DNA of 64,000 bases from a virus, in IMG/VR virus record IMGVR_UViG_3300042516_001956, positions 1 through 64,000 of that record. One strand, given 5' to 3'. The position numbers and the translations under genes are program-made. A model generated the notes under the pieces. The model worked only from the letters and a program-made list of their open reading frames with translations. It ran no database searches and had not been told where the DNA came from. This document shows, one piece after another, positions 1-64,000 of the stretch. Every line of letters starts with the position of its first letter. Positions within the stretch are counted from its first letter, which is position 1.

Positions 1-205
1 CTGTGTTTGATGTTACCCATAAACCGTTATCATTAAATCTATGTGAACTATCAAAAAGCGTGAATGGTTGAGTGACACGTAAGCGACCGAACGCATCTGT
101 CAATGTACCAGATGGTGACAGACGGTCGGACATCATATTCACTTCATACCGAGTGAATACTTGTCCTGAATCTATCCTGTTTAGATCGGTCCTAAACTGT
201 GCCAT
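1..205 (-). CDS. Virion structural protein, N-terminal part (cut by window edge)
   Basis: The ATG at 205 directly abuts the stop of the preceding gene, and the frame stays open to base 1, so only the first 68 residues are visible. They contain GTLTDAFGRLRV followed by QPFTLFDSSHRF. I remember this pairing from conserved virion proteins of marine T4-like phages; that comes from memory, not a search. No catalytic motif is visible. Its place after the putative head-packaged proteins suggests a late structural role. The exact product cannot be named because most of the protein lies outside the window. Confidence 0.55.
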   Translation of the reverse strand, partial: MAQFRTDLNRIDSGQVFTRYEVNMMSDRLSPSGTLTDAFGRLRVTQPFTLFDSSHRFNDNGLWVTSNT

Positions 206-955
206 TTAACAGTTCCATTTCCTTAGGGCTTTATTAATACGTGAATCTGGATCACGTGCTGTTTCTGCTGATGTTAATCTCTTCTTCATGCCGCCCATTC
301 TGGCACAAAATGATTTACGACGATTTGCTGCTTTAGAACCGGGCTTCAACTTTGATGGCTTTGTTGTAACAGCCATTGATAACTTTGAACCAGGATTTGC
401 ACGACGATATGATTCAATGCCTTTACGATTCAAACCACCAGATTCAGATTGACCTTCTTTACGTGTCCATGCTTCACCCTCATCAAGTTCAATTTCTTCT
501 TTATTTAACTTTGAATGAAATTTTGAAATAGCACGATCCATACCGGCATATCTATTTGATATATCTTTTTTTATTTTTTTATAAGCAAGAAACTTTTCTC
601 TTTGTGTTCCACCACGAACTCTACTTCCTTCTAATTGTCTAGCATTCGTACTTGCTTTATCCAGATAAGAACCTAAAGTTGATTTAGATAATTCATTCAG
701 TTCCACTTCTTCACTTGCTCTGATTGACTTGATTTGAGCATCCGTTGGTGCGCCCTCTGCACCAGGTTTTCTCATACGCTCACCACGGGCTCTTTTGGCA
801 CGAATGTTTGCCCACAAACCTGGGCGCTCTTCTTCTAGTTCTTCAACTTCTTCTTTGACACATGAACCAGGAGTATATGGTTTTTTGCCTGGCACAGGTT
901 TATAACCAGACCAGCACTGACCTGCTTCATCTAAAAATTTATTAAATGATTTCAT
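206..955 (-). CDS. Predicted head-packaged internal protein, protease-processed
   Basis: 249 residues, starting in a 4-base ATGA overlap with the stop of the 1007-residue gene upstream. The N-terminus MKSFNKFLDEA closely resembles the T4 internal-protein capsid-targeting peptide MKTYQEFIAEA, with a gp21-type (L/I)xE site after E10. Two more sites of this type, ELNE (ends E88) and ELDE (ends E159), would divide the protein into three pieces. The last piece is basic, contains RRKSFCARMGGM and ends RKWNC, a short module I remember from many marine phages. No enzyme motif is seen. Inference: a prohead substrate of the phage protease whose fragments enter the cell with the DNA. Cleavage and packaging are not shown by sequence alone. 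Confidence 0.6.
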   Translation of the reverse strand: MKSFNKFLDEAGQCWSGYKPVPGKKPYTPGSCVKEEVEELEEERPGLWANIRAKRARGERMRKPGAEGAPTDAQIKSIRASEEVELNELSKSTLGSYLDKASTNARQLEGSRVRGGTQREKFLAYKKIKKDISNRYAGMDRAISKFHSKLNKEEIELDEGEAWTRKEGQSESGGLNRKGIESYRRANPGSKLSMAVTTKPSKLKPGSKAANRRKSFCARMGGMKKRLTSAETARDPDSRINKALRKWNC

Positions 956-3900
956 ATGAAGTTTCTCTTTTTAAATGTTGTAAGTGAGATACCTTTTTTC
1001 TTTAACTCATCTTCTTTTTGATCACCGATGCTTGCTGTTGTTTCATCGCCAGTCAATTCACTGATATTCTTTGGCACAACTTGTGTTGCTTTGCCCTTCT
1101 TACTTAGTTTCTCACCCATATCACGTGCTGGAGATTCTCCTGAAGCTGCCATTGAAAGACCAGGTTCTATACCTTTGTCGATTGATTCTTCGATTTTCTT
1201 TTGAAAGTTTTCTTTGATTGACGAGAGACTGATTGTTCTTCGCTCTTCGGCAACTGGCTTGTCAAGTCTTGGTTTGTCTTTTCCTCTTGAACTGGTTCCG
1301 ACTTTTCCAAGTTGTTTTGCTGACGGCGTGGAACTATTCTGTCCATAAACTGCTTCAATTGCATTATTAGTTGGTGAATAAACTTCATCTCTATCCTCTT
1401 TTATTTTAATAACATACTTACTTCCTACTTTGTGGACTGTGCCACCATTTACATGTGCTTCTTTTGCTGCCGATGCTCTTAGTAAGAATGTTCTTGGCTT
1501 TCCGTGTCTATCAGATAATAACTTTTGTTTTTTAGTTTCTGTTTCTTCAAACTGTTTACCAATCAACTTCGTACCCGAAACATGTTGAATCATTTTCCAT
1601 GCTTCTTTGTGATTTTTATTTGCAAGATGTTCTTTGAATTTTTTCTTTTGTTCTGGTGTTGCTTTCTGATGAAACTTCATCACTTCCATCATGCCAATGT
1701 TACCCTCATACGCAGCTTCACTGATTTTGCCCTTACCAAAACTTGATACATTAATTGGCTCACCTTTACGTTCTGGATTTGGGTCATGACGGCGTTTAGC
1801 TGCAACAGCAGATGCACGTTCTTTTTTACTTAATGATGCACGTTTTTCATTAGACATGCATTTTGGTTTTGCTTCACCTGGTTCACGAGCGCAAGGACCG
1901 ATTGCTTCACCTTTGCTATTGATACGTTTCCAACCACCCTCTGGATGTTTTGGGTCAAACCAATTGCGTAAATCTTCTTTGATAAGTGGCATACCCAAAC
2001 GAAGAAGATTGTATGCGCCTGAGTCAGACATTGTGTTTACTTCTTCTTGTTCAGTCATTTCTTCTTCATCTGAACGCAGAAGTTTAAATGTTTTTGATAC
2101 TTCTTCTGCTGTATCGCCAGTGATTGTAACTGTCACTGCTTCAGATAAAAAGTTTTCAAACTTGTCGTTGGTGCTTTCGTTCTTTGTTTTAGGAAGTTTG
2201 GACTTTGATTTAAGGTCTTGTAGATGCTTTTTTTGTCCTGGTTTTAGTTGTAATTCTTTGGTGCTTGCTGAACCAGAACCCATAACAGGCAATTCTGGTG
2301 TTTCTTTTTGTTTCTTTTCAATCTCAACAAGTTTACCATGAACTGAACGATGTGTTACTTTACCATTTTTACCATAACGTCCAAATCCATAATACTCAAG
2401 TCCTAATTTGTTTCCTTCTTCTTGATGCCCAGCATCTGCATGTGGTTCAACACTTTTCTTAACTGGTGCCGTGTCTTTCTTTCCTAATTCATTTGCAATC
2501 CATTGTTTTGATTGGTCATTCTTAGGAGCAGCAGCAACAAACTTTTGAACATCTTTAAAGATGCTTTGCAACTCTTTTGTTTTTGCTTCAACAACTTCTG
2601 GTGGTGCTGAACGCAAGTCTTCTGAATTATCAAATTCGACGTAGTTATCGCCAAAAGTTTTTGCGTGTTCAACACGTGACGCTTGAACTGCATCCCATTT
2701 CTCTTTACGAATATCTTCTGGAACAGTGCGACCACCGCGTTGACCACGTTCAACATTTCTTTGACGAGAAACTTCATCTGCGGTATTTACCATTACCATT
2801 TTTGTTTCGTAACCCAGTGCTTCCAACTTCTCTTTAATCTTTCTATACTTCTCTACATCATCACCAGTACCGTTGATGATAATACCATTACGACCATGAA
2901 GTGCAAGACGTTGACGAAGTTCTGTAATATTTTTTGCACGTTTACGAACTTCATTACGCTGTTTCTCTTCACTCTCAGGCATTTTTTTATCAAGGTCTTC
3001 TTTATCCATCAGATATTCTAATGCTTTATCTGAATTGATTTCCGTTAGACCATGACCATCTAGTGTATTACTCAGAACATAATCTTTGCCTGAGCCTGGT
3101 CCGCCACCTAAGAAAACTGCCTTGAAGATACCTTTATCGTGTACACCTTCAGTCAGTGTTTCTTCTTTGACTGTGTGATAATATGCTTCAGCATCTTTTT
3201 TGGATTTGAATGTTCTTTTTTGAGATGAAATTGTGCCATGAACTTCATACTCAACATGGTCAGAAGTTCTTCCTGCAGGATTTGTTTTACGAACAATCTT
3301 TGGCTCAGTCTTTACTGGCTTGATTATATACTTGCTGAATCTATTCAAATCATTTTCATTCAGTTCCACTTCTTCTTTAAGATTCATGCCTTTACGGACA
3401 TCATTGAACATTTGTTTGACATGTGCTTGTGACATTTTTGATGGAGCACCTTTTTTGAAAGTATCAAAGTCATTGTTTTTTGCTGCTTCACGCATTTTAC
3501 TTGCAGAAATTCCTTCAACACCCTCTGCATCTGGATCACGTTCACCAGAAGTATGCACAGTAATTCTTTTGAAATTGAAACGGGCGCCTTCATGAGTACC
3601 ATTATATTTTCTCAACAGTTTAGCAAATTCACCACTTCGGTCTGAACCGCCTACCATATGAAAGTCTGTTACACCTTGTTTGTACAATTTCTCTGCATGT
3701 TCAAAAAATGTAGGTGCGTCTTTGGATGCTGCTATGAAATTGGTGCCAGGAAATGCGTTTTTGGCGTGTTTTAATTTTTGTGCTACTGAGAGAGGATTTT
3801 TCTTTGGATCCTGTGAGTGTGACAGGACTATGTGATGTGAGCCACCAACTTGTTTGGCAACTTGTTTGACTTTGTAAACTAATTTTTCATGTCCGTTTGT

Positions 3901-3975
3901 GATTGGATTCATACGCCCGAAGGCTAAAACGGCACTTTTTTCTTTTTGCTCTCGCAAAAAATCTCTAAATTTCAT
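952..3975 (-). CDS. Capsid-targeted polyprotein: nucleotidyltransferase + P-loop kinase
   Basis: 1007 residues. Residues 1-10 (MKFRDFLREQ) resemble the T4 capsid-targeting peptide, with a cut expected after E9. Residues 15-170 form an NMN-adenylyltransferase/cytidylyltransferase-like domain: GRMNPITNGH at 20-29, in which the first His of HxGH is Thr, and ISASKMR at 156-162. Residues 285-455 form a P-loop kinase resembling zeta-toxin or polynucleotide kinases: GGGPGSGKD at 290-298 and an Arg-rich lid near 405-420. Residues 670-745 are a basic Cys-containing module. Protease-type sites LNE207, LTE276, LSE612, ISE753 and ISE973 fall between these units. GAGG lies upstream of the ATG, and a late-promoter-like 12-mer is at 4004-4015. 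Enzyme families are fairly clear; substrates are not. Packaging is inferred. Confidence 0.7.
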   Translation of the reverse strand: MKFRDFLREQKEKSAVLAFGRMNPITNGHEKLVYKVKQVAKQVGGSHHIVLSHSQDPKKNPLSVAQKLKHAKNAFPGTNFIAASKDAPTFFEHAEKLYKQGVTDFHMVGGSDRSGEFAKLLRKYNGTHEGARFNFKRITVHTSGERDPDAEGVEGISASKMREAAKNNDFDTFKKGAPSKMSQAHVKQMFNDVRKGMNLKEEVELNENDLNRFSKYIIKPVKTEPKIVRKTNPAGRTSDHVEYEVHGTISSQKRTFKSKKDAEAYYHTVKEETLTEGVHDKGIFKAVFLGGGPGSGKDYVLSNTLDGHGLTEINSDKALEYLMDKEDLDKKMPESEEKQRNEVRKRAKNITELRQRLALHGRNGIIINGTGDDVEKYRKIKEKLEALGYETKMVMVNTADEVSRQRNVERGQRGGRTVPEDIRKEKWDAVQASRVEHAKTFGDNYVEFDNSEDLRSAPPEVVEAKTKELQSIFKDVQKFVAAAPKNDQSKQWIANELGKKDTAPVKKSVEPHADAGHQEEGNKLGLEYYGFGRYGKNGKVTHRSVHGKLVEIEKKQKETPELPVMGSGSASTKELQLKPGQKKHLQDLKSKSKLPKTKNESTNDKFENFLSEAVTVTITGDTAEEVSKTFKLLRSDEEEMTEQEEVNTMSDSGAYNLLRLGMPLIKEDLRNWFDPKHPEGGWKRINSKGEAIGPCAREPGEAKPKCMSNEKRASLSKKERASAVAAKRRHDPNPERKGEPINVSSFGKGKISEAAYEGNIGMMEVMKFHQKATPEQKKKFKEHLANKNHKEAWKMIQHVSGTKLIGKQFEETETKKQKLLSDRHGKPRTFLLRASAAKEAHVNGGTVHKVGSKYVIKIKEDRDEVYSPTNNAIEAVYGQNSSTPSAKQLGKVGTSSRGKDKPRLDKPVAEERRTISLSSIKENFQKKIEESIDKGIEPGLSMAASGESPARDMGEKLSKKGKATQVVPKNISELTGDETTASIGDQKEDELKKKGISLTTFKKRNFI

Positions 3976-4003
3976 TCTCCGCCTCTACAGCAGTTGATTA
4001 ATA

Positions 4004-4015
4004 ATTGTATTTAGT
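4004..4015 (-). promoter_or_regulatory. Late-promoter-like 12-mer
   Basis: The minus strand reads ACTAAATACAAT about 30 bases upstream of the polyprotein ATG. The identical 12-mer lies upstream of the tail-sheath gene (56032-56043). Its TAAATA core is shared with the T4 late box TATAAATA. Assignment as a variant late promoter is inference. Confidence 0.35.
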
Positions 4016-4017
4016 AT

Positions 4018-4728
4018 TTAGTAGATTTCAAGCGTTCCGGTGCTTGCCATGATACCTCGGCAATGAATGATGTCTAATTCTATAAGCTTCTCTTGGTCTA
4101 TATTGAAGAAATGTGCATGTTCGGTGTCAACTCCAGTTTCCATAATGACATTAATATTACGCTTACATGTGATAAAATAGTCATCCAGAAGACTTGGACA
4201 GAAAGAAAATAAACGAGTAATCAATAAATGAGTAAATATCTCTTGCCGTTCTCCTTGCATCCATGTTGGCATACGATTCTTAAAAATATATTTTCCCCAA
4301 TGGTCATGGTCTCTAACATCAAAACCTTCATCTAAATCAGTTCTGGCAGAAATTTTAAAAATTCTATTTACAGAATGCATTAGACGCTGTAGCATCGGTT
4401 CCTGCTTCAAAAGTAAAATTGTTTTTAGCATCAAAACATTTTCAGCTTCACTTTTTTTACCAATTGATGCAAACTGGGAAATATCACTATCTGCGGAAAA
4501 GTCCGCAACAAAATCAACATATCTTTCTAGTGCTTTAATTTTTTCATCTTCAACTTTTTCGGGTGAACCTTCAGTCAAAAGAATTATTGCTTCTGGGCAC
4601 TTTTCACGTAATGATTGTAAACCCTCAATAGTTTGTTTTAGTCTATCTTCACGACTAATAACACCAATATTGGAATTAAGTGCTGATGTTACGATGAAAA
4701 GTTGATTATCGGGTATTATTCGTGCCAT
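4018..4728 (-). CDS. Conserved protein of unknown function in sugar operon
   Basis: 236 residues; the ATG at 4728 is preceded by GGAG and overlaps the dehydrogenase stop by 13 bases. The N-terminal half reads as an alpha/beta fold (LFIVTSALNS, then SREDRLKQTIEGLQSLR and AIILLTEGSP). I see no nucleotide-sugar DxD motif placed convincingly, no Rossmann glycine loop and no membrane segment. Its position as last gene of the 10.4-4 kb sugar operon suggests a role in making or attaching the sugar product. I do not recognise a named family with confidence and give no reaction. Confidence 0.5.
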   Translation of the reverse strand: MARIIPDNQLFIVTSALNSNIGVISREDRLKQTIEGLQSLREKCPEAIILLTEGSPEKVEDEKIKALERYVDFVADFSADSDISQFASIGKKSEAENVLMLKTILLLKQEPMLQRLMHSVNRIFKISARTDLDEGFDVRDHDHWGKYIFKNRMPTWMQGERQEIFTHLLITRLFSFCPSLLDDYFITCKRNINVIMETGVDTEHAHFFNIDQEKLIELDIIHCRGIMASTGTLEIY

Positions 4729-5390
4729 TCAAACTCCGGGAACATTTTAATTGTTTTATATCTAGACTTAGCTTTTAGAACATGAACCATCATATCAACA
4801 ACTTCTTTTGGATTCATGAACTTATCTTTTTGTGGATGATTCTTTTGCATTGGTGTATTCATACCACCAGGATGAATACTCGTAACTCTAATCTTTTCAA
4901 GTTGACCATCAAGTTCTTTTCCTAAAACTCCAGCAAATGCTGTGATAGCATGTTTAGATGCTGCATACACAGCTTCGTATTCTATTTCGGAAATACCCGC
5001 AACAGAATTAATAAAGAAAATATCAGAGTTTTCTTTCATTGTTTTTAGTGCTTGATGTGTAACATACATCGTGCCTTTGACGTTCGTATCAATCATACGA
5101 TCAATCATGTATGGTGATGAATCGTGTTTGAAGATACCCCATTCATAAACACCAGCATTGTTTACAAGAACATCAATATACGTGCCAATGTTTCTAAATG
5201 CAATCTCAACACTCTTTGCATTTGATATATCACATTCAATCCACTCAAAGGTGTCTGGATAAGAAGATAAGTCCATTGGTGGCTGTGAACGTGAAATGCC
5301 ATAAACGAAATAACCTTCATCAATTAATCTATTGCTTATCTCGTGACCTAAACCATAACTACAACCAGTAACAACAGCAACTTTACGCAT
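4716..5390 (-). CDS. Short-chain dehydrogenase/reductase (SDR)
   Basis: 224 residues. The ATG at 5390 is chosen over a GTG one codon upstream because a strong AGGAGG stands four bases before it. Classical SDR features are present: the NAD(P)-binding TGCSYGLG near the N-terminus, NNAGV around residue 87, a catalytic Ser in FINSVAG, and the YAASK Tyr/Lys pair. The length is normal for single-domain SDRs. It probably oxidises or reduces a hydroxyl/keto group on the cyclitol or sugar intermediate made by the cyclase encoded just upstream, whose stop overlaps this start by one base. The family is certain; the substrate is inferred only from the operon. Confidence 0.85.
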   Translation of the reverse strand: MRKVAVVTGCSYGLGHEISNRLIDEGYFVYGISRSQPPMDLSSYPDTFEWIECDISNAKSVEIAFRNIGTYIDVLVNNAGVYEWGIFKHDSSPYMIDRMIDTNVKGTMYVTHQALKTMKENSDIFFINSVAGISEIEYEAVYAASKHAITAFAGVLGKELDGQLEKIRVTSIHPGGMNTPMQKNHPQKDKFMNPKEVVDMMVHVLKAKSRYKTIKMFPEFEWHE

Positions 5391-6526
5391 CACACCTCCT
5401 CAAATATATCAATAGCCAATTTTATTTCTTCATCTGTTATATCGTTTACTATTTTATAGTTTCCGATAGAAATAGGAAGAGGTGCGAACTGATTTCCATT
5501 ACGATGTTTGGTCGCATCAGACAGACTTTCTTTCAACATTGCAATTTTAGTAAAGTCTGGATGAAACGTTTTTAATTTCAATCTTTTTGCAACATTAAAA
5601 ATTCTTTTCAGTGTAGTTATATCAATGTAGTGTCTAGTAAATGCTATGCAAGAACTGAATAAGCAATCAAGTGCCACGGCTTCACCATGCAATAAGTCTG
5701 GTATGTTTGCCATCTCAATCACAGGACTAAATGTGTGACCAAAATCTACACAACGGTCAAGTCTTTTCTCCCACAAGTTTGGACCAAGTTCTGCAATCAT
5801 ATCTGTAATGGCAAGATTAATTACACGAACTGGAACTGCACCGTACTGAAACTTTTCTTCAATCAACATCTCAGCATTTTCTTCCAACAACTGAAAAAGT
5901 TCTGGAGATTTGATTACAGCAAGTTTGAATATCTCTGCAATACCATTGACGATTTCACGTTCACTTTGTGTCTTAATAAACTTTTTATCAATATATGTTG
6001 CAATCGGTGGATAATATGCACCAATACGATTGCGACGACCTAAATGATTTACTGCAACTTTCGAGCCGACAGAGGCATCAACAATTGCCAAAAGTGTTGT
6101 GGGGATTTTGATATATGGAATTCCACGACGATATATGCTGCAAGCAAAGCCAACAATATCAAGCAGGACACCACCACCAATTGCAAGTATTTCTTCACGG
6201 CGTAATACTCCTATATCTTCAAAAGATTTAAGTATGTGGTTTAGATTTTCCCATGTCTTATTCTCTTCTTTACAGTCAACATAAATTAAATGAATATCTA
6301 ATTTGTTTTCTGTAAAATACGTATTAATTTTATCACAGTATAAAAGAGAAACTTCTTTGTCAATAACAACGATTCTGCGATTACTGCTCGATAGATTTAC
6401 AATATCTTTATTCTGAGGATTTAATATATCAGCAGAGTATGTTAATTTAAACTCAACAGGTAGTTCTGTTTTTACTGACCAAGTTCGTTTGAACTTGTCA
6501 TAGTCCATCATAAAATCTAAACTCAT
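5390..6526 (-). CDS. Sugar phosphate cyclase (dehydroquinate synthase / EEVS family)
   Basis: 378 residues. Family signatures are GGGVLLDIVGFACS (117-130), PYIKIPTTLLAIVDASVGSK (137-156), NGIAEIFK with E198 and K201, GHTFSP (263-268) and HGEAVA (280-285). The last three supply the expected zinc ligands E198, H264 and H280. In dehydroquinate synthase the third block normally reads GHxxGHAxE. GHTFSP and the preceding LGRRNRIGAYYPP resemble the subgroup that cyclises sedoheptulose 7-phosphate (2-epi-5-epi-valiolone synthase and relatives). Neighbours are a kinase-like protein, a nucleotidyltransferase, an SDR and glycosyltransferases, which suits cyclitol or modified-sugar synthesis rather than the shikimate pathway. 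The family is secure; the valiolone-type specificity is inferred. Confidence 0.8.
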   Translation of the reverse strand: MSLDFMMDYDKFKRTWSVKTELPVEFKLTYSADILNPQNKDIVNLSSSNRRIVVIDKEVSLLYCDKINTYFTENKLDIHLIYVDCKEENKTWENLNHILKSFEDIGVLRREEILAIGGGVLLDIVGFACSIYRRGIPYIKIPTTLLAIVDASVGSKVAVNHLGRRNRIGAYYPPIATYIDKKFIKTQSEREIVNGIAEIFKLAVIKSPELFQLLEENAEMLIEEKFQYGAVPVRVINLAITDMIAELGPNLWEKRLDRCVDFGHTFSPVIEMANIPDLLHGEAVALDCLFSSCIAFTRHYIDITTLKRIFNVAKRLKLKTFHPDFTKIAMLKESLSDATKHRNGNQFAPLPISIGNYKIVNDITDEEIKLAIDIFEEV

Positions 6527-7476
6527 TTCATTGCCTTATAAAACAATTCACATGCATGAACATAAAAGTATTTTGCTTTGTTAATATCACCAGCAATCAG
6601 TTTAAAAGGAAGCATACGAATAAACTGAGAAGCTTCTAGTATATCTATAAGCTTCATTTTATCTTCTGGCAATTCAGAGATAAAGTGTTTATTAAACAAA
6701 TCAAATTGGTCTGCTCCTCTGTTTGGATTATACAAGTCAATACCAATCACACGAACGTCACGGTCGTTAATAAAACCATAATGACTGCGTGAGCATTGCA
6801 GTACCTGAGCATAATCAAGATACTTTGTATTCCACATACTCTCATCATATACATCAATAAATATTACACGGTCTTCTTCAAACGAATACATGATATTTTC
6901 TAATGTAGGATTGCCATGTATATTACACTCTTCTTCGTTTGCCAGTTCACTGAAATAATTCTCTAAATCATAAAGATAACCTGCAATACCAATGACTGTA
7001 ACATTGTTTAGACCATATGTGCCACGATAAAAAAATTCTTCAAACGATGGTATCTTAATCGCATCTGTAATCTTTTGTTGAATCTCTTCTTCAAAGTAAA
7101 GTTTTGGTGCGCCTTTGATGGGTTCTTTTTTGATTGAATGAAGTGTGTTCAATCCTTTCCAAACAGCTTGACTAATTTTGAAGATTTGCTCTTCATTTAG
7201 TATGTCGTTGCTGAGGATGCTTTTGATATCACGAAAGCCTTCAAGATATTCAATATCAAATGATGCTGTAGTGTTATCAGCATCTACGTTCGAAACTTTA
7301 GGAAATAAGTTAGGATAAAGTGTATTATACTCTTGCAGTTTTTTCAACTGTGAGTACCAACGCATAAAACCATATTCACGATTCTCGATTCGTGAGACTG
7401 ATTTGGTGATTGTTTTCTTTTCGGGTGTCCAGTAAGTTCTGCTTAATGAACCACCTTTTAATGGTATTGTTTTCAT
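6523..7476 (-). CDS. Aminoglycoside-phosphotransferase-fold kinase, catalytic Asp replaced
   Basis: 317 residues with 4-base overlaps on both sides. The C-terminal half carries the APH/choline-kinase layout: a Brenner-type block IHGNPTLENIM, then VIFIDVYDES for the metal-binding Asp, and YLDYAQVLQ, as in capsule-cluster phosphotransferases. In active members the loop reads HGD; the codons here clearly give HGN, so the usual catalytic base is Asn. An N-terminal glycine-rich lobe (LKGGSLSRTYW) is present. It may be an inactive or altered kinase, or use another carboxylate. It sits between the nucleotidyltransferase and cyclase genes, where an anomeric or cyclitol kinase would be expected. Confidence 0.65.
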   Translation of the reverse strand: MKTIPLKGGSLSRTYWTPEKKTITKSVSRIENREYGFMRWYSQLKKLQEYNTLYPNLFPKVSNVDADNTTASFDIEYLEGFRDIKSILSNDILNEEQIFKISQAVWKGLNTLHSIKKEPIKGAPKLYFEEEIQQKITDAIKIPSFEEFFYRGTYGLNNVTVIGIAGYLYDLENYFSELANEEECNIHGNPTLENIMYSFEEDRVIFIDVYDESMWNTKYLDYAQVLQCSRSHYGFINDRDVRVIGIDLYNPNRGADQFDLFNKHFISELPEDKMKLIDILEASQFIRMLPFKLIAGDINKAKYFYVHACELFYKAMK

Positions 7477-8207
7477 CTTGCATCCAATGCTCTACGTGCT
7501 ATCTCAATTCCATATTCTTGTGGACTTCCTAATACAATGGTTTCTTGAGCATTAGTTAGACCATTCATAAAAATTTTCTTGCCAGATAAAATCATATTTT
7601 GAAGAACATCAGAAACATATAATTCATAGTTTGTTTGAAGTAATTTATCATAATGTGCCATGTAAATGTCTGCTGATGAAAAACCATACAGTCCTGATGA
7701 TGCATAAGGTGAGATTTGTTTCTTTTCTATAATCTCAATTACATTCTCTTCATATGCACGAACGTATGAATACTTTGGTGAATTGCCTATGAACACATCA
7801 ACATATCCATTGTAGTATTCACCCCGCATATTTAAAGAAAGTGACTCTAAATTTCTACCAATAACAATCGTGTCTGCATTATGAATGAATGTTGGTAAAG
7901 AATTTTGATACAATTGAGCCACACCAATCGCTGCCGTATGTGCTTGACCTTGTGTGTCACCAATGTAAAGAATATTGTTTTCGTTTAGACCAAGTGGCTT
8001 GATTGTTTCAAGTAACTGTTCTTTAAAATAGATATCACGTTTGTTTGCAACAAGAATAGTTTGCTGTGTATTACCAAAGTTCTTTAGAATTTCATGAATA
8101 ATCGTTGTGTCATTCCATGGCAACAGATACTTTGGAATGTCAAAGCCAACATCATGAAAGCGGGTGTTATAACCCGCCATGCAAATAACAAGATTTACTT
8201 GAGCCAT
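7473..8207 (-). CDS. Sugar nucleotidyltransferase (NTP transferase fold)
   Basis: 244 residues. The N-terminus CMAGYNTRF followed by DIPKYLLPW is the signature loop and lysine region of the GlmU/RfbA nucleotidyltransferase fold. IGDTQGQAHTAAIG and the HNADTI metal-binding segment follow at the expected spacing, and ASSGLYGF resembles the sugar-binding strand. The length fits a single catalytic domain without a left-handed helix. The likely reaction is NTP + sugar (or cyclitol) 1-phosphate to NDP-sugar + pyrophosphate. The start overlaps the upstream gene by 13 bases and the stop overlaps the kinase-like gene by 4. Nucleotide and sugar are unknown. Confidence 0.75.
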   Translation of the reverse strand: MAQVNLVICMAGYNTRFHDVGFDIPKYLLPWNDTTIIHEILKNFGNTQQTILVANKRDIYFKEQLLETIKPLGLNENNILYIGDTQGQAHTAAIGVAQLYQNSLPTFIHNADTIVIGRNLESLSLNMRGEYYNGYVDVFIGNSPKYSYVRAYEENVIEIIEKKQISPYASSGLYGFSSADIYMAHYDKLLQTNYELYVSDVLQNMILSGKKIFMNGLTNAQETIVLGSPQEYGIEIARRALDAR

Positions 8208-8908
8208 TCTTCAAAGTCCTCACGTAGTAACGAATGCCATGTTCCATTGTATGGACCTGGTGGAAATGGATGATTGACATCACAATACACAAGATTTTCA
8301 CCCACAAGGCCATGTAATTTCCAATTAGCACTCATAAAATCTTCCATCATATATTGTACACCAGAATCATAGAATTTGTCAATATGATTATATGCATCTG
8401 CATATTTGTCCATATTTTCTGATGATGAGAATGCAAATTGGTCATTACCAAAATCTCGTCCAGGCGTTACTCTGCAATTTGGAATGTATAGTTTGTTAGG
8501 ATTTAAAATATCAAAAGGTATTGGAGTGTTGATTGCAAAATCAAATCTTGACCGAACGACCCAATCAAACTTCATATCGTTATATTCTTCGTACTCTCGT
8601 TTGGTTCGCATACATTCATTGATAGCAAGCAACTGAGCATATGTTGACATACGACCATCTTTTACTTTCCAGTTTGGTGATGGCGGTGGCGTATTCGTAT
8701 ATTTTGATAAATCGACTGTAGGATTTGGTGAAGTAATAAAACTTGCTGCATTATACTTTGCGGAGATTGCTTGCATTTGTTCTGCTGGCATTTCCCAAGA
8801 GTGAAGAAATACAGTTACATCATTTCCTTTAATGATATTTTTGTAATGATACTCATATCCTTTTTCCCACATACGAGGTTGACCAGAAATACAAAGTGCT
8901 ATCTTCAT
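8195..8908 (-). CDS. Putative glycosyltransferase (CISGQPR family)
   Basis: 237 residues. It begins MKIALCISGQPRMW and has WVVRSRFDFAI in the middle, an arrangement found in small glycosyltransferase-like proteins of capsule and phage sugar clusters. The Arg-x-Arg-Phe-Asp segment could supply a DxD-like acid, but a full GT-A motif is not evident. ATGA overlap with the methyltransferase gene indicates translational coupling. Role inferred from context: transfer or modification of the sugar built by this operon. The family label comes from recall of similar sequences, not from a search. Confidence 0.5.
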   Translation of the reverse strand: MKIALCISGQPRMWEKGYEYHYKNIIKGNDVTVFLHSWEMPAEQMQAISAKYNAASFITSPNPTVDLSKYTNTPPPSPNWKVKDGRMSTYAQLLAINECMRTKREYEEYNDMKFDWVVRSRFDFAINTPIPFDILNPNKLYIPNCRVTPGRDFGNDQFAFSSSENMDKYADAYNHIDKFYDSGVQYMMEDFMSANWKLHGLVGENLVYCDVNHPFPPGPYNGTWHSLLREDFEEWLK

Positions 8909-9612
8909 AGTAATTCAAGTCCTACGTTCTGTCCATTATCAACAATACCAAATGGTTTCAGGTTTTCTTTTTCCATCACAACCATACTATTATAAAATGT
9001 TACTGAGTATAGATTATTATAAGTTATCAGTGCTTCTGTAGAAAGAGGCGTTCCAGTGCTATGCATCTGATAAGCAGGAGCATAGAAATGTTGTTGATTG
9101 ATTGTATCAGTAACTCGTTTTGAGTGTTCAAGGAAAGTATTTGGACCACGGAATGAACCACCCCACTGTGTCCAATAACTTGTATGAGTATCTTCACAGA
9201 TAAAAACGCCACCCTCATTTACATGAGGAAAAACTTTATTCATTGTTACAATCTGATGATTCATAATATGTGAACCATCATCAATCACAATGTCAAACTT
9301 ATCTTGCTTTGATAGCAAATCGTTCCAGAAGTTTTCATCTCCTTGATCACCAATTACAATCTCAACATTACCTTCATATTGATGTCGTTTACAATTCTCA
9401 TCAATATCAACGGCAACAATTGTTGTGCCTTCACCAAAATATTTTTGCCATAATTCAATAGAACCACCATTAAGAACTCCAATTTCCAAGATTCTTGGTG
9501 CTTTGCCTACAAACTTGCTCAGATGTTTCTCATAAACATCAAAATAGCCTGACCACTTTGAACAACCTTTTTCAAGCTTTAGATATAAATCTACAATTTT
9601 ATTTGTCGTCAT
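8905..9612 (-). CDS. SAM-dependent methyltransferase (class I)
   Basis: 235 residues. The ATG at 9612 has GAGG seven bases upstream and is preferred to a TTG at 9624. Motif I is ILEIGVLNGGSIELW, the acidic end of strand 2 is VAVDID, and FDIVIDDGSH is motif IV with the metal-type DDGSH seen in sugar O-methyltransferases of the TylF/cephalosporin-hydroxylase-like group. CEDTHTSYW follows. The length is typical for a stand-alone sugar methyltransferase. It lies between two glycosyltransferase-like genes, so methylation of a sugar hydroxyl is the natural guess; the acceptor is unknown. Confidence 0.7.
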   Translation of the reverse strand: MTTNKIVDLYLKLEKGCSKWSGYFDVYEKHLSKFVGKAPRILEIGVLNGGSIELWQKYFGEGTTIVAVDIDENCKRHQYEGNVEIVIGDQGDENFWNDLLSKQDKFDIVIDDGSHIMNHQIVTMNKVFPHVNEGGVFICEDTHTSYWTQWGGSFRGPNTFLEHSKRVTDTINQQHFYAPAYQMHSTGTPLSTEALITYNNLYSVTFYNSMVVMEKENLKPFGIVDNGQNVGLELL

Positions 9613-10441
9613 ATTTTGCCTCAATCACTTTCTTCCAGTCGGGAACTCTGTCGTACTGATGTACAATAGTATACTTTATTCCTTCTGAAGTTACAACTTT
9701 ATCACCCTCTAATTTCGGTGATGGTTCAAGTAGCACTGGTTTAAATAAATCTATTTTGCTTGGGTCAGCAGTTGTGCCTAATTGACATGCCCATCCCGTT
9801 TCGGATGTTGTATACATTGATGAATTGATATATGGATGTCTTGAAATCATTACGTTGAATACCGCTTGGTCAACGATAGGAATTGGACGATTGATACAAT
9901 TCAAAAACAATTGAAGTACCAAATCTTTCATTGCATGTCCACGACCAGCAAGAACACCTACATTAAAAATAGTATTGTTCTTAAAATCTTCATAAATGCC
10001 CTGTCCATAGCACTGTGTTAGATTCTCACGGCCCCATGGCTCATCTTTGTATTTTAAGCTTTCAGAAGAAAAAATCAAATCTTCTTTTTCAGGTAAATTT
10101 TTCTCAATCCATTCAATCGGATTCTTTTGAAAAATAACATCTTTAACATCTGTAGTAATTACAAATCGATATTGATTATCTTTGAGTAGTTTATAGATAT
10201 GAACAAAACGTTCAACGTGTACCATCAACTGTGATTGATATATAAGATTACCGTCAGCGTCTTGATTGAATGCAATAATTGAAAAGCCTGCGTCAGTTAC
10301 TTTTTGTACAGTATCTTTATCGCAGTTCATGAGAATCAGGACTTTATCACCTTCAAATCCTGATGCATTGATTGAGTTAACCCAAAATTTTAATTTTGAC
10401 CAATCATAATTGGTCGCACAGCCCACTATCAAGTCTTTCAT
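9599..10441 (-). CDS. Glycosyltransferase, GT-A like
   Basis: 280 residues; GGAG is seven bases before the ATG. FVITTDVKDVIFQKNP (around residues 94-109) is a GT-A style DxD region. Further on, IFNVGVLAGR and PIVDQAVFNVMI match the acceptor-side segments of glycosyltransferases that resemble the nucleotide-diphospho-sugar transferase family. There is no signal peptide or membrane segment, so it is a cytoplasmic enzyme. It is the first gene of the 10.4-4 kb sugar operon. Donor and acceptor are unknown; plausible targets are virion protein, host envelope glycan or modified DNA. Confidence 0.6.
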   Translation of the reverse strand: MKDLIVGCATNYDWSKLKFWVNSINASGFEGDKVLILMNCDKDTVQKVTDAGFSIIAFNQDADGNLIYQSQLMVHVERFVHIYKLLKDNQYRFVITTDVKDVIFQKNPIEWIEKNLPEKEDLIFSSESLKYKDEPWGRENLTQCYGQGIYEDFKNNTIFNVGVLAGRGHAMKDLVLQLFLNCINRPIPIVDQAVFNVMISRHPYINSSMYTTSETGWACQLGTTADPSKIDLFKPVLLEPSPKLEGDKVVTSEGIKYTIVHQYDRVPDWKKVIEAKYDDK

Positions 10442-10456
10442 AATATCTCCAGTAAT

Positions 10457-10642
10457 TTAATTTCTGTCTGTTGTATTCCAGTTAGTTGTGAATTTTTTGT
10501 ATTGTTCTTTACTCTGTCCAGGAGTATCGTCAACGTATTTAGCCGTTAGTTCTGGGCGACCCCATTCTCCTGCGCCAGCTTGAGAGACAAACTCTTGTGG
10601 TTGTTTTTTATCAACCTTTAAGAAATCTTTAAAAGTTTTCAT
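10457..10642 (-). CDS. Small protein with capsid-targeting-like N-terminus
   Basis: 61 residues, starting in an ATGA overlap with the iron-sulfur carrier gene; a longer frame from 10669 lacks a better start. The N-terminus [11 protein letters not shown] resembles the T4 capsid-targeting peptide, but no (L/I)xE cleavage site follows. The rest is rich in Gln, Lys and Thr, with [14 protein letters not shown], and has no enzyme motif. It closes the late operon that begins at 13236. It may be a small internal head protein, or the N-terminal likeness may be chance. Confidence 0.5.
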
Positions 10643-10962
10643 ACCGTGAATGATGAACCGCAACCACAAGTTGCAGTTGCATTTGGATTTTTAATTGTAA
10701 ATGAAGCACCCATCAAATCTTCTTTATAATCAATCTCTGCTTCATTCATGTATTGCATACTCATACTATCTATGACAACGCCAATTCCGTCTTTATTAAA
10801 AGTAAAATCATCATCTGCTGGTGGTAGTTCTTCTAAGGAAAATCCATATTGAAATCCAGAACAACCACCGCCCTGTACGAAAACACGCAGCTTCAAAGAT
10901 GAATCTTCTTCATCAATAATAGATTTTATTTTCTTTGCTGCTGAATCGGATATCGTAATCAT
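10639..10962 (-). CDS. A-type iron-sulfur carrier (IscA/ErpA-like)
   Basis: 107 residues, the normal size. The three cluster-binding cysteines are present: C34 in [10 protein letters not shown], and C99 and C101 in the C-terminal [21 protein letters not shown] near the start is typical. AGAGG precedes the ATG. In cells these proteins deliver Fe-S clusters to apoenzymes. Phage-borne copies are known in marine T4-like phages, where the target is unresolved. Possible recipients in this window include the radical SAM protein. The gene lies inside a late operon between a conserved unknown and a small protein. Confidence 0.88.
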
Positions 10963-11235
10963 TTAGCCTCTTGTCAATGTCAGAATTTTTTGCATTTGTT
11001 TTTCAATTACTGGACCACGATTTGGCCAGTGGATGTATGGCTGACTTGCTGTTTTGTATAAATTAGTAAGAAATGGCATAATAATCTTTTCTAATTGTTG
11101 AAGTCTTGCTTTGTATTCTTCAACAGTTTCATCTTTCTCTGCGATGACTGCTTCATACTCCGCCTCATCAACTGCTGTGAAGCCGAAATCATCGTCTGCA
11201 TATTCTGCTAAAATTTTATTAATATCGTATTCCAT
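10963..11235 (-). CDS. Conserved phage protein, unknown function
   Basis: 90 residues from the ATG at 11235, which shares one base with the stop of the ligase-like gene. An in-frame ATG at 11247 is possible but has a poorer ribosome site. The N-terminal half is acidic (MEYDINKILAEYADDDFGF), a charged helix follows that could form a coiled coil, and the C-terminus has YIHWPNRGP and ends LTLTRG. I recall this layout from many T4-like marine phages but know no function. It is co-transcribed with the ligase-like and IscA-like genes from the 13229 late promoter. Confidence 0.6.
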   Translation of the reverse strand: MEYDINKILAEYADDDFGFTAVDEAEYEAVIAEKDETVEEYKARLQQLEKIIMPFLTNLYKTASQPYIHWPNRGPVIEKQMQKILTLTRG

Positions 11236-12458
11236 TATTTGTCCCATGCTTTCTGTGCGTTAAAATTTTGTCTGCTAAATTCCAATCTATCCACCAATTT
11301 AAGTGCTTTACCTAAATGGTCCACCGCAACGAATCCTTCAGGAGCAGTAATTCTAAAACCATCGTCTGTACGAACAAATGTGCCAATACTTCTTATAGTT
11401 TCTAGTTTACGAATAATCATGAGCTTCGCATCTACAATTAAATTCATCAAATCAAAAATCATTTTAAGTTGCACAGCATTTGAACGATAAAAACGCATGA
11501 CTTCATTTTTTTCTTTTATACGTTTTTGTTTTGTATCTTCTTTCTTTGCTGCAAGAATCTCTTTGTTTAGTTTTGCTTCAACCCAATTTAATAATTCTTG
11601 TGTGTGAATTCTTGTGTCAGCAATTTTTTTACCCTCACGTACTTTTGTATTATTAAATGTTTTAATTTGTGTCAAAAAAACATCTGATGCTGAAATTCGA
11701 TTTAGCGTCAATGCAGGTATAGTCTGAAATGTTCTACCAGCTTGTGAGAGAATCGATGTAATCTCAGCAGTTTCTCCTTCAGTAAATGTGACTGAACCCG
11801 ATGCGTCAGTAAATGATGCGTCACGAAACCAAACATCTTTAGTTTGTTTTAAATGTCCAATATCAATATTAAATGATGCTTTCATCGTATCTAACGATTT
11901 ACCCGAATATGCTGTATGAAATACCACACCAATCTGTGCAGCAAGCATCGCCTGTGCTAATTTAGATTTAACTGGCACAGCATACACAATCGTATTTGGT
12001 TGAAATATAATATATTCTTCACCGTCAATCGTTTCTTTTGAGATGTCTCCCTTAGAGAACATCATATCACCTTGCAACACACCTTTAATGCCTAACTTAG
12101 GTAAATATGCAAGTGCAAGTTTAAGTTTCTGATTAAGTCCCTCACCAGGATGATTCTCATCGATATCTTTATCAGTATAATTCAATTTTGCATTTTTTGC
12201 AAACACTGATTTAGTACCAACGAAAAATTCTCCATTTTCTGGATTCGTGCCAGCAAAGATAGCAGGAGCACCATCCCACTTTGTGGTGACATTTATCTTT
12301 GAGCCAGTATGTCCAGCTAACATATTACGCAATGAACGTAAAAAATCTATCGATTCACGTGCGCCAGAAACACCACGATTCAATACATTATCTTCCAAAT
12401 GTTCCAAATGAAGGTTTTTTCCTTCCATACTTTCCTTTAAGTATTCTTTAAATTTCAT
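11235..12458 (-). CDS. RNA/DNA-ligase-like nucleotidyltransferase with capsid-targeting N-terminus
   Basis: 407 residues from the ATG at 12458, in ATGA overlap with the upstream stop; a TTG at 12470 is rejected. The N-terminus MKFKEYLKES resembles the T4 capsid-targeting peptide, with a possible cut after E9. TTKWDGAPAIFAG (near residues 62-74) has the KxDG adenylation motif I of the covalent nucleotidyltransferases. GVLQGDMMF, EEYIIFQPNTIVYAVP and a later VKSKL resemble motifs III, IIIa and IV/V. The family matches phage proteins usually left as unknown (I recall DUF6267). Likely lysine adenylation; whether it seals RNA or DNA is unknown. Packaging is inferred. Confidence 0.7.
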   Translation of the reverse strand: MKFKEYLKESMEGKNLHLEHLEDNVLNRGVSGARESIDFLRSLRNMLAGHTGSKINVTTKWDGAPAIFAGTNPENGEFFVGTKSVFAKNAKLNYTDKDIDENHPGEGLNQKLKLALAYLPKLGIKGVLQGDMMFSKGDISKETIDGEEYIIFQPNTIVYAVPVKSKLAQAMLAAQIGVVFHTAYSGKSLDTMKASFNIDIGHLKQTKDVWFRDASFTDASGSVTFTEGETAEITSILSQAGRTFQTIPALTLNRISASDVFLTQIKTFNNTKVREGKKIADTRIHTQELLNWVEAKLNKEILAAKKEDTKQKRIKEKNEVMRFYRSNAVQLKMIFDLMNLIVDAKLMIIRKLETIRSIGTFVRTDDGFRITAPEGFVAVDHLGKALKLVDRLEFSRQNFNAQKAWDK

Positions 12459-13207
12459 ATGTCGAAGCAACTTAGATTTAAATCTTTGGTTATTATGGTC
12501 ACATTTTTTCCATTGACTGGAGCAATATTATATGGTGATTTTTTTGCTGAAGGTATTGCAAATTGCATTTCAAATGTGAACTGATAATTTCCACTTCCTT
12601 TATATTGTACACGGGCACGATATGTTGCTTTTGCTGAAGAACCAAAAGCGGGAACATTCTTTAATTTTAATGGATTTTTTTTACCCATTAAATAGAAACC
12701 ATGCGTTCCAACATTAACATAGTAAGTGGCTTTTTTGTTATAATATTGTTCAATTTTTGTCGCTGAGATTTCTCCACGAATATCTTTGAATGTATCACGG
12801 TCTCGTTCATATCTTTGTTGCGGAGTCATTTTTCCAGCAGTTGCTTCCCATTTCAAATCTTTATCTCGTTTATATGGAACTTCTTTCCACTGTTTCTTAA
12901 TAAAATCAAATAAGCCAACTTCTTCAGCCAGTTCTTTAATAAACATTTTTTCGTCATCATCTTTTTTAATGTCACCAAATTTCCATGGATTTTTCTTATC
13001 TGATGAATCATACTTCAATACTAAAGAACCCGCAGATGCAGCAGTGATTTTTAATTCACATCCAGCTTTGATTTTTTTATATTCCAACATCAAATCTGGT
13101 TGGTCATGACCAGCACCCGCAGGAACAAAACTTTTAGGAACTAGTCCTAAAGGTTTCAACACCTTTGCAGCATTGATTTCGTACTGAAATCCTTGTTGAG
13201 CAGCCAT
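12455..13207 (-). CDS. PD-(D/E)xK nuclease-like phage protein
   Basis: 250 residues; AAGGAG precedes the ATG and TATAAATA stands 22-29 bases upstream. HDQPDLMLEY (D38) followed 13 residues later by CELKI (E51, K53) gives the PD...ExK spacing of the restriction-endonuclease fold. The C-terminal part is beta-rich, with YYVNVGTHGFYLMG. I remember related proteins in T4-like cyanophages annotated as hypothetical. It heads the late operon that also encodes the ligase-like protein, so cut-and-seal nucleic-acid processing is a reasonable guess. Activity is untested, and it lacks the targeting peptide seen in its neighbour. Confidence 0.55.
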   Translation of the reverse strand: MAAQQGFQYEINAAKVLKPLGLVPKSFVPAGAGHDQPDLMLEYKKIKAGCELKITAASAGSLVLKYDSSDKKNPWKFGDIKKDDDEKMFIKELAEEVGLFDFIKKQWKEVPYKRDKDLKWEATAGKMTPQQRYERDRDTFKDIRGEISATKIEQYYNKKATYYVNVGTHGFYLMGKKNPLKLKNVPAFGSSAKATYRARVQYKGSGNYQFTFEMQFAIPSAKKSPYNIAPVNGKNVTIITKDLNLSCFDI

Positions 13208-13228
13208 TAATAATTCTCCTTAATGGCA

Positions 13229-13236
13229 TATTTATA
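13229..13236 (-). promoter_or_regulatory. T4-type late promoter
   Basis: The minus strand reads TATAAATA, an exact T4 late box, in the 24-base gap between the helicase stop and the nuclease-like gene. The ribosome site AAGGAG lies just downstream. It would switch the 13.2-10.4 kb block to gp55/gp45-dependent late expression. Confidence 0.65.
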
Positions 13237-14638
13237 CTTTAAAACCTCCGAACTTATTTTTTGTTCCAGATAGTCTTTCACGCTCACCGAATGTATTCAA
13301 AGGTTTATCATCAACTTGACCCGCATCTACCAAATCATCTTGTGCAGTCTGTTCTACATCATACAGCTTCATCTTTGCCCTGTCAATACCTACCACGAAT
13401 CGTTTGAAATAGCTTGGGTCGTTATATCGATTCTTGAGTTGCTTAATCATTAACTGATTCAATTGTTCTAACTCTTCGGTACTTATCAAAGCGAACATAA
13501 AGTCGGCTGTGGCTGGCAGACCAAACGATTCTGACGTATCTTCCAAGCCTGGGTCCGAGCTGGTGAAGCCGCTTCGTGTGGTCTGTGTAGCTGACATGAT
13601 GGGAACGTCAAACTCGACGGCCAGACCCCGGAGTTCTTCGGCAATTGCCTTAATATAAGAATAACTATTTACGTTAGCACCAGGCTTGATTCTGGCGCTT
13701 GCACAAATGTTAAGATAGTCGATGAAGATGATATCAGGTTTGAAACTCTTTTTGAGTTGCAATTCATTTAACAAAGCACGAAAATGAAGTGCTGATGCTG
13801 ATGCAGTAGGATACTCTTTGATGATAAGTTTACCCTGAGTCTTTACCCTCAACGCAGAAAATTTGCGGTCATAGTCCTGCTTTGAAATAGAATTCAAGTC
13901 TGCAATATCAATATTCAATAGATTGGCATCAATACGTTCTGCAATACGTTCTTCTGCCATTTCCATTGTGATGTACAAAACATTCAGGCCTTGTGACAAA
14001 CAAGAACCTGCAACGTGACACATGAACAAAGATTTACCAACACCAGTGCCAGCAAGTGCAATGTTCAAAGTCTTTTTGGGCAAACCACCTTTTGTAATCT
14101 TATTGAACAAGTCCAAGTCAAAAGGTATTTTTGATTCGTGCCGATGATAAAAGTCATATCGTGATGATGAATCATCAATATAATCATGACCCACCGATGC
14201 ATCAAAAGATACACCAAGAGCATCACTCAGCAGTTTTGGAATTGAACCTTTGTCTTCTTTCTTGGTCTTATCATCAAGAATTTTTACGGATTGCATAATA
14301 GCATTATACAACGCACGGTCTTGACAGAATTTTTCAGTTTGATTGATTAACCATTCTACATCTGTTGGCTCTTCTCTATCAACATTAATCTCACGAATCA
14401 TTTGAATAGATTCGCTGACCTGGTCTTCTGAAAGTTTTTTAGATTCTGTAAAATTGATTACAAGTGATTCATATGTAGGAAGATGTTTGTATTCTTGTAT
14501 GTGGTCATTAATTTCATTGAAAACGATTTTTTCTACGGAGTCTGTGAAGTATTCAGCTTTAATGAATGGTAAAATTTTTCTTGCAAAATCTTCATTAAAT
14601 ATCAAATTCTTCAGAATCGTAGTTTCGAGTCTCTTCAT
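13232..14638 (-). CDS. gp41: Replicative DNA helicase (DnaB-like, gp41)
   Basis: 468 residues, close to T4 gp41. Walker A is AGTGVGKS (196-203), Walker B is DIIFIDYLN, and MSATQTTRSGF is the downstream DnaB/RecA-fold sensor segment. The N-terminal 150 residues match the helical collar domain. It forms the hexamer that unwinds the fork and recruits primase. AAGGA precedes the ATG. It lies downstream of uvsX, as recombination and replication genes are mixed in this block. A late promoter begins within its stop region and serves the next gene, not this one. Confidence 0.93.
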   Translation of the reverse strand: MKRLETTILKNLIFNEDFARKILPFIKAEYFTDSVEKIVFNEINDHIQEYKHLPTYESLVINFTESKKLSEDQVSESIQMIREINVDREEPTDVEWLINQTEKFCQDRALYNAIMQSVKILDDKTKKEDKGSIPKLLSDALGVSFDASVGHDYIDDSSSRYDFYHRHESKIPFDLDLFNKITKGGLPKKTLNIALAGTGVGKSLFMCHVAGSCLSQGLNVLYITMEMAEERIAERIDANLLNIDIADLNSISKQDYDRKFSALRVKTQGKLIIKEYPTASASALHFRALLNELQLKKSFKPDIIFIDYLNICASARIKPGANVNSYSYIKAIAEELRGLAVEFDVPIMSATQTTRSGFTSSDPGLEDTSESFGLPATADFMFALISTEELEQLNQLMIKQLKNRYNDPSYFKRFVVGIDRAKMKLYDVEQTAQDDLVDAGQVDDKPLNTFGERERLSGTKNKFGGFKV

Positions 14639-14918
14639 TCTTTGTCCTTTGGTTCATCAAAATATCTGTTAGTATATCACCTATTACGTTAAGAAACTCA
14701 TCGTCTTTCATAAGTTCCTCAACTACAATCTTTGGACTAGTGACTATATTATAATCGAAAGTCATCTTGGCAAACATCTCTTCTTCGGTAATCTTTACTT
14801 TACCATAATGATATAAAATGCCGGCATACTTACCTCTGAGTATGCCGACACCCGTTTTTTTACCATCGTCAGAATCAATTAAAACGTAATCAACATTATG
14901 CTGTAGCTGGGTCTTCAT
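14595..14918 (-). CDS. Conserved phage protein between uvsX and gp41
   Basis: 107 residues from the ATG at 14918; the frame is open further upstream inside uvsX, but this ATG has GGAAGAGG next to it. It overlaps uvsX by 23 bases and gp41 by 44. The core VDYVLIDSDDGKKTGVGILR then KYAGILYHYGKV suggests a small beta-barrel, followed by acidic helices. No catalytic motif. Its place between recombinase and helicase suggests an accessory role in replication or recombination; I do not recognise a named family. Confidence 0.55.
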   Translation of the reverse strand: MKTQLQHNVDYVLIDSDDGKKTGVGILRGKYAGILYHYGKVKITEEEMFAKMTFDYNIVTSPKIVVEELMKDDEFLNVIGDILTDILMNQRTKNEETRNYDSEEFDI

Positions 14919-15960
14919 CCTCTTCCAAAATAATATTTTCGCCCATAATGTTGCTATAAGTGATTTCATATTTTTTTCTCACATATTCTTTGAATTTCTC
15001 GTCGGCAATGATATCTTTCCAAAATTCTTCAGTTTGTGTATCTGCAAGACGCTTTTTTTCCAAAACTTCACCCGTATCTTGGTCAACCTTTGCATACCAA
15101 CCATTACTTGGCTTAGTTACGAAATTGCTTTCGAGTGCAATATCCATAAGACCAGACCACTTGTTAATACCACCGTCAAAAGATACAGTAACAGGTATCT
15201 TAGATTTTTCACGAACATATCTTGATTTTTCCACATTAATGATAAAGTTATAACCTACAATTTCAGTGCCATCTTTATCTTGTTGACGTCCAAGAATCCA
15301 AATCGTATCAGCAGAGTAGTAAGAACCTGTACCACCACCAACGATATCTTTAGGGAACATGCCAATCTCTTTGTATGTGTGATTGACAACAATCATAGGA
15401 ATATCTTTGAGTGTTAGATGTGGTGTAATCATACGAAACAAACTCTTGATTTGTTTGGCACGTGACATATCTGCAACAGACTTACCTTCTGTTGCATCAT
15501 CAACTTCTTTCTTTGATGCAAGATTGCCAATCGAATCGAGAATAATAATTACTCGGTCATTCTTTTCAATACTTTGTAGTTGATTCATGATATCATGTTT
15601 TAACTGTTCAACGTCAGTGATTGGTGTGTGTAGTACACGGTCAGTATCGATGTTGAAAGTTTCAAAGTATTTCTGTGGTGTACCAAACTCTGAATCATAA
15701 AACAAAACAACAGCATCTTTATACTTCTTCATGTACGCAGATGCCATCAACAAAGCAAACGCTGTTTTAAAATGTTTTGATGGTCCAGCAAACATAGTTA
15801 GTCCTGGTGTCAAACCACCGTCTAAACTACCAGACAAAGCAACGTTCACCATAGGAACATCTGTCTGTATCATATCTTTTTCTGTAAAGAATTGCGACTT
15901 TGAAAGTATGGAACTTTCTTTAATTGTCGAACTCTTTTTTAGTTTATCAAGCACACTCAT
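14896..15960 (-). CDS. uvsX: UvsX recombinase (RecA-like)
   Basis: 354 residues. The Walker A segment AGPSKHFKT (58-66) has the GPSKxFK form typical of T4 UvsX. VVLFYDSEFG, VIIILDSIGNLAS (Walker B) and MIVVNHTYKEIG follow, with the DNA-binding loop GGGTGSYYSADTIWIL. The acidic tail EEDEDP is usual for the family. It forms presynaptic filaments with UvsY (encoded at 45.9-46.4 kb) and drives recombination-dependent replication. GAGG precedes the ATG, and its start overlaps the end of the nuclease-like gene. Confidence 0.95.
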   Translation of the reverse strand: MSVLDKLKKSSTIKESSILSKSQFFTEKDMIQTDVPMVNVALSGSLDGGLTPGLTMFAGPSKHFKTAFALLMASAYMKKYKDAVVLFYDSEFGTPQKYFETFNIDTDRVLHTPITDVEQLKHDIMNQLQSIEKNDRVIIILDSIGNLASKKEVDDATEGKSVADMSRAKQIKSLFRMITPHLTLKDIPMIVVNHTYKEIGMFPKDIVGGGTGSYYSADTIWILGRQQDKDGTEIVGYNFIINVEKSRYVREKSKIPVTVSFDGGINKWSGLMDIALESNFVTKPSNGWYAKVDQDTGEVLEKKRLADTQTEEFWKDIIADEKFKEYVRKKYEITYSNIMGENIILEEDEDPATA

Positions 15961-16393
15961 TTTCTTCTTCCTCTATAATAAAATTTTCAAGATTTCCAAA
16001 AGCAGATTTCGGTCTTTCATATCCAAGAATTTCACAAAACTCTTCAAAAGTTACTAAATGCCATTTGAAGTTAAATTTTTCTGCTATTTCATCACAATGT
16101 TGTATAACGCTTCTGTCGGGAATATGAAAACCACGTATTATATACACTTCTTTGTAACCGTATTTTTTATAATATTTCCATATCTTATGTGGTATTTTTT
16201 CTTGCACCGAACCTTCTACATTCTGATTTGTGCAATCCGCATAAATTGTGTTATCAATAACAAAGTCTATTTCGGGTTGTCTAGGTCTCTGTCTCTTAAA
16301 AGGTATTTTTTTCTCAATTAAGAAATCCATAAGTTTACGTTCCAACTCTTGACCGCTTTTGTTTGCTTTTGATGCATCAGTTAATTTAGCCAT
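15947..16393 (-). CDS. Restriction-endonuclease-fold protein, active site degenerate
   Basis: 148 residues. RQPEIDFVID (E41, D43) followed by YADCTNQNVEGSVQEKIPHK recalls small PD-(D/E)xK nucleases. In active relatives the second strand carries ExK before the NQ; here it reads DCT (53-55), so the lysine is Thr. KEVYIIRGFHI and WHLVTFEEF complete an alpha/beta core. Either a neighbouring Lys substitutes or the protein is a non-cutting DNA binder. It starts just upstream of uvsX and overlaps it by 14 bases, suggesting a role tied to recombination. Confidence 0.5.
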   Translation of the reverse strand: MAKLTDASKANKSGQELERKLMDFLIEKKIPFKRQRPRQPEIDFVIDNTIYADCTNQNVEGSVQEKIPHKIWKYYKKYGYKEVYIIRGFHIPDRSVIQHCDEIAEKFNFKWHLVTFEEFCEILGYERPKSAFGNLENFIIEEEENECA

Positions 16394-16395
16394 AA

Positions 16396-17208
16396 TTATT
16401 CCACAAAAAATTCTTCTAATGTCGATGATACGTTTCTCTTATGTGACTCAATATTTTTGATATTATATTTGGCGGCTTCAAAAGTAAAAGCTGGTTGTTG
16501 GATTTTTTGTTTATTTTTTGTATCTGTTACATCATACCATTCTAAATCTTTATCTTTTGGATAGTTCAGAGTCCAATCCAAAGATGACTTAGTTTTCATC
16601 ATATTCTTCGCTGTTTTATTAAGAGGATAGATGTAACGAAACATATAACCATTAATTTTTTTAATACCTTTTTGTTTCATAAAGTCTTTGGTTAACCAAA
16701 AAATTTTAGATTTATTAGAAAAAATGGCATTTTCTTTACACAATTCTTTAGTTGACCTTGGATGCAATTTTTCACCATTTTCCATCATATAAACACTTGT
16801 CCAATATTTTTCACCAAAATAAAAATTTGATGCTTGATATACGTAGCCACATTTTCCCATTATTCCGTCTGCCATGGTGTATAGGAATAAACATTTAGTA
16901 TTTTGTTTCATCCATTTTATGATGCCGGAAATCATTTGAGATTCAGAATTTCGTGGCATATCTTCAGACATACACATTTTACCTATCTCAAAATAGTCTT
17001 TTGATTCAAGACCAGGAAACATCTTATTAATAGTTTGTCTGGGTTGTGTGCCCCAACCTAGAGTTAAAACACCCTTCAATTCTTCTTTTATAAAAAAACC
17101 TAAAAAATGTTTTGTTATAGAGGGCATAACAGGAGAATAATGATATTTTTGAATAAACTCAGTCGCATCAAATTTTGATATCTGCTTTATTTCAAAATCA
17201 TGTTTCAT
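16396..17208 (-). CDS. Mom-like GNAT-fold protein (candidate DNA modification)
   Basis: 270 residues. An N-terminal YHYSPV (22-27), then GVLTLGWGTQP, EIGKMCMSEDMPRNSESQM (75-93) and YTMADGIMGKCGYVYQASNF (110-129) follow the order of the Mom family, whose phage Mu founder converts adenine to a methylcarbamoyl adenine. As I recall, Mom uses a His-Tyr pair, and an Asp with a Tyr ten residues later; H23/Y24 and D114/Y124 fit. A C-terminal FRYIYPLNK also fits. GGAG lies before the ATG. It sits next to the replication genes. The family is likely; the actual modification is unproven. Confidence 0.6.
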   Translation of the reverse strand: MKHDFEIKQISKFDATEFIQKYHYSPVMPSITKHFLGFFIKEELKGVLTLGWGTQPRQTINKMFPGLESKDYFEIGKMCMSEDMPRNSESQMISGIIKWMKQNTKCLFLYTMADGIMGKCGYVYQASNFYFGEKYWTSVYMMENGEKLHPRSTKELCKENAIFSNKSKIFWLTKDFMKQKGIKKINGYMFRYIYPLNKTAKNMMKTKSSLDWTLNYPKDKDLEWYDVTDTKNKQKIQQPAFTFEAAKYNIKNIESHKRNVSSTLEEFFVE

Positions 17209-18097
17209 CCAACTTATCTCCGATATTTGCTATATTATCTTTGTGTATTGTAACTTTGTCATTAAAGAATGATTCTAAACTATTTGTTGGTGTTGTGTCA
17301 ATCTTTTTTTTCTTTGTAACCTTTTTTACTAGTTCGGGTTCTTCTTTTTTCAATCCACGGTATGTTTGATTTGCTGCAATTAATAACAACACAGCAAGTG
17401 GGTCAAAAACAATAATAATGACAAAGATTACCAATCGAACTGCTTTGTCAATTAAATCATGGTCTTGCGTACCATATACTACCTCGGCAACGTACTTGAT
17501 AGGTCCCAAGTCTGATTCAGCCTTCTTAACTTCCAAGGATAAAGGAAGCTTTTCTTCTGTAAGTTTCTGAATCTCTTTTTGAAGCCCTGCATTCTCAGCA
17601 GCGATTCTCTGACGGTCTTTCTGTTGGGCTTTGCGTATCTGTGATGCCCTCTCGGCACCCCTTTCGTCTTTCGACCTGCCCATAATTTGGTCGACAGCTT
17701 CATCATACTGATTAAGGTTCTTGTCATTCCTCTCAATGGTCGCTTGGAGCGATTTAATTTTTTCGTCATATATTTCTACCTTTGCTACTTGTGGTGCAAT
17801 CGTTGATGAATGTTCAATGTGTGCTTTTGAAAGATAACCAAAAATGCCCATTGAAGTGATTCCCATGAGTAATATTACAGCAATCAAGAAATAGACTTTT
17901 AAAGCAGAGAATGTTTCTTTCCAATGATTGTATACCCATGATACAGTTACTAGTTTTGCTGCTTCAAGTACAGAACCCATAATGATAATTGGCCAGTATG
18001 AGCCAGGAAATATCTGAGCAAGACCTATCACTGAATAGTATGCTGCAATACCAGACAGCGCAAGTGCAGTCAAAAAAGGTAAGATGACTTGTATCAT
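17198..18097 (-). CDS. Membrane protein with long periplasmic/cytoplasmic coiled coil
   Basis: 299 residues. Three hydrophobic segments lie near the N-terminus (about 3-30, 34-50, 67-92), then a charged coiled coil (about 105-200, with KIKSLQATIERNDKNL), a fourth hydrophobic segment (about 222-243, VIFVIIIVFDPLAVLLL), and a Lys/Thr-rich tail. It is too large for a simple holin and has no enzyme motif. I recall similar proteins in marine T4-like phages without known function. Superinfection exclusion, membrane anchoring of replication, or lysis control are possibilities. It overlaps the oxygenase stop by 4 bases and the Mom-like start by 11. Confidence 0.6.
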   Translation of the reverse strand: MIQVILPFLTALALSGIAAYYSVIGLAQIFPGSYWPIIIMGSVLEAAKLVTVSWVYNHWKETFSALKVYFLIAVILLMGITSMGIFGYLSKAHIEHSSTIAPQVAKVEIYDEKIKSLQATIERNDKNLNQYDEAVDQIMGRSKDERGAERASQIRKAQQKDRQRIAAENAGLQKEIQKLTEEKLPLSLEVKKAESDLGPIKYVAEVVYGTQDHDLIDKAVRLVIFVIIIVFDPLAVLLLIAANQTYRGLKKEEPELVKKVTKKKKIDTTPTNSLESFFNDKVTIHKDNIANIGDKLDET

Positions 18098-18639
18098 GGA
18101 TTTTCTTTTGCGTGTGGAACATCAAACACTAAAACAATTCTATCAATAGTTCCAATATTTTTTGCTGAGTGTTCTAACTTATTATTAAACCAAAATAGAG
18201 TTCCTGGCTCAACAATAATTTTTTCATCACCAACAACATATTCATAAGTGCCTTGTATTGAAAGATGATATCTATCTTTATTCAGATAATACTTACCAAA
18301 GTCTACATGTGCGCCAGTTACACCGCCTGGTGGTAATGCTAAGAATCCAGCACGTTTAAACTCTTTAAAGTGCCTCTTCAGAAAACCAACAGCTTCAGTG
18401 TGACGTTGATATGGTGGCGCAGGAATACATCCCTCAGAGTCAAAAACATATTCATCTGGATGAGTGATTGTGCCAATAACAAGTTGAAGAACAGCAGCTT
18501 GACTTATATAAGTGTGTGGGTCTAATACTTTGGTATCTGGCATCTTTTGTTGATAATTCCAATCTCCAGGATTATCATTCAGTTGTTTCAGTATTTTTGA
18601 AACATTAATACCAGTTTTGATGATTCGTATATTCTTCAT
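18094..18639 (-). CDS. 2-oxoglutarate/Fe(II) oxygenase, aspartyl-hydroxylase-like
   Basis: 181 residues. AHVDFGKYYLNKDRYHLSIQ contains the HxD iron pair and the RYHLSI strand typical of aspartyl/asparaginyl beta-hydroxylases. PGTLFWFNNKLEHSAKN supplies the distal His, and DRIVLVFDV the 2-oxoglutarate-binding Arg. The double-stranded beta-helix core is complete. Enzymes of this fold hydroxylate protein side chains or, in other branches, nucleobases. The gene overlaps the DNA polymerase start region by 4 bases. The substrate is unknown; a phage or host protein is the conservative guess. Confidence 0.75.
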   Translation of the reverse strand: MKNIRIIKTGINVSKILKQLNDNPGDWNYQQKMPDTKVLDPHTYISQAAVLQLVIGTITHPDEYVFDSEGCIPAPPYQRHTEAVGFLKRHFKEFKRAGFLALPPGGVTGAHVDFGKYYLNKDRYHLSIQGTYEYVVGDEKIIVEPGTLFWFNNKLEHSAKNIGTIDRIVLVFDVPHAKENP

Positions 18640-21179
18640 GAGAAAAAGTCTTCAAGTGTAGATTGCTTTTCTGTTTTCCAATCAATACAATTTAAAATCA
18701 ATTTGATTGGGTCTAGAAAAGTTTTTTCAAACTGCATATCATAATCAATATATTCTTGTAGGTCAAACTCTTTTGGCAATCTCGTTGGGAAAGATATTAC
18801 CATATCTCTGATTGGATTTGGTGTTTTCAAGTAAGTAAACTTTAACTTCTCACCTTCTTTTACAGATGGATACTTGTTGGTAAGCTTATACTGTTTTAGA
18901 TAGTGATTGTATAGTATCGCACCCTTGACATGAATTGGTGTTCCCTTTTTATATATTGTAACGGAATCAGAATATTCAGACAGACCATTGCATCCACGAG
19001 GAAAAGATACATCTTCTACAGGTAATGTTTTAAACTCTTCTCTGAAGTCGGCAATAAATTGTTGAACTGTTTCTTCATCTGTGTTGACTACCAAATCAAT
19101 CAGCTTATACATCTTGTCACGCACAACAGTTGGTGTTGATGACTTTACCATCTCAAGACCCATAACTTTGAGTTTTGGTTTGGCGTACTGAACACCTTCG
19201 TTGTTATACACATTCAGAATGTATCTTTTCTTTGCAGTCCAGATACCTTTGTCTGAAAGACCCTCACGTTTCATCTGCATCTTCTGTTCATACGCATGAA
19301 CGTAATCAGCAAGTTCTTGATATGACTTGTCAATATATGGCTGAATTTTTTGCTCACAAACTTTGTCCATGAATTCAATTGCTTTTGCACCAGACAAAGT
19401 TACTTTACCATCTACGCCATATACTTTCTTTACAAGAGGACCAAGATTTAAATAAATCGAATCTGTGTCTGATGCAATTACATAATCATTATTTGATTTG
19501 AGTACATCATTCATATACTCATTCAGCTTGTTTTCAATCCAACGAATCGATAGCTGACCGGTTTGTGTTACAGCAAGAGCAATACGCAAATCATAGAAAC
19601 GGAAGTATTGTGAACCCATGATACCATAAGCAGAGTTCAATGAAACTTTCTTTGCAAGTTGTAGATTGTTATAACGTGCAATCAGTTTTTCAATTTCTTT
19701 TCTCTTTTTCTTGTCTGTTTCATTCTCATATTCTTGTTGAGCCTTCAGCATCTCTTTCTTGAACTTCTTTCGGTCATCATACATCTCAGACATCATCTTA
19801 GGAAGAAAGCCCTGTTTATCTGTACGAAAGAATTGTCCGTTCGGAGTAATCGTCACATCTTTTAGCACCGATGTGTCTACTCTTTTATCAAGCAAACTAT
19901 CTACAGAAGCCTCAGATGAAAGCTTACGCATATCCGGAGAATAGTTTGAGTTATCAATCAACGTTTCGGGACTAATATTGTACTGCATGATTAGGTGTGG
20001 ATACAGACTGTTCAAGTCAAACGATGCCACATAATCATGCAAACCAACTTGCGGGTCTTTGACATACGCACCCTCAAAAGCTTCGTTCTTTTTTACAACT
20101 CTTCTTGGTGGTACGATGATTTGTTTATCAAGCAGATAGTTATAAATCAATGCATCCCACATTCTTGTTTGTGCAAATACATCGCCGAAGTTTGATTTGG
20201 TATCATATGCAAGAGTAAGTGCAAGTTCAATCAACTTCAACTTATCTTCAAGTGCAAGAACAAGATGAACGTCTTTGATATTATAGTCAATAAACTTTTG
20301 ATAGTCTAACTTGTATAGCTGATGAAGATTATCATACTCATCATATGACAACTTAGTTTCATCCAACTCATTACTTGCAATCGTTTCAAGTTTGTAGTTT
20401 TCAACATTCTTACCACCAGGAGCATACCATTGGTACAACTCAAGATAATCAAGTGCTGCAACGCCAACGATTTCATATGCGGTTTGTTTCTTACCTTTGA
20501 AAGTCAACTCACGGTCGGAAATGATTTCCCAAGGAGAGAGTTTCTTTACATCATCTTCGCCAAGTATACGTTTGAAACGATTGATAAGATAAGGAACATC
20601 AAAGAACTTGATATTCCAACCAGTAAGAACATCAGGGCAATTGCTTGTCCAATCAGCAAGAAACTTTTCACAAAGGTCAATTTCATCTTCACATAAAATG
20701 TAGTCAACATCATCACGATTATTTTTATAAGTTCCACAACCATAGACTGTAGTACCACCATTTAACTGATGAATACCAATTGCAGTGATTGGTTCTGTTG
20801 CTTTGTATGGGTCAGGAAATCCATTTTCAGAACCAACTTCGATATCTATGAAAGCGATAGATAAATCAGAAATATCCCAATCAATGTTACCTCTAAAATT
20901 GTCAGCAATAAAGGCGTATTCATACCTTGTATTGCCAAAGATTTGAAAGTTTGAAACATCTTCATAACGTTTGACAAAATCACGTGCCTCCCTAATAGTA
21001 TCAAAGGTCATTGGCTCCAATGGTTCATTGAATAATGAATTCCATTTGGACGGTTTATTAGACTTCAAAAACAAAGTCGGAGAGTATTTGACTTTGCTCT
21101 TTACTCTCCGACCGTTATTTACACCACGAAACAATATGTGATTGTTGTGGACACAAACATTCGTGTAATATTTTGACAT
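18636..21179 (-). CDS. gp43: DNA polymerase, family B (gp43)
   Basis: 847 residues, somewhat shorter than T4 gp43. Exonuclease motif I is FIDIEVG (D112, E114). Polymerase motif A is DLNSLYPHLI (about 393), motif B is KKVSLNSAYGIMGS, and motif C is DTDSIYL (about 570). The C-terminus ends QSTLEDFFS, matching the short hydrophobic sliding-clamp-binding tail of this family. No intein or split is seen. The start shares one base with the stop of the Sm-like gene (TAATG). It replicates the phage genome with gp45, gp44/62 and gp41. Confidence 0.96.
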   Translation of the reverse strand: MSKYYTNVCVHNNHILFRGVNNGRRVKSKVKYSPTLFLKSNKPSKWNSLFNEPLEPMTFDTIREARDFVKRYEDVSNFQIFGNTRYEYAFIADNFRGNIDWDISDLSIAFIDIEVGSENGFPDPYKATEPITAIGIHQLNGGTTVYGCGTYKNNRDDVDYILCEDEIDLCEKFLADWTSNCPDVLTGWNIKFFDVPYLINRFKRILGEDDVKKLSPWEIISDRELTFKGKKQTAYEIVGVAALDYLELYQWYAPGGKNVENYKLETIASNELDETKLSYDEYDNLHQLYKLDYQKFIDYNIKDVHLVLALEDKLKLIELALTLAYDTKSNFGDVFAQTRMWDALIYNYLLDKQIIVPPRRVVKKNEAFEGAYVKDPQVGLHDYVASFDLNSLYPHLIMQYNISPETLIDNSNYSPDMRKLSSEASVDSLLDKRVDTSVLKDVTITPNGQFFRTDKQGFLPKMMSEMYDDRKKFKKEMLKAQQEYENETDKKKRKEIEKLIARYNNLQLAKKVSLNSAYGIMGSQYFRFYDLRIALAVTQTGQLSIRWIENKLNEYMNDVLKSNNDYVIASDTDSIYLNLGPLVKKVYGVDGKVTLSGAKAIEFMDKVCEQKIQPYIDKSYQELADYVHAYEQKMQMKREGLSDKGIWTAKKRYILNVYNNEGVQYAKPKLKVMGLEMVKSSTPTVVRDKMYKLIDLVVNTDEETVQQFIADFREEFKTLPVEDVSFPRGCNGLSEYSDSVTIYKKGTPIHVKGAILYNHYLKQYKLTNKYPSVKEGEKLKFTYLKTPNPIRDMVISFPTRLPKEFDLQEYIDYDMQFEKTFLDPIKLILNCIDWKTEKQSTLEDFFS

Positions 21180-21487
21180 TACAATTTTAATCCTGCTGGT
21201 GCGATTTCAATACGACTAAACATGCGATTATATTGACTGAGTAAATCCGCCACGGGTGTATTGACAGTCAGAACATCATCATATTTAAAATTGATTCCTC
21301 TATCAAACTCTTCAACAAAAGCAAGATATGGTGCAAAACCAACTCCACCAGAATCATTTGCTGAACGTGGTGGAACAGCAATCACTTGCATAGGATTTTT
21401 AAGTGTGAAGCCAATATTACCATCATCTGTGACTTCACCCATGATAGTTTGATGAGTTTTAAAAGTAAAACATTTAATTTCACTCAT
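21179..21487 (-). CDS. Sm-like fold phage protein, paralogue of the 44.0 kb gene
   Basis: 102 residues. The pattern TIMGEVTDDGNIGFTLKNPM, then FAPYLAFVEEF, YDDVLTVNTP and a C-terminal helix parallels the protein at 44050-44466 (EDILASM, IQLNEPMRL, MMMPWLPVEL, YTDIVTIVEP). That gives the same order of a bent five-stranded barrel resembling Sm/LSm proteins. No catalytic residues. Such proteins are common in T4-like phages with unknown roles; RNA binding is possible by fold analogy only. It is directly upstream of gp43 and overlaps its start by one base. Confidence 0.5.
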   Translation of the reverse strand: MSEIKCFTFKTHQTIMGEVTDDGNIGFTLKNPMQVIAVPPRSANDSGGVGFAPYLAFVEEFDRGINFKYDDVLTVNTPVADLLSQYNRMFSRIEIAPAGLKL

Positions 21488-21714
21488 ACTGTCACCTGTG
21501 TAGTAGATTCAAGAACATCAAGTGTTACCCATTTTTTAGGAAACAACATTTCGCGGCCGCGAAAGTCTTCGATATTATAAGTTGGGTCATCAACCAGACC
21601 AATAAGTTCCACTTTGTTGTCGAACTCTCTCATTGCAAGGTCATACTTGTAAGCTTTAGGAAGTTTTGGATTAGCTTCAGCAAGTTGCTTTGCGATTTTG
21701 GCGATAATGCTCAT
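21484..21714 (-). CDS. Small conserved protein upstream of gp43
   Basis: 76 residues from the ATG at 21714, which has AAGGAGAG at good spacing; a longer frame from 21759 runs into the dCMP deaminase end and is rejected. The N-terminus is a lysine/alanine-rich helix (MSIIAKIAKQLAEANP), followed by a mixed region with VELIGLVDDP and RGREMLFP. No known domain recognised. It is co-transcribed with gp43. Confidence 0.55.
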   Translation of the reverse strand: MSIIAKIAKQLAEANPKLPKAYKYDLAMREFDNKVELIGLVDDPTYNIEDFRGREMLFPKKWVTLDVLESTTQVTV

Positions 21715-21733
21715 AACGCTCTCCTTTTTGTTA

Positions 21734-22222
21734 TTAAACTTGAACAACTTCAATTTCACATTTTTTTAGAAAATTAATACCATCTACACTTCGATAATCA
21801 TTCTTGTAATACACCTCCTTAATTCCTGCTTGATATATTATTTTAGCACACTCTAAGCATGGTGCGTGAGTAACAAATAAACTTGCACCGTCACTTGTGT
21901 TTGTTGACCGAGAAACTTTAGCAATTGCATTTGTCTCAGCATGAAGAACTTCTTTTTTAGAATGTAATTTACTCCAACCATGAGCATTTTCGGTATAGCC
22001 ATTGTGTAGCATAAATCGGTCACTCTGTTGACATTCATCTTTTAAGACATACTCGATTTCTTCACAATCATTGTCCCATCCACTGGGCATACCATTATAA
22101 CCAATACCAATGATTGTATTCTCTTTGACGATTACGCATCCCACTTGCAATCTTTTTGCTGTTGAAAGTTCAGCATATACTTCTGCCGCTTTCATGTGCG
22201 CTTTGATAAATTTATATTTCAT
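21734..22222 (-). CDS. cd: dCMP deaminase
   Basis: 162 residues. The zinc site is complete: HAE at 94-96 (VLHAETNA) and PCLEC at 121-125. GYNGMPSGWDNDCEE and the insert with HNGYTENAHGW match phage-type dCMP deaminases, including the region used for allosteric dCTP/dTTP control. It converts dCMP to dUMP, feeding thymidylate synthesis and tuning pools to an AT-rich genome. No thymidylate synthase is in this window. A 39-base gap upstream separates it from the DUF4422-like gene; I see no strong promoter there. Confidence 0.92.
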   Translation of the reverse strand: MKYKFIKAHMKAAEVYAELSTAKRLQVGCVIVKENTIIGIGYNGMPSGWDNDCEEIEYVLKDECQQSDRFMLHNGYTENAHGWSKLHSKKEVLHAETNAIAKVSRSTNTSDGASLFVTHAPCLECAKIIYQAGIKEVYYKNDYRSVDGINFLKKCEIEVVQV

Positions 22223-22261
22223 AAGTAAGCACTCACTCGCTATGTAGGAATCATCGAAAAA

Positions 22262-23113
22262 TCAAGTAAACAAAACCAAAGGGACATAGTGTGCTTTCAT
22301 TTCATTAGCCGCAACAAAGAAAGGAAAGAATCTTTCGCCTAAAAATCCAGGATAACGCCATGGACTTCCTTGATGATGATACCATCCTAACGTTTTATTG
22401 TTCTGAATCAAATATTCTTGTGTCGGATACGTGTTGTCAGTTTTCTGCCAAATATATTCCATTATTGCAAAGTATTCACTTGCGTATTTTCTGAAATAAT
22501 CTTTACGCATGATGTAAGTTGTCTCATAGTTTACATGGTTACCTTGAAACCAATCAATCGATTTCTTATACTCTGGAAATAATTCTAGAATTCCTTCTAT
22601 AAACAAATCCCAATATTCTTGTGGCTCAGATGCCAAATATTGTCGTTCAACTGACCAGGGTATAATCGAACGTGTATTTGTTATTATATCATAACTGTCC
22701 AGAATATCAAGTGCTTTTTCTTTCTGAATGTCGGAAGAAAGAAAATTAATATGATTTGGGTCTGTTGGATAAACAATCTTTGCGGTGTCTACATCTTCTG
22801 GCTGTGCGCCTTCTATTAACAGATAGCGACGGTAGGTTGTGCAGCCAATGTAGTCTGCATTACAATTTTTCCAAAGCCAATATTCGGTAGCTTGTTGTCC
22901 CATTGCTTTCAAAAAATTCTTTTCAGAAACGTCAGGATAATACTTTTGATATTTCTGAATGCGGTCTTCTGCTAATGATGTGTTGATTGAATATTGTTCG
23001 AACTGAGGATTTTGAAATGCAACATCACCAGCATGAGATACTTTCATCCAAGAAGAATGAAAGTTAAAAGGATAGTCACTGTGAAAGTGACTCAACGTCA
23101 AAATAGATTTCAT
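22262..23113 (-). CDS. DUF4422-like glycosyltransferase
   Basis: 283 residues. EYWLWKNCNADYIGCTTYRR (77-96) and, near the end, YPGFLGERFFPFF match the two hallmark segments of the DUF4422 capsule glycosyltransferase family. A central DSYDIITNTRS strand is also typical. There is no clear ribosome-binding site before the ATG: the upstream 40 bases contain the Hsp20 terminator hairpin and TTTAAATA. It stands alone among replication genes, away from both sugar operons, which suggests independent acquisition or late expression. Donor and acceptor unknown. Confidence 0.7.
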   Translation of the reverse strand: MKSILTLSHFHSDYPFNFHSSWMKVSHAGDVAFQNPQFEQYSINTSLAEDRIQKYQKYYPDVSEKNFLKAMGQQATEYWLWKNCNADYIGCTTYRRYLLIEGAQPEDVDTAKIVYPTDPNHINFLSSDIQKEKALDILDSYDIITNTRSIIPWSVERQYLASEPQEYWDLFIEGILELFPEYKKSIDWFQGNHVNYETTYIMRKDYFRKYASEYFAIMEYIWQKTDNTYPTQEYLIQNNKTLGWYHHQGSPWRYPGFLGERFFPFFVAANEMKAHYVPLVLFT

Positions 23114-23123
23114 AATTTTAGGT

Positions 23124-23131
23124 TATTTAAA
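23124..23131 (-). promoter_or_regulatory. Possible late promoter, 7/8 match
   Basis: The minus strand reads TTTAAATA, one mismatch from TATAAATA, right after the Hsp20 hairpin and only about 10 bases before the DUF4422-like ATG. Alone this is weak evidence in AT-rich DNA. Confidence 0.25.
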
Positions 23132-23150
23132 GTGGGGCTTGCGCCCCACT
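23131..23150 (-). terminator. Hairpin terminator after Hsp20
   Basis: Perfect 8-bp GC-rich stem (AGTGGGGC/GCCCCACT) with a GCAA tetraloop on the minus strand, three bases past the Hsp20 stop. It is followed by only a short TTTAAAT, so termination may be partial. Confidence 0.7.
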
Positions 23151-23153
23151 GTA

Positions 23154-23639
23154 TTACGCTGCTTTTTTCTCTTCTTGTAGAAGTTGAGGCTCAAAGAATT
23201 TTAGTTCGTTACCAATTTCAATACGTTTTGGTTTCTGATGTTCTGGAATAATATTGATAAGACCCACACGCAGAATACCATCTTTGAGTTCTGAACTGTG
23301 TACTTCGATAGTATCAGCAACAGTAATTGTTTTTGTAAAATTACGTGCAGCAATACCTCTATGAAGATATGTCGCTTGTCCCATCTCATCTTCTTCTTTG
23401 ACACCTTTAATTACAAGAGTATTTTTTTCTCTAGTAATTTCAATGTCATCTTTGCTGAAACCAGCAACTGCAAGTTCAACAATGTAGCGATTCTCATCTA
23501 CTCTGATAATATTGTGATATGGAAATGTGTTGATTGTTTGTTGTGCTGGCGTAGTAGACAACAATTTCTCAATATCGTCAAAGAAACGATCAAAGCCTAA
23601 AGTTTGATGTAGTAGTGGGCTAATACGAGTGATAGTCAT
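23154..23639 (-). CDS. Small heat-shock protein, Hsp20 family
   Basis: 161 residues from the ATG at 23639, which has GGAG at seven bases; an upstream in-frame start at 23690 crosses the leader hairpin and is rejected. The alpha-crystallin core is clear: YHNIIRVDENRYIVELAVAG, then GFSKDDIEIT, LVIKGVKEE, HRGIAARNFTKTI and DGILRVGLINIIP. It resembles IbpA-type holdases. It would keep unfolded virion or host proteins soluble. Hsp20 genes are a frequent accessory of marine T4-like phages. Terminator hairpins stand on both sides, so it may be its own transcript. Confidence 0.93.
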   Translation of the reverse strand: MTITRISPLLHQTLGFDRFFDDIEKLLSTTPAQQTINTFPYHNIIRVDENRYIVELAVAGFSKDDIEITREKNTLVIKGVKEEDEMGQATYLHRGIAARNFTKTITVADTIEVHSSELKDGILRVGLINIIPEHQKPKRIEIGNELKFFEPQLLQEEKKAA

Positions 23640-23670
23640 AGTTTTCTCCTTAATTAAGCAAGTTAAATTA

Positions 23671-23691
23671 CGTGACCCCGAAGGCATCACG
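23671..23691 (-). terminator. Imperfect hairpin upstream of Hsp20
   Basis: CGTGA/TCACG stem with an inner CC-TTCG-GG and one mismatch, directly after the stop of the 60-residue gene. A thin TAATTTAA tract follows. It could be a weak terminator or a leader structure for hsp20. Confidence 0.35.
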
Positions 23692-23693
23692 AC

Positions 23694-23876
23694 TCACTTG
23701 GCAACCGTAAACGCTGTACGATTGACAAGATAAGTTCGATTGGGATTAGATAATTGAAACACACGAATAAACTCATTGTTTCCTTCACGCATTACATCAT
23801 CATAATCCCTAGTATACACTTCTTCTTTGGTATACTTATTAATTAGTTTCACATGATTGGCTTTCACTTTATTCAT
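23694..23876 (-). CDS. Small conserved protein, unknown
   Basis: 60 residues between regA and hsp20. Basic N-terminus MNKVKANHVKLINKYTKEEV, then DYDDVMREGNNEFIRVF and a C-terminal RTYLVNRTAF. It reads as a small beta-rich domain. No function recognised. The coding frame fits tightly between its neighbours with a plausible start, which is the main support. Confidence 0.5.
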   Translation of the reverse strand: MNKVKANHVKLINKYTKEEVYTRDYDDVMREGNNEFIRVFQLSNPNRTYLVNRTAFTVAK

Positions 23877-23888
23877 GACAAGTTGTCC

Positions 23889-24293
23889 TTAGTCAGGTCT
23901 ACCTTTTTTACCTATATTATATTTAGCAACAAGTTCCCAATCATCTTTTTCTTTAAAAGAAATAATTTTAATTTGATGAATTGGTGCCATATTTTCTTTT
24001 AGTATATCATAGTTTACAATCTTTAGCAAGCCCCATTCTTCAAGTAAATTAGCAATTGCATTTCGTCTTTGTATATCATTTTCGGTAATAGTTGACAGTT
24101 TACCGTCCAGTGCAAACAATTCTTTAAAATGAACTATGTAATATTTACCTTGTTTATGAAGAATGTGACAGGATTGATAAAGAACACGTTCTTTTCTACT
24201 CGACACTCCAATACGTGTCAAAGTTTCACGAACTTTTAAAAAGTCATCTTCATGTTTTAGAACGACTTCAACGAATTTGGATAAATCAACCAT
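23889..24293 (-). CDS. regA: RegA translational repressor
   Basis: 134 residues. Strong resemblance to T4 RegA: EDDFLKVRETLTRIGVSS, VLYQSCHILHKQGKYYIVHF, LLEEWGLLKIV and IISFKEKDDWELVAKYNIG align block by block with the T4 protein as I recall it. RegA binds the translation start regions of early mRNAs, its own included, and blocks ribosomes. It lies immediately after gp62, the T4 order. AGGA precedes the ATG. The slightly longer C-terminus (GKKGRPD) is the only difference noted. Confidence 0.95.
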   Translation of the reverse strand: MVDLSKFVEVVLKHEDDFLKVRETLTRIGVSSRKERVLYQSCHILHKQGKYYIVHFKELFALDGKLSTITENDIQRRNAIANLLEEWGLLKIVNYDILKENMAPIHQIKIISFKEKDDWELVAKYNIGKKGRPD

Positions 24294-24294
24294 A

Positions 24295-24681
24295 TCATTT
24301 TCCTAATCCACCTCTATGGGTTTCTTCTTTTATTTGTTGGATTTGTTTTTCGCTAAGAAGGCGCAAAGCTTCTCTTGCTTTGGAATTAGACAGGCCAAAA
24401 GCCAGTTTGATACATTCCAAATCATCGTTTTTTTCTGCCTTAGCCCACTTCGCAAACGGTCTTTTCATAGACCTTATGGTATTTAGTAAAAAGTCGTTTT
24501 GAAGCTTTTTGTCCAGGTGATGCCGACGATTCATCTCGTTGGCAAAAAGAACACAGTCACTATGTTGAGACAAAGCACGATTGGTCAGAAAAGGTTGATA
24601 ATCTTTCTCGGACAAATCGTCAACAATCAGTTGCTTTTTGGACTGAAGAATAGCTTTAACGTAGTCAAATGGGTCGCTCAT
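24295..24681 (-). CDS. gp62: Clamp loader small subunit (gp62)
   Basis: 128 residues, shorter than T4 gp62 (about 187). It is recognised by position between gp44 and regA and by the helical pattern DYQPFLTNRALSQHSDCVLF, then NEMNRRHHLDKKLQNDFLL and KRPFAKWAKAEKNDD, characteristic of the marine T4-like gp62. It pairs with gp44 to load the gp45 clamp. The start overlaps the gp44 stop region by 4 bases, implying coupled translation. Confidence 0.9.
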   Translation of the reverse strand: MSDPFDYVKAILQSKKQLIVDDLSEKDYQPFLTNRALSQHSDCVLFANEMNRRHHLDKKLQNDFLLNTIRSMKRPFAKWAKAEKNDDLECIKLAFGLSNSKAREALRLLSEKQIQQIKEETHRGGLGK

Positions 24682-25607
24682 TTAAACTCCACGTTGGCCA
24701 TCAGTTCAGTCAGACAAGCAACAAGATTGATTTCTTGGTCAGCAACGAATGCTTGTTTATATTGATAGTCTGCAATGATAACTACTGCTTGTGGAATACT
24801 CTGAGGCTTTGCAATGTCATACAAAGCATCATATAGTTTACGAAAGAATGTCGTGCTATCAATATCAGTTGTCGCTGCCCATTTACGGACGGACGTAAAG
24901 TCTTTTTCTTTCAGATGTTTGACAATCTGTGAAATAGAAATGTCACCAATCTGAGAGAGGATGCCTACATCAATCTTGCCGAGTTGAGAGTAGCGTTGTA
25001 GTTCATTGATAGCACGACGAAAATCTGGAAAGTGTTTTTTGATAAGTTCAGCAATCACTTTCTCATCATATTCTACTTTTTCTGTGTTTAGTATGTGTGT
25101 GATGCGTTTGAAAAACGCTGATGCCATTTTGGTTTTTTCACCATTCTGCAAACGAAAATCGATTACAGCGCACCGACTGTGTAGTGGCTCAATGATTCTG
25201 CTTTTGAAATTACAAGTGAAAATGAATGAACAGTTTACTGCAAACTCTTCAATGGCATTTCTTAGAATTGCTTGTGCGTTTGGAGTTAGATAGTCAGCTT
25301 CATCTAGGATGACAACTTTACGACCACCAGTAAACGACATTGATGATGCATAGTTCTTGATTTTTACACGAATTGTGTCAACACCATTCTCATCAGAACC
25401 ATTGAGAATCATGTAGTCGCAACCGATTTCGTTGCACATTGCTTTGGCAATTGTTGTCTTGCCTACGCCCGCCCCACCAGTCAGAAGAAGATTTGGTATC
25501 TCCTTCTGCTGTACGTACTGTTGAAAAGTTTCTTTCAAGCGTTCTGGTAGAATGCAATCTTCTACCGTTTGGGGACGATAACGTTCGGTCCACAGGAGAT
25601 GTTCCAT
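24678..25607 (-). CDS. gp44: Clamp loader large subunit, AAA+ ATPase (gp44)
   Basis: 309 residues. Walker A is GGAGVGKTT, Walker B is VVILDEADYL, sensor 1 is FIFTCNFKSRI, and the SRC-type arginine finger is in EPLHSRC. The N-terminal LLWTERYRPQTVEDCILP is typical of RFC/gp44 proteins. It forms the gp44/62 complex that opens and loads gp45. GAGGAAA precedes the ATG. A T-rich tract separates it from the 56-residue gene upstream. Confidence 0.96.
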   Translation of the reverse strand: MEHLLWTERYRPQTVEDCILPERLKETFQQYVQQKEIPNLLLTGGAGVGKTTIAKAMCNEIGCDYMILNGSDENGVDTIRVKIKNYASSMSFTGGRKVVILDEADYLTPNAQAILRNAIEEFAVNCSFIFTCNFKSRIIEPLHSRCAVIDFRLQNGEKTKMASAFFKRITHILNTEKVEYDEKVIAELIKKHFPDFRRAINELQRYSQLGKIDVGILSQIGDISISQIVKHLKEKDFTSVRKWAATTDIDSTTFFRKLYDALYDIAKPQSIPQAVVIIADYQYKQAFVADQEINLVACLTELMANVEFK

Positions 25608-25648
25608 TGAATTTCCTCACAATAATCATAATAAAAAAAAAAATAATA

Positions 25649-25819
25649 CTACTGAGCAGTGTTAAGTCGAGCTACAACATCAAGAGATGACCCCTCAACA
25701 ATAATAACTCCTGTCATAGTATCAATAATACTAGAACCATCTTCTTCAAAAACACTTACAACATAACGATTATCAATCGCTACGGACTTTCCATCCGTAT
25801 CAGTAAACCATACTAACAT
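25649..25819 (-). CDS. 56-residue conserved small protein between gp45 and gp44
   Basis: An uninterrupted frame from ATG 25819 to TAG 25649, starting in a TAATG one-base overlap with the gp45 stop. The protein begins MLVWFTDTDGKSVAID, continues YVVSVFEEDG and ends ARLNTAQ. It reads as a small beta-domain. I recall a similar small protein at the same place in marine T4-like phages. Function unknown; the location inside the clamp and clamp-loader cluster suggests a replisome accessory or regulator. Confidence 0.65.
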   Translation of the reverse strand: MLVWFTDTDGKSVAIDNRYVVSVFEEDGSSIIDTMTGVIIVEGSSLDVVARLNTAQ

Positions 25820-26496
25820 TATTCACCCTCGTATTTTGAACCAGTTTCAGTTGCAATCCAGTATTGAAGATTCAATGTTTTATGTTTAAAGTTTGAAATA
25901 CCTTTCGATGAAATCTTAACATCATAAGCACCAGAAATCATTTTAAGATTCTCAACCTTAAACAACATCTTGAACTTCTTGTTGCTGGTTGCAATCTCAA
26001 GTGATTCTGTATGTGCTGCATCATTCTGTGGGTCAAATGTTGTCACAGAAAGTTTTGAGCCATCAGATTCAATTGCAATGAACGGTGAAGAGAGAACTGA
26101 CGCTGCTTTAAGAATCCAGTCAAAATCTTCCTGATTCAGAGTAAAAGAAATCTCTGGCTCAGGCATTGCAATTGCTTTATCTGGTGCAGCAACAAGCATA
26201 TGTGGCGCACAGAATCGATACTTGATTTTACTACGACCCTGTAGACCAGAAATCAAAACATTATTGTCTTGAAAGTCTAGGACTGGATCATCTTTGTGTA
26301 GAGAAAGAACTGAGAGAAAATTGTTCAAATCAAATACACCAAAGTCTGTAGGAATTTCTTCATTGATTGTTGCTTCAGCCATTACGTTCTTTTGACTAGA
26401 CACTGTACGGAGTGTCTTACCTTTTTTGAACATAATACCTTGATTGATTGTTGCAAAATTCTTCAGCAACGTAAGTGTGTTATCAGAGAGTTTCAT
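25819..26496 (-). CDS. gp45: Sliding clamp (gp45)
   Basis: 225 residues, the size of T4 gp45. Recognised by MKLSDNTLTLLKNFATINQG, the VLSLHKDDPVLDF strand and the C-terminal NLQYWIATETGSKYEGE, which match T4-type clamps. It is the processivity factor for gp43 and, in T4, the mobile co-activator of late transcription through gp55. AAGGA precedes the ATG. It is flanked by the conserved 116-residue gene and the 56-residue gene. Confidence 0.94.
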   Translation of the reverse strand: MKLSDNTLTLLKNFATINQGIMFKKGKTLRTVSSQKNVMAEATINEEIPTDFGVFDLNNFLSVLSLHKDDPVLDFQDNNVLISGLQGRSKIKYRFCAPHMLVAAPDKAIAMPEPEISFTLNQEDFDWILKAASVLSSPFIAIESDGSKLSVTTFDPQNDAAHTESLEIATSNKKFKMLFKVENLKMISGAYDVKISSKGISNFKHKTLNLQYWIATETGSKYEGE

Positions 26497-26499
26497 AAT

Positions 26500-26850
26500 T
26501 TATTTCCTTGTCAAATCGTGATTGTGTAATGCAAGTATAGCATAGTGAACAACTTTCATCAAGTCATCTCTATTGTAGCCATTCTTTTTACCGTATCGCT
26601 GTGTATACTTCAAAATATTTCCAATAAAAAATCCTTCACCGTGTCCAGAATCAACGATGAATTCTGATGCTTGGAATTTATTTTGAGCATAATGTTGACC
26701 ATATGTCTTATCGATATATTCTTTCAATTCTTTAAGAATACGGTCTTCACTAAATTTATAGTTAATAGATTTATTCAAAGATGATATATCAAAGGTTTCT
26801 ATTTCAAGTTTTTCATCATCAACAACCTCATACATTTTATCATAAACCAT
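26500..26850 (-). CDS. DUF3310-like protein
   Basis: 116 residues. The C-terminal half FFIGNILKYTQRYGKKNGYN followed by DDLMKVVHYAILAL matches the DUF3310 pattern (GNxxKYxxRxxxKxxxxDLxKxxxY) found widely in phages next to nucleotide and replication genes. The N-terminus is variable and acidic. Biochemical role unknown. It shares one base with the stop of the glycosyltransferase-like gene upstream and lies 4 bases before gp45. Confidence 0.6.
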   Translation of the reverse strand: MVYDKMYEVVDDEKLEIETFDISSLNKSINYKFSEDRILKELKEYIDKTYGQHYAQNKFQASEFIVDSGHGEGFFIGNILKYTQRYGKKNGYNRDDLMKVVHYAILALHNHDLTRK

Positions 26851-27665
26851 TATAGTTTTCCTGTATATTGTGCAACAGCAGGCATATTACCAGTGAATGC
26901 ATATGTACCAATGTGTTGAGTTCTCATCCAAGGACATAACCAAACTTGTCCACCAATCTTACGCCACATTTGGCAGAACATGTAATCTTCAGATAGATAA
27001 CGGTCAGAACCACCACCAGTATAACTGTCAGTAGTATCAATCACTGTATCAAAGTATGCATGAATGTAACGTGAACCATCAAAGTGTGCTTGTCCAACAT
27101 GGTCTGGCTTGTAACGAATCTTTGGAAATTCTGTTGCAAGCTTTTCGAACACATGACGCTTAATCATCATATGACCAGTACCAATCTCCATAACTTCAAG
27201 TGGTTCGGATACTTGAAATTGTTGCGTACCCTTCACAACATTGAACACATATTCGCCAACAAGATTTTCAAGTTCACGAGGATTCAAATCTGGATGACGC
27301 CGAGCAGTATCGGCAATGTTTTGCCAATTGATTGATTTCTTCGGATATGGACCACCAATAACATCTTTATCGAGAGCCATCAATGCAACAACATCATTTG
27401 GGTCAAAATGAATATCTGAATCGATAAACATCATATGGGTATAATCTGAGCGTAGAAATTCATCTACTAGATAATTTCTTGCTCGTGTAATGAGTGATTC
27501 ATTAAAAAGGAAAGAAAATTTGACTTCAATACCATACTTAATCATAATGGTCTGAAGGTCGAGACAAGATTTCATGTACAAACCGTGATTCATTCCACCA
27601 TACATGGGTGTCGCAATGAACAGTTTGTTTTTTCTTAGGTCTTCAAGGTTGACTTGTATCTGCAT
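26850..27665 (-). CDS. Conserved phage glycosyltransferase-like protein
   Basis: 271 residues. LFIATPMYGGMNHGLY near the start, ESLITRARNYLVDEFLRSDY and then MMFIDSDIHFDP give a GT-A fold with a DxD-type SDI region (about residues 86-97). DVIGGPYPKKSINW and EIGTGHMMIKR follow. I recall this family as one of the most common glycosyltransferase-like genes of marine T4-like phages; its acceptor is unknown. It lies downstream of the wHTH terminator and directly upstream of the clamp genes, so it is probably early or middle expressed. Confidence 0.7.
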   Translation of the reverse strand: MQIQVNLEDLRKNKLFIATPMYGGMNHGLYMKSCLDLQTIMIKYGIEVKFSFLFNESLITRARNYLVDEFLRSDYTHMMFIDSDIHFDPNDVVALMALDKDVIGGPYPKKSINWQNIADTARRHPDLNPRELENLVGEYVFNVVKGTQQFQVSEPLEVMEIGTGHMMIKRHVFEKLATEFPKIRYKPDHVGQAHFDGSRYIHAYFDTVIDTTDSYTGGGSDRYLSEDYMFCQMWRKIGGQVWLCPWMRTQHIGTYAFTGNMPAVAQYTGKL

Positions 27666-27676
27666 AATTTATCCAT

Positions 27677-27718
27677 AAAAAAGAGTAGAAACACATATTA
27701 TATATATGCTCCTACTCT
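27677..27718 (-). terminator. Terminator after the winged-helix gene
   Basis: On the minus strand AGAGTAG pairs with CTACTCT around an AT-rich loop that can itself fold (CATAT/ATATG), followed by six T. It starts 16 bases past the wHTH stop. The loop also contains TATAAT, but the matching -35 region is poor. Confidence 0.65.
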
Positions 27719-27733
27719 AAAACTCACTTCTTT

Positions 27734-27997
27734 TTAGGCAAAAACTTCTGCGCCAAAAACTGCATGTGCTGCTGCAACCATTTCGCGGCTAGGTTTGCCA
27801 AGACGATAGTAAGTGATTGTCTTACCGTTATCGAGGGTTTTCTTGTTGGTATAAATGCAGTGACCTTCAGAACGAAGTTCTTCAATGCGGGCACCAACAT
27901 TAGTGATACCAAAACGGGCACGAATTTGTGCCGCAGTGAGTGTGTTGTAGCCAGAATCTTTAGAAAGATAGTTTAGAATTTTCTGTTTAGCAGACAT
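27734..27997 (-). CDS. Winged helix-turn-helix regulator
   Basis: 87 residues. KQKILNYLSKDSGYNTLTAAQIRARF contains the helices of a winged helix-turn-helix; VGARIEELRSEGHCIYTN is the recognition helix and KTITYYRLG the wing. Similar small proteins are widespread in phages. It is probably a DNA-binding regulator of early or middle transcription. It has its own strong sigma70 promoter (28070-28098), a 66-base leader containing an inverted repeat, and its own terminator, so it is an independent early transcript. GGAG precedes the ATG. Confidence 0.8.
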   Translation of the reverse strand: MSAKQKILNYLSKDSGYNTLTAAQIRARFGITNVGARIEELRSEGHCIYTNKKTLDNGKTITYYRLGKPSREMVAAAHAVFGAEVFA

Positions 27998-28019
27998 TCA
28001 ATTTACTCCATTAAAAAAT

Positions 28020-28052
28020 AGTCGCACAAAAAAAGAAATAGTAGAGGCGACT
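28020..28052 (-). promoter_or_regulatory. Leader inverted repeat of the wHTH gene
   Basis: AGTCGC/GCGACT, six bases each with a 21-base spacer, followed on the minus strand by ATTTTTTAA, about 20 bases before the ATG. It could be an operator for autoregulation or an attenuator-type hairpin. Confidence 0.4.
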
Positions 28053-28069
28053 GTTCTCTACATATTGTC

Positions 28070-28098
28070 AGTATATAAAAAAAAGGGGAGTGTGTCAA
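28070..28098 (-). promoter_or_regulatory. Consensus sigma70 promoter for the wHTH gene
   Basis: TTGACA (28093-28098), exactly 17 bases, then TATACT (28070-28075) on the minus strand. The -35 hexamer is precisely the six-base loop of the CobS terminator hairpin, so terminator and promoter are interleaved. Confidence 0.8.
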
Positions 28099-28108
28099 CA
28101 CTCCCCTT
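28077..28108 (-). terminator. Rho-independent terminator after CobS-like gene
   Basis: Perfect 10-bp stem AAGGGGAGTG/CACTCCCCTT with loop TTGACA and a run of eight T, 14 bases past the stop codon. A textbook intrinsic terminator for the CobT-CobS block. Confidence 0.9.
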
Positions 28109-28121
28109 GGTAAATGTTAGC

Positions 28122-29315
28122 TTAGAAAGGAATTTCTTCCGTATTTGTTTCTGCTGTAGGTGTTTCGGCAGTTTTGATAGAATCAACATCAGCACCACCA
28201 TCAACTTTGGTATACAAGTCAAGGAAAGTAACCGAAGTATCAACATCAAAACGATTCAAGCAATACTTAATTGCTTTGATTTTATCACCGTAGATACCGT
28301 ATGTTTTAACGATATGTACCAAACGGCGGGTCGAGATAACCTCATCACAACCACCTTCAGTGAAAGTATTACGAATCACTGTAGCCCAAGTCACAAGCTT
28401 TTTGGCGAAGTCATCATCTTCACGATTAACCGACTTCAATTCTTTTTCAATGATTTTCTGTTCAACTTTCGCAGGAGGCCATTCTTGTTCCATCGTATTA
28501 GGAAAACGCTCAAGAAACGCCTCGTTCAATACGTTGGTAAACATATAGCGACCATCTTCAGAACCCTTACCCTTTGTGTTAGCAGTAGCAAACACAGTAA
28601 AGCCAGGAGCAGGAGCAACAATTTCGTTTTTCTTTTTCAAAAGAAACGGCTTACCCTCAAGGACACGCTGAAGGCAGGACAGATTTTGTGCGCCGTAATC
28701 AATCTCATCAATACACAATACAGCACCCTGGCGGGCTGCAACGGTAACAGGACCATCACGCCATTCCATCTGACCGTTGATCAGAACATAGTTACCAAGA
28801 AGATCGCCTTCATCGGTTTCTGGTGTCATTGATACACAAACGAATTTACGTTTTGCTTTGGCACAAGCTTGCTCAATTGACATTGTTTTACCGTTACCAG
28901 AATGACCCGTAACGAAAACAGGGAAGAACATATTTGATTGTACAATTGACAACACATCAGCAAAGTTGCCAAAAGGTACATAGTTTGAATACTGCGTTGG
29001 TATCAAATCAGTAACTTCTAGGTCAGTTGTCACATTTGCAATACGATTACCAGCGACTGGCTCAGGCTTTGCAAGCGGAATCACTTGTGCAGCCATATTG
29101 ATAGCCACGGACGCAGCCGGTGCCGCGTTGGATGCAGCGGGAACACGATAAACACCACGCTTTACTTTGTTAGATTCATCATTCACGAACCACTGAGGAA
29201 CGGGAATACTTAGCTTTTCAGCAATTGCAACAACATCAACTTTTGTAACTTCAGATTTGCCAGTTGCAATAAGTGCATCAATAAAAACCTGGCGTTTAGC
29301 AGAACGACTTGCCAT
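28122..29315 (-). CDS. cobS: CobS-like MoxR/AAA+ ATPase
   Basis: 397 residues. Walker A GHSGNGKT (137-144), Walker B LCIDEIDYG (200-208), sensor VFATANTKGKG and an arginine-rich ISTRRLVHI place it among the AAA+ ATPases of the CobS/MoxR group. The N-terminus (residues 1-60) is a small helical domain; an Ala/Pro-rich linker follows. It is paired with the CobT-like gene upstream, as in MoxR-VWA systems. Phage copies are called cobS by similarity to cobaltochelatase, but no cobalamin genes are seen here, so a chaperone-like remodelling role is at least as likely. Driven by a perfect sigma70 promoter. Confidence 0.85.
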   Translation of the reverse strand: MASRSAKRQVFIDALIATGKSEVTKVDVVAIAEKLSIPVPQWFVNDESNKVKRGVYRVPAASNAAPAASVAINMAAQVIPLAKPEPVAGNRIANVTTDLEVTDLIPTQYSNYVPFGNFADVLSIVQSNMFFPVFVTGHSGNGKTMSIEQACAKAKRKFVCVSMTPETDEGDLLGNYVLINGQMEWRDGPVTVAARQGAVLCIDEIDYGAQNLSCLQRVLEGKPFLLKKKNEIVAPAPGFTVFATANTKGKGSEDGRYMFTNVLNEAFLERFPNTMEQEWPPAKVEQKIIEKELKSVNREDDDFAKKLVTWATVIRNTFTEGGCDEVISTRRLVHIVKTYGIYGDKIKAIKYCLNRFDVDTSVTFLDLYTKVDGGADVDSIKTAETPTAETNTEEIPF

Positions 29316-29346
29316 AATATAAACTCCTCATCACAGTAGAAACTAC

Positions 29347-29375
29347 ATTATAAAGAAAGTTCCACACTTTGTCAA
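29347..29375 (-). promoter_or_regulatory. Perfect consensus sigma70 promoter for CobS-like gene
   Basis: TTGACA (29370-29375), 17 bases, TATAAT (29347-29352) on the minus strand, 32 bases before the ATG, with GAGGAG between. Confidence 0.88.
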
Positions 29376-31726
29376 GCAGCAATCATACCAATGAATCGTG
29401 AAACCAGAACCCGATTCACTTGACGATTTTTGGTAAACTTACCAAATGCTTTTGACAGACTAGTTGCGGTAACTTTATCGGGTGCATCAAACGTGTCATC
29501 ACCAACATTCAAATCATTACCACCAGCAATGATGAAAAATGATTCGTAGCCATCATTTTTGGATTCAAGATACTTATTTTTACGGAAGATTTTTGCATAC
29601 TTGCTATAAACTTCATTAGTAGCACACTTCCATTCCCAAGTATATTTTTTGTTACTATCATCGGCAGCAAGAACTTCATCATTCACAAACCGACGGCGAA
29701 TAACATTTCTAACTTGTGAATCTGGTGCAAGATAGAAACCAATTATTTTAGCACCAGTGGTTTTAGTCAACCACTTTGATACCGCAATTCTGGCACCGTT
29801 CTCATCATCAGACAATTCAAATTGCAGTTTTTCTTTTTTGTCGCACAGAAAAACATTCTGATAACCCACACGATAATAATTTCTTGTGCCATTATTATGA
29901 TAGCTAGTTGTTGTATCAGCATCGCCATCGTGAACCACACACAGATTGACAATATCAAGATTGTTCAATTTGCGAAATTCTTTGATGACTGGCTGAGAAG
30001 CAATCAAAGCCTCAGTCAATGGTGTGTTTGATAAACTTTCACTCTTAGGACGCTGAAAGAATTTACCATACGAATATCTGTATTGAAACGCATCCATAAC
30101 GCACAGAATGTTTTTCACGGCATTCGAAAATTCAGAATTACTCATTTTCGAATTAATCATCTCACGCAGGTACACACTAGAAAGTTGCAAGTCACCTTCT
30201 TTTTCAGAAAAGCAACCAGTGCTGTAGCTTTTCAGAATTACATTACCGTACTCATCAAACGATGGGTCCGAAGGAAAATCCATGTGTCGGACATTCTCTG
30301 CATTACCAAAACCATATGCACTGAACGGAATGCTTACTTTACGGCAGAACAATGCCAGAATCAGAATTTGTTCTAATGATGCCGTAAGATTTTCGGACAT
30401 TGAACCAGACTTATCAAGTAACAGAACCAAACCGTGCGACTTACCCTTAGGAACACGCATGATTTTTTTGAAGATATTATCATCAATCTGATATTTGAAT
30501 ACACGGCTGATATCAATATCACCAGTGGACGCAGTTTTTGCTTTTGCAAACCGTTGTGCAGCCTTACGCATCTCAAATTCTTTTGCCAGAAGAGAGATAT
30601 ACCGTTCATTTTTCTTACGAAAATCTGCATACAAATTATTGGCAACTTGCTGATAATCTTGCCGTTGTTTGGAAAAATCTTCAGTCAAAAGTTCCTGAAC
30701 ACGTTTTGCTGGCGTGACAATGTTTTTCAGATTCGGCGCAGGAATGTTTACATAAACATATTCACGTGAATTTTTTGCAATAAGACTAGATTCATTTGCA
30801 CGAAAGTTTTCATCAGTTTCACACCGAGGTTCAAAGTCATCTAAGCCCTCTGAAAGGCTTTTCGATTCTTTATAACGATTGATAGCATTACCCTGTTCAG
30901 ATTCTTCGAAAGATTCATCATCTTCAGATTCACCGTCAGACTTTGCGGATTTTGTACCTTCACCATCTTCATCGGATTCTTCACCATCACCGTCAGATGA
31001 ATCATCAGAATCTTGGTCACCATCTTGACCGTTCGCTTTTGTTTTTGCTTTTTGTTTACCTTTGCCATCAGTCTCGGCATCACCGTCACCAGAACCGACT
31101 TCAGATTCTTCACCATCTTCATCAAACTCATAGCCAAAATCATCTTGAGGCATTTCGGTTTGTTGTTGTTCTTCTTTTGAATAGTCCCAAATTTCATCCG
31201 TCAATTTCAAGGCTTCTTCAAAAGATTCACAAGCCTGAACACGTTCAACAAAATCTTTTTCAATGTCATTGAACTGAATGTCCATTGTATAACTGGACTT
31301 TGTGTATAAGTTCAGTCGGTCAATGAATGACATTGAATTGATATCACGACCCTTTAGACCAAAGAAGTCACGGTTCATTAGTTCACTGAAGCCGTTGATA
31401 AAAGATTTACGTAGACCAGGATAACGGCGTTTTTGGCGCTTCTCAATTCGTGCATCTTCAACCACATTGAGAAAGCCCTTGTAACTACGACCGCGGTCAT
31501 GAACAGCACCATGCCAACCATCGGCAGGTGTATCGATAGCGTGACCAACTTCATGACCCATTAGCAAGTCATAAAGATCGCCAGACATTTCTGTCCAGAT
31601 AGGACATGTTAGAATACGATTTTTAGGATCAAATGATGCCGTATAAGTTTTGGCATGTTGAACAGTGAGATTCTCGGTTGCCATCAGTTTGGCAAGACCA
31701 GACTTTTGATTTTGAATGTTGTTCAT
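29372..31726 (-). CDS. cobT: CobT-like VWA protein with N-terminal zincin-like motif
   Basis: 784 residues. GHEVGHAIDTP (57-67) holds HExxH, followed 28 residues on by VVEDARIEK (E90), the layout of the putative metallopeptidase domain that precedes VWA domains in DUF2201-type proteins. Residues 195-280 are an extremely acidic Asp/Glu/Ser/Gly linker. The VWA domain begins near 430 with the MIDAS motif LLDKSGSMS (D438, S440, S442). It is the likely partner of the CobS-like ATPase. Cobaltochelatase is the usual label, but the zincin-like motif suggests a protease or metal-dependent remodelling role. Its own sigma70 promoter lies upstream. Confidence 0.8.
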   Translation of the reverse strand: MNNIQNQKSGLAKLMATENLTVQHAKTYTASFDPKNRILTCPIWTEMSGDLYDLLMGHEVGHAIDTPADGWHGAVHDRGRSYKGFLNVVEDARIEKRQKRRYPGLRKSFINGFSELMNRDFFGLKGRDINSMSFIDRLNLYTKSSYTMDIQFNDIEKDFVERVQACESFEEALKLTDEIWDYSKEEQQQTEMPQDDFGYEFDEDGEESEVGSGDGDAETDGKGKQKAKTKANGQDGDQDSDDSSDGDGEESDEDGEGTKSAKSDGESEDDESFEESEQGNAINRYKESKSLSEGLDDFEPRCETDENFRANESSLIAKNSREYVYVNIPAPNLKNIVTPAKRVQELLTEDFSKQRQDYQQVANNLYADFRKKNERYISLLAKEFEMRKAAQRFAKAKTASTGDIDISRVFKYQIDDNIFKKIMRVPKGKSHGLVLLLDKSGSMSENLTASLEQILILALFCRKVSIPFSAYGFGNAENVRHMDFPSDPSFDEYGNVILKSYSTGCFSEKEGDLQLSSVYLREMINSKMSNSEFSNAVKNILCVMDAFQYRYSYGKFFQRPKSESLSNTPLTEALIASQPVIKEFRKLNNLDIVNLCVVHDGDADTTTSYHNNGTRNYYRVGYQNVFLCDKKEKLQFELSDDENGARIAVSKWLTKTTGAKIIGFYLAPDSQVRNVIRRRFVNDEVLAADDSNKKYTWEWKCATNEVYSKYAKIFRKNKYLESKNDGYESFFIIAGGNDLNVGDDTFDAPDKVTATSLSKAFGKFTKNRQVNRVLVSRFIGMIAA

Positions 31727-31741
31727 TTGAAACCTCGTTTA

Positions 31742-31930
31742 CTATTGAAATGTAATAGTATCAGGGATATAAATGTTTGTCAAGTCTAAATTGACGTTAT
31801 CATTTACATAAGAATCAATTGCTTCCAGAACTATATCTATGCCGTAATTACTTATTGCATTTTTGATATCAAGAATAGCATATTGATAACCAATTTCATT
31901 TTCATCAACAACATCTTGTAAAGTTGACAT
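31742..31930 (-). CDS. Small acidic early protein
   Basis: 62 residues from the ATG at 31930, which has GGAG at seven bases; a TTG at 31942 is rejected. The sequence begins MSTLQDVVDENEIGYQYAI, is acidic and mostly helical, with DIVLEAIDSYVND. No family recognised. A near-perfect sigma70 promoter stands directly upstream and another lies within its 3' end, so it is expressed immediately after infection. Small acidic early proteins of T4-like phages often modify host machinery, which is only a suggestion here. Confidence 0.65.
   Translation of the reverse strand: MSTLQDVVDENEIGYQYAILDIKNAISNYGIDIVLEAIDSYVNDNVNLDLTNIYIPDTITFQ
31755..31783 (-). promoter_or_regulatory. Sigma70 promoter for CobT-like gene
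   Basis: TTGACA (31778-31783), 17 bases, TACTAT (31755-31760) on the minus strand, inside the end of the 62-residue gene and 29 bases before the CobT-like ATG. Confidence 0.7.
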
Positions 31931-31958
31931 CTTTATCTCCAATCATCACTATACATCT

Positions 31959-31987
31959 AGTATAATCGGAGATAAATGGATTGTCAA
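31959..31987 (-). promoter_or_regulatory. Sigma70 promoter for the 62-residue early gene
   Basis: TTGACA (31982-31987), 17 bases, TATACT (31959-31964) on the minus strand, 29 bases before the ATG. The -35 box overlaps the end of the TAGT-like gene. Confidence 0.82.
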
Positions 31988-32880
31988 GCTTTGAAATTCG
32001 TTACAAGTTTCATACCATATTCGTTTGGTTCTTTTGGTAAAATGATGTCTTTTTTGTAACGCAGTTCATTCTTCTTGAATGGTGAATAGTCTACGTAATG
32101 ATGCCAGCGTTTGTATCGCCAGACCATTCGTGCAACATCTGGATGCATTCTTACCAGCATCTCAGATTTGTTTCTCGTACCTTCAGCATTCACACCATCA
32201 ATCCAAACATTCTTTTCAATACCTTCTTTGTGATAAAACTCTTCAGTGTTACCACCCTTAACAGTTTGTGTTGCTGCTTTACCTTGCAAGAATGCATTGA
32301 ACTGAATAGTACAATCACCATCTTTCAAAACACGCAGACAGATATCAGTGTCTTCATTGTAACGACCACGCCAACGATGTTTACAATTGTTATCTATCAA
32401 CAGTGTAGAATAGATTCGAGTATTCTTTACATAAGGTGGATAACTTTGATTTGGTGCAATAAAGAATCGATACTGAAAACCAGAGATTGGTACATTCTCA
32501 AATCGGTCAACAAAATCTTCTGCTGCTTTGAAGATAACACCAGACTCTACACGGATACGATAGTTTTGATGCAGTCTATAGAAATCAGAAATATTATCAT
32601 CAAGTACCCAATGTTTATCTGCACCAATAGAAATAGAATGATCCCATGCAAAGTTTCTTGCACGACCAGGGCCATCACCATGATTACTGAATGGTGCAAC
32701 AATCAACGTGACATAATCACGAATATTAAATTTATCTAATGCTTTATCATACGCTTCTTCATCTTGTGGTTCAATCACAATATAATGAGGTACTTTCATT
32801 CTGGACAATGATTTTGACGTAATCATTGTATCAGAACGACCCTTAGAAACGATATAAACTGGATGTGTCGGATTCGTCAT
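31984..32880 (-). CDS. Glycosyltransferase-like protein (TAGT-type)
   Basis: 298 residues. PVYIVSKGRSDT at the start, then GPGRARNFAWDHS, WVLDDNISDF (D94, D95) and RYNEDTDICLRVLKDG near 180 follow the GT-A layout of the TET/JBP-associated glycosyltransferases of phages, predicted in the literature to add sugars to modified bases. KGGNTEEFY is also typical. No TET/JBP oxygenase is in the window, so the acceptor is open; protein or glycan is possible. It overlaps the methyltransferase end by 38 bases. Family assigned from recall, moderate certainty. Confidence 0.6.
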   Translation of the reverse strand: MTNPTHPVYIVSKGRSDTMITSKSLSRMKVPHYIVIEPQDEEAYDKALDKFNIRDYVTLIVAPFSNHGDGPGRARNFAWDHSISIGADKHWVLDDNISDFYRLHQNYRIRVESGVIFKAAEDFVDRFENVPISGFQYRFFIAPNQSYPPYVKNTRIYSTLLIDNNCKHRWRGRYNEDTDICLRVLKDGDCTIQFNAFLQGKAATQTVKGGNTEEFYHKEGIEKNVWIDGVNAEGTRNKSEMLVRMHPDVARMVWRYKRWHHYVDYSPFKKNELRYKKDIILPKEPNEYGMKLVTNFKA

Positions 32881-33643
32881 TTCTTTTCCATATCAAAGGT
32901 TTGTTATTCCATATTCCACATTTGATGTTATCATAGTGTCTTCTTTTCAAATGCTGATTAAACATCTTGCTTATTTTTTCTTGACTCACCATTGTACCAT
33001 AAACATCATATTGTGTAAAGTGTCCCATCCCCCATGTGTTGAATGAGTTTGCAATTATCATATGTTTCGGTTTTAGAGTACCAATAATATCGTCAACGTG
33101 TTCAATCGGATTATAAATGTGTTCAAAGTATTCTGAAGCAAATAATATATCAACAGGTTCGCCAATCTCAGTAATTGAGCCAACTAGATTGAAGTTCATT
33201 CTTTCTGCCATTATTTCACAGAACTTCCATTGTTTAGTATCTCTTAGATTGATTGCATAAACTTTGGCTTCAGGAAATAACTGTTTCAATAAACTTGTGC
33301 TGTAACTTATACCACAACCAATATCAACAATAACTTTAGGTTCTTTCAGTTCTCCAAAGTGTGATGACTTTAAAATTCTTTTAACGTAGTCTCGACTATA
33401 TGAGACAAAACAATTGAACACATCAATAAAATAGTAGTCATGATTGTAAACCTCATAGATGTTTCCGGTATCTGTATTTGCTAAATCATCATACCATTTG
33501 TTCGACAATTCTTGAAAGATTTTATCAGTCTTTCGAATTGCTCGACACTCTTCGGCATCTATAGAAAACAAACTGCCATAATCTTTGAGAAAATACTCAA
33601 ACAATACTTGAGGCTTTTCTTTAAGAAAATCTACTTGACTCAT
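32843..33643 (-). CDS. SAM-dependent methyltransferase
   Basis: 266 residues. Motif I is VIVDIGCGISYSTSLL, strand 2 ends KVYAINLRD, and VDILFASEYFEHIYNPIEH is the motif IV/V region with a YFEH in place of a nucleobase NPPY/DPPY motif. This suggests a small-molecule, sugar or protein methyltransferase rather than an adenine/cytosine DNA methylase. The N-terminal 90 residues are a helical extension. It overlaps the 116-residue gene by 4 bases and the glycosyltransferase-like gene by 38, an unusually long overlap. Substrate unknown. Confidence 0.65.
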   Translation of the reverse strand: MSQVDFLKEKPQVLFEYFLKDYGSLFSIDAEECRAIRKTDKIFQELSNKWYDDLANTDTGNIYEVYNHDYYFIDVFNCFVSYSRDYVKRILKSSHFGELKEPKVIVDIGCGISYSTSLLKQLFPEAKVYAINLRDTKQWKFCEIMAERMNFNLVGSITEIGEPVDILFASEYFEHIYNPIEHVDDIIGTLKPKHMIIANSFNTWGMGHFTQYDVYGTMVSQEKISKMFNQHLKRRHYDNIKCGIWNNKPLIWKRNDESDTSSLYRF

Positions 33644-33990
33644 GCCTCAATCCATCTCTTCAAAGAGTTTTCATCTCTTTCAAGTTTTGGATACCAGATT
33701 GATTTTGTTTTCTCTGTAAGATTTTGGTCCACCAATTTTGCAAACGCTTCATAATCTTCTTTGTTTCGGAAATGAAGATAGATTGTTTTATATGTTTTCT
33801 TATCATTCTGTTCAAACATTGGCATACCAACCCAATGCTTTTGCCATTCGGCATTTTGAACATCAACGCCTTCATTGTCATCATCACTCTCACCAAAAAA
33901 ACGATTTAGAGTTGGTGGTTGATATTCATCAGTAAGCAACTCCATACAATTTTCATATGTGCCAGTTTCTTGAATCTCAGACTTTTTCAT
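33640..33990 (-). CDS. Conserved phage protein with GMPxF...SIWYP motifs
   Basis: 116 residues. HWVGMPMFEQ and the later LVDQNLTEKTKSIWYP are a paired signature I recall from many T4-like and other phages next to DNA-modifying or ParB-like genes. Function unknown. The N-terminus is acidic. GAGGAAAG precedes the ATG; the start overlaps the deformylase end by 14 bases. Confidence 0.6.
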   Translation of the reverse strand: MKKSEIQETGTYENCMELLTDEYQPPTLNRFFGESDDDNEGVDVQNAEWQKHWVGMPMFEQNDKKTYKTIYLHFRNKEDYEAFAKLVDQNLTEKTKSIWYPKLERDENSLKRWIEA

Positions 33991-34555
33991 TTTTCTTTCC
34001 TCTAATAATTTTCTTTACCATCTTATTAGCTTTCTGTCTTGCCATTTTTAATGCAAGTGGTTTAACATACTCAGTATATCTTATTCCATCAAGGTGGTCA
34101 AGTTCATGTAGGAAACAACGTGCAGAAAGACCTTCTAATCTCACTTGTTTTGTTTCACCGTTTTCATCCAAAAACTCTGCTTCAATCCAAGATGGACGGT
34201 CAACATTCAAAAACAATGCAGGAAAAGAAAGACAACCTTCTTTATCTTTTACAAATGGACCAGCTGCGGTAACTTTTGGATTGATGCATACTAGTTGAAA
34301 CTCTTCTGTTCCAATTACAAACATTCTTTCAGCAACACCACACTGATTTGCTGAAAGACCAAGACCAGCATAAAGCTTCATCGTCATCTTCAATCGTTTA
34401 CTCAGTGTAACTAATGCTGGTGCTGGAAACGTACCAGTATATTCTGGTATTTTTTGACCAAGCATAGAAAAATCTTCTCCGTATACACGAAGAGGATCAA
34501 TTCTTTCGGCTGTTTGTAGACCAGCAGATGTATCAATTGTTAGAATTTCACTCAT
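33977..34555 (-). CDS. def: Peptide deformylase
   Basis: 192 residues. The three family motifs are present: GLGLSANQ (64-71), EGCLS (106-110) and HELDHLDG (150-157), giving Cys108 and His150/154 as metal ligands and E151 as catalytic base. The N-terminus is about 25 residues longer than compact cyanophage deformylases, and a basic tail follows (KKIIRGKKNEK). It removes formyl from nascent proteins and may support translation of long-lived host or phage proteins late in infection. CGAGGA precedes the ATG. Confidence 0.92.
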   Translation of the reverse strand: MSEILTIDTSAGLQTAERIDPLRVYGEDFSMLGQKIPEYTGTFPAPALVTLSKRLKMTMKLYAGLGLSANQCGVAERMFVIGTEEFQLVCINPKVTAAGPFVKDKEGCLSFPALFLNVDRPSWIEAEFLDENGETKQVRLEGLSARCFLHELDHLDGIRYTEYVKPLALKMARQKANKMVKKIIRGKKNEKV

Positions 34556-36261
34556 TTCATTATCCTCGAAAAGTTCTTTGATTTCTCAAATCGAATTGTA
34601 TTAGCAAATTTATCTTGCAGTATATCACCCTTATGACTTATAACAAAAAGATTAGCGTCATTTAGTGTATGCAATATTTTCATCAAGTCTTCTGTACCAC
34701 CAACATCAAGGCTTGAATCAAACACTTCATCAAGTATCAACAAGTTCGTATTTATGGAATTTTTTAACTTAGCAATCGCTCTCCATGTCAACATCAATGA
34801 CATATCAATACGTTGTTTCTCACCCTCTGAGAAATTATGATAGCTGAAATCATCACGATGTCTTGACTTGATTGTTTCTTTAAACGATTCATCCAAATTA
34901 AAGTTGACAAAGAAGTCCATGCTAGACAGATATTTGTTAACCAGTTTATTGATGACTGGTAAATACTGTTTTACAATATTGGTTTTGATACCAGTATCTT
35001 TGAGTAATGTTGAAGCAACATCATAATATGCTTTATCATCAATTAACTGTTTCAATTCACTCTGTGCTTGTTTGATCTGATTCTGAATTGTAACTAATTC
35101 GTTTTGATTTGAATCTTCTTTCTCAGTCGTTTGTAATTCTTTAATTTGTTTCTCTAATTTGGTGATTGCAGTTTGCAAGCCCTGCATACCAGTCTTCTTG
35201 GTAGCAACTTCAATCTTTAATGTATTTAATTTCTTTTCATCATCACGTATAACTGTTAGAATATTTTCTTGTTCAGTAATTTTTGTTCTCAGTTCTCCTA
35301 TACCACCAGACAGTTCTTGCTCTTTCGATTGAAGTTCTGAAAGCTGCCCCTCTTTAAACTCCAGGGTAATGGCTTGCCTACAGGTTGGGCAATCAGGATT
35401 GTGTTCGTAGAAATGTCTATCATGTTCCACTTTGGATATCTTGCTTTCAATTTGCGACTCAATCTTTCTAAACGCAGCAATCTTCTTCTCAACTTCAGGT
35501 GCTTTTGCCACGTGGGCATCCAACTCGGTGATGGTTTTGCCCAACAAGTCAATTTCATTTGATAAGGAGACAATGCTTTCTCTACTACTCTGTATCTCTT
35601 TCTCATATTCTTTTATCTTCTCTTCATTGTTTTGATTGAGTTTGTCTAGATGCTCTTTCTTCAAATCATAACGTTGCTTGTATAATTCAATTTCATTCTT
35701 CTTTTGAATCATCAAGTCTTTATTATTTGAAAGTCTCTCTTTAACAAGACTATTCATTGTGGAGAAGATTTGAATGTCAAGCAAATCTTCTATGATTGCT
35801 CGACGGTCAGCAGCAGATAGCTGCATGAAAGGAGTAAAGGATGCTGAACCAAGGATTACAATCTGTGTAAAAGACTTATAGTTTAGTTTGAGAATAAACT
35901 TCTCTAGATAGTCTTGATAATCTCTTACAGCCGCGTCTTGGTTCAGCAAAACTTGGTCTTGGTATATCTCAAACGTATTTGGTTTTATACCACGAATAAT
36001 CTTATATTCTTTATTACCAATAGAAAACTCAATCTCAACGACACAATCTCTGCCGTTAATACTATTTAGAAGATTCGGTTTGTTGACATTACGGAATGGT
36101 TTGCCAAATAGCACAAAACACAATGCATCTAGCATCGTGGATTTACCTGAGCCATTTGAGCCGACAATCAGTGTGTTGGAGTTACCATTCAGTAAAATTT
36201 CTGTGAAGTGGTTGCCGGTAGATAGTAGATTTTTCCAACGTAATTTTTTGAATAGTATCAT
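34552..36261 (-). CDS. gp46: Recombination exonuclease subunit, SbcC/Rad50-like (gp46)
   Basis: 569 residues. Walker A VGSNGSGKST is near residue 33; long coiled coils flank a zinc-hook DCPTCRQ in the middle; the signature FSEGEKQRIDMSL and Walker B LLILDEVFDSSLD are at the C-terminal end. The size equals T4 gp46. With gp47 it resects DNA ends for recombination-dependent replication and host DNA breakdown. The start and stop overlap neighbours by 4 bases, the conserved 47-46 order. Confidence 0.95.
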   Translation of the reverse strand: MILFKKLRWKNLLSTGNHFTEILLNGNSNTLIVGSNGSGKSTMLDALCFVLFGKPFRNVNKPNLLNSINGRDCVVEIEFSIGNKEYKIIRGIKPNTFEIYQDQVLLNQDAAVRDYQDYLEKFILKLNYKSFTQIVILGSASFTPFMQLSAADRRAIIEDLLDIQIFSTMNSLVKERLSNNKDLMIQKKNEIELYKQRYDLKKEHLDKLNQNNEEKIKEYEKEIQSSRESIVSLSNEIDLLGKTITELDAHVAKAPEVEKKIAAFRKIESQIESKISKVEHDRHFYEHNPDCPTCRQAITLEFKEGQLSELQSKEQELSGGIGELRTKITEQENILTVIRDDEKKLNTLKIEVATKKTGMQGLQTAITKLEKQIKELQTTEKEDSNQNELVTIQNQIKQAQSELKQLIDDKAYYDVASTLLKDTGIKTNIVKQYLPVINKLVNKYLSSMDFFVNFNLDESFKETIKSRHRDDFSYHNFSEGEKQRIDMSLMLTWRAIAKLKNSINTNLLILDEVFDSSLDVGGTEDLMKILHTLNDANLFVISHKGDILQDKFANTIRFEKSKNFSRIMK

Positions 36262-37328
36262 TCAGTATCAGTGCTTAACGCTTCAATGTAAAGTTCGTGC
36301 ATAATGTTTTTAAGTTTAACAGACTCTACATCAAGTGTCAAGTTATCTATGTACTTAGAAAGAATTGTCATTGTATCTTCCGCTTCATCGATGGAAGTAT
36401 CATCGTTTCCATTTTCTACATCACCAAAGTCTTCAACAATCGACAAGTCTGCTACGCCAGCTTTATAAAGATTATCTATCACAATATCAAACAAGAATGG
36501 GTTTTGTTTACATAGAACAACAACTTTCACATAACTTCCTGTATAGATGGAATAATCAAATGTTCTGTAGTTTTCTGCAAAATGTTCCAAATCATCTTTA
36601 TAATTTAGTTTGTAGAACATACGATGTGGATTTCGTATGAACTCAAGTTCTCTTGTATTGGTATCAAAGATATGAAATCCTCTTGGGTCGTTATAGTCTG
36701 CCCAAGTTATTTCATATGGCGTACCAACATAAGTGATTGTACCGTCAGTTGATTTGTGGTGAAAATGTCCAGTAAGAACAACATCATATTTGTCAATCTT
36801 CTTTTTATCTAGACCTTCATGACAAATATTTCCACGGTCCATTTCGAAACCAGCAAGTTCGAAATGTCCAAAACAAATTTGTGACTTTGATTTTTTTATC
36901 TCAGATAAGATTTCAGCTTCGTTATCGTCACATATCCAAGGTACAATATCAACATCAATCCCATCAAACTGCATTGTAGTAAAAGTATCCAATACAGTAA
37001 TGTTATCATATCCGTCTAGAAGTAATTGTGATGAATTAACTTGAAGGGTGTTTTTGAACGCAACATCATGGTTACCAAGCAATGTATAAAGTGTGATGTT
37101 GTTCTCTTTAAGTTTATCAAAAAAATATTCACGACACAAGTATAGTGAATTAAAGTTGATAAACTTACGGCGGTCGAATAAATCGCCCAGTTGTATAATG
37201 GTTGAAATACCATTTTCTTTTAGGTAAGGAAAAAATACATCGTTGTAAAACTTCTCTGCATATTTATGAAAGTCCAACGAATCATTACGCATACCAAAAT
37301 GCGTATCACCTAAAATACATAGTTTCAT
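36258..37328 (-). CDS. gp47: Recombination nuclease, SbcD/Mre11-like (gp47)
   Basis: 356 residues. Calcineurin-type phosphoesterase motifs are GDTHFGMRND at the N-terminus, LGDLFDRR, LLGNHDVAF, CFGHFELAG and VVLTGHFHHKST, supplying the two-metal centre. The size and order match T4 gp47. Partner of gp46. An acidic C-terminal stretch (DVENGNDDTSIDEAED) follows the capping domain. Confidence 0.95.
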   Translation of the reverse strand: MKLCILGDTHFGMRNDSLDFHKYAEKFYNDVFFPYLKENGISTIIQLGDLFDRRKFINFNSLYLCREYFFDKLKENNITLYTLLGNHDVAFKNTLQVNSSQLLLDGYDNITVLDTFTTMQFDGIDVDIVPWICDDNEAEILSEIKKSKSQICFGHFELAGFEMDRGNICHEGLDKKKIDKYDVVLTGHFHHKSTDGTITYVGTPYEITWADYNDPRGFHIFDTNTRELEFIRNPHRMFYKLNYKDDLEHFAENYRTFDYSIYTGSYVKVVVLCKQNPFLFDIVIDNLYKAGVADLSIVEDFGDVENGNDDTSIDEAEDTMTILSKYIDNLTLDVESVKLKNIMHELYIEALSTDTE

Positions 37329-37765
37329 TTAGATTTATTTTCCAGTTTAGCTAGTTCAGCTTCGTAAATGCGTTTTCGTAATGAAGAACTGCTGTATGGG
37401 TGTTCTCTATTATGATAATGTAATTCTATGCCATGATCTAAACACCACTGTTTTCCAGTGAAGTCTTTTGTTTTATACTCATCACCAAGAAAACGGATAT
37501 CGATGTGCTGTGTCTTCAAAAGATTCAACAAGTCTTCTTCGGTGTGATAAACAATCACTTCATCAACATATTTACATGCTGAGACACAGACATAACGTTC
37601 ATAAATGGACATTATGGGTTTATTTTTTGTGTCTGGTCTATCAACGGTTGGGTCAACTTGAATTGCAACAATAAGATAGTCACAATATCTTTTTTCTTCT
37701 CTCAACATCGTTACATGACCTGCATGAAACAAATCAAATGTACTGCAATTAAATCCTACTTTCAT
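37325..37765 (-). CDS. Cytidylyltransferase-like protein (TagD/HldE-C type)
   Basis: 146 residues. GFNCSTFDLFHAGHVTMLRE has the HxGH nucleotide-binding motif, RFLGDEYKTKDFTGK is the middle loop, and YSSSSLRKR replaces the usual RTxGxSTT/ISSSxIR end motif. The size equals glycerol-3-phosphate cytidylyltransferase and the C-terminal domain of HldE. Likely reaction: CTP or ATP plus a phosphorylated alcohol or heptose. It lies between gp55 and gp47, a position where I recall similar genes in marine T4-like phages. With the heptose-phosphate kinase at 40.4 kb, a heptose substrate is attractive but unproven. Confidence 0.75.
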   Translation of the reverse strand: MKVGFNCSTFDLFHAGHVTMLREEKRYCDYLIVAIQVDPTVDRPDTKNKPIMSIYERYVCVSACKYVDEVIVYHTEEDLLNLLKTQHIDIRFLGDEYKTKDFTGKQWCLDHGIELHYHNREHPYSSSSLRKRIYEAELAKLENKSK

Positions 37766-38298
37766 TTTTCAGTCTCATCATCCAAAAATTGTTCAAGTCC
37801 AGTTGCTTTCTTTACGCTTTTCTTTTTCTTATTCTCTTCAAAATTATGGATAAATTCTGAGATGTTATCATACAATTCAAATTGCCTCATGTTTCCATCT
37901 TCATCTTCAAACATCTCTCCCTCATCAAGTAATCCAAATTGTTGTGTTGCTTTATACTTAACATATAACTGTTTCTTCTCACGCATAATTCTACGTAAGA
38001 ATGCATAATATATTATCTGTGTAAAATAAGCAAATGGATTTGTTGATTTTGCCGGGTCAAAATTGCGGAAGTACATCAAACAATTTTCAACACCATCAGA
38101 TATCATCTCATCACGATAAGTATATGATATGAAGTTTGGTTTTCTTGATAGATGTTCCGCAATTTTTAGAAAACATTCGCCAATGTAATTTGGAACTTTT
38201 GGTTCTGGTGTTCCATCTCTCTCCGATATGACGCAATCTTCTTTATATTTTATTAATGCTGCTAAAAAATCAGCGTTGTTTACGTAATGGGTTGCCAT
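37762..38298 (-). CDS. gp55: Late-promoter sigma factor (gp55)
   Basis: 178 residues, near T4 gp55. HYVNNADFLAALIKYKEDC, EHLSRKPNFISYTYRDEMIS and YFRNFDPAKSTNPFAYFTQI match the T4 sigma-2-like region block for block. The C-terminus GLEQFLDDETEK corresponds to the hydrophobic clamp-binding tail by which gp55 contacts gp45. It directs host RNA polymerase to TATAAATA-type boxes, several of which are seen upstream of structural genes here. The start shares one base with the epimerase stop. Confidence 0.94.
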   Translation of the reverse strand: MATHYVNNADFLAALIKYKEDCVISERDGTPEPKVPNYIGECFLKIAEHLSRKPNFISYTYRDEMISDGVENCLMYFRNFDPAKSTNPFAYFTQIIYYAFLRRIMREKKQLYVKYKATQQFGLLDEGEMFEDEDGNMRQFELYDNISEFIHNFEENKKKKSVKKATGLEQFLDDETEK

Positions 38299-39239
38299 TA
38301 TACATTACCATGAATATTGTTCTTGATGTATGTGTATCCCTTAATAAGTTCAACAATACCATCATCAAGTGTATGATATGGCATCCATCCAGTTGCTTCT
38401 AACTTTTCATTTGAAACGATATAGTTACGTTGGTCAGGGTCTTTCTTGATATCGCCTTCTACGATTGTAAAGCTTGGAATATGTTTCTTAATAATTTCAC
38501 ACAACTCTAATTTAGAAACGTTTGCTGAAGAAAGACCTACGTTGTAAATATTACCACGCATATTTTCAAACTGATGAATTGCGTGTAAGAATGCTTCACA
38601 TACATCACGCACATGGACATAATTACGTTTGAAGTGACCCTCAAAGATGATAGTATAACCATCATTCACTGCACGATATGTCAAGTCATTAACCAACAAA
38701 TCTGTACGCATACGCGGTGACATACCGAATACTGTAGCAAGACGATAGCTGATTGAATTTTCACGCTGCATTAATTCTTTTTCTACTGCAACTTTATCGA
38801 CCGCATACTTTGAAATAGGACGTAGTGGAGAATCTTCTGTACAGAAGTTATTTTCATCACCGGTACCATAAGCAGAATTTGTTGTAGGCATAATGATGCG
38901 CTGTTCATTTGATACATTCTTTAGCATCCAGAACATTGCATCTTTATTTGTTGTGTCTGCACCAACAACATCTTTGTTACACAATGGTGCGCCAACAAGT
39001 GCAGCAAGAGGAATAATAATATCTGCTTCTTTCAGCAGTTGTGCCATATGTGCTGGATTACGAATATCACCATTCACGATGGTCAAGTCTTTATTTTCAC
39101 AAAGATGATTCAATCCACTTTGACGAAACATAAAGTTATCCAATACAGTAACTTTACATCCTATTTGCAATAAGTATTCTACTAGAATACAACCAATGTA
39201 ACCAGCTCCACCAGTTACTAATACTCGCCACTGTCCCAT
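38298..39239 (-). CDS. NAD-dependent sugar epimerase/dehydratase
   Basis: 313 residues. VTGGAGYIGCILVEYLL is the Rossmann glycine loop. TTNSAYGTGDE and SKYAVDKVAVE supply the Ser and the Tyr-xxx-Lys catalytic set of extended SDR enzymes, and RNYVHVRDVCEAF is the substrate-side block of nucleotide-sugar epimerases. It would epimerise, reduce or dehydrate an NDP-sugar. It is the last sugar gene of the 44-38 kb operon, directly before gp55 (one-base overlap) and one base after the DegT-fold gene. Exact reaction unknown. Confidence 0.85.
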   Translation of the reverse strand: MGQWRVLVTGGAGYIGCILVEYLLQIGCKVTVLDNFMFRQSGLNHLCENKDLTIVNGDIRNPAHMAQLLKEADIIIPLAALVGAPLCNKDVVGADTTNKDAMFWMLKNVSNEQRIIMPTTNSAYGTGDENNFCTEDSPLRPISKYAVDKVAVEKELMQRENSISYRLATVFGMSPRMRTDLLVNDLTYRAVNDGYTIIFEGHFKRNYVHVRDVCEAFLHAIHQFENMRGNIYNVGLSSANVSKLELCEIIKKHIPSFTIVEGDIKKDPDQRNYIVSNEKLEATGWMPYHTLDDGIVELIKGYTYIKNNIHGNV

Positions 39240-39240
39240 A

Positions 39241-40416
39241 TTATACCCTATTTAAAATGTTTACGATTTCATTGATTGCTGATTCTTTTAGTGTTGGATA
39301 ATTTCCAATGTAGAACGAATAAAAATGCATGTGGTCAGTATTCGGAAAGTTCCTATAATGATTTTCTGGTACAATATTTTTCAAATATGGTTGTCTCAAT
39401 TGATTTCCACCACCAGCAGAGCCACGACGAAACTCAATTCCTTCATCACGCATTTTACCCATCAAACGATTTACAAAATATTCTGTACAATAGTCATGCT
39501 GTAGCACTATGTTAAACGCATAGTTACTACATCCTATCAATCTAAAATCTACCTTATACTTTTTCTGGTCTAGCTTTGATAAGAAGTGAAATAGATTTTT
39601 ATTTCTAAGTTTAACATTTTCATCCAGATATTTCAACTGATTTTGACCAAGTATACCGCCAATTTCATTGTTACGCATGTTGTATGCTGGATATGCGAAA
39701 ATGAAATCTGGATTTAATTCTGGATTTTCTGCTTTATATTTTTCAGACATCTTTGAACTACCGCATTCACGTACCATACCGTGTGAACGGAGCATACGAA
39801 CTGTGTGATAAACTTCTTCATCATTTGTACAAACCATACCACCTTCAATCGTTGACATGTGGTGTGCAAAATAAAATGAGAAGTTTGACATCCAACCAAA
39901 GCTACCCAAAAGCTTTTGATTATGTGTTGCACCATGCGATTCACACACATCTTCAATCAAAGGAATGTTACGATGACGAAGAACTTCTAATACTCTGTCA
40001 GATAAGCAGTCGAAGCCTTGAGCGTAAGTTATAAAGACAGCACGTGTCTTATCTGTGATAGCATTTAGTATGCCATCCTCATTCATACCAAGAGTGTCTA
40101 AGTCGATGTCAACAAATACTGGAGTGAATCCGCATTGAAGAATAGAAGCGATATCAGATACCCATGTAAATGGCGGCACAATCACTTCACCACCTTCTGG
40201 ATGTTTAATCTTCAACATTGTCATTGACAATAGATTTGCAGAAGCACCGGAATTGACAAAGACTGAATACTTTACACCCAACCATTTAGACCATGCTTCT
40301 TCAAAAGCACGACACTCTGGTCCATTCGTAAGTTTTGGATTATCTTTTTTGAGATGTTCTATTACCAAATCTAAATCTTCTCTTGTAATATTATCAGACA
40401 TTAAAGGATACTTCAT
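39241..40416 (-). CDS. DegT-fold PLP enzyme with His for Lys (ColD/DdhC-type 3-dehydratase)
   Basis: 391 residues from the ATG at 40416 (GGAG upstream; a GTG two codons earlier is rejected). It has the DegT/DnrJ/EryC1 fold: FVNSGASANLLSM, VIVPPFTWVSD, LIEDVCESHGA. At the PLP-lysine position the sequence reads SFYFAHHMSTIEGG, with His (about residue 185) where aminotransferases have Lys. This substitution is the hallmark of the 3-dehydratases ColD and DdhC/RfbH, which make 3-deoxysugars (DdhC also carries an iron-sulfur cluster). So a dehydratase, not an aminotransferase, is predicted. The operon partners are a thiamine enzyme, a heptose kinase and an epimerase. Confidence 0.82.
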   Translation of the reverse strand: MKYPLMSDNITREDLDLVIEHLKKDNPKLTNGPECRAFEEAWSKWLGVKYSVFVNSGASANLLSMTMLKIKHPEGGEVIVPPFTWVSDIASILQCGFTPVFVDIDLDTLGMNEDGILNAITDKTRAVFITYAQGFDCLSDRVLEVLRHRNIPLIEDVCESHGATHNQKLLGSFGWMSNFSFYFAHHMSTIEGGMVCTNDEEVYHTVRMLRSHGMVRECGSSKMSEKYKAENPELNPDFIFAYPAYNMRNNEIGGILGQNQLKYLDENVKLRNKNLFHFLSKLDQKKYKVDFRLIGCSNYAFNIVLQHDYCTEYFVNRLMGKMRDEGIEFRRGSAGGGNQLRQPYLKNIVPENHYRNFPNTDHMHFYSFYIGNYPTLKESAINEIVNILNRV

Positions 40417-40418
40417 CG

Positions 40419-41402
40419 TCACTCCATGATAATTGTGCTGCCACTATAGTCAAATTTAAATGGCACCCACACGTTGATTTCAGGTATTGCTAGTTTAATT
40501 TTTTCATGTGCATCAGGCGGAGCAAGAAACATAAAGAAACCACCACCACCAGCACCCATCAATTTACCACCATATGCACCAGCTTTTATTGCTTTGTTAT
40601 ATATTGTATCTATATACTCACTCGTTACATCATTTGTTAGTTCTCTTTTGTAGTACCACTGTTCAACAAGAAGGTCGCCTAACTCTTTCATCGGTTGTTC
40701 ATCAATCATTAAATCATATGCACAATTTGATACTCTGGATATAGCATCCAAATATTTTTCCGATTTGCCTGATTTAATATTTTCAACTTGTTGTTTAGCA
40801 TGAACATCAGAAAATCTATCAATACCAGAAAAGCCTAACATAATATGCTTTTCTAAATTGTTTTCGTATTCAAAAGATACATCTAAAGATAAAACTTTTA
40901 TTTTGTCTTTTGAAAGTTCAATAACATTTAAACCACCATAAGCGGCTGCAATCTGATCTTGTACACCGACAGATTCACCAATTCGATTCTGTTCAATATC
41001 TATTGCTGCTCTAGCAAGGTCATATGCATGATTTGATTTGCCTAGATAAGTTGTGATGGCATTTACCAGTCCAACAGTAAATGCAGAAGATGATCCAATG
41101 CCAGAACGAGCAGGAAGGTCGCCGTCGTGGCTAATAGAAATACCATTAGATATATCATAATACTTTAAACACTCCCTTACTGAAGGATGTTCTATCTCAG
41201 ATATGTCATCAACAGTTTCTATCTTTGAATAGATAATCCGATTAGCATGTTCAAAATAAGGCGGTAACTTCTTTAAACTTATATAGCAATAATGAGCCAT
41301 TGCAGCAGAGATTACTCTAGATGGATGTTTTTCATACCATGCTGGATAATCTGTGCCACCTCCAAATAAAGATAAACGATACGGTGTTTTAGATATGATC
41401 AT
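40419..41402 (-). CDS. GHMP kinase, D-glycero-manno-heptose 7-phosphate kinase-like
   Basis: 327 residues. TPYRLSLFGGGTDYPAWY is the N-terminal GHMP block in the form typical of HddA. LPARSGIGSSSAFTVGL is the ATP-binding motif 2 and GGKLMGAGGGGFFMFL motif 3. HddA phosphorylates heptose 7-phosphate at C1 ahead of nucleotidyl transfer. L-fucose/galactokinase-type relatives share these motifs, so the sugar is not certain. ATGA overlap with the thiamine-enzyme beta gene and adjacency to the dehydratase gene tie it to the operon. Confidence 0.8.
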   Translation of the reverse strand: MIISKTPYRLSLFGGGTDYPAWYEKHPSRVISAAMAHYCYISLKKLPPYFEHANRIIYSKIETVDDISEIEHPSVRECLKYYDISNGISISHDGDLPARSGIGSSSAFTVGLVNAITTYLGKSNHAYDLARAAIDIEQNRIGESVGVQDQIAAAYGGLNVIELSKDKIKVLSLDVSFEYENNLEKHIMLGFSGIDRFSDVHAKQQVENIKSGKSEKYLDAISRVSNCAYDLMIDEQPMKELGDLLVEQWYYKRELTNDVTSEYIDTIYNKAIKAGAYGGKLMGAGGGGFFMFLAPPDAHEKIKLAIPEINVWVPFKFDYSGSTIIME

Positions 41403-41929
41403 TTTTCATTATAATAATCACCATACTCAACCAATATGGTAGATTTTCCATCTCTTCTCAGATATGCTGTGCAGTATGCATCGTAGACATGTCTTGGTTC
41501 TTCTAACTTAATTATATCAGTATTTGGGCAAAGAAGTCTATAGGCATCTGTATAATCACCGACATGTTGATGTTGTGGATGTAAAGGTCTTTCAGAACCA
41601 ATACCAGTTCTTATGATAATTCTTGGCTTGTAATCGGACATCATCGTAATTTTATCTACGTGATTGACTAACTGATTTGTTGCACACACTAGAAAATTCC
41701 AACGTGGATAAATGCTCACAGGAATATAACCAGCAAGTGCTAAACCCAATGTCATGCCCATTTGTGTGTCTTCAAACACAGGCATTTCTAATAATTGTTC
41801 TTTAGGAACATCTTTTAGTGTGTTAGACATTGCTGTACCAGCATACTCTACTGCTTGACCCATAAAGATAACTCTTGGATCACCAGCAAGCATGTTCATT
41901 GCACGTTTTAGTTCGTCAAAGTATTTCAA
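41399..41929 (-). CDS. Thiamine-diphosphate enzyme, beta (pyrimidine-binding) subunit
   Basis: 176 residues from a TTG at 41929 with GAGGG upstream; the TTGA overlaps the alpha-subunit stop by 4 bases. VFIMGQ-like FMGQAVEYAGTAMSN, MPVFEDTQMGMTLGLALAGY and YPRWNFLVCATNQLVNHVDK correspond to the transketolase/E1-beta pyrimidine-binding domain, with E in VFED as the likely cofactor-activating Glu. RTGIGSERPLHPQHQHVGDY is also typical. It is too short for the C-terminal transketolase domain, so only the pyrimidine domain is present. Works with the alpha gene immediately upstream. Confidence 0.75.
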   Translation of the reverse strand: MKYFDELKRAMNMLAGDPRVIFMGQAVEYAGTAMSNTLKDVPKEQLLEMPVFEDTQMGMTLGLALAGYIPVSIYPRWNFLVCATNQLVNHVDKITMMSDYKPRIIIRTGIGSERPLHPQHQHVGDYTDAYRLLCPNTDIIKLEEPRHVYDAYCTAYLRRDGKSTILVEYGDYYNEK

Positions 41930-42525
41930 AATTGTACCCTCATTCCCGCACCAGCATGTGGATATTTTGTTTCATATTCATAATAATAAATGGATTCGTG
42001 TTCACAATTCTTATATGATGATTCTGATACACCCCAAGTTTTATTTGTATCAGTACAAACAGATTTGCCATTATCTTCAACAATAAATTTGATAGGCAGT
42101 TCATGTTGAATAGAATACTTGAAGTTTTCCATGAAGATGCCAGATTCTGATGTCATGTCACCAACAAAGCAATACACCTTCGTGTCAATCTTTTTACGTT
42201 TCATTGCCATCGCAGTTCCTACTGCAATAGGAATATTGCCACCAACAATTGCTGATGAGTATATGTTGTATTGTGGATAACAAAGTGAGATTGACTTGCC
42301 TTCCAAAATATCTTTTTCTAAAACATCTGGCGGCACACCTTTCAACAGACATTGATAATGTGAACGCCATGAACAAAACACCCAATCTATTGACCGAATG
42401 TTTTTGAAGATTTTTATCATTTCATTCTCATTGCCATAGTACAGATGAATTGGCGCACGAATTCTGCCATTGTTGAAATGATCAGCAATCTTATCTTCGA
42501 ATGCGATAAGTTCTTGTTTAGTCAC
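41926..42525 (-). CDS. Thiamine-diphosphate enzyme, alpha (diphosphate-binding) subunit
   Basis: 199 residues from a GTG at 42525 overlapping the radical SAM stop. CSWRSHYQCLLKGV and SAIVGGNIPIAVGTAMAM, then VGDMTSESGIFMENFKYSIQ (121-140) and EDNGKSV form the thiamine-diphosphate and Mg site (GD...N) of E1-alpha/transketolase N-domains. Together with the beta gene it gives a minimal split enzyme of about 375 residues. Two-carbon transfer onto a keto-deoxysugar would make a branched sugar; this is inference from the neighbouring 3-dehydratase. Confidence 0.78.
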   Translation of the reverse strand: MTKQELIAFEDKIADHFNNGRIRAPIHLYYGNENEMIKIFKNIRSIDWVFCSWRSHYQCLLKGVPPDVLEKDILEGKSISLCYPQYNIYSSAIVGGNIPIAVGTAMAMKRKKIDTKVYCFVGDMTSESGIFMENFKYSIQHELPIKFIVEDNGKSVCTDTNKTWGVSESSYKNCEHESIYYYEYETKYPHAGAGMRVQF

Positions 42526-44035
42526 CTAGAATTTTCCTTTTCAATCTAATCTTGGACATCTCTTCAATATTTTTACGTGAATCAATTCCAAATTTGTTTT
42601 CAACAAGATTCAAGAATGGTCCATGTGAAAAGTATTTGTGCCAAGCATCATCACGAAACTTCAATACTTCAGCACCAGTTAGTGCTTTTGTTCTGAGTGG
42701 TTTACAGTCATATGATAGAAATGCGAACTCATCGAACGTCTGTGGTAATTCCCATTTATTATTAACTGCTTCCATATAAAGTGGACTACCAGGTAATGCC
42801 ATTGCTGCATAGAAGTTTGCATGTTCACAGTTTAACTCAAGTGCAAGGTCTAAAGTTTCTTGCATTGTCTCTTGTGTATCTTCTGGAAAACCAAACATGT
42901 AATTGCCCAACACATTGATACCAGCATCTTTAATGTCTTGTACAACTTCACGAATATCAACTTGCTTGAATCGACCTTTATCAATTTCTAAACGAACTTG
43001 TGGATTACCTGCTTCGATACCAAGTGCAAGCCAATTTACTCCAGCTTCTTTGAACAATTCTAGTTGGTCTTTTCGAACGGAATCTACACGTGCATATGCC
43101 CAGAAATTAAACTTCATTCCACGGTCAACCAGACCTTGCAGAATAGGAACATAATATTTTTTGTTTAGAAAAAACATCTCATCAGTCAAACGAACTGTGC
43201 GTACACCATTTTCCCATAGATATTCAAATTCTTTCAACATTAATTCTGGTGACCAGAAACGCATACCACGAGTATCGGATGATACTGTGCCTTGTTGATA
43301 TGATGTTCTATTGACGATATTAATCATACAGAAGTTGCAACCAAATGAACAACCCAGTGATGTTGAGATTGCAGCAAATGGTGTACGACCTTCGTCTTTG
43401 AAATATGAATGCCAATAATGCGCTCTGTATTTGTCTAATAAGTTGTTATCTTTTGGTAGCAAATCCCATGCATAACCTGGCATAACTCTGTCCATATCTT
43501 TCGTTTGAACAATCTCACCAGGAGCACCCGTCGCAGCAAAGCCATGTTTCTTATATACCAGACCACGAACTTTGTCTAGTTCATCAACATAGTTTGTTTG
43601 CAGCAAATCTAGCAGACCATAAACACCCTCATTGATGAATACGAAATCAACATAAGGTAAACCAATAACATCATATGGCAATGCAGAAGCATGTGAGCCG
43701 ATGAATACTGTTTTGATTGATGGATGTGATGCTTTAAGTTGCTTTGCTAGTTTTGATGCACCAATCATCATCGTGGTGCCTGAGTTTGGATTTTGTCCAT
43801 AAAGAACAAAGACTGCTATATCAGTTTTTGTATCCGCAATTTTCTCTGCTGCTTGTTCAACACTTGTAGGTTCAGCATCAAAATCTAAAATACAAGGATT
43901 ATATCCATCAACACGAACAGCGTTAGCAAGTAACAATGCCCATGTTGGCGGTTCAATAGCAGAATACTTATTAGAGAGTTCCTGATATGCTTGTGCAGCA
44001 CTGCTTGGTATAACAAATGTCACCACTTTTGACAT
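42518..44035 (-). CDS. B12-binding-domain radical SAM protein
   Basis: 505 residues. The N-terminal 160 residues resemble a cobalamin-binding Rossmann domain (VFIGSHASALPYDVIGLPYV), though the DxHxxG cobalamin ligand motif is not seen. The radical SAM core begins with CSFGCNFC (C229, C233, C236), followed by VRTVRLTDEMFF and LALGIEAGNPQVR. Members methylate or rearrange unactivated carbons, often in sugar or lipid pathways. It is the first gene of the 44-38 kb sugar operon and overlaps the thiamine alpha gene by 8 bases. A role in sugar carbon-skeleton modification is inferred. Confidence 0.82.
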   Translation of the reverse strand: MSKVVTFVIPSSAAQAYQELSNKYSAIEPPTWALLLANAVRVDGYNPCILDFDAEPTSVEQAAEKIADTKTDIAVFVLYGQNPNSGTTMMIGASKLAKQLKASHPSIKTVFIGSHASALPYDVIGLPYVDFVFINEGVYGLLDLLQTNYVDELDKVRGLVYKKHGFAATGAPGEIVQTKDMDRVMPGYAWDLLPKDNNLLDKYRAHYWHSYFKDEGRTPFAAISTSLGCSFGCNFCMINIVNRTSYQQGTVSSDTRGMRFWSPELMLKEFEYLWENGVRTVRLTDEMFFLNKKYYVPILQGLVDRGMKFNFWAYARVDSVRKDQLELFKEAGVNWLALGIEAGNPQVRLEIDKGRFKQVDIREVVQDIKDAGINVLGNYMFGFPEDTQETMQETLDLALELNCEHANFYAAMALPGSPLYMEAVNNKWELPQTFDEFAFLSYDCKPLRTKALTGAEVLKFRDDAWHKYFSHGPFLNLVENKFGIDSRKNIEEMSKIRLKRKILGD

Positions 44036-44049
44036 AATAAACTAATCCT

Positions 44050-44466
44050 TTAATGTAACTTTTTATTTTTTATTTCATTTATGTGTTGTAGAATTTCTTG
44101 GTATACTTCTTCTTCATTTTCTTCATCACTATCGTCATGGTCTTCTAATAATTCATTTATTTTCTTATCAGATTCTTCCATATCTTTTGATAATTTCTCA
44201 ATCACTTTATCATAATACCTAATCATTTCTTCTCTAGGTTCAACAATCGTAACAATGTCTGTATAATATATATTTGCACTATTAACTTTGATAAGTTCAA
44301 CCGGTAACCAGGGCATCATCATCATTACAGTTTGTCCAGTTGGCATTCTTCGAAATACTAAACGCATGGGCTCATTCAACTGAATCATATCGGAATTTTC
44401 TTCTTCACACATAGAAGCTAATATATCTTCACCAGATTGCATTCTTATTAGTTTTACGTTATGCAT
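44050..44466 (-). CDS. Sm-like fold phage protein with acidic tail
   Basis: 138 residues. KLIRMQSGEDILASMCEEEN, IQLNEPMRLVFRRMP, MMMPWLPVELIKVNSANIYY and TDIVTIVEP outline a small five-stranded barrel like Sm proteins, parallel to the protein at 21179-21487. A long helical acidic C-terminal tail (DHDDSDEENEEEVYQEI) distinguishes it. Common in T4-like phages, function unknown. The ATG overlaps the uvsW stop by 8 bases, so it is co-expressed with recombination genes. Confidence 0.5.
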   Translation of the reverse strand: MHNVKLIRMQSGEDILASMCEEENSDMIQLNEPMRLVFRRMPTGQTVMMMMPWLPVELIKVNSANIYYTDIVTIVEPREEMIRYYDKVIEKLSKDMEESDKKINELLEDHDDSDEENEEEVYQEILQHINEIKNKKLH

Positions 44467-45940
44467 TTTTGACCTCTATGTTGTAGAATTTGTATTTGAA
44501 CTTTTCTCCATCATATATTTTAACACGGTCGGCAAAATGTTTCAATGTGAAATTAACATGTTTACCTATGCGAAAATCATCTGCTATATCAAATAGTACC
44601 GCTTCTTTTTTGTTGTCTCCAATTCGCAAGCCTCTTCCAATTGATTGTAAATTTCTAACTCTCGACTTAGACGGTGAGGCAAAAATAACGTTATGAAGAT
44701 TACGTATATTAATACCGGTAGAAAAAGTGCCGTAAGAAGCCACGATGATGGCGTTATTTTCTTTTTCGGTAATGGCACGAACTTGTTCACGGACTTGAAC
44801 ATCTGTTCCACCATACACAAAAAAAACATGCCTATTACTAGCTTTCTCTTCAATGAGTTTGTGAAGTTGTTTGCCATGTTTTTCAACCAAATTAAATAGC
44901 ACAAGAGAATTGCCCTCTAGTGATAGTGTAAGATTACGAATAAATTCATTTCGTGCTTTGTTACTAACTATGTAGTTTATTTCACTCTGATAGTCCCATG
45001 CTCTGGACTGTTTACAAACTTCTTCAGAATATTTTAATATCAAACATTTTATTTTAAATTCTGCTAACATCTTATCTTCAATAAGTTTAGCTGTTGTCGT
45101 TGATTGATAAACTGGTCCAAACAATCCCTCAAGAACAAGTTTGTGTGTTTGTGTACCATCAATTGTTCCTGTACATCCAATTCTGTAAGATGCATTCTTT
45201 AATCCAGACATAATGGTAGTCAGAGACTTTGCTTTGAACTGGTGTGCTTCATCACCAAAAACAAAATCAAACTGCTCAAAGTATTCTGGTGGATTTTTAT
45301 AGATTGATTGCCATGTGGTGATTGTAAGAAACTTGTCTGTGTTCTTGTCTTTACCAGAATATTGACGATGACAATATTTCTCTGAATCGTATCCGTAAGA
45401 TGCAAAATCGGAGTACATCTGTTCAACAAGTGATGTTGTCGGAACAATCAACAAACCTTTTTTGTGTTTTTTATGCTGAACATATCTCAGAATGAGATAC
45501 AAAATGAAGGACTTACCTGAACCAGTCGGTGATAATAACAACATTCTTCTATTTCTAACGGCAGAAATGAATGCTTTTACTTGATATTCTCTTGCACCTT
45601 CTTGTATAATGGTTTTGTGCAGTTCAAGACTGTCTATAAACTCTTTAGCTTCTAATGCTGAGAAATTCTCAGTTGCAGTGATTGCTGAGTCAATCTCATA
45701 CTTATATTCTCTTTCAGCGCAAAACTTTTCAATGTACGGCAACAGACCAGAATAAATTGTATGTGAACGCAAATCGAAAAGACGAACTTTTCCATCCCAC
45801 AATTTATTCTTGTATGTTGGCATGAACTGATAACCAGGAACAAAAAATTCAAAATAAGAAGAGAGTTCGTAAGCGACACTCTTCTCACAATCAATTCTTA
45901 TGAACGCTTCGTTCTGTTTTCGTAAAATTAAATCAAACAC
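44459..45940 (-). CDS. uvsW: UvsW-type ATP-dependent helicase
   Basis: 493 residues using the GTG at 45940, which overlaps the uvsY stop (GTGTTTGA) and gives an N-terminus of T4 length; a TTG at 45964 is the alternative. The N-terminal domain IRIDCEKS...LWDGKVRLFDL matches UvsW. Superfamily 2 motifs: LLSPTGSGKS, FGDEAHQFKA, CTGTIDG, IVASYGTFSTGINI and LQSIGRGLR. UvsW unwinds R-loops and recombination intermediates, moving T4 from origin-dependent to recombination-dependent replication. Confidence 0.94.
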   Translation of the reverse strand: MFDLILRKQNEAFIRIDCEKSVAYELSSYFEFFVPGYQFMPTYKNKLWDGKVRLFDLRSHTIYSGLLPYIEKFCAEREYKYEIDSAITATENFSALEAKEFIDSLELHKTIIQEGAREYQVKAFISAVRNRRMLLLSPTGSGKSFILYLILRYVQHKKHKKGLLIVPTTSLVEQMYSDFASYGYDSEKYCHRQYSGKDKNTDKFLTITTWQSIYKNPPEYFEQFDFVFGDEAHQFKAKSLTTIMSGLKNASYRIGCTGTIDGTQTHKLVLEGLFGPVYQSTTTAKLIEDKMLAEFKIKCLILKYSEEVCKQSRAWDYQSEINYIVSNKARNEFIRNLTLSLEGNSLVLFNLVEKHGKQLHKLIEEKASNRHVFFVYGGTDVQVREQVRAITEKENNAIIVASYGTFSTGINIRNLHNVIFASPSKSRVRNLQSIGRGLRIGDNKKEAVLFDIADDFRIGKHVNFTLKHFADRVKIYDGEKFKYKFYNIEVKNA

Positions 45941-46367
45941 CTTGAATAAACTTTTCCCAGTCAATGAATGACCGAAGCTCCCATGTTCGGTTGTTTAGTT
46001 CTTTTATGATTGCTTGGCATACTTCCACAATTTCTTCATGTAATAGTTTTCTAGCAAGATACTTATTGATATCTTCGTCTGCTTCTAAGTATGTATTGAT
46101 TTCAGATTTGAGTGTAAAAGGAAATGGTTGCCATCCATAATGATGCAACAATTCTTCGTCAAGTTTGCCAGTGTAGTATTCCCACTTTAATTTACGCCAT
46201 TTGTTATATTGAAATTCGGCTTCTTTGACTAACAATCTATGTGAAGAAAGAATGTTTAAATACTTCGAATGAAGTTTTGGAATGTCAATCAGTGCTTTAC
46301 CAGGTTCAGTTCTATCAATGATAGAATCAGTTGCCCACATCTGTAATACATCATCAAGTTTGCTCAT
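45933..46367 (-). CDS. uvsY: UvsY recombination mediator
   Basis: 144 residues, as in T4. LQMWATDSIIDRTEPGKALI, KLHSKYLNILSSHRLL and LKWEYYTGKLDEELL match the UvsY pattern; the C-terminal helix has NRTWELRSFIDWEKFIQG. UvsY loads UvsX onto gp32-coated single strands. A strong CGGAGG precedes the ATG, and an extended -10 promoter stands 20 bases upstream. It is followed directly by uvsW. Confidence 0.9.
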   Translation of the reverse strand: MSKLDDVLQMWATDSIIDRTEPGKALIDIPKLHSKYLNILSSHRLLVKEAEFQYNKWRKLKWEYYTGKLDEELLHHYGWQPFPFTLKSEINTYLEADEDINKYLARKLLHEEIVEVCQAIIKELNNRTWELRSFIDWEKFIQGV

Positions 46368-46386
46368 AGTTTACCTCCGTATTAGG

Positions 46387-46415
46387 AGTATATCACATTT
46401 AAAATAATTTTTCTA
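46387..46415 (-). promoter_or_regulatory. Extended -10 promoter for uvsY-uvsW
   Basis: TAGAAA (46410-46415), 17 bases, then TATACT (46387-46392) preceded by TGA on the minus strand. It lies at the end of the tail-tube-like gene and would allow early or middle expression of uvsY independent of late transcription. Confidence 0.5.
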
Positions 46416-46938
46416 CGTTATAATAGGTAAATCTGAAAGTTGCGTCTGCTGTGACAATTGATTCTGGAGAGTCAGTTGAAGATAAAATAAAACCAGAAAG
46501 TGAGATTGGAAATAAATCTTTGAAGTTAAAACGGTAGTACGGTTTATTTGATGCTGAGAGAATTGTTACAGAACCATCTGCATATTGTGGTGTAGCTGAT
46601 GCTTGTGCGCTAGTGAATTGAGAAAGTTTACCTAAAGACTGATACTCTTCAAATTCGGTTGGGAAAGTCATTGCACGAAGCCAGTCATGAATCTCTAACC
46701 AACTTAACATTTCTGCATCAACAATAAAAGTAATATTTAATACATCATATATTGTCTTTTCACCTGGTGCATATAATTCAACGAATGGATTGTTAATAGG
46801 TATTTCTGATGTTGAAACACCTGGTAAAGAAATAGTCTGACAAAAATATTGTAAATTTGGCGCACGACTAAAGTTCAACGTAAACTTGTTAGGTTGAATT
46901 GAATTTGGATTTGTTGGGGTTCTATTAAGTGCTGTCAT
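46399..46938 (-). CDS. Tail-tube-fold structural protein
   Basis: 179 residues from the ATG at 46938. NKFTLNFSRAPNLQYFCQTI, SLPGVSTSEIPINNPF and a later LEIHDWLRAMTFPTEFEEYQ recall the gp19/tube-fold family, also used in baseplate-tube proteins. No ribosome site is visible: the ATG lies five bases past a TATAAATA box that follows the gp23 terminator. A TTG at 46956 is the only longer start. It occupies the place after gp23 where T4 has the vertex gene gp24, which is absent. Tail or baseplate role inferred. Confidence 0.6.
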   Translation of the reverse strand: MTALNRTPTNPNSIQPNKFTLNFSRAPNLQYFCQTISLPGVSTSEIPINNPFVELYAPGEKTIYDVLNITFIVDAEMLSWLEIHDWLRAMTFPTEFEEYQSLGKLSQFTSAQASATPQYADGSVTILSASNKPYYRFNFKDLFPISLSGFILSSTDSPESIVTADATFRFTYYNVEKLF

Positions 46939-46943
46939 ATGCT

Positions 46944-46951
46944 TATTTATA
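46944..46951 (-). promoter_or_regulatory. T4-type late promoter box
   Basis: Exact TATAAATA on the minus strand, directly after the T-run of the gp23 terminator and five bases before the next ATG. If used, the mRNA would be essentially leaderless. Confidence 0.5.
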
Positions 46952-46954
46952 AAC

Positions 46955-46985
46955 AAAAAAAAGAGGCTCCCGAAGAAGCCTCTTT
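46955..46985 (-). terminator. Terminator after major capsid gene
   Basis: Nine-base stem AAAGAGGCT/AGCCTCTTT with loop TCTTCGGG and a run of eight T on the minus strand, 28 bases past the gp23 stop. It is a strong intrinsic terminator ending the head-gene transcript. Confidence 0.9.
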
Positions 46986-47012
46986 AAATCCCACTCTACG
47001 GTGGTTATTTAA

Positions 47013-48356
47013 TTACATCAAGTTTGCAATACGGAAACCACGGTAGTAGTTGTTTGACTGTGAATCCAAACGACCTAGACCCTGGTCAGTACCTTCAGCA
47101 AATGGGTTAGCAACTAGACCGTAACGAGTCTTGAAGCCAATCTTTGGCTGGAATGTACCTGTATCAACTGCACGAACCATTTGTAGAGGAACGTATGGGC
47201 AGTAGAACATACCAGCATCGTATGCGTTAGTACCCTTGTAACCTACAACCGCAAACTCAGATGTTGAGCCTGTTGGGAAGTATGGGTCAATGTAAACTTT
47301 GATACGACCGAAGATTGTACCAGCAAAAGTATTACCAGTATCATCAACTGTTAGATTAACTTGACCAGCAAGTGCTGAGTTGTAATCAAGAATACCTGAC
47401 ATCGCTAGAGCAGAAGCTACGTCTGAAGAACAGATAACGATGTTACCTTTACCACGACGAGTTGTCTTAGCAATTTGGTTTGCTTCACGTTCAATCTGGA
47501 ATGCAAGACCTTTAATCTTTTCAACCATCCAACGACCGTTTGAATCTGTGTCAAGGTTGAATGCACCACGAGTTGTTGTACCAGCTTGACAGCCTGGTTT
47601 AGCAACTTTGTAGATTGTACGGATAACTTCACGGTTGATTTCAGCAAGAATTTCAGCAGAAAGGATATTAGCCAATTCTGTTTCTGCGTCTAGACCATGA
47701 ACTGCTTTCAAGTCTTGTGCAAGTTCCATTGAGTATTCTGCTTTCAATGCACGTGTACGTGCTGTAACAGTAACTTTCTCAATTGAGAATGCCATTTCTT
47801 GGAATGTGTTACCAGCTGCACCGTCGCCTAATGCTTCAGCAGAACCAGTAGTCATTGCGCCTGTAGGAGCAGCGTTACCAGTAAACAGATAATCTGTTGT
47901 GTTACCAGCAATTGTCATTGAAGAAGCAACGATAGCGCCGTTAGCACCAGAGAATGCTGTGTTAGCTTCGTTGTAGAATGCTTCTCCACCACCTTGTGAT
48001 GCATACTTAGTACGCATTGCAAAAATCAGACCTGTAGGACCTGTCATTGGCTGAACGCCGCAAACGTCATACGCAATCAGATTAGGTAATGAACGACGAA
48101 CTAAGCTGATAAGAATTGGATCGAAACCAGCAACTGGACCTGCAGCAGCAGCACCGCCACCAAAACCGCCTGTACCAGCAAAGTTAGTTGGTGAACCGGT
48201 CTCTTGCAGCATACCAGATTCTTTGATCATTTCAGTAGCCTGATTTTCCAGGATAACTGCTGTAACTGCCTTACGATATGGGTCAGCAATCGCTGGCAAG
48301 TCTGGATGATTTAGAACACCATCCCATTTGTTTTGTAAATTTTCAGACAAATACAT
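47013..48356 (-). CDS. gp23: Major capsid protein (gp23)
   Basis: 447 residues. The N-terminal 52 residues form the prohead delta domain ending MLQE, a gp21-type cleavage site (L50-Q51-E52), followed by TGSPTNFAGTGGFGG. The body contains FDPILISLVRRSLPNLIAYD and CGVQPMTGPTGLIFAMRTKY, diagnostic for T4-type gp23. GGAGAT precedes the ATG. It assembles on the gp22 scaffold, is cut by gp21 and expands to form hexamers of the mature head. Confidence 0.97.
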   Translation of the reverse strand: MYLSENLQNKWDGVLNHPDLPAIADPYRKAVTAVILENQATEMIKESGMLQETGSPTNFAGTGGFGGGAAAAGPVAGFDPILISLVRRSLPNLIAYDVCGVQPMTGPTGLIFAMRTKYASQGGGEAFYNEANTAFSGANGAIVASSMTIAGNTTDYLFTGNAAPTGAMTTGSAEALGDGAAGNTFQEMAFSIEKVTVTARTRALKAEYSMELAQDLKAVHGLDAETELANILSAEILAEINREVIRTIYKVAKPGCQAGTTTRGAFNLDTDSNGRWMVEKIKGLAFQIEREANQIAKTTRRGKGNIVICSSDVASALAMSGILDYNSALAGQVNLTVDDTGNTFAGTIFGRIKVYIDPYFPTGSTSEFAVVGYKGTNAYDAGMFYCPYVPLQMVRAVDTGTFQPKIGFKTRYGLVANPFAEGTDQGLGRLDSQSNNYYRGFRIANLM

Positions 48357-48379
48357 CTTTGTATCTCCTTTGATTATTA

Positions 48380-49483
48380 TTAAATTTTTGTTTTAGAAAT
48401 TGCTTGCATGACTGATGCAACGTAAGGATCAGAAGACATCTTCTTTTCGTTACCATCAGTGTCATCAACTGTTTCGTGAAGCTGTGCTGCATCGGCTTTT
48501 TTCATGCCTGATGGGAAATAGTTCTCACGAATTGTTTCAAGTTTTTCTACGAATTCTTCCTCTGTGGAAAATTCTACACTCTCTGCGAGTGCTTTAATCT
48601 TTTCAACTTGAGTTGCTGTGAGACCTTCACACACTTCATTTACTAGTTGTACTTTGACTGCTTCAGTAAGTTGTTTTTTATACTGAATATTAGTTTCAAT
48701 TTCTTCGTTCAATTTTTCTTCCAGTTCTTCAACCTTAGAAGCAAGTTCTTCTACAAGGTCAACTTTGTCTTCTGGAACATTGATATAGTTTTCAGCAAAC
48801 AGATTGCGTAGACCGGCAATAAAGTCTTCTGTAATTTCGGAACGTAAACCGCTTTCAACAGCAATTTGATTTTCTTCCATCCACTGCTCAACTACGTAGT
48901 TGAGATAGTCATCGACTTTTTCTGTTAGTTCTGCTTTGATTGTTTCAACAGCTTCTACCAATTGACCAGCATATTCTGATTCCAATTGCTCTTGAATTTG
49001 AGCAACACGGTCAAATACACGTGCTTCAAAAATAGTAACAGCTTTAGCTTTAAAGTCTTCAGAAATGTTTTTGTCATCAGCAAAAAGAGAATCAATATCT
49101 TCTTTCATCTGAGCTTTCATTTCTTCAACTGCTGAATTATCATCAAAAATTTCTACATCTTCTTCAACATCTTCTGGCATCATGTTGGTACCTGAACCCG
49201 GACGCATGTTCTTGTCACCAAGTTGTGTATCGGCAGAAGCGTGTGAAGGCTTCATGTTCAATGAAGATTTATTTGAACCAGCTGAGTCTTTAGCTTTGTT
49301 TGAAAGCTTGTTAGAATCATCATTTGGTTTGTTGTTTTGTGGTGTAGGACCGCCCAAGTCTTCAGGTGTTCCAGAATTGCCTGGAGTGTCGTGCTGTAAC
49401 TTAGGCATTGGCATACCAGGAGCCGAAGACTTGCTTGCTGCAAGAATTTCTGCCGCTGCTTCCATTAGTTTGTTTGTTGCCAT
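48380..49483 (-). CDS. gp22: Prohead scaffold protein (gp22)
   Basis: 367 residues, highly acidic and mostly helical, with long coiled coils (VEELASKVEELEEKLNEEIE) and a Ser/Asn/Pro-rich N-terminal third. This composition and its place between gp21 and gp23 identify the scaffold core. It is degraded by gp21 during maturation; many (L/I)xE sites are present. AAGGAG precedes the ATG and an exact late box stands 23-30 bases upstream. Confidence 0.9.
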   Translation of the reverse strand: MATNKLMEAAAEILAASKSSAPGMPMPKLQHDTPGNSGTPEDLGGPTPQNNKPNDDSNKLSNKAKDSAGSNKSSLNMKPSHASADTQLGDKNMRPGSGTNMMPEDVEEDVEIFDDNSAVEEMKAQMKEDIDSLFADDKNISEDFKAKAVTIFEARVFDRVAQIQEQLESEYAGQLVEAVETIKAELTEKVDDYLNYVVEQWMEENQIAVESGLRSEITEDFIAGLRNLFAENYINVPEDKVDLVEELASKVEELEEKLNEEIETNIQYKKQLTEAVKVQLVNEVCEGLTATQVEKIKALAESVEFSTEEEFVEKLETIRENYFPSGMKKADAAQLHETVDDTDGNEKKMSSDPYVASVMQAISKTKI

Positions 49484-49505
49484 TGAATATCTCCTTATGA
49501 TTTCT

Positions 49506-49513
49506 TATTTATA
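49506..49513 (-). promoter_or_regulatory. T4-type late promoter before gp22
   Basis: Exact TATAAATA on the minus strand in the 34-base gap between gp21 and gp22. It would boost scaffold and major capsid synthesis relative to the protease. Confidence 0.7.
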
Positions 49514-49517
49514 AATT

Positions 49518-50168
49518 TTAAAGTTTTCGTAGAAAATTTTCGAAAAGTTGTAATCCAACAGTCTCAATTTCTTTGCGTGATGCTTGACGAATCTGTTTTT
49601 TAGCGTAGTCAATATGTGACTCAACAAAACGACCTTCAACATACATCCACTCTTTGTTCTCCATAATACCTTGAACAAAAGCTCCTGGTGCTGAAGGGTC
49701 AGCAACGATGTCTGCTGCTGTTGCAAGACGCAAATCATCTTGGACTAAATTGTAACCCTCTTTAGTCATTACAACTGAGCCTAGGGCACGTGAAGAAACA
49801 CCCAGATTTACACCAGAATCTATTAAATTCTTGGCTATTTGTCCATAAGGTGTTTCCATAATAAGTGCTTTACCTACAAAAGTATTTCCGTCTTCTTTAA
49901 GGCTAACAATCTTATGAGATACACGTTCAAGATTGAGTGATGGTGTATCAGGATGTCCTAGTTCGCCAAGCGCACGATTAGATTCAATAAGTTCTTTTGT
50001 GTATCGTGCGACTTCATTACGTAATGTTTTCATTTCGTACATGCGATTGTTTCGGTTAACTGTGTCACCGACAAGAAAAATACCTTCAATGTACATTTGT
50101 TTTTTACCGTCTTCTGTTTTTTCGGTAAGATATCTTACATCTTCAATATGTTCTTTAATTAGTTTCAT
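49518..50168 (-). CDS. gp21: Prohead maturation protease (gp21)
   Basis: 216 residues. The serine-protease signature of the T4/herpes protease fold is present: the catalytic His in ALGELGHPDTPS and the Ser in LGVSSRALGSV. The N-terminal IEGIFLVGDTVNRNNRMYEM is also typical. It cuts (L/I)xE sites in gp22, gp23, core proteins and probably the head-packaged proteins at 0.2-4 and 11-12.5 kb. The start shares a base with the preceding stop. Confidence 0.95.
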   Translation of the reverse strand: MKLIKEHIEDVRYLTEKTEDGKKQMYIEGIFLVGDTVNRNNRMYEMKTLRNEVARYTKELIESNRALGELGHPDTPSLNLERVSHKIVSLKEDGNTFVGKALIMETPYGQIAKNLIDSGVNLGVSSRALGSVVMTKEGYNLVQDDLRLATAADIVADPSAPGAFVQGIMENKEWMYVEGRFVESHIDYAKKQIRQASRKEIETVGLQLFENFLRKL

Positions 50169-50530
50169 TAGATGGATGCTCCTGTATATGGGTCAACATT
50201 GTATGTCGCAACTTTAGAAACTTCCATAATAAAAGAACCGCCTGTATTAATTGTTACAACAATGCTTTGAGTATTATTATTTGCAAGTGAGTGTGCAAAG
50301 TCTGCAAAATCCATAACACCACCTGTATGCAAAGCAAGTTGTGGAACACCGTTTCTAACAACTGTAATGCTACCGTTTGTTGACCACATGATTCGTTTAA
50401 TATCTGCGGCCGACACACTTTCGATTGTGGTATTGGCTCTTAAATCATTCAGTGTGATTGTGTAAGTACCCGCATCGACACCACGAATGACTGATGTTCC
50501 TCTTAAACTGTTAGTTATTTCAAATGGCAT
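50168..50530 (-). CDS. Small beta-rich head-operon protein
   Basis: 120 residues starting MPFEITNSLRGTSVIRGVD, with an alternating beta pattern (TYTITLNDLRANTTIESVS, ITVVRNGVPQLALHTGGVMD) and no catalytic motif. It lies between the basic core protein and gp21, where I recall a similar small gene in marine T4-like phages. A head decoration or core role is likely from position only. No clear ribosome site; translation is probably coupled to the gene upstream. Confidence 0.55.
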   Translation of the reverse strand: MPFEITNSLRGTSVIRGVDAGTYTITLNDLRANTTIESVSAADIKRIMWSTNGSITVVRNGVPQLALHTGGVMDFADFAHSLANNNTQSIVVTINTGGSFIMEVSKVATYNVDPYTGASI

Positions 50531-50531
50531 T

Positions 50532-50993
50532 TTATCTTAGTCCCATAGATTTACGACGGCGCATTGACATCTTTCTCTTTAACAATGTGCGTCTAAGTTT
50601 TGCTCTTCTTGTTGTTTTCCATGCACGTTTCAATAAACGTGCTTTACGTAATCTTACTGTTGCTGGTATACGCTTTACTGTATTGCCAGACAAACGATAT
50701 CCTTTTAGTGCTGATTTGCGTACATTTTTCTGTACGATAATCTTACCTTTTTTATTGCGACGAATACGGCGACGAATCTTTTGAACTCTACCCATTTTAA
50801 CAACATTTGGATTTCGTTTCTTTGCAGCCTCTTCTAATACTTCTTCGTCAACTTCAATCTCTTCAAACATCTCATCAACAACGAATGGCTTTATCTCTTC
50901 TAATTTAATAGAAGCTATCTCATCCAATTTTTCATAGATGAGTTCTTTGGCTTCGTCTAATTTATTCTGAAGAATTAGTTCTACAAAATTCAT
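50532..50993 (-). CDS. Prohead core protein with arginine-rich, protamine-like C-terminus
   Basis: 153 residues from the ATG at 50993 (GGAAA upstream; a TTG at 51005 is rejected). The N-terminal 60 residues, MNFVELILQNKLDEAKELIY and an acidic stretch ending in EEIEVDEEVLEE, resemble T4 core proteins. The C-terminal 90 residues are extremely basic (KIRRRIRRNKKGKI, KRKMSMRRRKSMGLR). Acidic-basic partition with protease-type sites suggests a core protein whose basic part stays with the packaged DNA after gp21 cleavage. It overlaps the gene before it by 32 bases. Confidence 0.65.
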   Translation of the reverse strand: MNFVELILQNKLDEAKELIYEKLDEIASIKLEEIKPFVVDEMFEEIEVDEEVLEEAAKKRNPNVVKMGRVQKIRRRIRRNKKGKIIVQKNVRKSALKGYRLSGNTVKRIPATVRLRKARLLKRAWKTTRRAKLRRTLLKRKMSMRRRKSMGLR

Positions 50994-51633
50994 AGAGTTT
51001 TCCAAATGTTGATGCTGATTCTGTTAATTGATTCCAAAAATATTCTTTGTTTTGCTCATCTAAACGCCCATAAACATCTATAAACATTTCTTTTGTTTGT
51101 TCGTTTAGAGAAACATTATTACCATCATTTAAAGCGATTTCATCGGACTCTAAAAATTCTCTGACATATTCCTCAGCTTGAATTGTCGAATCTAAGGCTG
51201 GTCCATATGGAACGCTAAAATATTTCTTTAGTTTGTCGCTCCAATAAAGCGCAACTCTAGTGCCATCTGGATACAATCTTACTGCTTTGCGTTTGATTAC
51301 CAAAACAACCGGTGGGTCCGGTACTAATGGAAAAGCACTACCAACACTGTCGCTTCGTGCTTCGTTCAAATCTTCTCTAACTGCTTGTCTTGCACGTGTA
51401 AAAATTTGTTTATTGCTTGTAATCAAATCAGCCATACGATTGAAAAGATTACGCATGATTTCACGATCAGCATTATTGAACACTGGACGTTCTTCGCCCA
51501 TCTTATCCACTATTTTGTGAATACGTTGGAGCTGTGCTTTGTTTGCTAAACCTGCACGAACAAGAATGTCCAACTTTGAGTAGTCGGACTTTTCTTCTTC
51601 AACAATACATTTAAATTGTAATAATGATTTCAT
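50962..51633 (-). CDS. Head-operon protein of unknown function
   Basis: 223 residues. Helical N-terminus (MKSLLQFKCIVEEEKSD, then KAQLQRIHKIVDKMGEERPV), a beta-containing middle (VVLVIKRKAVRLYPDG, YWSDKLKKYFSVPYG) and a helical C-terminus. No named family recognised. The position between the gp67-like gene and the basic core protein in the portal-protease interval indicates a prohead core or assembly protein. No ribosome site is evident; coupling to the gene upstream is likely. Confidence 0.55.
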   Translation of the reverse strand: MKSLLQFKCIVEEEKSDYSKLDILVRAGLANKAQLQRIHKIVDKMGEERPVFNNADREIMRNLFNRMADLITSNKQIFTRARQAVREDLNEARSDSVGSAFPLVPDPPVVLVIKRKAVRLYPDGTRVALYWSDKLKKYFSVPYGPALDSTIQAEEYVREFLESDEIALNDGNNVSLNEQTKEMFIDVYGRLDEQNKEYFWNQLTESASTFGKLYEFCRTNSSE

Positions 51634-51636
51634 TAA

Positions 51637-51987
51637 TTAATCACGTGATGGTTTTGTAGCAAAAGCTTTTCCTGCTGCAACTGTTCTTTTTCTTAAACTA
51701 GCAAGACCTTCGCCAGCAACATGACCCAATGCACCACCAACAGCAGCACCAACTGGACCACCAACTGAACCTAATGCGCCACCGATAGCAGCACCCTTTA
51801 TACCTTCTTCCATCGCCTCTTCATACTCTTGCTCTTGCTCTTGACCACCAAAAAGAGTTGAAGCAATTTCTTGTTTACGAGTTTGAAGCGCATCAAACGC
51901 TTTTGCTGATAGAATATTTTCTATGCTTTCTTTTGCTGCCACGCTATCGCCAGCAGCAATGTGATTAATAACTTCTTGGATTTGCAT
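51637..51987 (-). CDS. gp67: gp67-like prohead core protein with glycine-zipper domain
   Basis: 116 residues. IAAGDSVAAKESIENILSAK and FDALQTRKQEIASTLFGGQE parallel T4 gp67 (IKSNDLVAARKLF, then IKEEKIAIARNFL). An acidic run EQEQEYEEAMEE follows. Unlike T4 gp67, residues 62-92 form a Gly/Ala-rich zipper (GAAIGGALGSVGGPVGAAVG), then a basic tail. It sits immediately after the portal gene, the T4 order. GGGAG precedes the ATG and an exact late box lies 27-34 bases upstream. Confidence 0.75.
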   Translation of the reverse strand: MQIQEVINHIAAGDSVAAKESIENILSAKAFDALQTRKQEIASTLFGGQEQEQEYEEAMEEGIKGAAIGGALGSVGGPVGAAVGGALGHVAGEGLASLRKRTVAAGKAFATKPSRD

Positions 51988-51999
51988 GGTAACTCCCTA

Positions 52000-53679
52000 T
52001 TATTTGCGTCTATTATTTATACTAATTACTGACTTGTTTACCTCATCATCAAGCTGAGGCGTTAATGATTCCGTTTCATTGGCATTTTCAACGGTATTGT
52101 CAACTGGAGGTTGGTCAGATTGCGGTTGCTGTTCTTCAGCTCCGCCCTGCTGCATTATAGGTCCTTGCATATCATCTGGTAGCGTTTCTTTTTCTTCTTG
52201 TATTTTCTCTCGCATAGCTTCAATTTCCTCATCAGTCATCATTAAAACTTTGTTCATAACATACTGTTGAGAAAAATATCGACCGATATATGGGTCAACT
52301 AAACCTACCATTTGCAATCTATTCTGCAATAACTCTGCTTCACGAAGTTCAGTGAAGTTATTATCTTTACGGAAATCATAATAGATATCTTCTTTGAATT
52401 GTTCCCATTCTTCACGAGTACAAATACCTTTTAAAACTAATTGAATTTTTAAAGCCTCATCAAATAGTTGTGAAAATTTATTACGTAAACGAATAACAAA
52501 TTTTGCAAATTTTAGTTCGTCACGTGTAACTTCTTGTGAACGACCTAGACCAGCCATTCCACCTTCTTGCGATTCTAAGCGTGAGTATGGAACGTTCAGT
52601 GATTGTAATAGTTTCTTTTGGAAATATTTTACATCTTCTAATTCACCAAGATTTTGACCAGCGGGTAAAGTAGTAATTTCTGTTCCTTTACCACCTTCTC
52701 TACGTGGCAACCAGAAATCTTCCAACATCGATAAATGTTTACGTTCATCACGCAGTTCACCAGTATTGGCATCGTAAACCATTTTGTTACGATACTTGAT
52801 CATGATATCACGGAGATATTGTTCGGCTTTACCTTTTGGTAAATTACCAACGTCAATGTAGAAAATACGGCGTTCTGGCGCACGTGAAATACGATAGATA
52901 ACAATCGCATCTTCAATCATACGTAACTGATTGAGTGGCTTGATTGCTTTGTGTAGATATGAAATAACAAAAGTATTCTTTGCATCCATCAAACCTGAAT
53001 TAACATTAATAATGGATTCTGGTGCAATACGAAGACCTTGAGTTACGTTTGCAGTAAACGTTTGAGTTGTTGTACCTCGGTCATTGTACACATAATATTC
53101 AGCAACAGATTCGACAATTAAAGCACCGGTTTTGGGATCTCTTTCTTTTTTGACTTCACGCACTTTACGAATTTTACGTGGGTCAATATAACGGAGTTCT
53201 TGAATACCTTCTTTTGGATTCTTATCATTAACTACCACATGGTAGAACATGCGACCGTCAATGTACCAACGTTTAAATAAGTCGTCGGCTAAGTTTGAAA
53301 AGTTTAACATCTTTTGGACATTATCAAACTCTTCAATAATTTTTTTCTTAATTGATTCTGGTTGTTTCAGATTATCTAAAACAATATCAACAACTTTGCC
53401 TCTATCATCGTGTGTTATGGCTTCATTGACGATTTCATCAATTGCCATTTGACACTCTGGATGATTGGACATTTCACGGTAACGAGTGATAAGTTCTATC
53501 TCATTACGAACTGAACCTTCTAAATCTACGTATGTGCCATAATACGCATTTTGCGTAATAGTAACAGCACCGTCATCTAGTTGTGCAGCGGAAGGAAGAA
53601 CGAAAGATGATTGTTCAGGTTTTTCTTTCTGAACAACATCTTTCGAACCTAAAGTAAAGCCAAACAGCTTAATCGCCAC
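52000..53679 (-). CDS. gp20: Portal vertex protein (gp20)
   Basis: 559 residues from a GTG at 53679 with AAGGA upstream. NAYYGTYVDLEGSVRNEIEL, YREMSNHPECQMAIDEIVNE, RFYYH-type MFYHVVVNDKNPKEGI, and YRISRAPERRIFYIDVGNLP are strongly conserved in T4-type portals. The C-terminal 60 residues are Gln/Pro/Glu-rich. It forms the dodecameric DNA gate and the initiator of head assembly. A terminator separates it from gp19 upstream. Confidence 0.96.
   Translation of the reverse strand: MAIKLFGFTLGSKDVVQKEKPEQSSFVLPSAAQLDDGAVTITQNAYYGTYVDLEGSVRNEIELITRYREMSNHPECQMAIDEIVNEAITHDDRGKVVDIVLDNLKQPESIKKKIIEEFDNVQKMLNFSNLADDLFKRWYIDGRMFYHVVVNDKNPKEGIQELRYIDPRKIRKVREVKKERDPKTGALIVESVAEYYVYNDRGTTTQTFTANVTQGLRIAPESIINVNSGLMDAKNTFVISYLHKAIKPLNQLRMIEDAIVIYRISRAPERRIFYIDVGNLPKGKAEQYLRDIMIKYRNKMVYDANTGELRDERKHLSMLEDFWLPRREGGKGTEITTLPAGQNLGELEDVKYFQKKLLQSLNVPYSRLESQEGGMAGLGRSQEVTRDELKFAKFVIRLRNKFSQLFDEALKIQLVLKGICTREEWEQFKEDIYYDFRKDNNFTELREAELLQNRLQMVGLVDPYIGRYFSQQYVMNKVLMMTDEEIEAMREKIQEEKETLPDDMQGPIMQQGGAEEQQPQSDQPPVDNTVENANETESLTPQLDDEVNKSVISINNRRK
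52014..52021 (-). promoter_or_regulatory. T4-type late promoter before gp67-like gene
   Basis: Exact TATAAATA on the minus strand within the last codons of the portal gene, 27-34 bases before the gp67-like ATG. Confidence 0.6.
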
Positions 53680-53700
53680 TAGAATTTTCCTTTCATTTTA

Positions 53701-53732
53701 TAATAAAAAGTAGGGGTGTCCCCCCTACTTTT
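53701..53732 (-). terminator. Terminator after tail-tube gene
   Basis: Eleven-base perfect stem AAAAGTAGGGG/CCCCTACTTTT with a five-base loop, overlapping the gp19 stop codon and followed by TATT on the minus strand. It separates tail from head transcripts. Confidence 0.9.
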
Positions 53733-54276
53733 AGACCACACCGTCTGCTACTGCTTCCCACCACTGATAGGTAAGCGTTACAGAAAATTCTTCAATAGTA
53801 TCATTTGAGCCCCAATCAACATCGATTGGAGTGATATCTGTTGGAAATAAACCTACAAATTTATATTTTTTAATTGAGTTACCTGCTTTTCCAAACTGAG
53901 TAACTTCACCATCAACAGTATATCCTAGTGGTGTTCCAGCAATTGGATTACGAACATTAAGATTATGGCTATTAATGCCATTCATCCAACGTTCAAATGC
54001 ATTACGAACTGCAAAGTCTTCATCGTTGATAATTGTAACTGTCCAATCTGCAAAAGTACGATTACCTACGAACTTTAATTCACGACCGAAGTATTGAACA
54101 GGCACAACGCCCAGAGTTGAACCTGGAAGTTGTGCTGTTTTACACATGAACGTCATTTTTGTTTGTGCGTTTCCTGGTAATGAGAATGCAGGAAACGGCA
54201 TACTCACTTCAAACAGATTAGGACGTGCGCCGTCACTTTGAAGTTGAGAGCGGAATTGATTTACGTTAAATGCCAT
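53731..54276 (-). CDS. gp19: Tail tube protein (gp19)
   Basis: 181 residues, near T4 gp19 (163). FRSQLQSDGARPNLFEVSMP, FMCKTAQLPGSTLGVVPVQY and FADWTVTIINDEDFAVRNAF are the conserved tube segments; the C-terminal EEFSVTLTYQWWE is also typical. CAGGAG precedes the ATG. It polymerises into the inner tail tube through which DNA passes, surrounded by gp18. Confidence 0.95.
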   Translation of the reverse strand: MAFNVNQFRSQLQSDGARPNLFEVSMPFPAFSLPGNAQTKMTFMCKTAQLPGSTLGVVPVQYFGRELKFVGNRTFADWTVTIINDEDFAVRNAFERWMNGINSHNLNVRNPIAGTPLGYTVDGEVTQFGKAGNSIKKYKFVGLFPTDITPIDVDWGSNDTIEEFSVTLTYQWWEAVADGVV

Positions 54277-54298
54277 TTATTTTCTCCTGTTTCTCTCT

Positions 54299-54306
54299 TA
54301 TTTATG
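54299..54306 (-). promoter_or_regulatory. Probable late promoter before gp19
   Basis: CATAAATA on the minus strand, one mismatch from the T4 late box, overlapping the sheath stop codon and 23-30 bases before the gp19 ATG. Confidence 0.45.
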
Positions 54307-55990
54307 CCGCACCTACGACTTCATTGAAAGATACTCCCGTACGAACTGCTACGAAGTTCAATTGAATGAAGTTGATAGAACGTGCTGGTTTAATATAGAT
54401 GTCACCAACGAATTCATTACGATCAATAACTTCTCCAGTGTTGTTTGTATCGTCACACACAACTCGATAGTCTGTGATACCACGACGACCTTGAACGTCA
54501 CGTAAGAATGGCTCAACTAGAGCAACAAACTGTGCGCGTGTGAATTGATCATTAAATTCAAACAACGAGAAACGTGCTGCACGTGAAATTGCTTTTTCAA
54601 GAGTGATGAATAAACGACGAACATTGATACGATCAAATGCACTTGGCTTGCTCAGTAATGTTTTGTCACCGAACAGAACTGTACCTTCTCCTGGGAAAGA
54701 AACAACAGGATTTACGCCAACAGAATACAATGAATCACGTTCTGATTTTAGTGGATTCCAAGCAAGTTTTACAACGTTCTTGATAACGCCACGATTTAAA
54801 CCACCAGGTGAAAACCATGGGTCACGTTCTTGGTCTGTTCTTACACACAGACCAGCAATGTCACCGTTTAATGGTACCCAACGATAAACATCACTGTATT
54901 TGTCGTATTGATATTTGTAACCAGAATCTAGAACTGCATATGAAGATGATGTAAGTGAATTACGGAATGTAGTAATGTCACTAACTTCATTACCAGAATT
55001 GTCCACAACACTTGCTTTGGTTGGTGAAACAAATGCAACGCAATCTTTACGTGTTCCTACAATATTGTCAATAACATAACTTGAAATTGTAGAATTACCT
55101 GTGCCAGTTACACAGAGTGAAATGTCTACTGATTCTGCATTCTTGAATTGGTCCCAGCTTGTAGTAATTTGTGAAGTATCAACTGTACCATCTGCTCCAC
55201 CAGACAACGAGAACGTTACATTACCAGTTGTGTTTGCAAAACTAGATGCATTCGCTGATGAACCCCATGCTGTTCCTACACCAGTATTTTGTGTTGGATG
55301 TGACAACCACCAAATATATTTTGACTTAGATTGAATTACATTCTTGTAGTAATTTGAATTTCCAGAGTCATCTTTAGCGTCAGATGCTTTCGAAACAAAT
55401 GAATATTTTTCAAGAACTGTGCCTTCTGTACCACTAAACAATCCATCTTGGTCTACAACAACAACATGAAGTTCGTCAAACGAACCATTTCTTGCTGCTA
55501 CATAACTTGAATTACTTGGTGCAGATGTAAATTGAGTTTTATATGCCCAAGTTGAATATGATGCAGCATCAGCCATAGAAACGCTTAATGAGTTACCTAA
55601 AGCACCAGCCCAACGTGCGCCGAAACCGTTATAAGAATTTGCAGCATATCCTGTATGATTTTCTTCATAATCGCTTTGATTTTTAATCAACAAACCAGTA
55701 CCGTTTGCTGTAGCATTCAAAGTAGATGATGAATTGAATGCACGAACGACTTTTAGATTATTTCCGTATGCAAGAAAGTTTGCAGCAGAGAACCAGTATT
55801 CATAATTTGTGCTATCTGGTTTACCAAATGAATCGACTAAACGAACTTCATCGGAAACAGTTGTAACTTCACCACATGGTCCCCAAGCAAAAGGTCCTAC
55901 AAAAGCACCTGTAGAAGTGCCCACTGAAGGAATAACTGTAGTCAGGTCAATCTCTGATACATTTACTCCAGGTGATAATTGAAATGCCAT
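54302..55990 (-). CDS. gp18: Tail sheath protein (gp18)
   Basis: 562 residues. The N-terminus LSPGVNVSEIDLTTVIPSVG and FVGPFAWGPCGEVTTVSDEV, and the C-terminal block INVRRLFITLEKAISRAARF with a following RDVQGRRGITDY are standard for contractile sheaths. The middle is the variable protruding domain. It is somewhat shorter than T4 gp18 (659). AAGGAG precedes the ATG. It contracts to drive the tube through the envelope. Confidence 0.96.
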   Translation of the reverse strand: MAFQLSPGVNVSEIDLTTVIPSVGTSTGAFVGPFAWGPCGEVTTVSDEVRLVDSFGKPDSTNYEYWFSAANFLAYGNNLKVVRAFNSSSTLNATANGTGLLIKNQSDYEENHTGYAANSYNGFGARWAGALGNSLSVSMADAASYSTWAYKTQFTSAPSNSSYVAARNGSFDELHVVVVDQDGLFSGTEGTVLEKYSFVSKASDAKDDSGNSNYYKNVIQSKSKYIWWLSHPTQNTGVGTAWGSSANASSFANTTGNVTFSLSGGADGTVDTSQITTSWDQFKNAESVDISLCVTGTGNSTISSYVIDNIVGTRKDCVAFVSPTKASVVDNSGNEVSDITTFRNSLTSSSYAVLDSGYKYQYDKYSDVYRWVPLNGDIAGLCVRTDQERDPWFSPGGLNRGVIKNVVKLAWNPLKSERDSLYSVGVNPVVSFPGEGTVLFGDKTLLSKPSAFDRINVRRLFITLEKAISRAARFSLFEFNDQFTRAQFVALVEPFLRDVQGRRGITDYRVVCDDTNNTGEVIDRNEFVGDIYIKPARSINFIQLNFVAVRTGVSFNEVVGAA

Positions 55991-56031
55991 TGGATTTCTC
56001 CTTTATTGTTTGGGTCAATTTTCTTTTTGTT

Positions 56032-56043
56032 ATTGTATTTAGT
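56032..56043 (-). promoter_or_regulatory. Late-promoter-like 12-mer before gp18
   Basis: The minus strand reads ACTAAATACAAT in the 56-base gap between gp17 and gp18, identical to the element upstream of the head-packaged polyprotein at 4004-4015. Confidence 0.4.
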
Positions 56044-56046
56044 TTT

Positions 56047-57678
56047 TTATAAATTTGATGATAAATAGCCAGCTGGAGGCTCCCATAAATCTCCATCAGC
56101 AATCTCAGCTTCTCTAGACAATCCATCTTCAATAAAACCAAATGGAAGCATGTTTTCTTCTCCAAGCATGTTTTGCTCTTCCAGCATAATTTTACGAATG
56201 TCAATTCGTGTCTCATCTTTGAAAAACGCTTGCGCTGTCAACCAAGAATATACCACCAAACCCATAACGATATCATCATTATTGCCCTCTTCGGCAGCAT
56301 AAGTATCTTTGGTGCGAACAAATGTGTTCAGTTCAGCTATGGTGTTAAAATCATTGATAATTAGTTTGTCATTTTCTATCAATGTTTTTAAGTTCGCACA
56401 ACCAATTTTCTTGACTGATTTGGTGGTTTTAATACCAAAAGCCACTGAACGTTTGAATCCAGATGAGATACTTTGACCTTTGATATGATGATGCTCAAGT
56501 CTATAAATGTTTCCGTACTCCAAATCATAATGTAGTATGTCCACCACCTGCTGACCGACATTATTGGTTTCAATCAAAACATAAGCTTCATTATACCGAT
56601 TTGCCAATGCATAAATTACCGTAGGTAAAAACATTAACGGTAATTTATTATTACGATACAGTGCAACTTGTTTGTAGGGAGCTTCAGTTGCATCAATAAT
56701 ATTGATTGTGTGATAGTCTAGGTTAACACCTTCCGAGCAGTCTACAGTAGCAATGTAGATTCTTCCTGGTTTAGGATTTTCATATATGGCTAAATGACCA
56801 TCATCTTCAATACGCATTGGGTCATGGAACGCCATTGAGCGTAGTTTGGCACCAGATATTAGGGTAGCAGCCGAACCAATAAACTCAGTCTCAAACTCTT
56901 GTCGGAACTGTTCTTCCGAAGTGTTTCTTATCGTTTCTTCTTTCCACTTTTCATCTCGGCCTGGTACCATTGACCAGTGAACTTCAAGTGTTTTATATGT
57001 TGACCGATTTTCAATCGCATCTGTCCACATTTTATAAAACAGATTTAAGCCATTAGGCGTAGAAACAATAATTACTTTTGAGGATTTACCAGATGAAATA
57101 ACAGGATAAGTAGAAGTGAAAAAGTCCACTGCCATGTTATGTGGAACGAACGCAAACTCATCAAGAAAAATTAAATTATATGTACCGCCACGAACACCCG
57201 CAGAAGATGTAGCATATGCATAAATCTTAGAACCGTTTTCTAATTCAATTGAACGTTTATTCCAGTTTATGATGCCTTGTTGAAGCCATGATGGAAGATA
57301 TTCAAAAGCTTTCTGAATTTTGCCTAGGATGTCTTGTGCAAGTTGGAGTTTGTTTGCAAGAATACCAATAACATATTCTTCATTGAACAAAGCCGACCAT
57401 AACATGTAACCAACAGTCGTAGTTGTTTTACCAACTTGGCGTGGCATCTTTGCAATACAGAAACGATTGTCATGAAATGTGCGAACCATGTTTTCTTGAA
57501 AGTCCCACATTTCAAATGGCACAAGACCACGGTCAACGTTGACAATCTTTACATAGTTTCGAATAAAATATACTGGGTCTTCAGCACATTTTGCTATTTC
57601 TAAAACTTGTTCTTCAGTATAGGATATTTCAACACCGGCTTTTTTTAACCGGGCATTACCAAGGTATCCGTCTTCCAT
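56047..57678 (-). CDS. gp17: Terminase large subunit (gp17)
   Basis: 543 residues. Walker A MPRQVGKTTT (78-87), Walker B LIFLDEFAF (169-177) and the coupling motif IIVSTPNG give the ATPase. ATVDCSEGVNLDYHTINIID, then VLIETNNVG and a final NDDIVMGLV supply the RNase H-like nuclease acids. It pumps DNA into the prohead and cuts concatemers. The start is four bases past the Dps-like stop, with a weak ribosome site. Confidence 0.96.
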   Translation of the reverse strand: MEDGYLGNARLKKAGVEISYTEEQVLEIAKCAEDPVYFIRNYVKIVNVDRGLVPFEMWDFQENMVRTFHDNRFCIAKMPRQVGKTTTTVGYMLWSALFNEEYVIGILANKLQLAQDILGKIQKAFEYLPSWLQQGIINWNKRSIELENGSKIYAYATSSAGVRGGTYNLIFLDEFAFVPHNMAVDFFTSTYPVISSGKSSKVIIVSTPNGLNLFYKMWTDAIENRSTYKTLEVHWSMVPGRDEKWKEETIRNTSEEQFRQEFETEFIGSAATLISGAKLRSMAFHDPMRIEDDGHLAIYENPKPGRIYIATVDCSEGVNLDYHTINIIDATEAPYKQVALYRNNKLPLMFLPTVIYALANRYNEAYVLIETNNVGQQVVDILHYDLEYGNIYRLEHHHIKGQSISSGFKRSVAFGIKTTKSVKKIGCANLKTLIENDKLIINDFNTIAELNTFVRTKDTYAAEEGNNDDIVMGLVVYSWLTAQAFFKDETRIDIRKIMLEEQNMLGEENMLPFGFIEDGLSREAEIADGDLWEPPAGYLSSNL

Positions 57679-57681
57679 TTT

Positions 57682-58116
57682 TTATCGTGTAAAACTTCTC
57701 AACATCCATCCGTGTTTTTGATGAGCATCTAAAATATCTTGTAAAAAGTTTCCTACTGCTGGCTCATCAGCAGCATCAGCAAGAGCAATTCCTGAACGGA
57801 GTTCCATAATAAATTTATCATTATCGTTTGCAAGTTCACTCATCATAATAAGTGGTGATGGAATAGCCACCAAGTCGTTGACTTTGGAAAGCTCAATCAT
57901 TCTTGCCAATGATGTTGGAGTGTATGAACCTAATGCACGAATATGTTCTGCAATTGAATCTGTTTGGTCAAATACAGCATCATAGAATGTTCCTAAAAAT
58001 CCATGATACTCTGCAAAATTAGGACCTTCTACATTCCAATGGAATGTGTGTGCTTTGAAGTACAAACCAAAATTTGTACCAAGAATAACTTTCATCTGTT
58101 CTATTAATTGTTCCAT
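57682..58116 (-). CDS. Dps/ferritin-like protein
   Basis: 144 residues. HTFHWNVEGPNFAEYHGFLG and DQTDSIAEHIRALG are the Dps ferroxidase signature. Against E. coli Dps the residues H26, H38, D53 and E57 keep the spacing of H51, H63, D78 and E82, but the position of D67 is Gly (G42). The four-helix length is normal, without a DNA-binding lysine tail. GAGGAAA precedes the ATG. It is inserted between gp16 and gp17, the two terminase genes. Iron storage, peroxide removal or a virion/DNA role are all possible. Confidence 0.85.
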   Translation of the reverse strand: MEQLIEQMKVILGTNFGLYFKAHTFHWNVEGPNFAEYHGFLGTFYDAVFDQTDSIAEHIRALGSYTPTSLARMIELSKVNDLVAIPSPLIMMSELANDNDKFIMELRSGIALADAADEPAVGNFLQDILDAHQKHGWMLRSFTR

Positions 58117-58127
58117 TGTTTCCTCAA

Positions 58128-58526
58128 TTATTTGTTGGATTTAATCATTTTTACAAGTTCCGCTGTTGAACCAACAAACACAGCTTTATCTATGTTCAGA
58201 TTTTGTGTTGATTCTTTTGGCTGTAATTCTTTTTTACGTTTTTGAAGTTCTAATAAATCTTTATTCATGTCTGCTAAACTCTTCATCATAGTAGCAAGAA
58301 CTTCATAAGCTCTTGGAGATTCAGACTGATTTGCTACAGTAGTTAATTCTTCAAAAGATTTACTACCTTTTTCAATGAGTTGTTTAATATTTTCTCTAGC
58401 AAAGTTGGTGTCAGTATCGATATCTGTACCAAAATCCACTGTTGTCAATTCTTTTTTTGGTTGTTCTTTTATTTCAATTGGTTCTATATCAAAAATTTCG
58501 GATAAATTTTGATTTAATTTTTTCAT
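58128..58526 (-). CDS. gp16: Terminase small subunit (gp16)
   Basis: 132 residues. The central helix pair ESPRAYEVLATMMKSLADMN with KDLLELQKRKKEL matches T4 gp16 (DSPRHMEVFATLMGQM, then KEILKLHKEMK). An N-terminal LSEIFDIEPIE and flexible acidic region are usual. It binds and regulates gp17 at packaging initiation. It starts in an ATGA overlap with gp15. Confidence 0.9.
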   Translation of the reverse strand: MKKLNQNLSEIFDIEPIEIKEQPKKELTTVDFGTDIDTDTNFARENIKQLIEKGSKSFEELTTVANQSESPRAYEVLATMMKSLADMNKDLLELQKRKKELQPKESTQNLNIDKAVFVGSTAELVKMIKSNK

Positions 58527-59524
58527 GATAATGTATCCGGATATGTTATAATAGTTTCAGTAAAACCAAAATCTTCTTCTGGTCCTGCATTTAATGGGTC
58601 AGGTTCGGTAATAACTTTAACTGCTTTTACAGCATTTTGGTCAAGAGATTGAACAGCATATCTGGAATTTGAATAATCTCCAGTCAACACATAATTTGGC
58701 TGAAGAGTTTTATTTGCACCAGTAAGTATAATTTCACCTGTAGTTGTATTAGAAAAATAATCTACCGTAGCAACAAAATTATTTGCAATATCTCGAACAG
58801 TTTCACCTTGAGTCAATACTCCATAACCATTTGCAAAATCAACATATGCTTTTTGTTGTGATGTATTTGATAAATCAATAAACAATTGAGTATTAGCTCG
58901 TGTAATAAGATTGCCAGATTTGACTGGTGGCCAAATAAAGCCTTTTGCTGTAAAGTTTAAATCCCAAATAATTAAACGAGTTGTTCCATCAGCATCAACT
59001 CCCTCATAATCAACTGTAGATGATACGGAATTTAATATAATTGGAACGGTATATTTTTGATTCATCGATGGAATAAAATCCACAACAACACTAAAATCTG
59101 GTGTAAAGAATGGTAATATCTGTTCTAATATTTGAGTACCATCTTCAGTATTACGAACATACACAGATAAAGAAAATTCATAATTATATGGAACAGGAAC
59201 AAATTGTGTTTTTACAGTCGAGTCTGTTTCACCTGCAAAGTTACGTAATGTTGAAACTTGTTTACGACTTGTATCGTATTCCAAATTTTCCAAATTAAAA
59301 GACATTCGAGGAACAAGAGTGTTGATTGTCTTAATTAAATTTGGGTCAGATGTTATTCGTGTTAGATATCTTTCTTTTGAACCATAAGAAAGTGGTACTT
59401 TTAGTTTTTCTTTTGGTGTACCTGCTTGAGTATAACGAACAATTTCAAGGTCGTTAAAAAGTGTACCAAAAGTTACGACCATCTTTCGAATGGTGCGATG
59501 ATAAAACTGTGCGTTACCTAACAT
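58523..59524 (-). CDS. gp15: Tail sheath stabiliser / terminator (gp15)
   Basis: 333 residues. FYHRTIRKMVVTFGTLFNDL, VPLSYGSKERYLTRI and EFSLSVYVRNTEDGTQILEQ with ILPFFTPDF correspond to T4 gp15 (ASKEHF, FTRYEDDMFQIVEQILPYF). The C-terminal 80 residues, after FIWPPVKSGNLI, are longer than in T4. It caps the tail at the neck. The start shares one base with the gp14 stop. Confidence 0.93.
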   Translation of the reverse strand: MLGNAQFYHRTIRKMVVTFGTLFNDLEIVRYTQAGTPKEKLKVPLSYGSKERYLTRITSDPNLIKTINTLVPRMSFNLENLEYDTSRKQVSTLRNFAGETDSTVKTQFVPVPYNYEFSLSVYVRNTEDGTQILEQILPFFTPDFSVVVDFIPSMNQKYTVPIILNSVSSTVDYEGVDADGTTRLIIWDLNFTAKGFIWPPVKSGNLITRANTQLFIDLSNTSQQKAYVDFANGYGVLTQGETVRDIANNFVATVDYFSNTTTGEIILTGANKTLQPNYVLTGDYSNSRYAVQSLDQNAVKAVKVITEPDPLNAGPEEDFGFTETIITYPDTLS

Positions 59525-60432
59525 TATGGCTCACCAAAAGGATTTGTTTCTGAAAAATCAATAATACCATCTGATGCTGCCTCAATACGAGCATTATCAA
59601 TGATATCTTCAAATGCATTATTTTGTGTTTCCGTATCAGAAACTAATGTGATACTCCAATTTGCTCCTGATGTATTTCCTTTTACAGCCGAAGTGTCCAC
59701 AAAACTACCTTGTGTTCTGTAAATGTCAATATGTGTATTTGGAACAAAATCAAGAACAAGTGCTTGTGCTGTTGATGTAGCAAGAGTGGAACCCTGATAA
59801 ACTATTTCATCATTAACAAACTTACCTGTACCGCCAGCAGCAAGAGATATACGAGTTCTTGGATAATATGCTCTTATATTGTTATCAATCTCAGCAACTC
59901 CAGTTTCAATAATTTCCGAAGAAAACACATATTGTTTCATTTTTAATGCATATACGTATACGTTGCCGCCACGACCACGACCTAAAGTATAATACATTGC
60001 TTGATTACTTTCATGTTCAACATAAGTAATCTCATACAGTCCAGTCATCATTGGAATATAAATTAAATCACCTTCACGTGGACGAGTCAATCCATTCACA
60101 GCATAACGGAAACGCAATCTTGAAACTAGAAAAGTAATCTCATCACGAATCTCTAAACCAAATTTGGAAATAAAATCACCTTCACCTTCCATTCCAGTAA
60201 CATTTTCAAGATACATTTCAATAGGGCAAGCTGTACGATATTCTTTGAGAACGTCTTCGCCAAATAAGTAATCTACTTCATCTCTTGTAGTTCTTGGTAA
60301 ATAATATACATCCAATCCGTATATTTTAAGTGCTTCAATAACCAAATCTTCCACCAATAACTGTTCTGGAGTAACGGAATTACCATTACCTAAACGAGAT
60401 GGAAAAGGATTAAAATAAAAATTAGTAGCCAC
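59524..60432 (-). CDS. gp14: Neck protein (gp14)
   Basis: 302 residues from a GTG at 60432. Recognised by TNFYFNPFPSRLGNGNSVTP, LEDLVIEALKIYG-type LVIEALKIYGLDVYYLPRTT and REGDLIYIPMMTGLYEITYV, conserved in T4-type gp14, and by its place between gp13 and gp15. It completes the head after packaging together with gp13. The C-terminal 100 residues (GTGKFVNDEIVYQGSTL) form an added beta-domain. Confidence 0.92.
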   Translation of the reverse strand: MATNFYFNPFPSRLGNGNSVTPEQLLVEDLVIEALKIYGLDVYYLPRTTRDEVDYLFGEDVLKEYRTACPIEMYLENVTGMEGEGDFISKFGLEIRDEITFLVSRLRFRYAVNGLTRPREGDLIYIPMMTGLYEITYVEHESNQAMYYTLGRGRGGNVYVYALKMKQYVFSSEIIETGVAEIDNNIRAYYPRTRISLAAGGTGKFVNDEIVYQGSTLATSTAQALVLDFVPNTHIDIYRTQGSFVDTSAVKGNTSGANWSITLVSDTETQNNAFEDIIDNARIEAASDGIIDFSETNPFGEP

Positions 60433-60434
60433 AA

Positions 60435-61388
60435 TTATCCTATAAATATTTCAGAAGGTAATGAACCCATTTGGTACATTTCTTCTTCCATAGTTTTAAG
60501 CTCTTCTTCAGCTTCTTCATATATTTTTTGACCATTCAATGTCACACCACCCGGCATTTGAATACCTTCAAACTTTTTCAAATTATTACCCCACTGTTGT
60601 TTGATTTTTGCAGTAGCATATTTTTTTAGAAAACGGTCATTGTAAATATCTGTTAAACCATCAATTGTCACAGTCGAAGCTGTATGCGTTTGTGTTGGTG
60701 GTGAAGCTAAAGTTAAACTTGTTGGTGAAGCGATGTTCTTTACTTGAACAGATTCTCCCCCAATATTGATAAAATCAAATGGAACAATTTCTTGGTCAAA
60801 TTTTGTTCCTGTTCCTACGATTGTATTTGATGATGGACTACCTGCAACTGTACCAGTTAGAGTTACAGTATCTGGACTTAAAACACGATAACATTCCACA
60901 ATAACATAATCTCCAGGCTCAACGTCACGTGTCCAGTCAATGTCTAAGAATACTTTGTTTTGATGACGATTGAAACGAAACTGTGGAGTTCCTGAGAATA
61001 AAAGATTTAATGTACGTAAATGTTGCATTGTAATTTCATATGACACATATGATACTGATGTAAAGTCATATAAGTCATGTAAACGTAACTGATAACGCAA
61101 ATCAAACATATTGATTGACGCATTTGATTGGTCAAATGGAAATATTCCAATAACAAACTGAACGGCATCAGGACAATAAATCCATTGACGTTCAATGTCT
61201 GCTTGTGTGATTTGATGTTTCATGAACAGTTTTTCTGTTCCATCATAATGGTAATCACGCCAAAAAGATATTGCATCATCAATACGGTCTTCCACTTGGT
61301 CATCATCAACATTAATTTCGATAACCGGAAAACCTAGCTTGCGTAGGCAATATTCTTTAAATTGTTGTCTTGTACTTATTTTTGCCAT
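60435..61388 (-). CDS. gp13: Neck protein (gp13) with inserted beta-domain
   Basis: 317 residues. STRQQFKEYCLRKLGFPVIE, QVEDRIDDAISFWRDYHYDG and the C-terminal KKYATAKIKQQWGNNLKKFE are diagnostic of gp13. Between about residues 174 and 243 a Ser/Thr/Gly-rich beta insertion (VAGSPSSNTIVGTGTKFDQE) interrupts the usual fold, with a style seen in phage tail and fibre proteins. It closes the packaged head. The start overlaps the 101-residue gene by 13 bases. Confidence 0.93.
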   Translation of the reverse strand: MAKISTRQQFKEYCLRKLGFPVIEINVDDDQVEDRIDDAISFWRDYHYDGTEKLFMKHQITQADIERQWIYCPDAVQFVIGIFPFDQSNASINMFDLRYQLRLHDLYDFTSVSYVSYEITMQHLRTLNLLFSGTPQFRFNRHQNKVFLDIDWTRDVEPGDYVIVECYRVLSPDTVTLTGTVAGSPSSNTIVGTGTKFDQEIVPFDFINIGGESVQVKNIASPTSLTLASPPTQTHTASTVTIDGLTDIYNDRFLKKYATAKIKQQWGNNLKKFEGIQMPGGVTLNGQKIYEEAEEELKTMEEEMYQMGSLPSEIFIG

Positions 61389-61681
61389 TTTTCGTTAGTT
61401 ATCTTTGATGTTTGATTTATTGTTTCTAATAAAACTTGTTGACTATTTTCATTTGCCTTTACCATCTCATTTCTAAAGCTCTCAATCGCAGCACCTGTTT
61501 GTCTTTGTTGTTGACTATTTTCTACTAGTAAAACAGGAAACCAAGTTATTGCACAATTCCATTCGTCAATTTCAGCTCCAGTATTTGGATTAGTACCTCT
61601 AATCTGAGTGAACCAACTGCACTGAATACCAATACAGTCTTTTTTAATTAACGGACAAAAATTACCAGGTTTAATTTGCAT
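61376..61681 (-). CDS. Conserved cysteine-containing protein upstream of gp13
   Basis: 101 residues. FCPLIKKDCIGIQCSWFTQI holds three Cys, and EWNCAITWFPVLLVENSQQQ a fourth, possibly a metal or Fe-S site; the C-terminal half is a Gln/Asn-rich helix. I recall this protein in tail-gene clusters of marine T4-like phages, function unknown. GGAG precedes the ATG. Confidence 0.6.
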   Translation of the reverse strand: MQIKPGNFCPLIKKDCIGIQCSWFTQIRGTNPNTGAEIDEWNCAITWFPVLLVENSQQQRQTGAAIESFRNEMVKANENSQQVLLETINQTSKITNEKWQK

Positions 61682-61694
61682 AGTATCTCCATTA

Positions 61695-62165
61695 TCAAGC
61701 CCACTGTGGATCTGGTACCACTGGCCAATCTATTTCACCACCAACAGGATTAAAAAATATCTGACGAATCAATGTTCTATAAGCGTCAAAATCTGATTTA
61801 TTTAGTATGTTGACATCAGGAAGATAAACATAGTCTGTCATGAACAATTTTACTCTAGCTATTTCTTTATTGTCTTCAGCGGTATTTACATATGGTTGTT
61901 TACGTATTTCGTCTTTTTCTAACCACTCTTCAACCAGAGGTAAATATTCATCAACAGATGTTATTCTGGTATTTGGAGGAGTAACTTCATTTTCGTCTTT
62001 TGAATGCTGTAATTCACCGTAGCCTCTTGGGCCATACCAGTGAACGAAAGTAATATCAGAAGGCATTGTATTACTTAAATCGAATCCGTCAATGCAGTCA
62101 CCATTTAAACAAACCACGCCATCTTCTTTTACAAGAGTTAAATTATAATCGTTTATGTTAATCAT
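61695..62165 (-). CDS. Putative tail-fibre assembly-type protein
   Basis: 156 residues directly after the fibre gene. FVHWYGPRGYGELQHS in the N-terminal half and a C-terminal IDWPVVPDPQWA resemble phage tail-fibre chaperone/assembly proteins, which often end in a W-P-x-x-P motif. No enzyme motif. Position next to the fibre gene supports a role in folding or attaching the fibre, but the family call is tentative. Confidence 0.5.
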   Translation of the reverse strand: MININDYNLTLVKEDGVVCLNGDCIDGFDLSNTMPSDITFVHWYGPRGYGELQHSKDENEVTPPNTRITSVDEYLPLVEEWLEKDEIRKQPYVNTAEDNKEIARVKLFMTDYVYLPDVNILNKSDFDAYRTLIRQIFFNPVGGEIDWPVVPDPQWA

Positions 62166-62166
62166 G

Positions 62167-64000
62167 TTAATCCTTCGTTGCTATAATTACATCAACATAC
62201 TGAACAGCAAAATCCATTGCTGTTCCAGTAAATGAACCTGACCATGATGGATTTGTAAAACCGTGACCGTGTACCGAACCCGAACCTGTTCCAAGTGTGG
62301 GTGATGTCGCAGTTCTGTTTGTAGTACCAGTAGCGGAACCACCAATACGTGTACCGGTTGTAGTCATCGTTGCAACGGATGACATTAATTGTTCGGTGTG
62401 TGCGTGAGATGCTAATTGTGCTTCTGTTAGACCCGAATCGGAAACAGCACCACCCGAGTTAGTACCAGAAACAGTACCAGCCGGTGTTCTACTTGTAAAC
62501 ACTGAAGTAAAGTTTGTTGTACCTCCACTACTAGCAGTTCCAGTAACTACTCGTAATGCTTTATTATCATGTGTTGTTGATTTTGTCCAACCAGTTGGTG
62601 CTGTCGTTTGAACAAATAACATAGCAGTTCCACTAGGAAAAACAACAGCACTATTTGCCACAGAAAAAGCTGCATTTGCTTGAATGAATCCTGAATTAGC
62701 ATGAACGAATGCAGCATTGGCTTGAGTAAATCCTGAGTTTGCATGATTGAATGCAGCATTAGTAAGTGCAAAAGAAGTATTGGCTTGAATGAATCCTGAA
62801 TTAGCGTGATCAAATGCAGCATTGGCTTGAATGAATCCTGAATTAGCGTGATCAAATGCAGCATTGGCTTGAATGAAACCAGAGTTTGCTACAATAAACC
62901 CTGCATTTGCAAAAATAAATGTTGAGTTCGCATAATCAAATGCTGCATTAGCATGTATTCCAGATAAATCTACACCAAATGTTATTTCTTTAGTTGTTGA
63001 GTTGTAGTATAATACATCATCAGAACTCACGTTTCTCAATGGATCAACAAAGAACCCAGTTGTAGTAGAATCTAATTGTCCATTAGCGGAAATAATAATA
63101 CTGTTATCATTTTGATTTAGATATCCGGCACCCACGCCGATAGCAATAGCACTATTACCTTGATTTGTTTGGCCTGCCACTGCGCCAATAGCAATTGCCT
63201 GGTAACCTTGATTCATTTCGCCTGCAAATCCACCAATTGCTACTGAGTTTTCACCCTGTGTACCTGCGCCTGCATAGTAGCCAATGGATACTGCGGTATT
63301 ACCTTGAGTGGTTTCACCGGCTGCGGATCCAATAGCAATGGCACTCTCTCTTTGACCTACAGATCCCGCACTGGATCCAATCGCCACCGTGCCTACACCT
63401 TGAACTTGTTGACCCGCATTATAACCAATTGCGGTAGCAAACTGTCCTTGGAGAAGTTGACCTGCATTATAACCAACTGCAATTGCCTGGCTACCTTGGT
63501 CTTGATATGCTGCGCCGACTCCTAACGCAGTACCATAAGCTCCCTGGTTACTGAACCCTGCTTCTTGGCCAATAGCAATGGCATAAGTACCTTGATTGTC
63601 ACTACCTGCGCCAGCGCCAACTGCTGTAGCGTATTGTCCTTGGTTATTGGCTGTGGAACCAATAGCAATATTAGATAATGATTCCAAATAAATTTTTACG
63701 TCAGTATTACTATATGTTACAGATGCAATTGTGATTGTTTTTGTGCCAGAGTTTGTATTGATGATAATATTATTACCAGCAGTAATAGTTAATGTGTCTG
63801 TATTACTTGCTGGTGTTATACTGACACTATTTGCGGATATTGTTGTAAACCCTGTTTGTACTACACCGTTTGCTTTATTAAATGCGGAATTTGCATGTAT
63901 GAATGCGCCATTAGCTAATGTGAACGCAGCATTTGCATGTATGAATGCACCATTGGCTACTGTAAATGCACTGTTGGCATATTCACCTGTTGCATTCTGA
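62167..64000 (-). CDS. Tail fibre/adhesin with YadA-like and heptad repeats (5' end beyond window)
   Basis: The frame is open to base 64000, so the start lies outside; a TTG at 63687 is not the start, since coding repeats continue upstream. In order: seven-residue AF-x-x-AN-x repeats, a beta segment, then about 12 YadA-head-like repeats of the type AIAIGxxAG (about residues 1-195 counted from 63687), a second block of heptads of type ANxxFxx (about 248-344), and a C-terminal collar/fibre tip with FVQTTAPTGWTK, SHAHT and VHGHGF and ending DFAVQYVDVIIATKD. This is a trimeric receptor-binding or structural fibre. Confidence 0.85.
   Translation of the reverse strand, partial: QNATGEYANSAFTVANGAFIHANAAFTLANGAFIHANSAFNKANGVVQTGFTTISANSVSITPASNTDTLTITAGNNIIINTNSGTKTITIASVTYSNTDVKIYLESLSNIAIGSTANNQGQYATAVGAGAGSDNQGTYAIAIGQEAGFSNQGAYGTALGVGAAYQDQGSQAIAVGYNAGQLLQGQFATAIGYNAGQQVQGVGTVAIGSSAGSVGQRESAIAIGSAAGETTQGNTAVSIGYYAGAGTQGENSVAIGGFAGEMNQGYQAIAIGAVAGQTNQGNSAIAIGVGAGYLNQNDNSIIISANGQLDSTTTGFFVDPLRNVSSDDVLYYNSTTKEITFGVDLSGIHANAAFDYANSTFIFANAGFIVANSGFIQANAAFDHANSGFIQANAAFDHANSGFIQANTSFALTNAAFNHANSGFTQANAAFVHANSGFIQANAAFSVANSAVVFPSGTAMLFVQTTAPTGWTKSTTHDNKALRVVTGTASSGGTTNFTSVFTSRTPAGTVSGTNSGGAVSDSGLTEAQLASHAHTEQLMSSVATMTTTGTRIGGSATGTTNRTATSPTLGTGSGSVHGHGFTNPSWSGSFTGTAMDFAVQYVDVIIATKD
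62640..62960 (-). repeat. Tandem 21-bp/42-bp repeats encoding fibre heptads
   Basis: Near-identical units of 21 and 42 bases encode alternating ANSGFIQ and ANAAFDH heptads. Two consecutive 42-base units at about 62790-62870 are almost identical, which would permit slippage or recombination. A related block is at 63855-63990. Confidence 0.85.

Follow-up and report, generated by a model that had tools for sequence, protein, structure and literature searches.

A tagged, modular enzyme precursor of a T4-like phage as probable head cargo cut by the phage protease

A viral sequence of 64,000 nucleotides (positions 1 to 64,000 of IMG/VR record IMGVR_UViG_3300042516_001956, here called the window) encodes a protein which is likely a late-made, tagged precursor of virion cargo that would be cut by the gp21-type head protease and whose modules would be delivered together with the DNA. 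The predicted packaging of the precursor and its cutting by gp21 are well supported by sequence comparison, and delivery at infection would follow from the precedent of T4. A preliminary description of this DNA, which had proposed such a packaged polyprotein, turned out to be largely right.

Precursor gene and domain organisation

The frame reported in the preliminary description is indeed open from position 3975 to 952 and starts with MKFRDFLREQ (Table 1). Its strand, which had not been named, is minus. The same record encodes the T4-like head genes gp20, gp21 (head protease), gp22 and gp23. The late-promoter-like element upstream of the precursor is kept in homologues, as TATAAATA in L023 and L041 and as CATAAATA in L025 and L029, and similar sequences precede gp18, gp22 and further late genes. 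Over the entire window, the T4 late-promoter core ATAAATA shows no enrichment (10 against 22 expected), and the evidence is confined to placement upstream of late genes and a strand bias of CTAAATA. The precursor is probably expressed late, from a T4-type late promoter.

Table 1. Positions of the precursor, its modules and associated features in the window (↓, predicted cut)
Feature	Residues	Position	Strand	Remarks
Precursor ORF P0001	1007 aa	952-3975	minus	open reading frame; 40 homologous IMG/VR loci
Capsid-targeting tag MKFRDFLRE	1-9	3949..3975	minus	predicted cut after E9
NMNAT/NadD-fold nucleotidyltransferase	10-201	3373..3948	minus	ends at E201; phrog_3041 1.2e-62
Optional module	208-276	3148..3354	minus	ends at E276; among polyproteins only L001-L003
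P-loop kinase, zeta-toxin/PNK-like	277-500	2476..3147	minus	PF06414 6.9e-14
FGRYG module	520-556	2308..2418	minus
AVTVTITGD module, acidic	613-667	1975..2139	minus	E612 to E667
Basic two-Cys module	668-753	1717..1974	minus	ends at E753; pI 9.9
MMEV module	754-813	1537..1716	minus	missing in L004, L013, L019
C-terminal part	816-1007	955..1530	minus	conserved E860, E922, E973; highly conserved tail
Late-promoter-like CTAAATACTAAATA		4008..4021	minus	32-39 nt upstream of precursor ATG
Next gene, DUF6321, tag MKSFNKFLDE↓A	249 aa	206..955	minus	start overlaps precursor stop (ATGA)
DUF6267 protein, tag MKFKEYLKE↓S		11235..12458	minus	PF19782 7.4e-116
gp23 major capsid protein		47013..48356	minus	phrog_138 5.8e-155
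gp21-type head maturation protease		49518..50168	minus	phrog_207 1.7e-74

The first domain had been described as NMN-adenylyltransferase-like. This holds for its fold, as a member of the cytidyltransferase/NMNAT family (phrog_3041), NMN being a putative substrate. Since a direct sequence search of the PDB gave weak matches only, we turned to a fold search with an AlphaFold2 model (pLDDT 89.9), which revealed NadD/NMNAT proteins as best matches (E 7e-6) at 14-18% identity and TM-scores near 0.55. The conserved TNGH and ISASKMR correspond to the (H/T)xGH and ISxSxxR motifs of the Rossmann-like HIGH-superfamily fold. Among NadD/NMNAT-specific sequence models none scored above its cut-off; TIGR00125 alone was matched, below its cut-off, and Pfam CTP_transf_like reached 20.9, under its cut-off of 21. 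We therefore designate the domain as NMNAT-fold rather than as NMNAT.

The P-loop kinase claimed for the second domain was confirmed as a zeta-toxin/PNK/adenylate-kinase-like fold; membership of the Pfam family does not by itself define a substrate. It matches Pfam Zeta_toxin with 52.2 bits against a gathering score of 22.3, and the fold search with its model yielded 3q8x (E 8.4e-6), the top matches being a zeta toxin in complex with its substrate and a polynucleotide kinase from a bacterium. Weak TIR-like matches reported by PADLOC for residues 449-551 (E 7e-4) were judged to be due to chance. The kinase is encoded by a separate gene in HTVC008M and L253-L321, and in relatives a tagged adenylate kinase adjoins it.

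Related phages show insertion, deletion and relocation of modules as well as their conversion into separate tagged genes. The optional module is a separate gene with the tag MKTFKSFIVE↓E in L010, L011, L012, L017, L018 and L020; the FGRYG module stands directly behind the tag of the nucleotidyltransferases of S-SM1, P-SSM4 and S-RIM4; and the AVTVTITGD module is relocated behind the Cys module in L023 and L041. The basic Cys module noted before, with its two cysteines, occurs as separate genes in L029 and L033 and also in gp160 of S-CREM2, a virion protein.

Capsid-targeting tag and head protease

The N-terminus had been likened to a T4 capsid-targeting peptide, and it does fit the T4 pattern, having the form aromatic-x-x-aromatic-(L/I)-x-E. 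In T4, positions 4 and 7 matter for targeting and positions 8 and 10 for cutting (PMC9026906); the precursor tag, one residue shorter than the T4 sequence, agrees with these key positions. Of the homologues, all 26 whose start is intact retain the pattern, 23 with L or I and three with F (FQE at the E9 site), and so do 148/148 proteins from two sister groups of the nucleotidyltransferase. The same tag is shared by unrelated proteins, namely DUF6267, DUF6321, adenylate kinase and zeta-like kinase. A scan for N-terminal tags used a broad pattern picked after the known case had been seen, so that its rates are descriptive. A search for homologues which had lost tag or sites and kept the domains, as would speak against the proposal, gave a single partial instance among the T4-like marine phages sampled, the nucleotidyltransferase of HTVC008M (MKTLKE↓LLR). 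Distant jumbo phages carry the bare enzyme without a tag, which shows that the fold does not include the tag.

Such tags also stand in front of two further proteins encoded in the window. That of the DUF6321 protein ends with (L/I/M)xE in 4/4 relatives, and that of the DUF6267 protein, a probable fellow cargo, is retained in relatives. The gp21-type protease presumably cuts the precursor. Its (L/I)xE specificity is predicted from the alignment of gp23, the propeptide of which would end at MLQE↓T, with LQE, LQE, LSE and LTE at this site in four relatives.

Detection of orthologues in virions

Mass spectrometry detected tagged orthologues in the virions of S-SM1 (PMC3037559), S-CREM2 (PMC10665884) and S-SCSM1 (PMC9602691). 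A cytidylyltransferase detected with 2 peptides in S-SZBM1 virions is counted apart from the tag-bearing orthologues. These proteomes give presence rather than the N-termini of mature proteins, and contamination is left as a possibility by two of the papers. Packaging and cutting by the protease, as claimed in the preliminary description, have strong support from sequence comparison and from the proteomes of virions with orthologues; for the protein studied here they are a prediction.

Contamination would fit an ordinary metabolic enzyme of infected cells, its conserved N-terminus being unrelated to packaging and its detection in virions a carry-over, and the bare-enzyme versions of jumbo phages would agree with this. 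We consider this explanation very improbable, as the same tag heads the unrelated families named above and the S-SCSM1 enzyme is adjoined by other virion proteins. Packaging of a tagged precursor remains the preferred reading.

Conservation of putative cleavage sites

The number of (L/I)xE motifs in the precursor is by itself not significant (15 in 1007 residues against 10.0 +/- 2.8 in shuffled sequences, P = 0.059). Across homologues, the glutamate of these motifs is conserved above its surroundings (excess 0.13 versus 0.00 for other glutamates, P = 0.018). All five sites named in the preliminary description were found: E207 (VELNE↓N), E276 (TLTE↓G), E612 (FLSE↓A), E753 (KISE↓A) and E973 (NISE↓L). 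Their conservation differs: E276 and E753 are kept in 27/27 homologues each; E612 (17/26, or 25/26 if M or F is allowed for L/I) and E973 (20/27) are partially kept; E207 is restricted to the three homologues which bear the insert downstream of it. The general site at that boundary is E201, conserved in 27/27 with L, I or M and overlooked before, as were E667 (24/24), E860 (28/28) and E922 (25/27). No loss of E667, E753 or E860 was seen in homologues. E312, E352, E382 and E551 were rejected as cut sites: located in the kinase fold or its tail, they are poorly conserved or show no variation at the middle residue.

The kinase is preceded by (L/I)xE↓G in 106/106 sequences, 68 separate and 38 fused, with a freely varying middle residue; in the 68 separate kinases this motif ends the kinase's own N-terminal tag. 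Module insertions and deletions begin or end at (L/I)xE in 38% of cases compared with 9% for random positions, although the boundaries are mutually non-independent; nine control motifs showed no comparable effect.

The identity of the internal pre-kinase site with the tag end of separate kinases means that fusion history alone would create such a site. The precursor might accordingly be packaged and lose its tag while the remainder stays a single multidomain effector with fusion relics as internal motifs, much as T4 Alt is cut at its ends only (PMC9026906). This is unlikely: relics would decay, yet E276 and E612 keep P3 and P1 constant with P2 free to vary, and E667 is retained despite changes of the entire triplet. 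Moreover, the sites are the entry points of new modules, and where (L/I)xE lies exposed in disordered linkers, cutting by gp21 is to be expected. Given the head-entry tag and the conserved sites between modules, the precursor very probably enters the particle and is processed into separate enzymes.

Proposed mechanism and function

From these comparisons we infer the cutting of the precursor and the injection of its products as follows. The first nine residues would carry the precursor into the prohead core, like T4 capsid-targeting sequences. A gp21-type protease, acting behind the glutamate of (L/I/M)xE, would remove the tag at E9 and free the modules at E201, E612, E667 and E753, with extra cuts at E207 and E276 around the optional insert; E860, E922 and E973 are probably cut as well. 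The mature head would then contain the NMNAT-fold nucleotidyltransferase and the zeta-toxin/PNK-like kinase, each as a free enzyme, together with several small and for the most part basic proteins, and all of these would enter the cell alongside the DNA as do T4 Alt and the internal proteins. The (L/I)xE sites serve as slots for module exchange.

A role of the cargo in restoring NAD+ or nucleotides early in infection is possible but rather doubtful, and action against host defences that deplete NAD+ or cut RNA may be one option among several. With the same delivery, the kinase could phosphorylate RNA ends or precursors of the cell wall, and the nucleotidyltransferase could use a substrate other than NMN, in which case the cargo would take over the host and not restore NAD+. 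This alternative falls only somewhat short of an even chance. The closest folds of the kinase and the low similarity of the nucleotidyltransferase to NadD/NMNAT agree with it, as does the wall-directed action proposed for zeta-like kinases of polyvalent proteins (PMC5512222); against it, the nucleotidyltransferase fold is nearest to NaMN/NMN adenylyltransferases, and the adjoining tagged adenylate kinase favours nucleotide chemistry.

More broadly, one can tentatively speculate on a plug-in cargo system of T4-like aquatic phages, in which exchanged modules make up an injected nucleotide/NAD+ kit acting before the expression of any phage gene. If so, this kit would comprise an NMNAT-like enzyme, kinases and sometimes an adenylate kinase, for example against immunity depleting NAD+ or nucleotides. 

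The T4-type head-entry tag offers a reason for the recurrence of NMNAT-like enzymes in cyanophage virion proteomes. From sequence alone, a short N-terminal tag ending with (L/I)xE would also predict which proteins of common marine phages are injected, among them kinases, an adenylate kinase and members of DUF6267 and DUF6321.

Comparison with known systems

The precursor shares with T4 IPI-III the short tag, the form of the cut and a gp21-type protease in the genome; these are small single proteins, whereas the precursor is long and multi-enzyme with conserved internal sites. T4 Alt is likewise a packaged enzyme delivered with the DNA after gp21 has removed an N-terminal propeptide, but it is an ADP-ribosyltransferase trimmed at the ends, and no sequence relation of the precursor to Alt was found. 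NadR also joins a HIGH-superfamily nucleotidyltransferase to a following P-loop kinase, there a ribosylnicotinamide kinase, in one chain. The precursor has a zeta-toxin/PNK-like kinase instead, and its two domains are separated by a predicted cut site; identity with NadR was rejected, with no NadR model among the NCBIfam matches.

Polyvalent proteins combine many effector domains per chain, some of them zeta-like kinases, and are predicted to enter cells with the DNA (PMC5512222). They possess embedded peptidases or MuF/portal fusions, core domains of which Pfam and PHROG scans found none in the precursor, which instead has a T4-type tag and would rely on a phage head protease; the resemblance is one of mode of use only. 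The phages phiKZ and SPN3US have a gp21-like head protease that cleaves internal proteins behind the glutamate of a short motif, some of them at several sites (PMC9026906), but these inner-body and ejection proteins belong to giant phages with diverged proteases, and their cargo is unrelated.

The cyanophage proteins of T4-GC190 (S-SM1, S-SCSM1, S-CREM2) are homologous nucleotidyltransferases with a similar tag found in virions. The cyanophage cytidylyltransferase/NMNAT-like protein is separate (286-409 aa) and, in the parts of the literature consulted, not described as tagged or cut. Tagged packaged cargo is partly known from T4, while a modular precursor whose slots can be exchanged appears to be a form of head cargo not described before.

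Gene context and probable late expression

The window comprises 64,000 of the 64,055 bases of its IMG/VR virus record, a fragment of a T4-like phage with portal gp20, head protease gp21 (phrog_207 match, 1.7e-74), scaffold gp22, major capsid protein gp23, sheath and terminase genes on one common strand.

Features of the polyprotein region (↓, predicted cut)
Feature	Position	Strand	Remarks
DUF6321 neighbour gene	206-955	minus	downstream of polyprotein ORF, start within its stop codon (ATGA); tag MKSFNKFLDE↓A
Polyprotein	952-3975	minus	open; 1007 residues; N-terminus MKFRDFLREQ
Genes resembling sugar-nucleotide and surface-polysaccharide enzymes	4018-10441	minus	between polyprotein and DUF6267 gene; same block precedes polyprotein at locus L011
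94-residue protein	10963-11247	minus	adjoins DUF6267 gene; DINKILAE↓Y; kept in four relatives
DUF6267 protein	11235-12458	minus	tag MKFKEYLKE↓S; kept in four relatives

The DUF6321 neighbour also carries internal sites, VELNE↓L (88) and, where its DUF6321 domain begins, IELDE↓G (159), which makes it a candidate for a second small precursor. Tag-like starts also occur on the DUF6267 genes that adjoin the cargo genes of HTVC008M, Melnitz, C48C1 and locus L281.

The sequence CTAAATACTAAATA lies 32-39 nt before the polyprotein ATG. At homologous loci L023 and L041 the same upstream stretch has TATAAATA, the T4 late promoter sequence, and at L025 and L029 it has CATAAATA. ATAAATA stands 22 nt before gp22 and also before the gene at 53731-54276, and CTAAATA 45 nt before gp18; the latter motif occurs eight times on the minus strand of the window and never on the plus strand. 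Such promoter-like sequences are not proof, but fit expression of the polyprotein late with the structural genes.

The N-terminal tag

A stretch of ten residues is enough for packaging in T4; targeting depends on tag positions 4 and 7, cutting on positions 8 and 10, and the gp21 cut falls after L/I-x-E (PMC9026906). Tags of the orthologues match this form position by position (MKKFSAFLNE↓A in S-SM1, MKNFSSFLTE↓A in S-CREM2, MKSFLQFLKE↓A in S-SCSM1), whereas that of the window polyprotein is one residue shorter than the T4 tag (F3, F6, L7, E9). All 26 homologues retain E9, 23 of them with L/I and three with F at P3. At two further groups of loci all tags (148/148) end in (L/I)xE followed by Ala, the middle residue being free. 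Since the presumed gp23 propeptide of this clade likewise ends in (L/I)xE and varies freely at the middle position, the specificity of the protease seems unchanged.

A broad tag pattern, chosen after the known case was seen and thus yielding descriptive rates, matched 2-6% of ORF starts versus 0.2-0.8% of internal methionines in four related genomes or fragments and the window; recurrent tagged proteins were the polyprotein, DUF6267, the 94-residue protein and, in part, the DUF6321 neighbour. In jumbo phages that infect enterobacteria and Agrobacterium the nucleotidyltransferase is bare and untagged, which shows that the tag does not belong to the enzyme itself. In phage C48C1 (L054, 3989-5398) the deposited nucleotidyltransferase start (4055) removes the tag; an in-frame upstream GTG gives MIKNFSQYLLE↓EERE.

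Predicted internal cleavage sites

The number of (L/I)xE motifs in the polyprotein is not above chance (15 versus 10.0 ± 2.8, P 0.06). Conservation was scored in 29 aligned homologues, counting sequences that reach each site: E276, E667, E753 and E860 are (L/I)xE in all of these, with six different middle residues at E276; with M or F counted as L/I, 25 of 26 retain E612. Glutamates of (L/I)xE are conserved above their surroundings, other glutamates are not (P 0.018). Judged from this alignment, the sites are more than chance by conservation, not by number. E312 lies inside the kinase, and its motif, where retained, never varies in the middle residue, as expected of structural conservation. 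Of the (L/I)xE sites that the preliminary description placed between units, E276, E612 and E753 are conserved, but E207 is confined to three sequences with an extra module, the general site there being E201.

Exchange of modules

Between homologues, 38% of the boundaries of indels of 20 or more residues fell within three residues of a (L/I)xE cut point, versus 9% for random positions, figures that are descriptive because the boundaries are not independent; nine control motifs gave no comparable effect (best, 14% versus 10%). The module after E207 occurs in only three polyproteins, and a relative of this module is a separate gene of 75-79 residues with its own tag, MKTFKSFIVE↓E, at several loci. 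Likewise, HTVC008M and IMG/VR loci L253-L321 encode the kinase on its own, with starts such as MIPFILKE↓GLYD or MKVNSFIQHL(A/S)E↓G(V/L)YD, and the predicted cut aligns exactly with (L/I)xE↓GVHD of the polyprotein. (L/I)xE↓G precedes the kinase in 68/68 copies at these separate-gene loci, two of them within L309-type fusions with an adenylate-kinase-like domain, and in 38/38 at the polyprotein loci. The Cys module resides in separate genes in L029, L033, P-SSM4 and S-CREM2; the AVTVTITGD module comes after E612 in the window polyprotein and, in L023 and L041, after the Cys module; the FGRYG module directly follows the tag in S-SM1, P-SSM4 and S-RIM4.

At L281 (2400-2987) a member of the adenylate kinase family whose tag is exactly of T4 type, MKSFRDFIFE↓K, is encoded beside a separate tagged kinase and a tagged DUF6267 gene, apparently an operon of head cargo; similar genes occur in most of L275-L320.

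Enzyme domains

Pfam places Zeta_toxin at residues 285-433 (6.9e-14) and, just sub-threshold, CTP_transf_like at residues 17-95; cytidyltransferase families of PHROGs match at 1e-62 and 1e-44. An AlphaFold2 model of residues 10-205 (37 sequences, pLDDT 89.9) best matched nicotinate/nicotinamide mononucleotide adenylyltransferases (E 7e-6, TM ~0.55, identity 14-18%). The kinase model (pLDDT 79) is well folded up to about residue 500, with low confidence beyond, and scored similarly against zeta toxin 3q8x, polynucleotide kinase 4gp7 and adenylate/UMP-CMP kinases. The NMN-adenylyltransferase-like domain and P-loop kinase proposed earlier are thereby supported as folds. On these matches the predicted folds are fairly secure and the substrates are not.

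At L025-L033 the slot between tag and kinase holds a nucleotidyltransferase domain that shares only ~20% identity with its window counterpart and may represent a domain replacement. Related genomes also encode another nucleotidyltransferase, MK..VVSGGFDPIH, which has no tag and is distinct from the cargo enzyme (G001:24000-24818, G003:114786-115226, G004:70691-71131). The label 'ribonucleotide reductase A' given to the cargo-type enzyme in several cyanophage records (matches H6, H8, H44, H46, H78) is an annotation error spread between records.

Virion proteomes of orthologues

Four reports detected orthologues in virions: the S-SM1 'citidylyltransferase' T4-GC190 (SSM1_190; purified virions, PMC3037559), S-CREM2 ORF154 and ORF160 (PMC10665884), the latter carrying the Cys module, S-SCSM1 ORF91 with neighbours 89, 90, 92 and 93 (PMC9602691), and S-SZBM1_140, with two peptides (PMC9146016). 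Two of these reports leave carry-over of enzymes possible, and none mentions a targeting peptide or cutting in the text consulted. On capsid targeting in cyanophages, only a T4 review was found in the open-access literature; an earlier description may exist elsewhere.

The S-SCSM1 genes 89-93 are consecutive (L322, 26358-31836), all encoding virion proteins by mass spectrometry. Because only 89 (NSLSE↓A) and 91 of the five are clearly tagged, S-SCSM1 may have another way into the particle besides the tag.

Proposed mechanism and comparison with known systems

Most likely, the polyprotein would be synthesised late, driven by its tag into the prohead core and cut by gp21 after (L/I/M)xE, as its sequence and analogy with T4 suggest; the enzymes would stay in the head, to which orthologue proteomics points, and would be injected with the DNA, on T4 precedent only. 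In relatives the kinase adjoins a tagged protein of the adenylate kinase family (1.1e-43 against the NCBIfam adk model, short of its cut-off), and phages are known to encode NAD+ salvage (PMC9503650), which makes it attractive that the cargo might restore NAD+ or nucleotides in the infected cell. The modelled kinase fold would be equally compatible with an enzyme that phosphorylates wall sugars or RNA ends.

Tags, gp21 cutting and packaged enzymes are already known in T4, and NMNAT-like virion proteins in cyanophages. What appears to be new is the link of T4-type tag and cutting with NMNAT-like virion proteins, a precursor of several enzymes whose internal cut sites are conserved, and the swapping of modules as if between slots.
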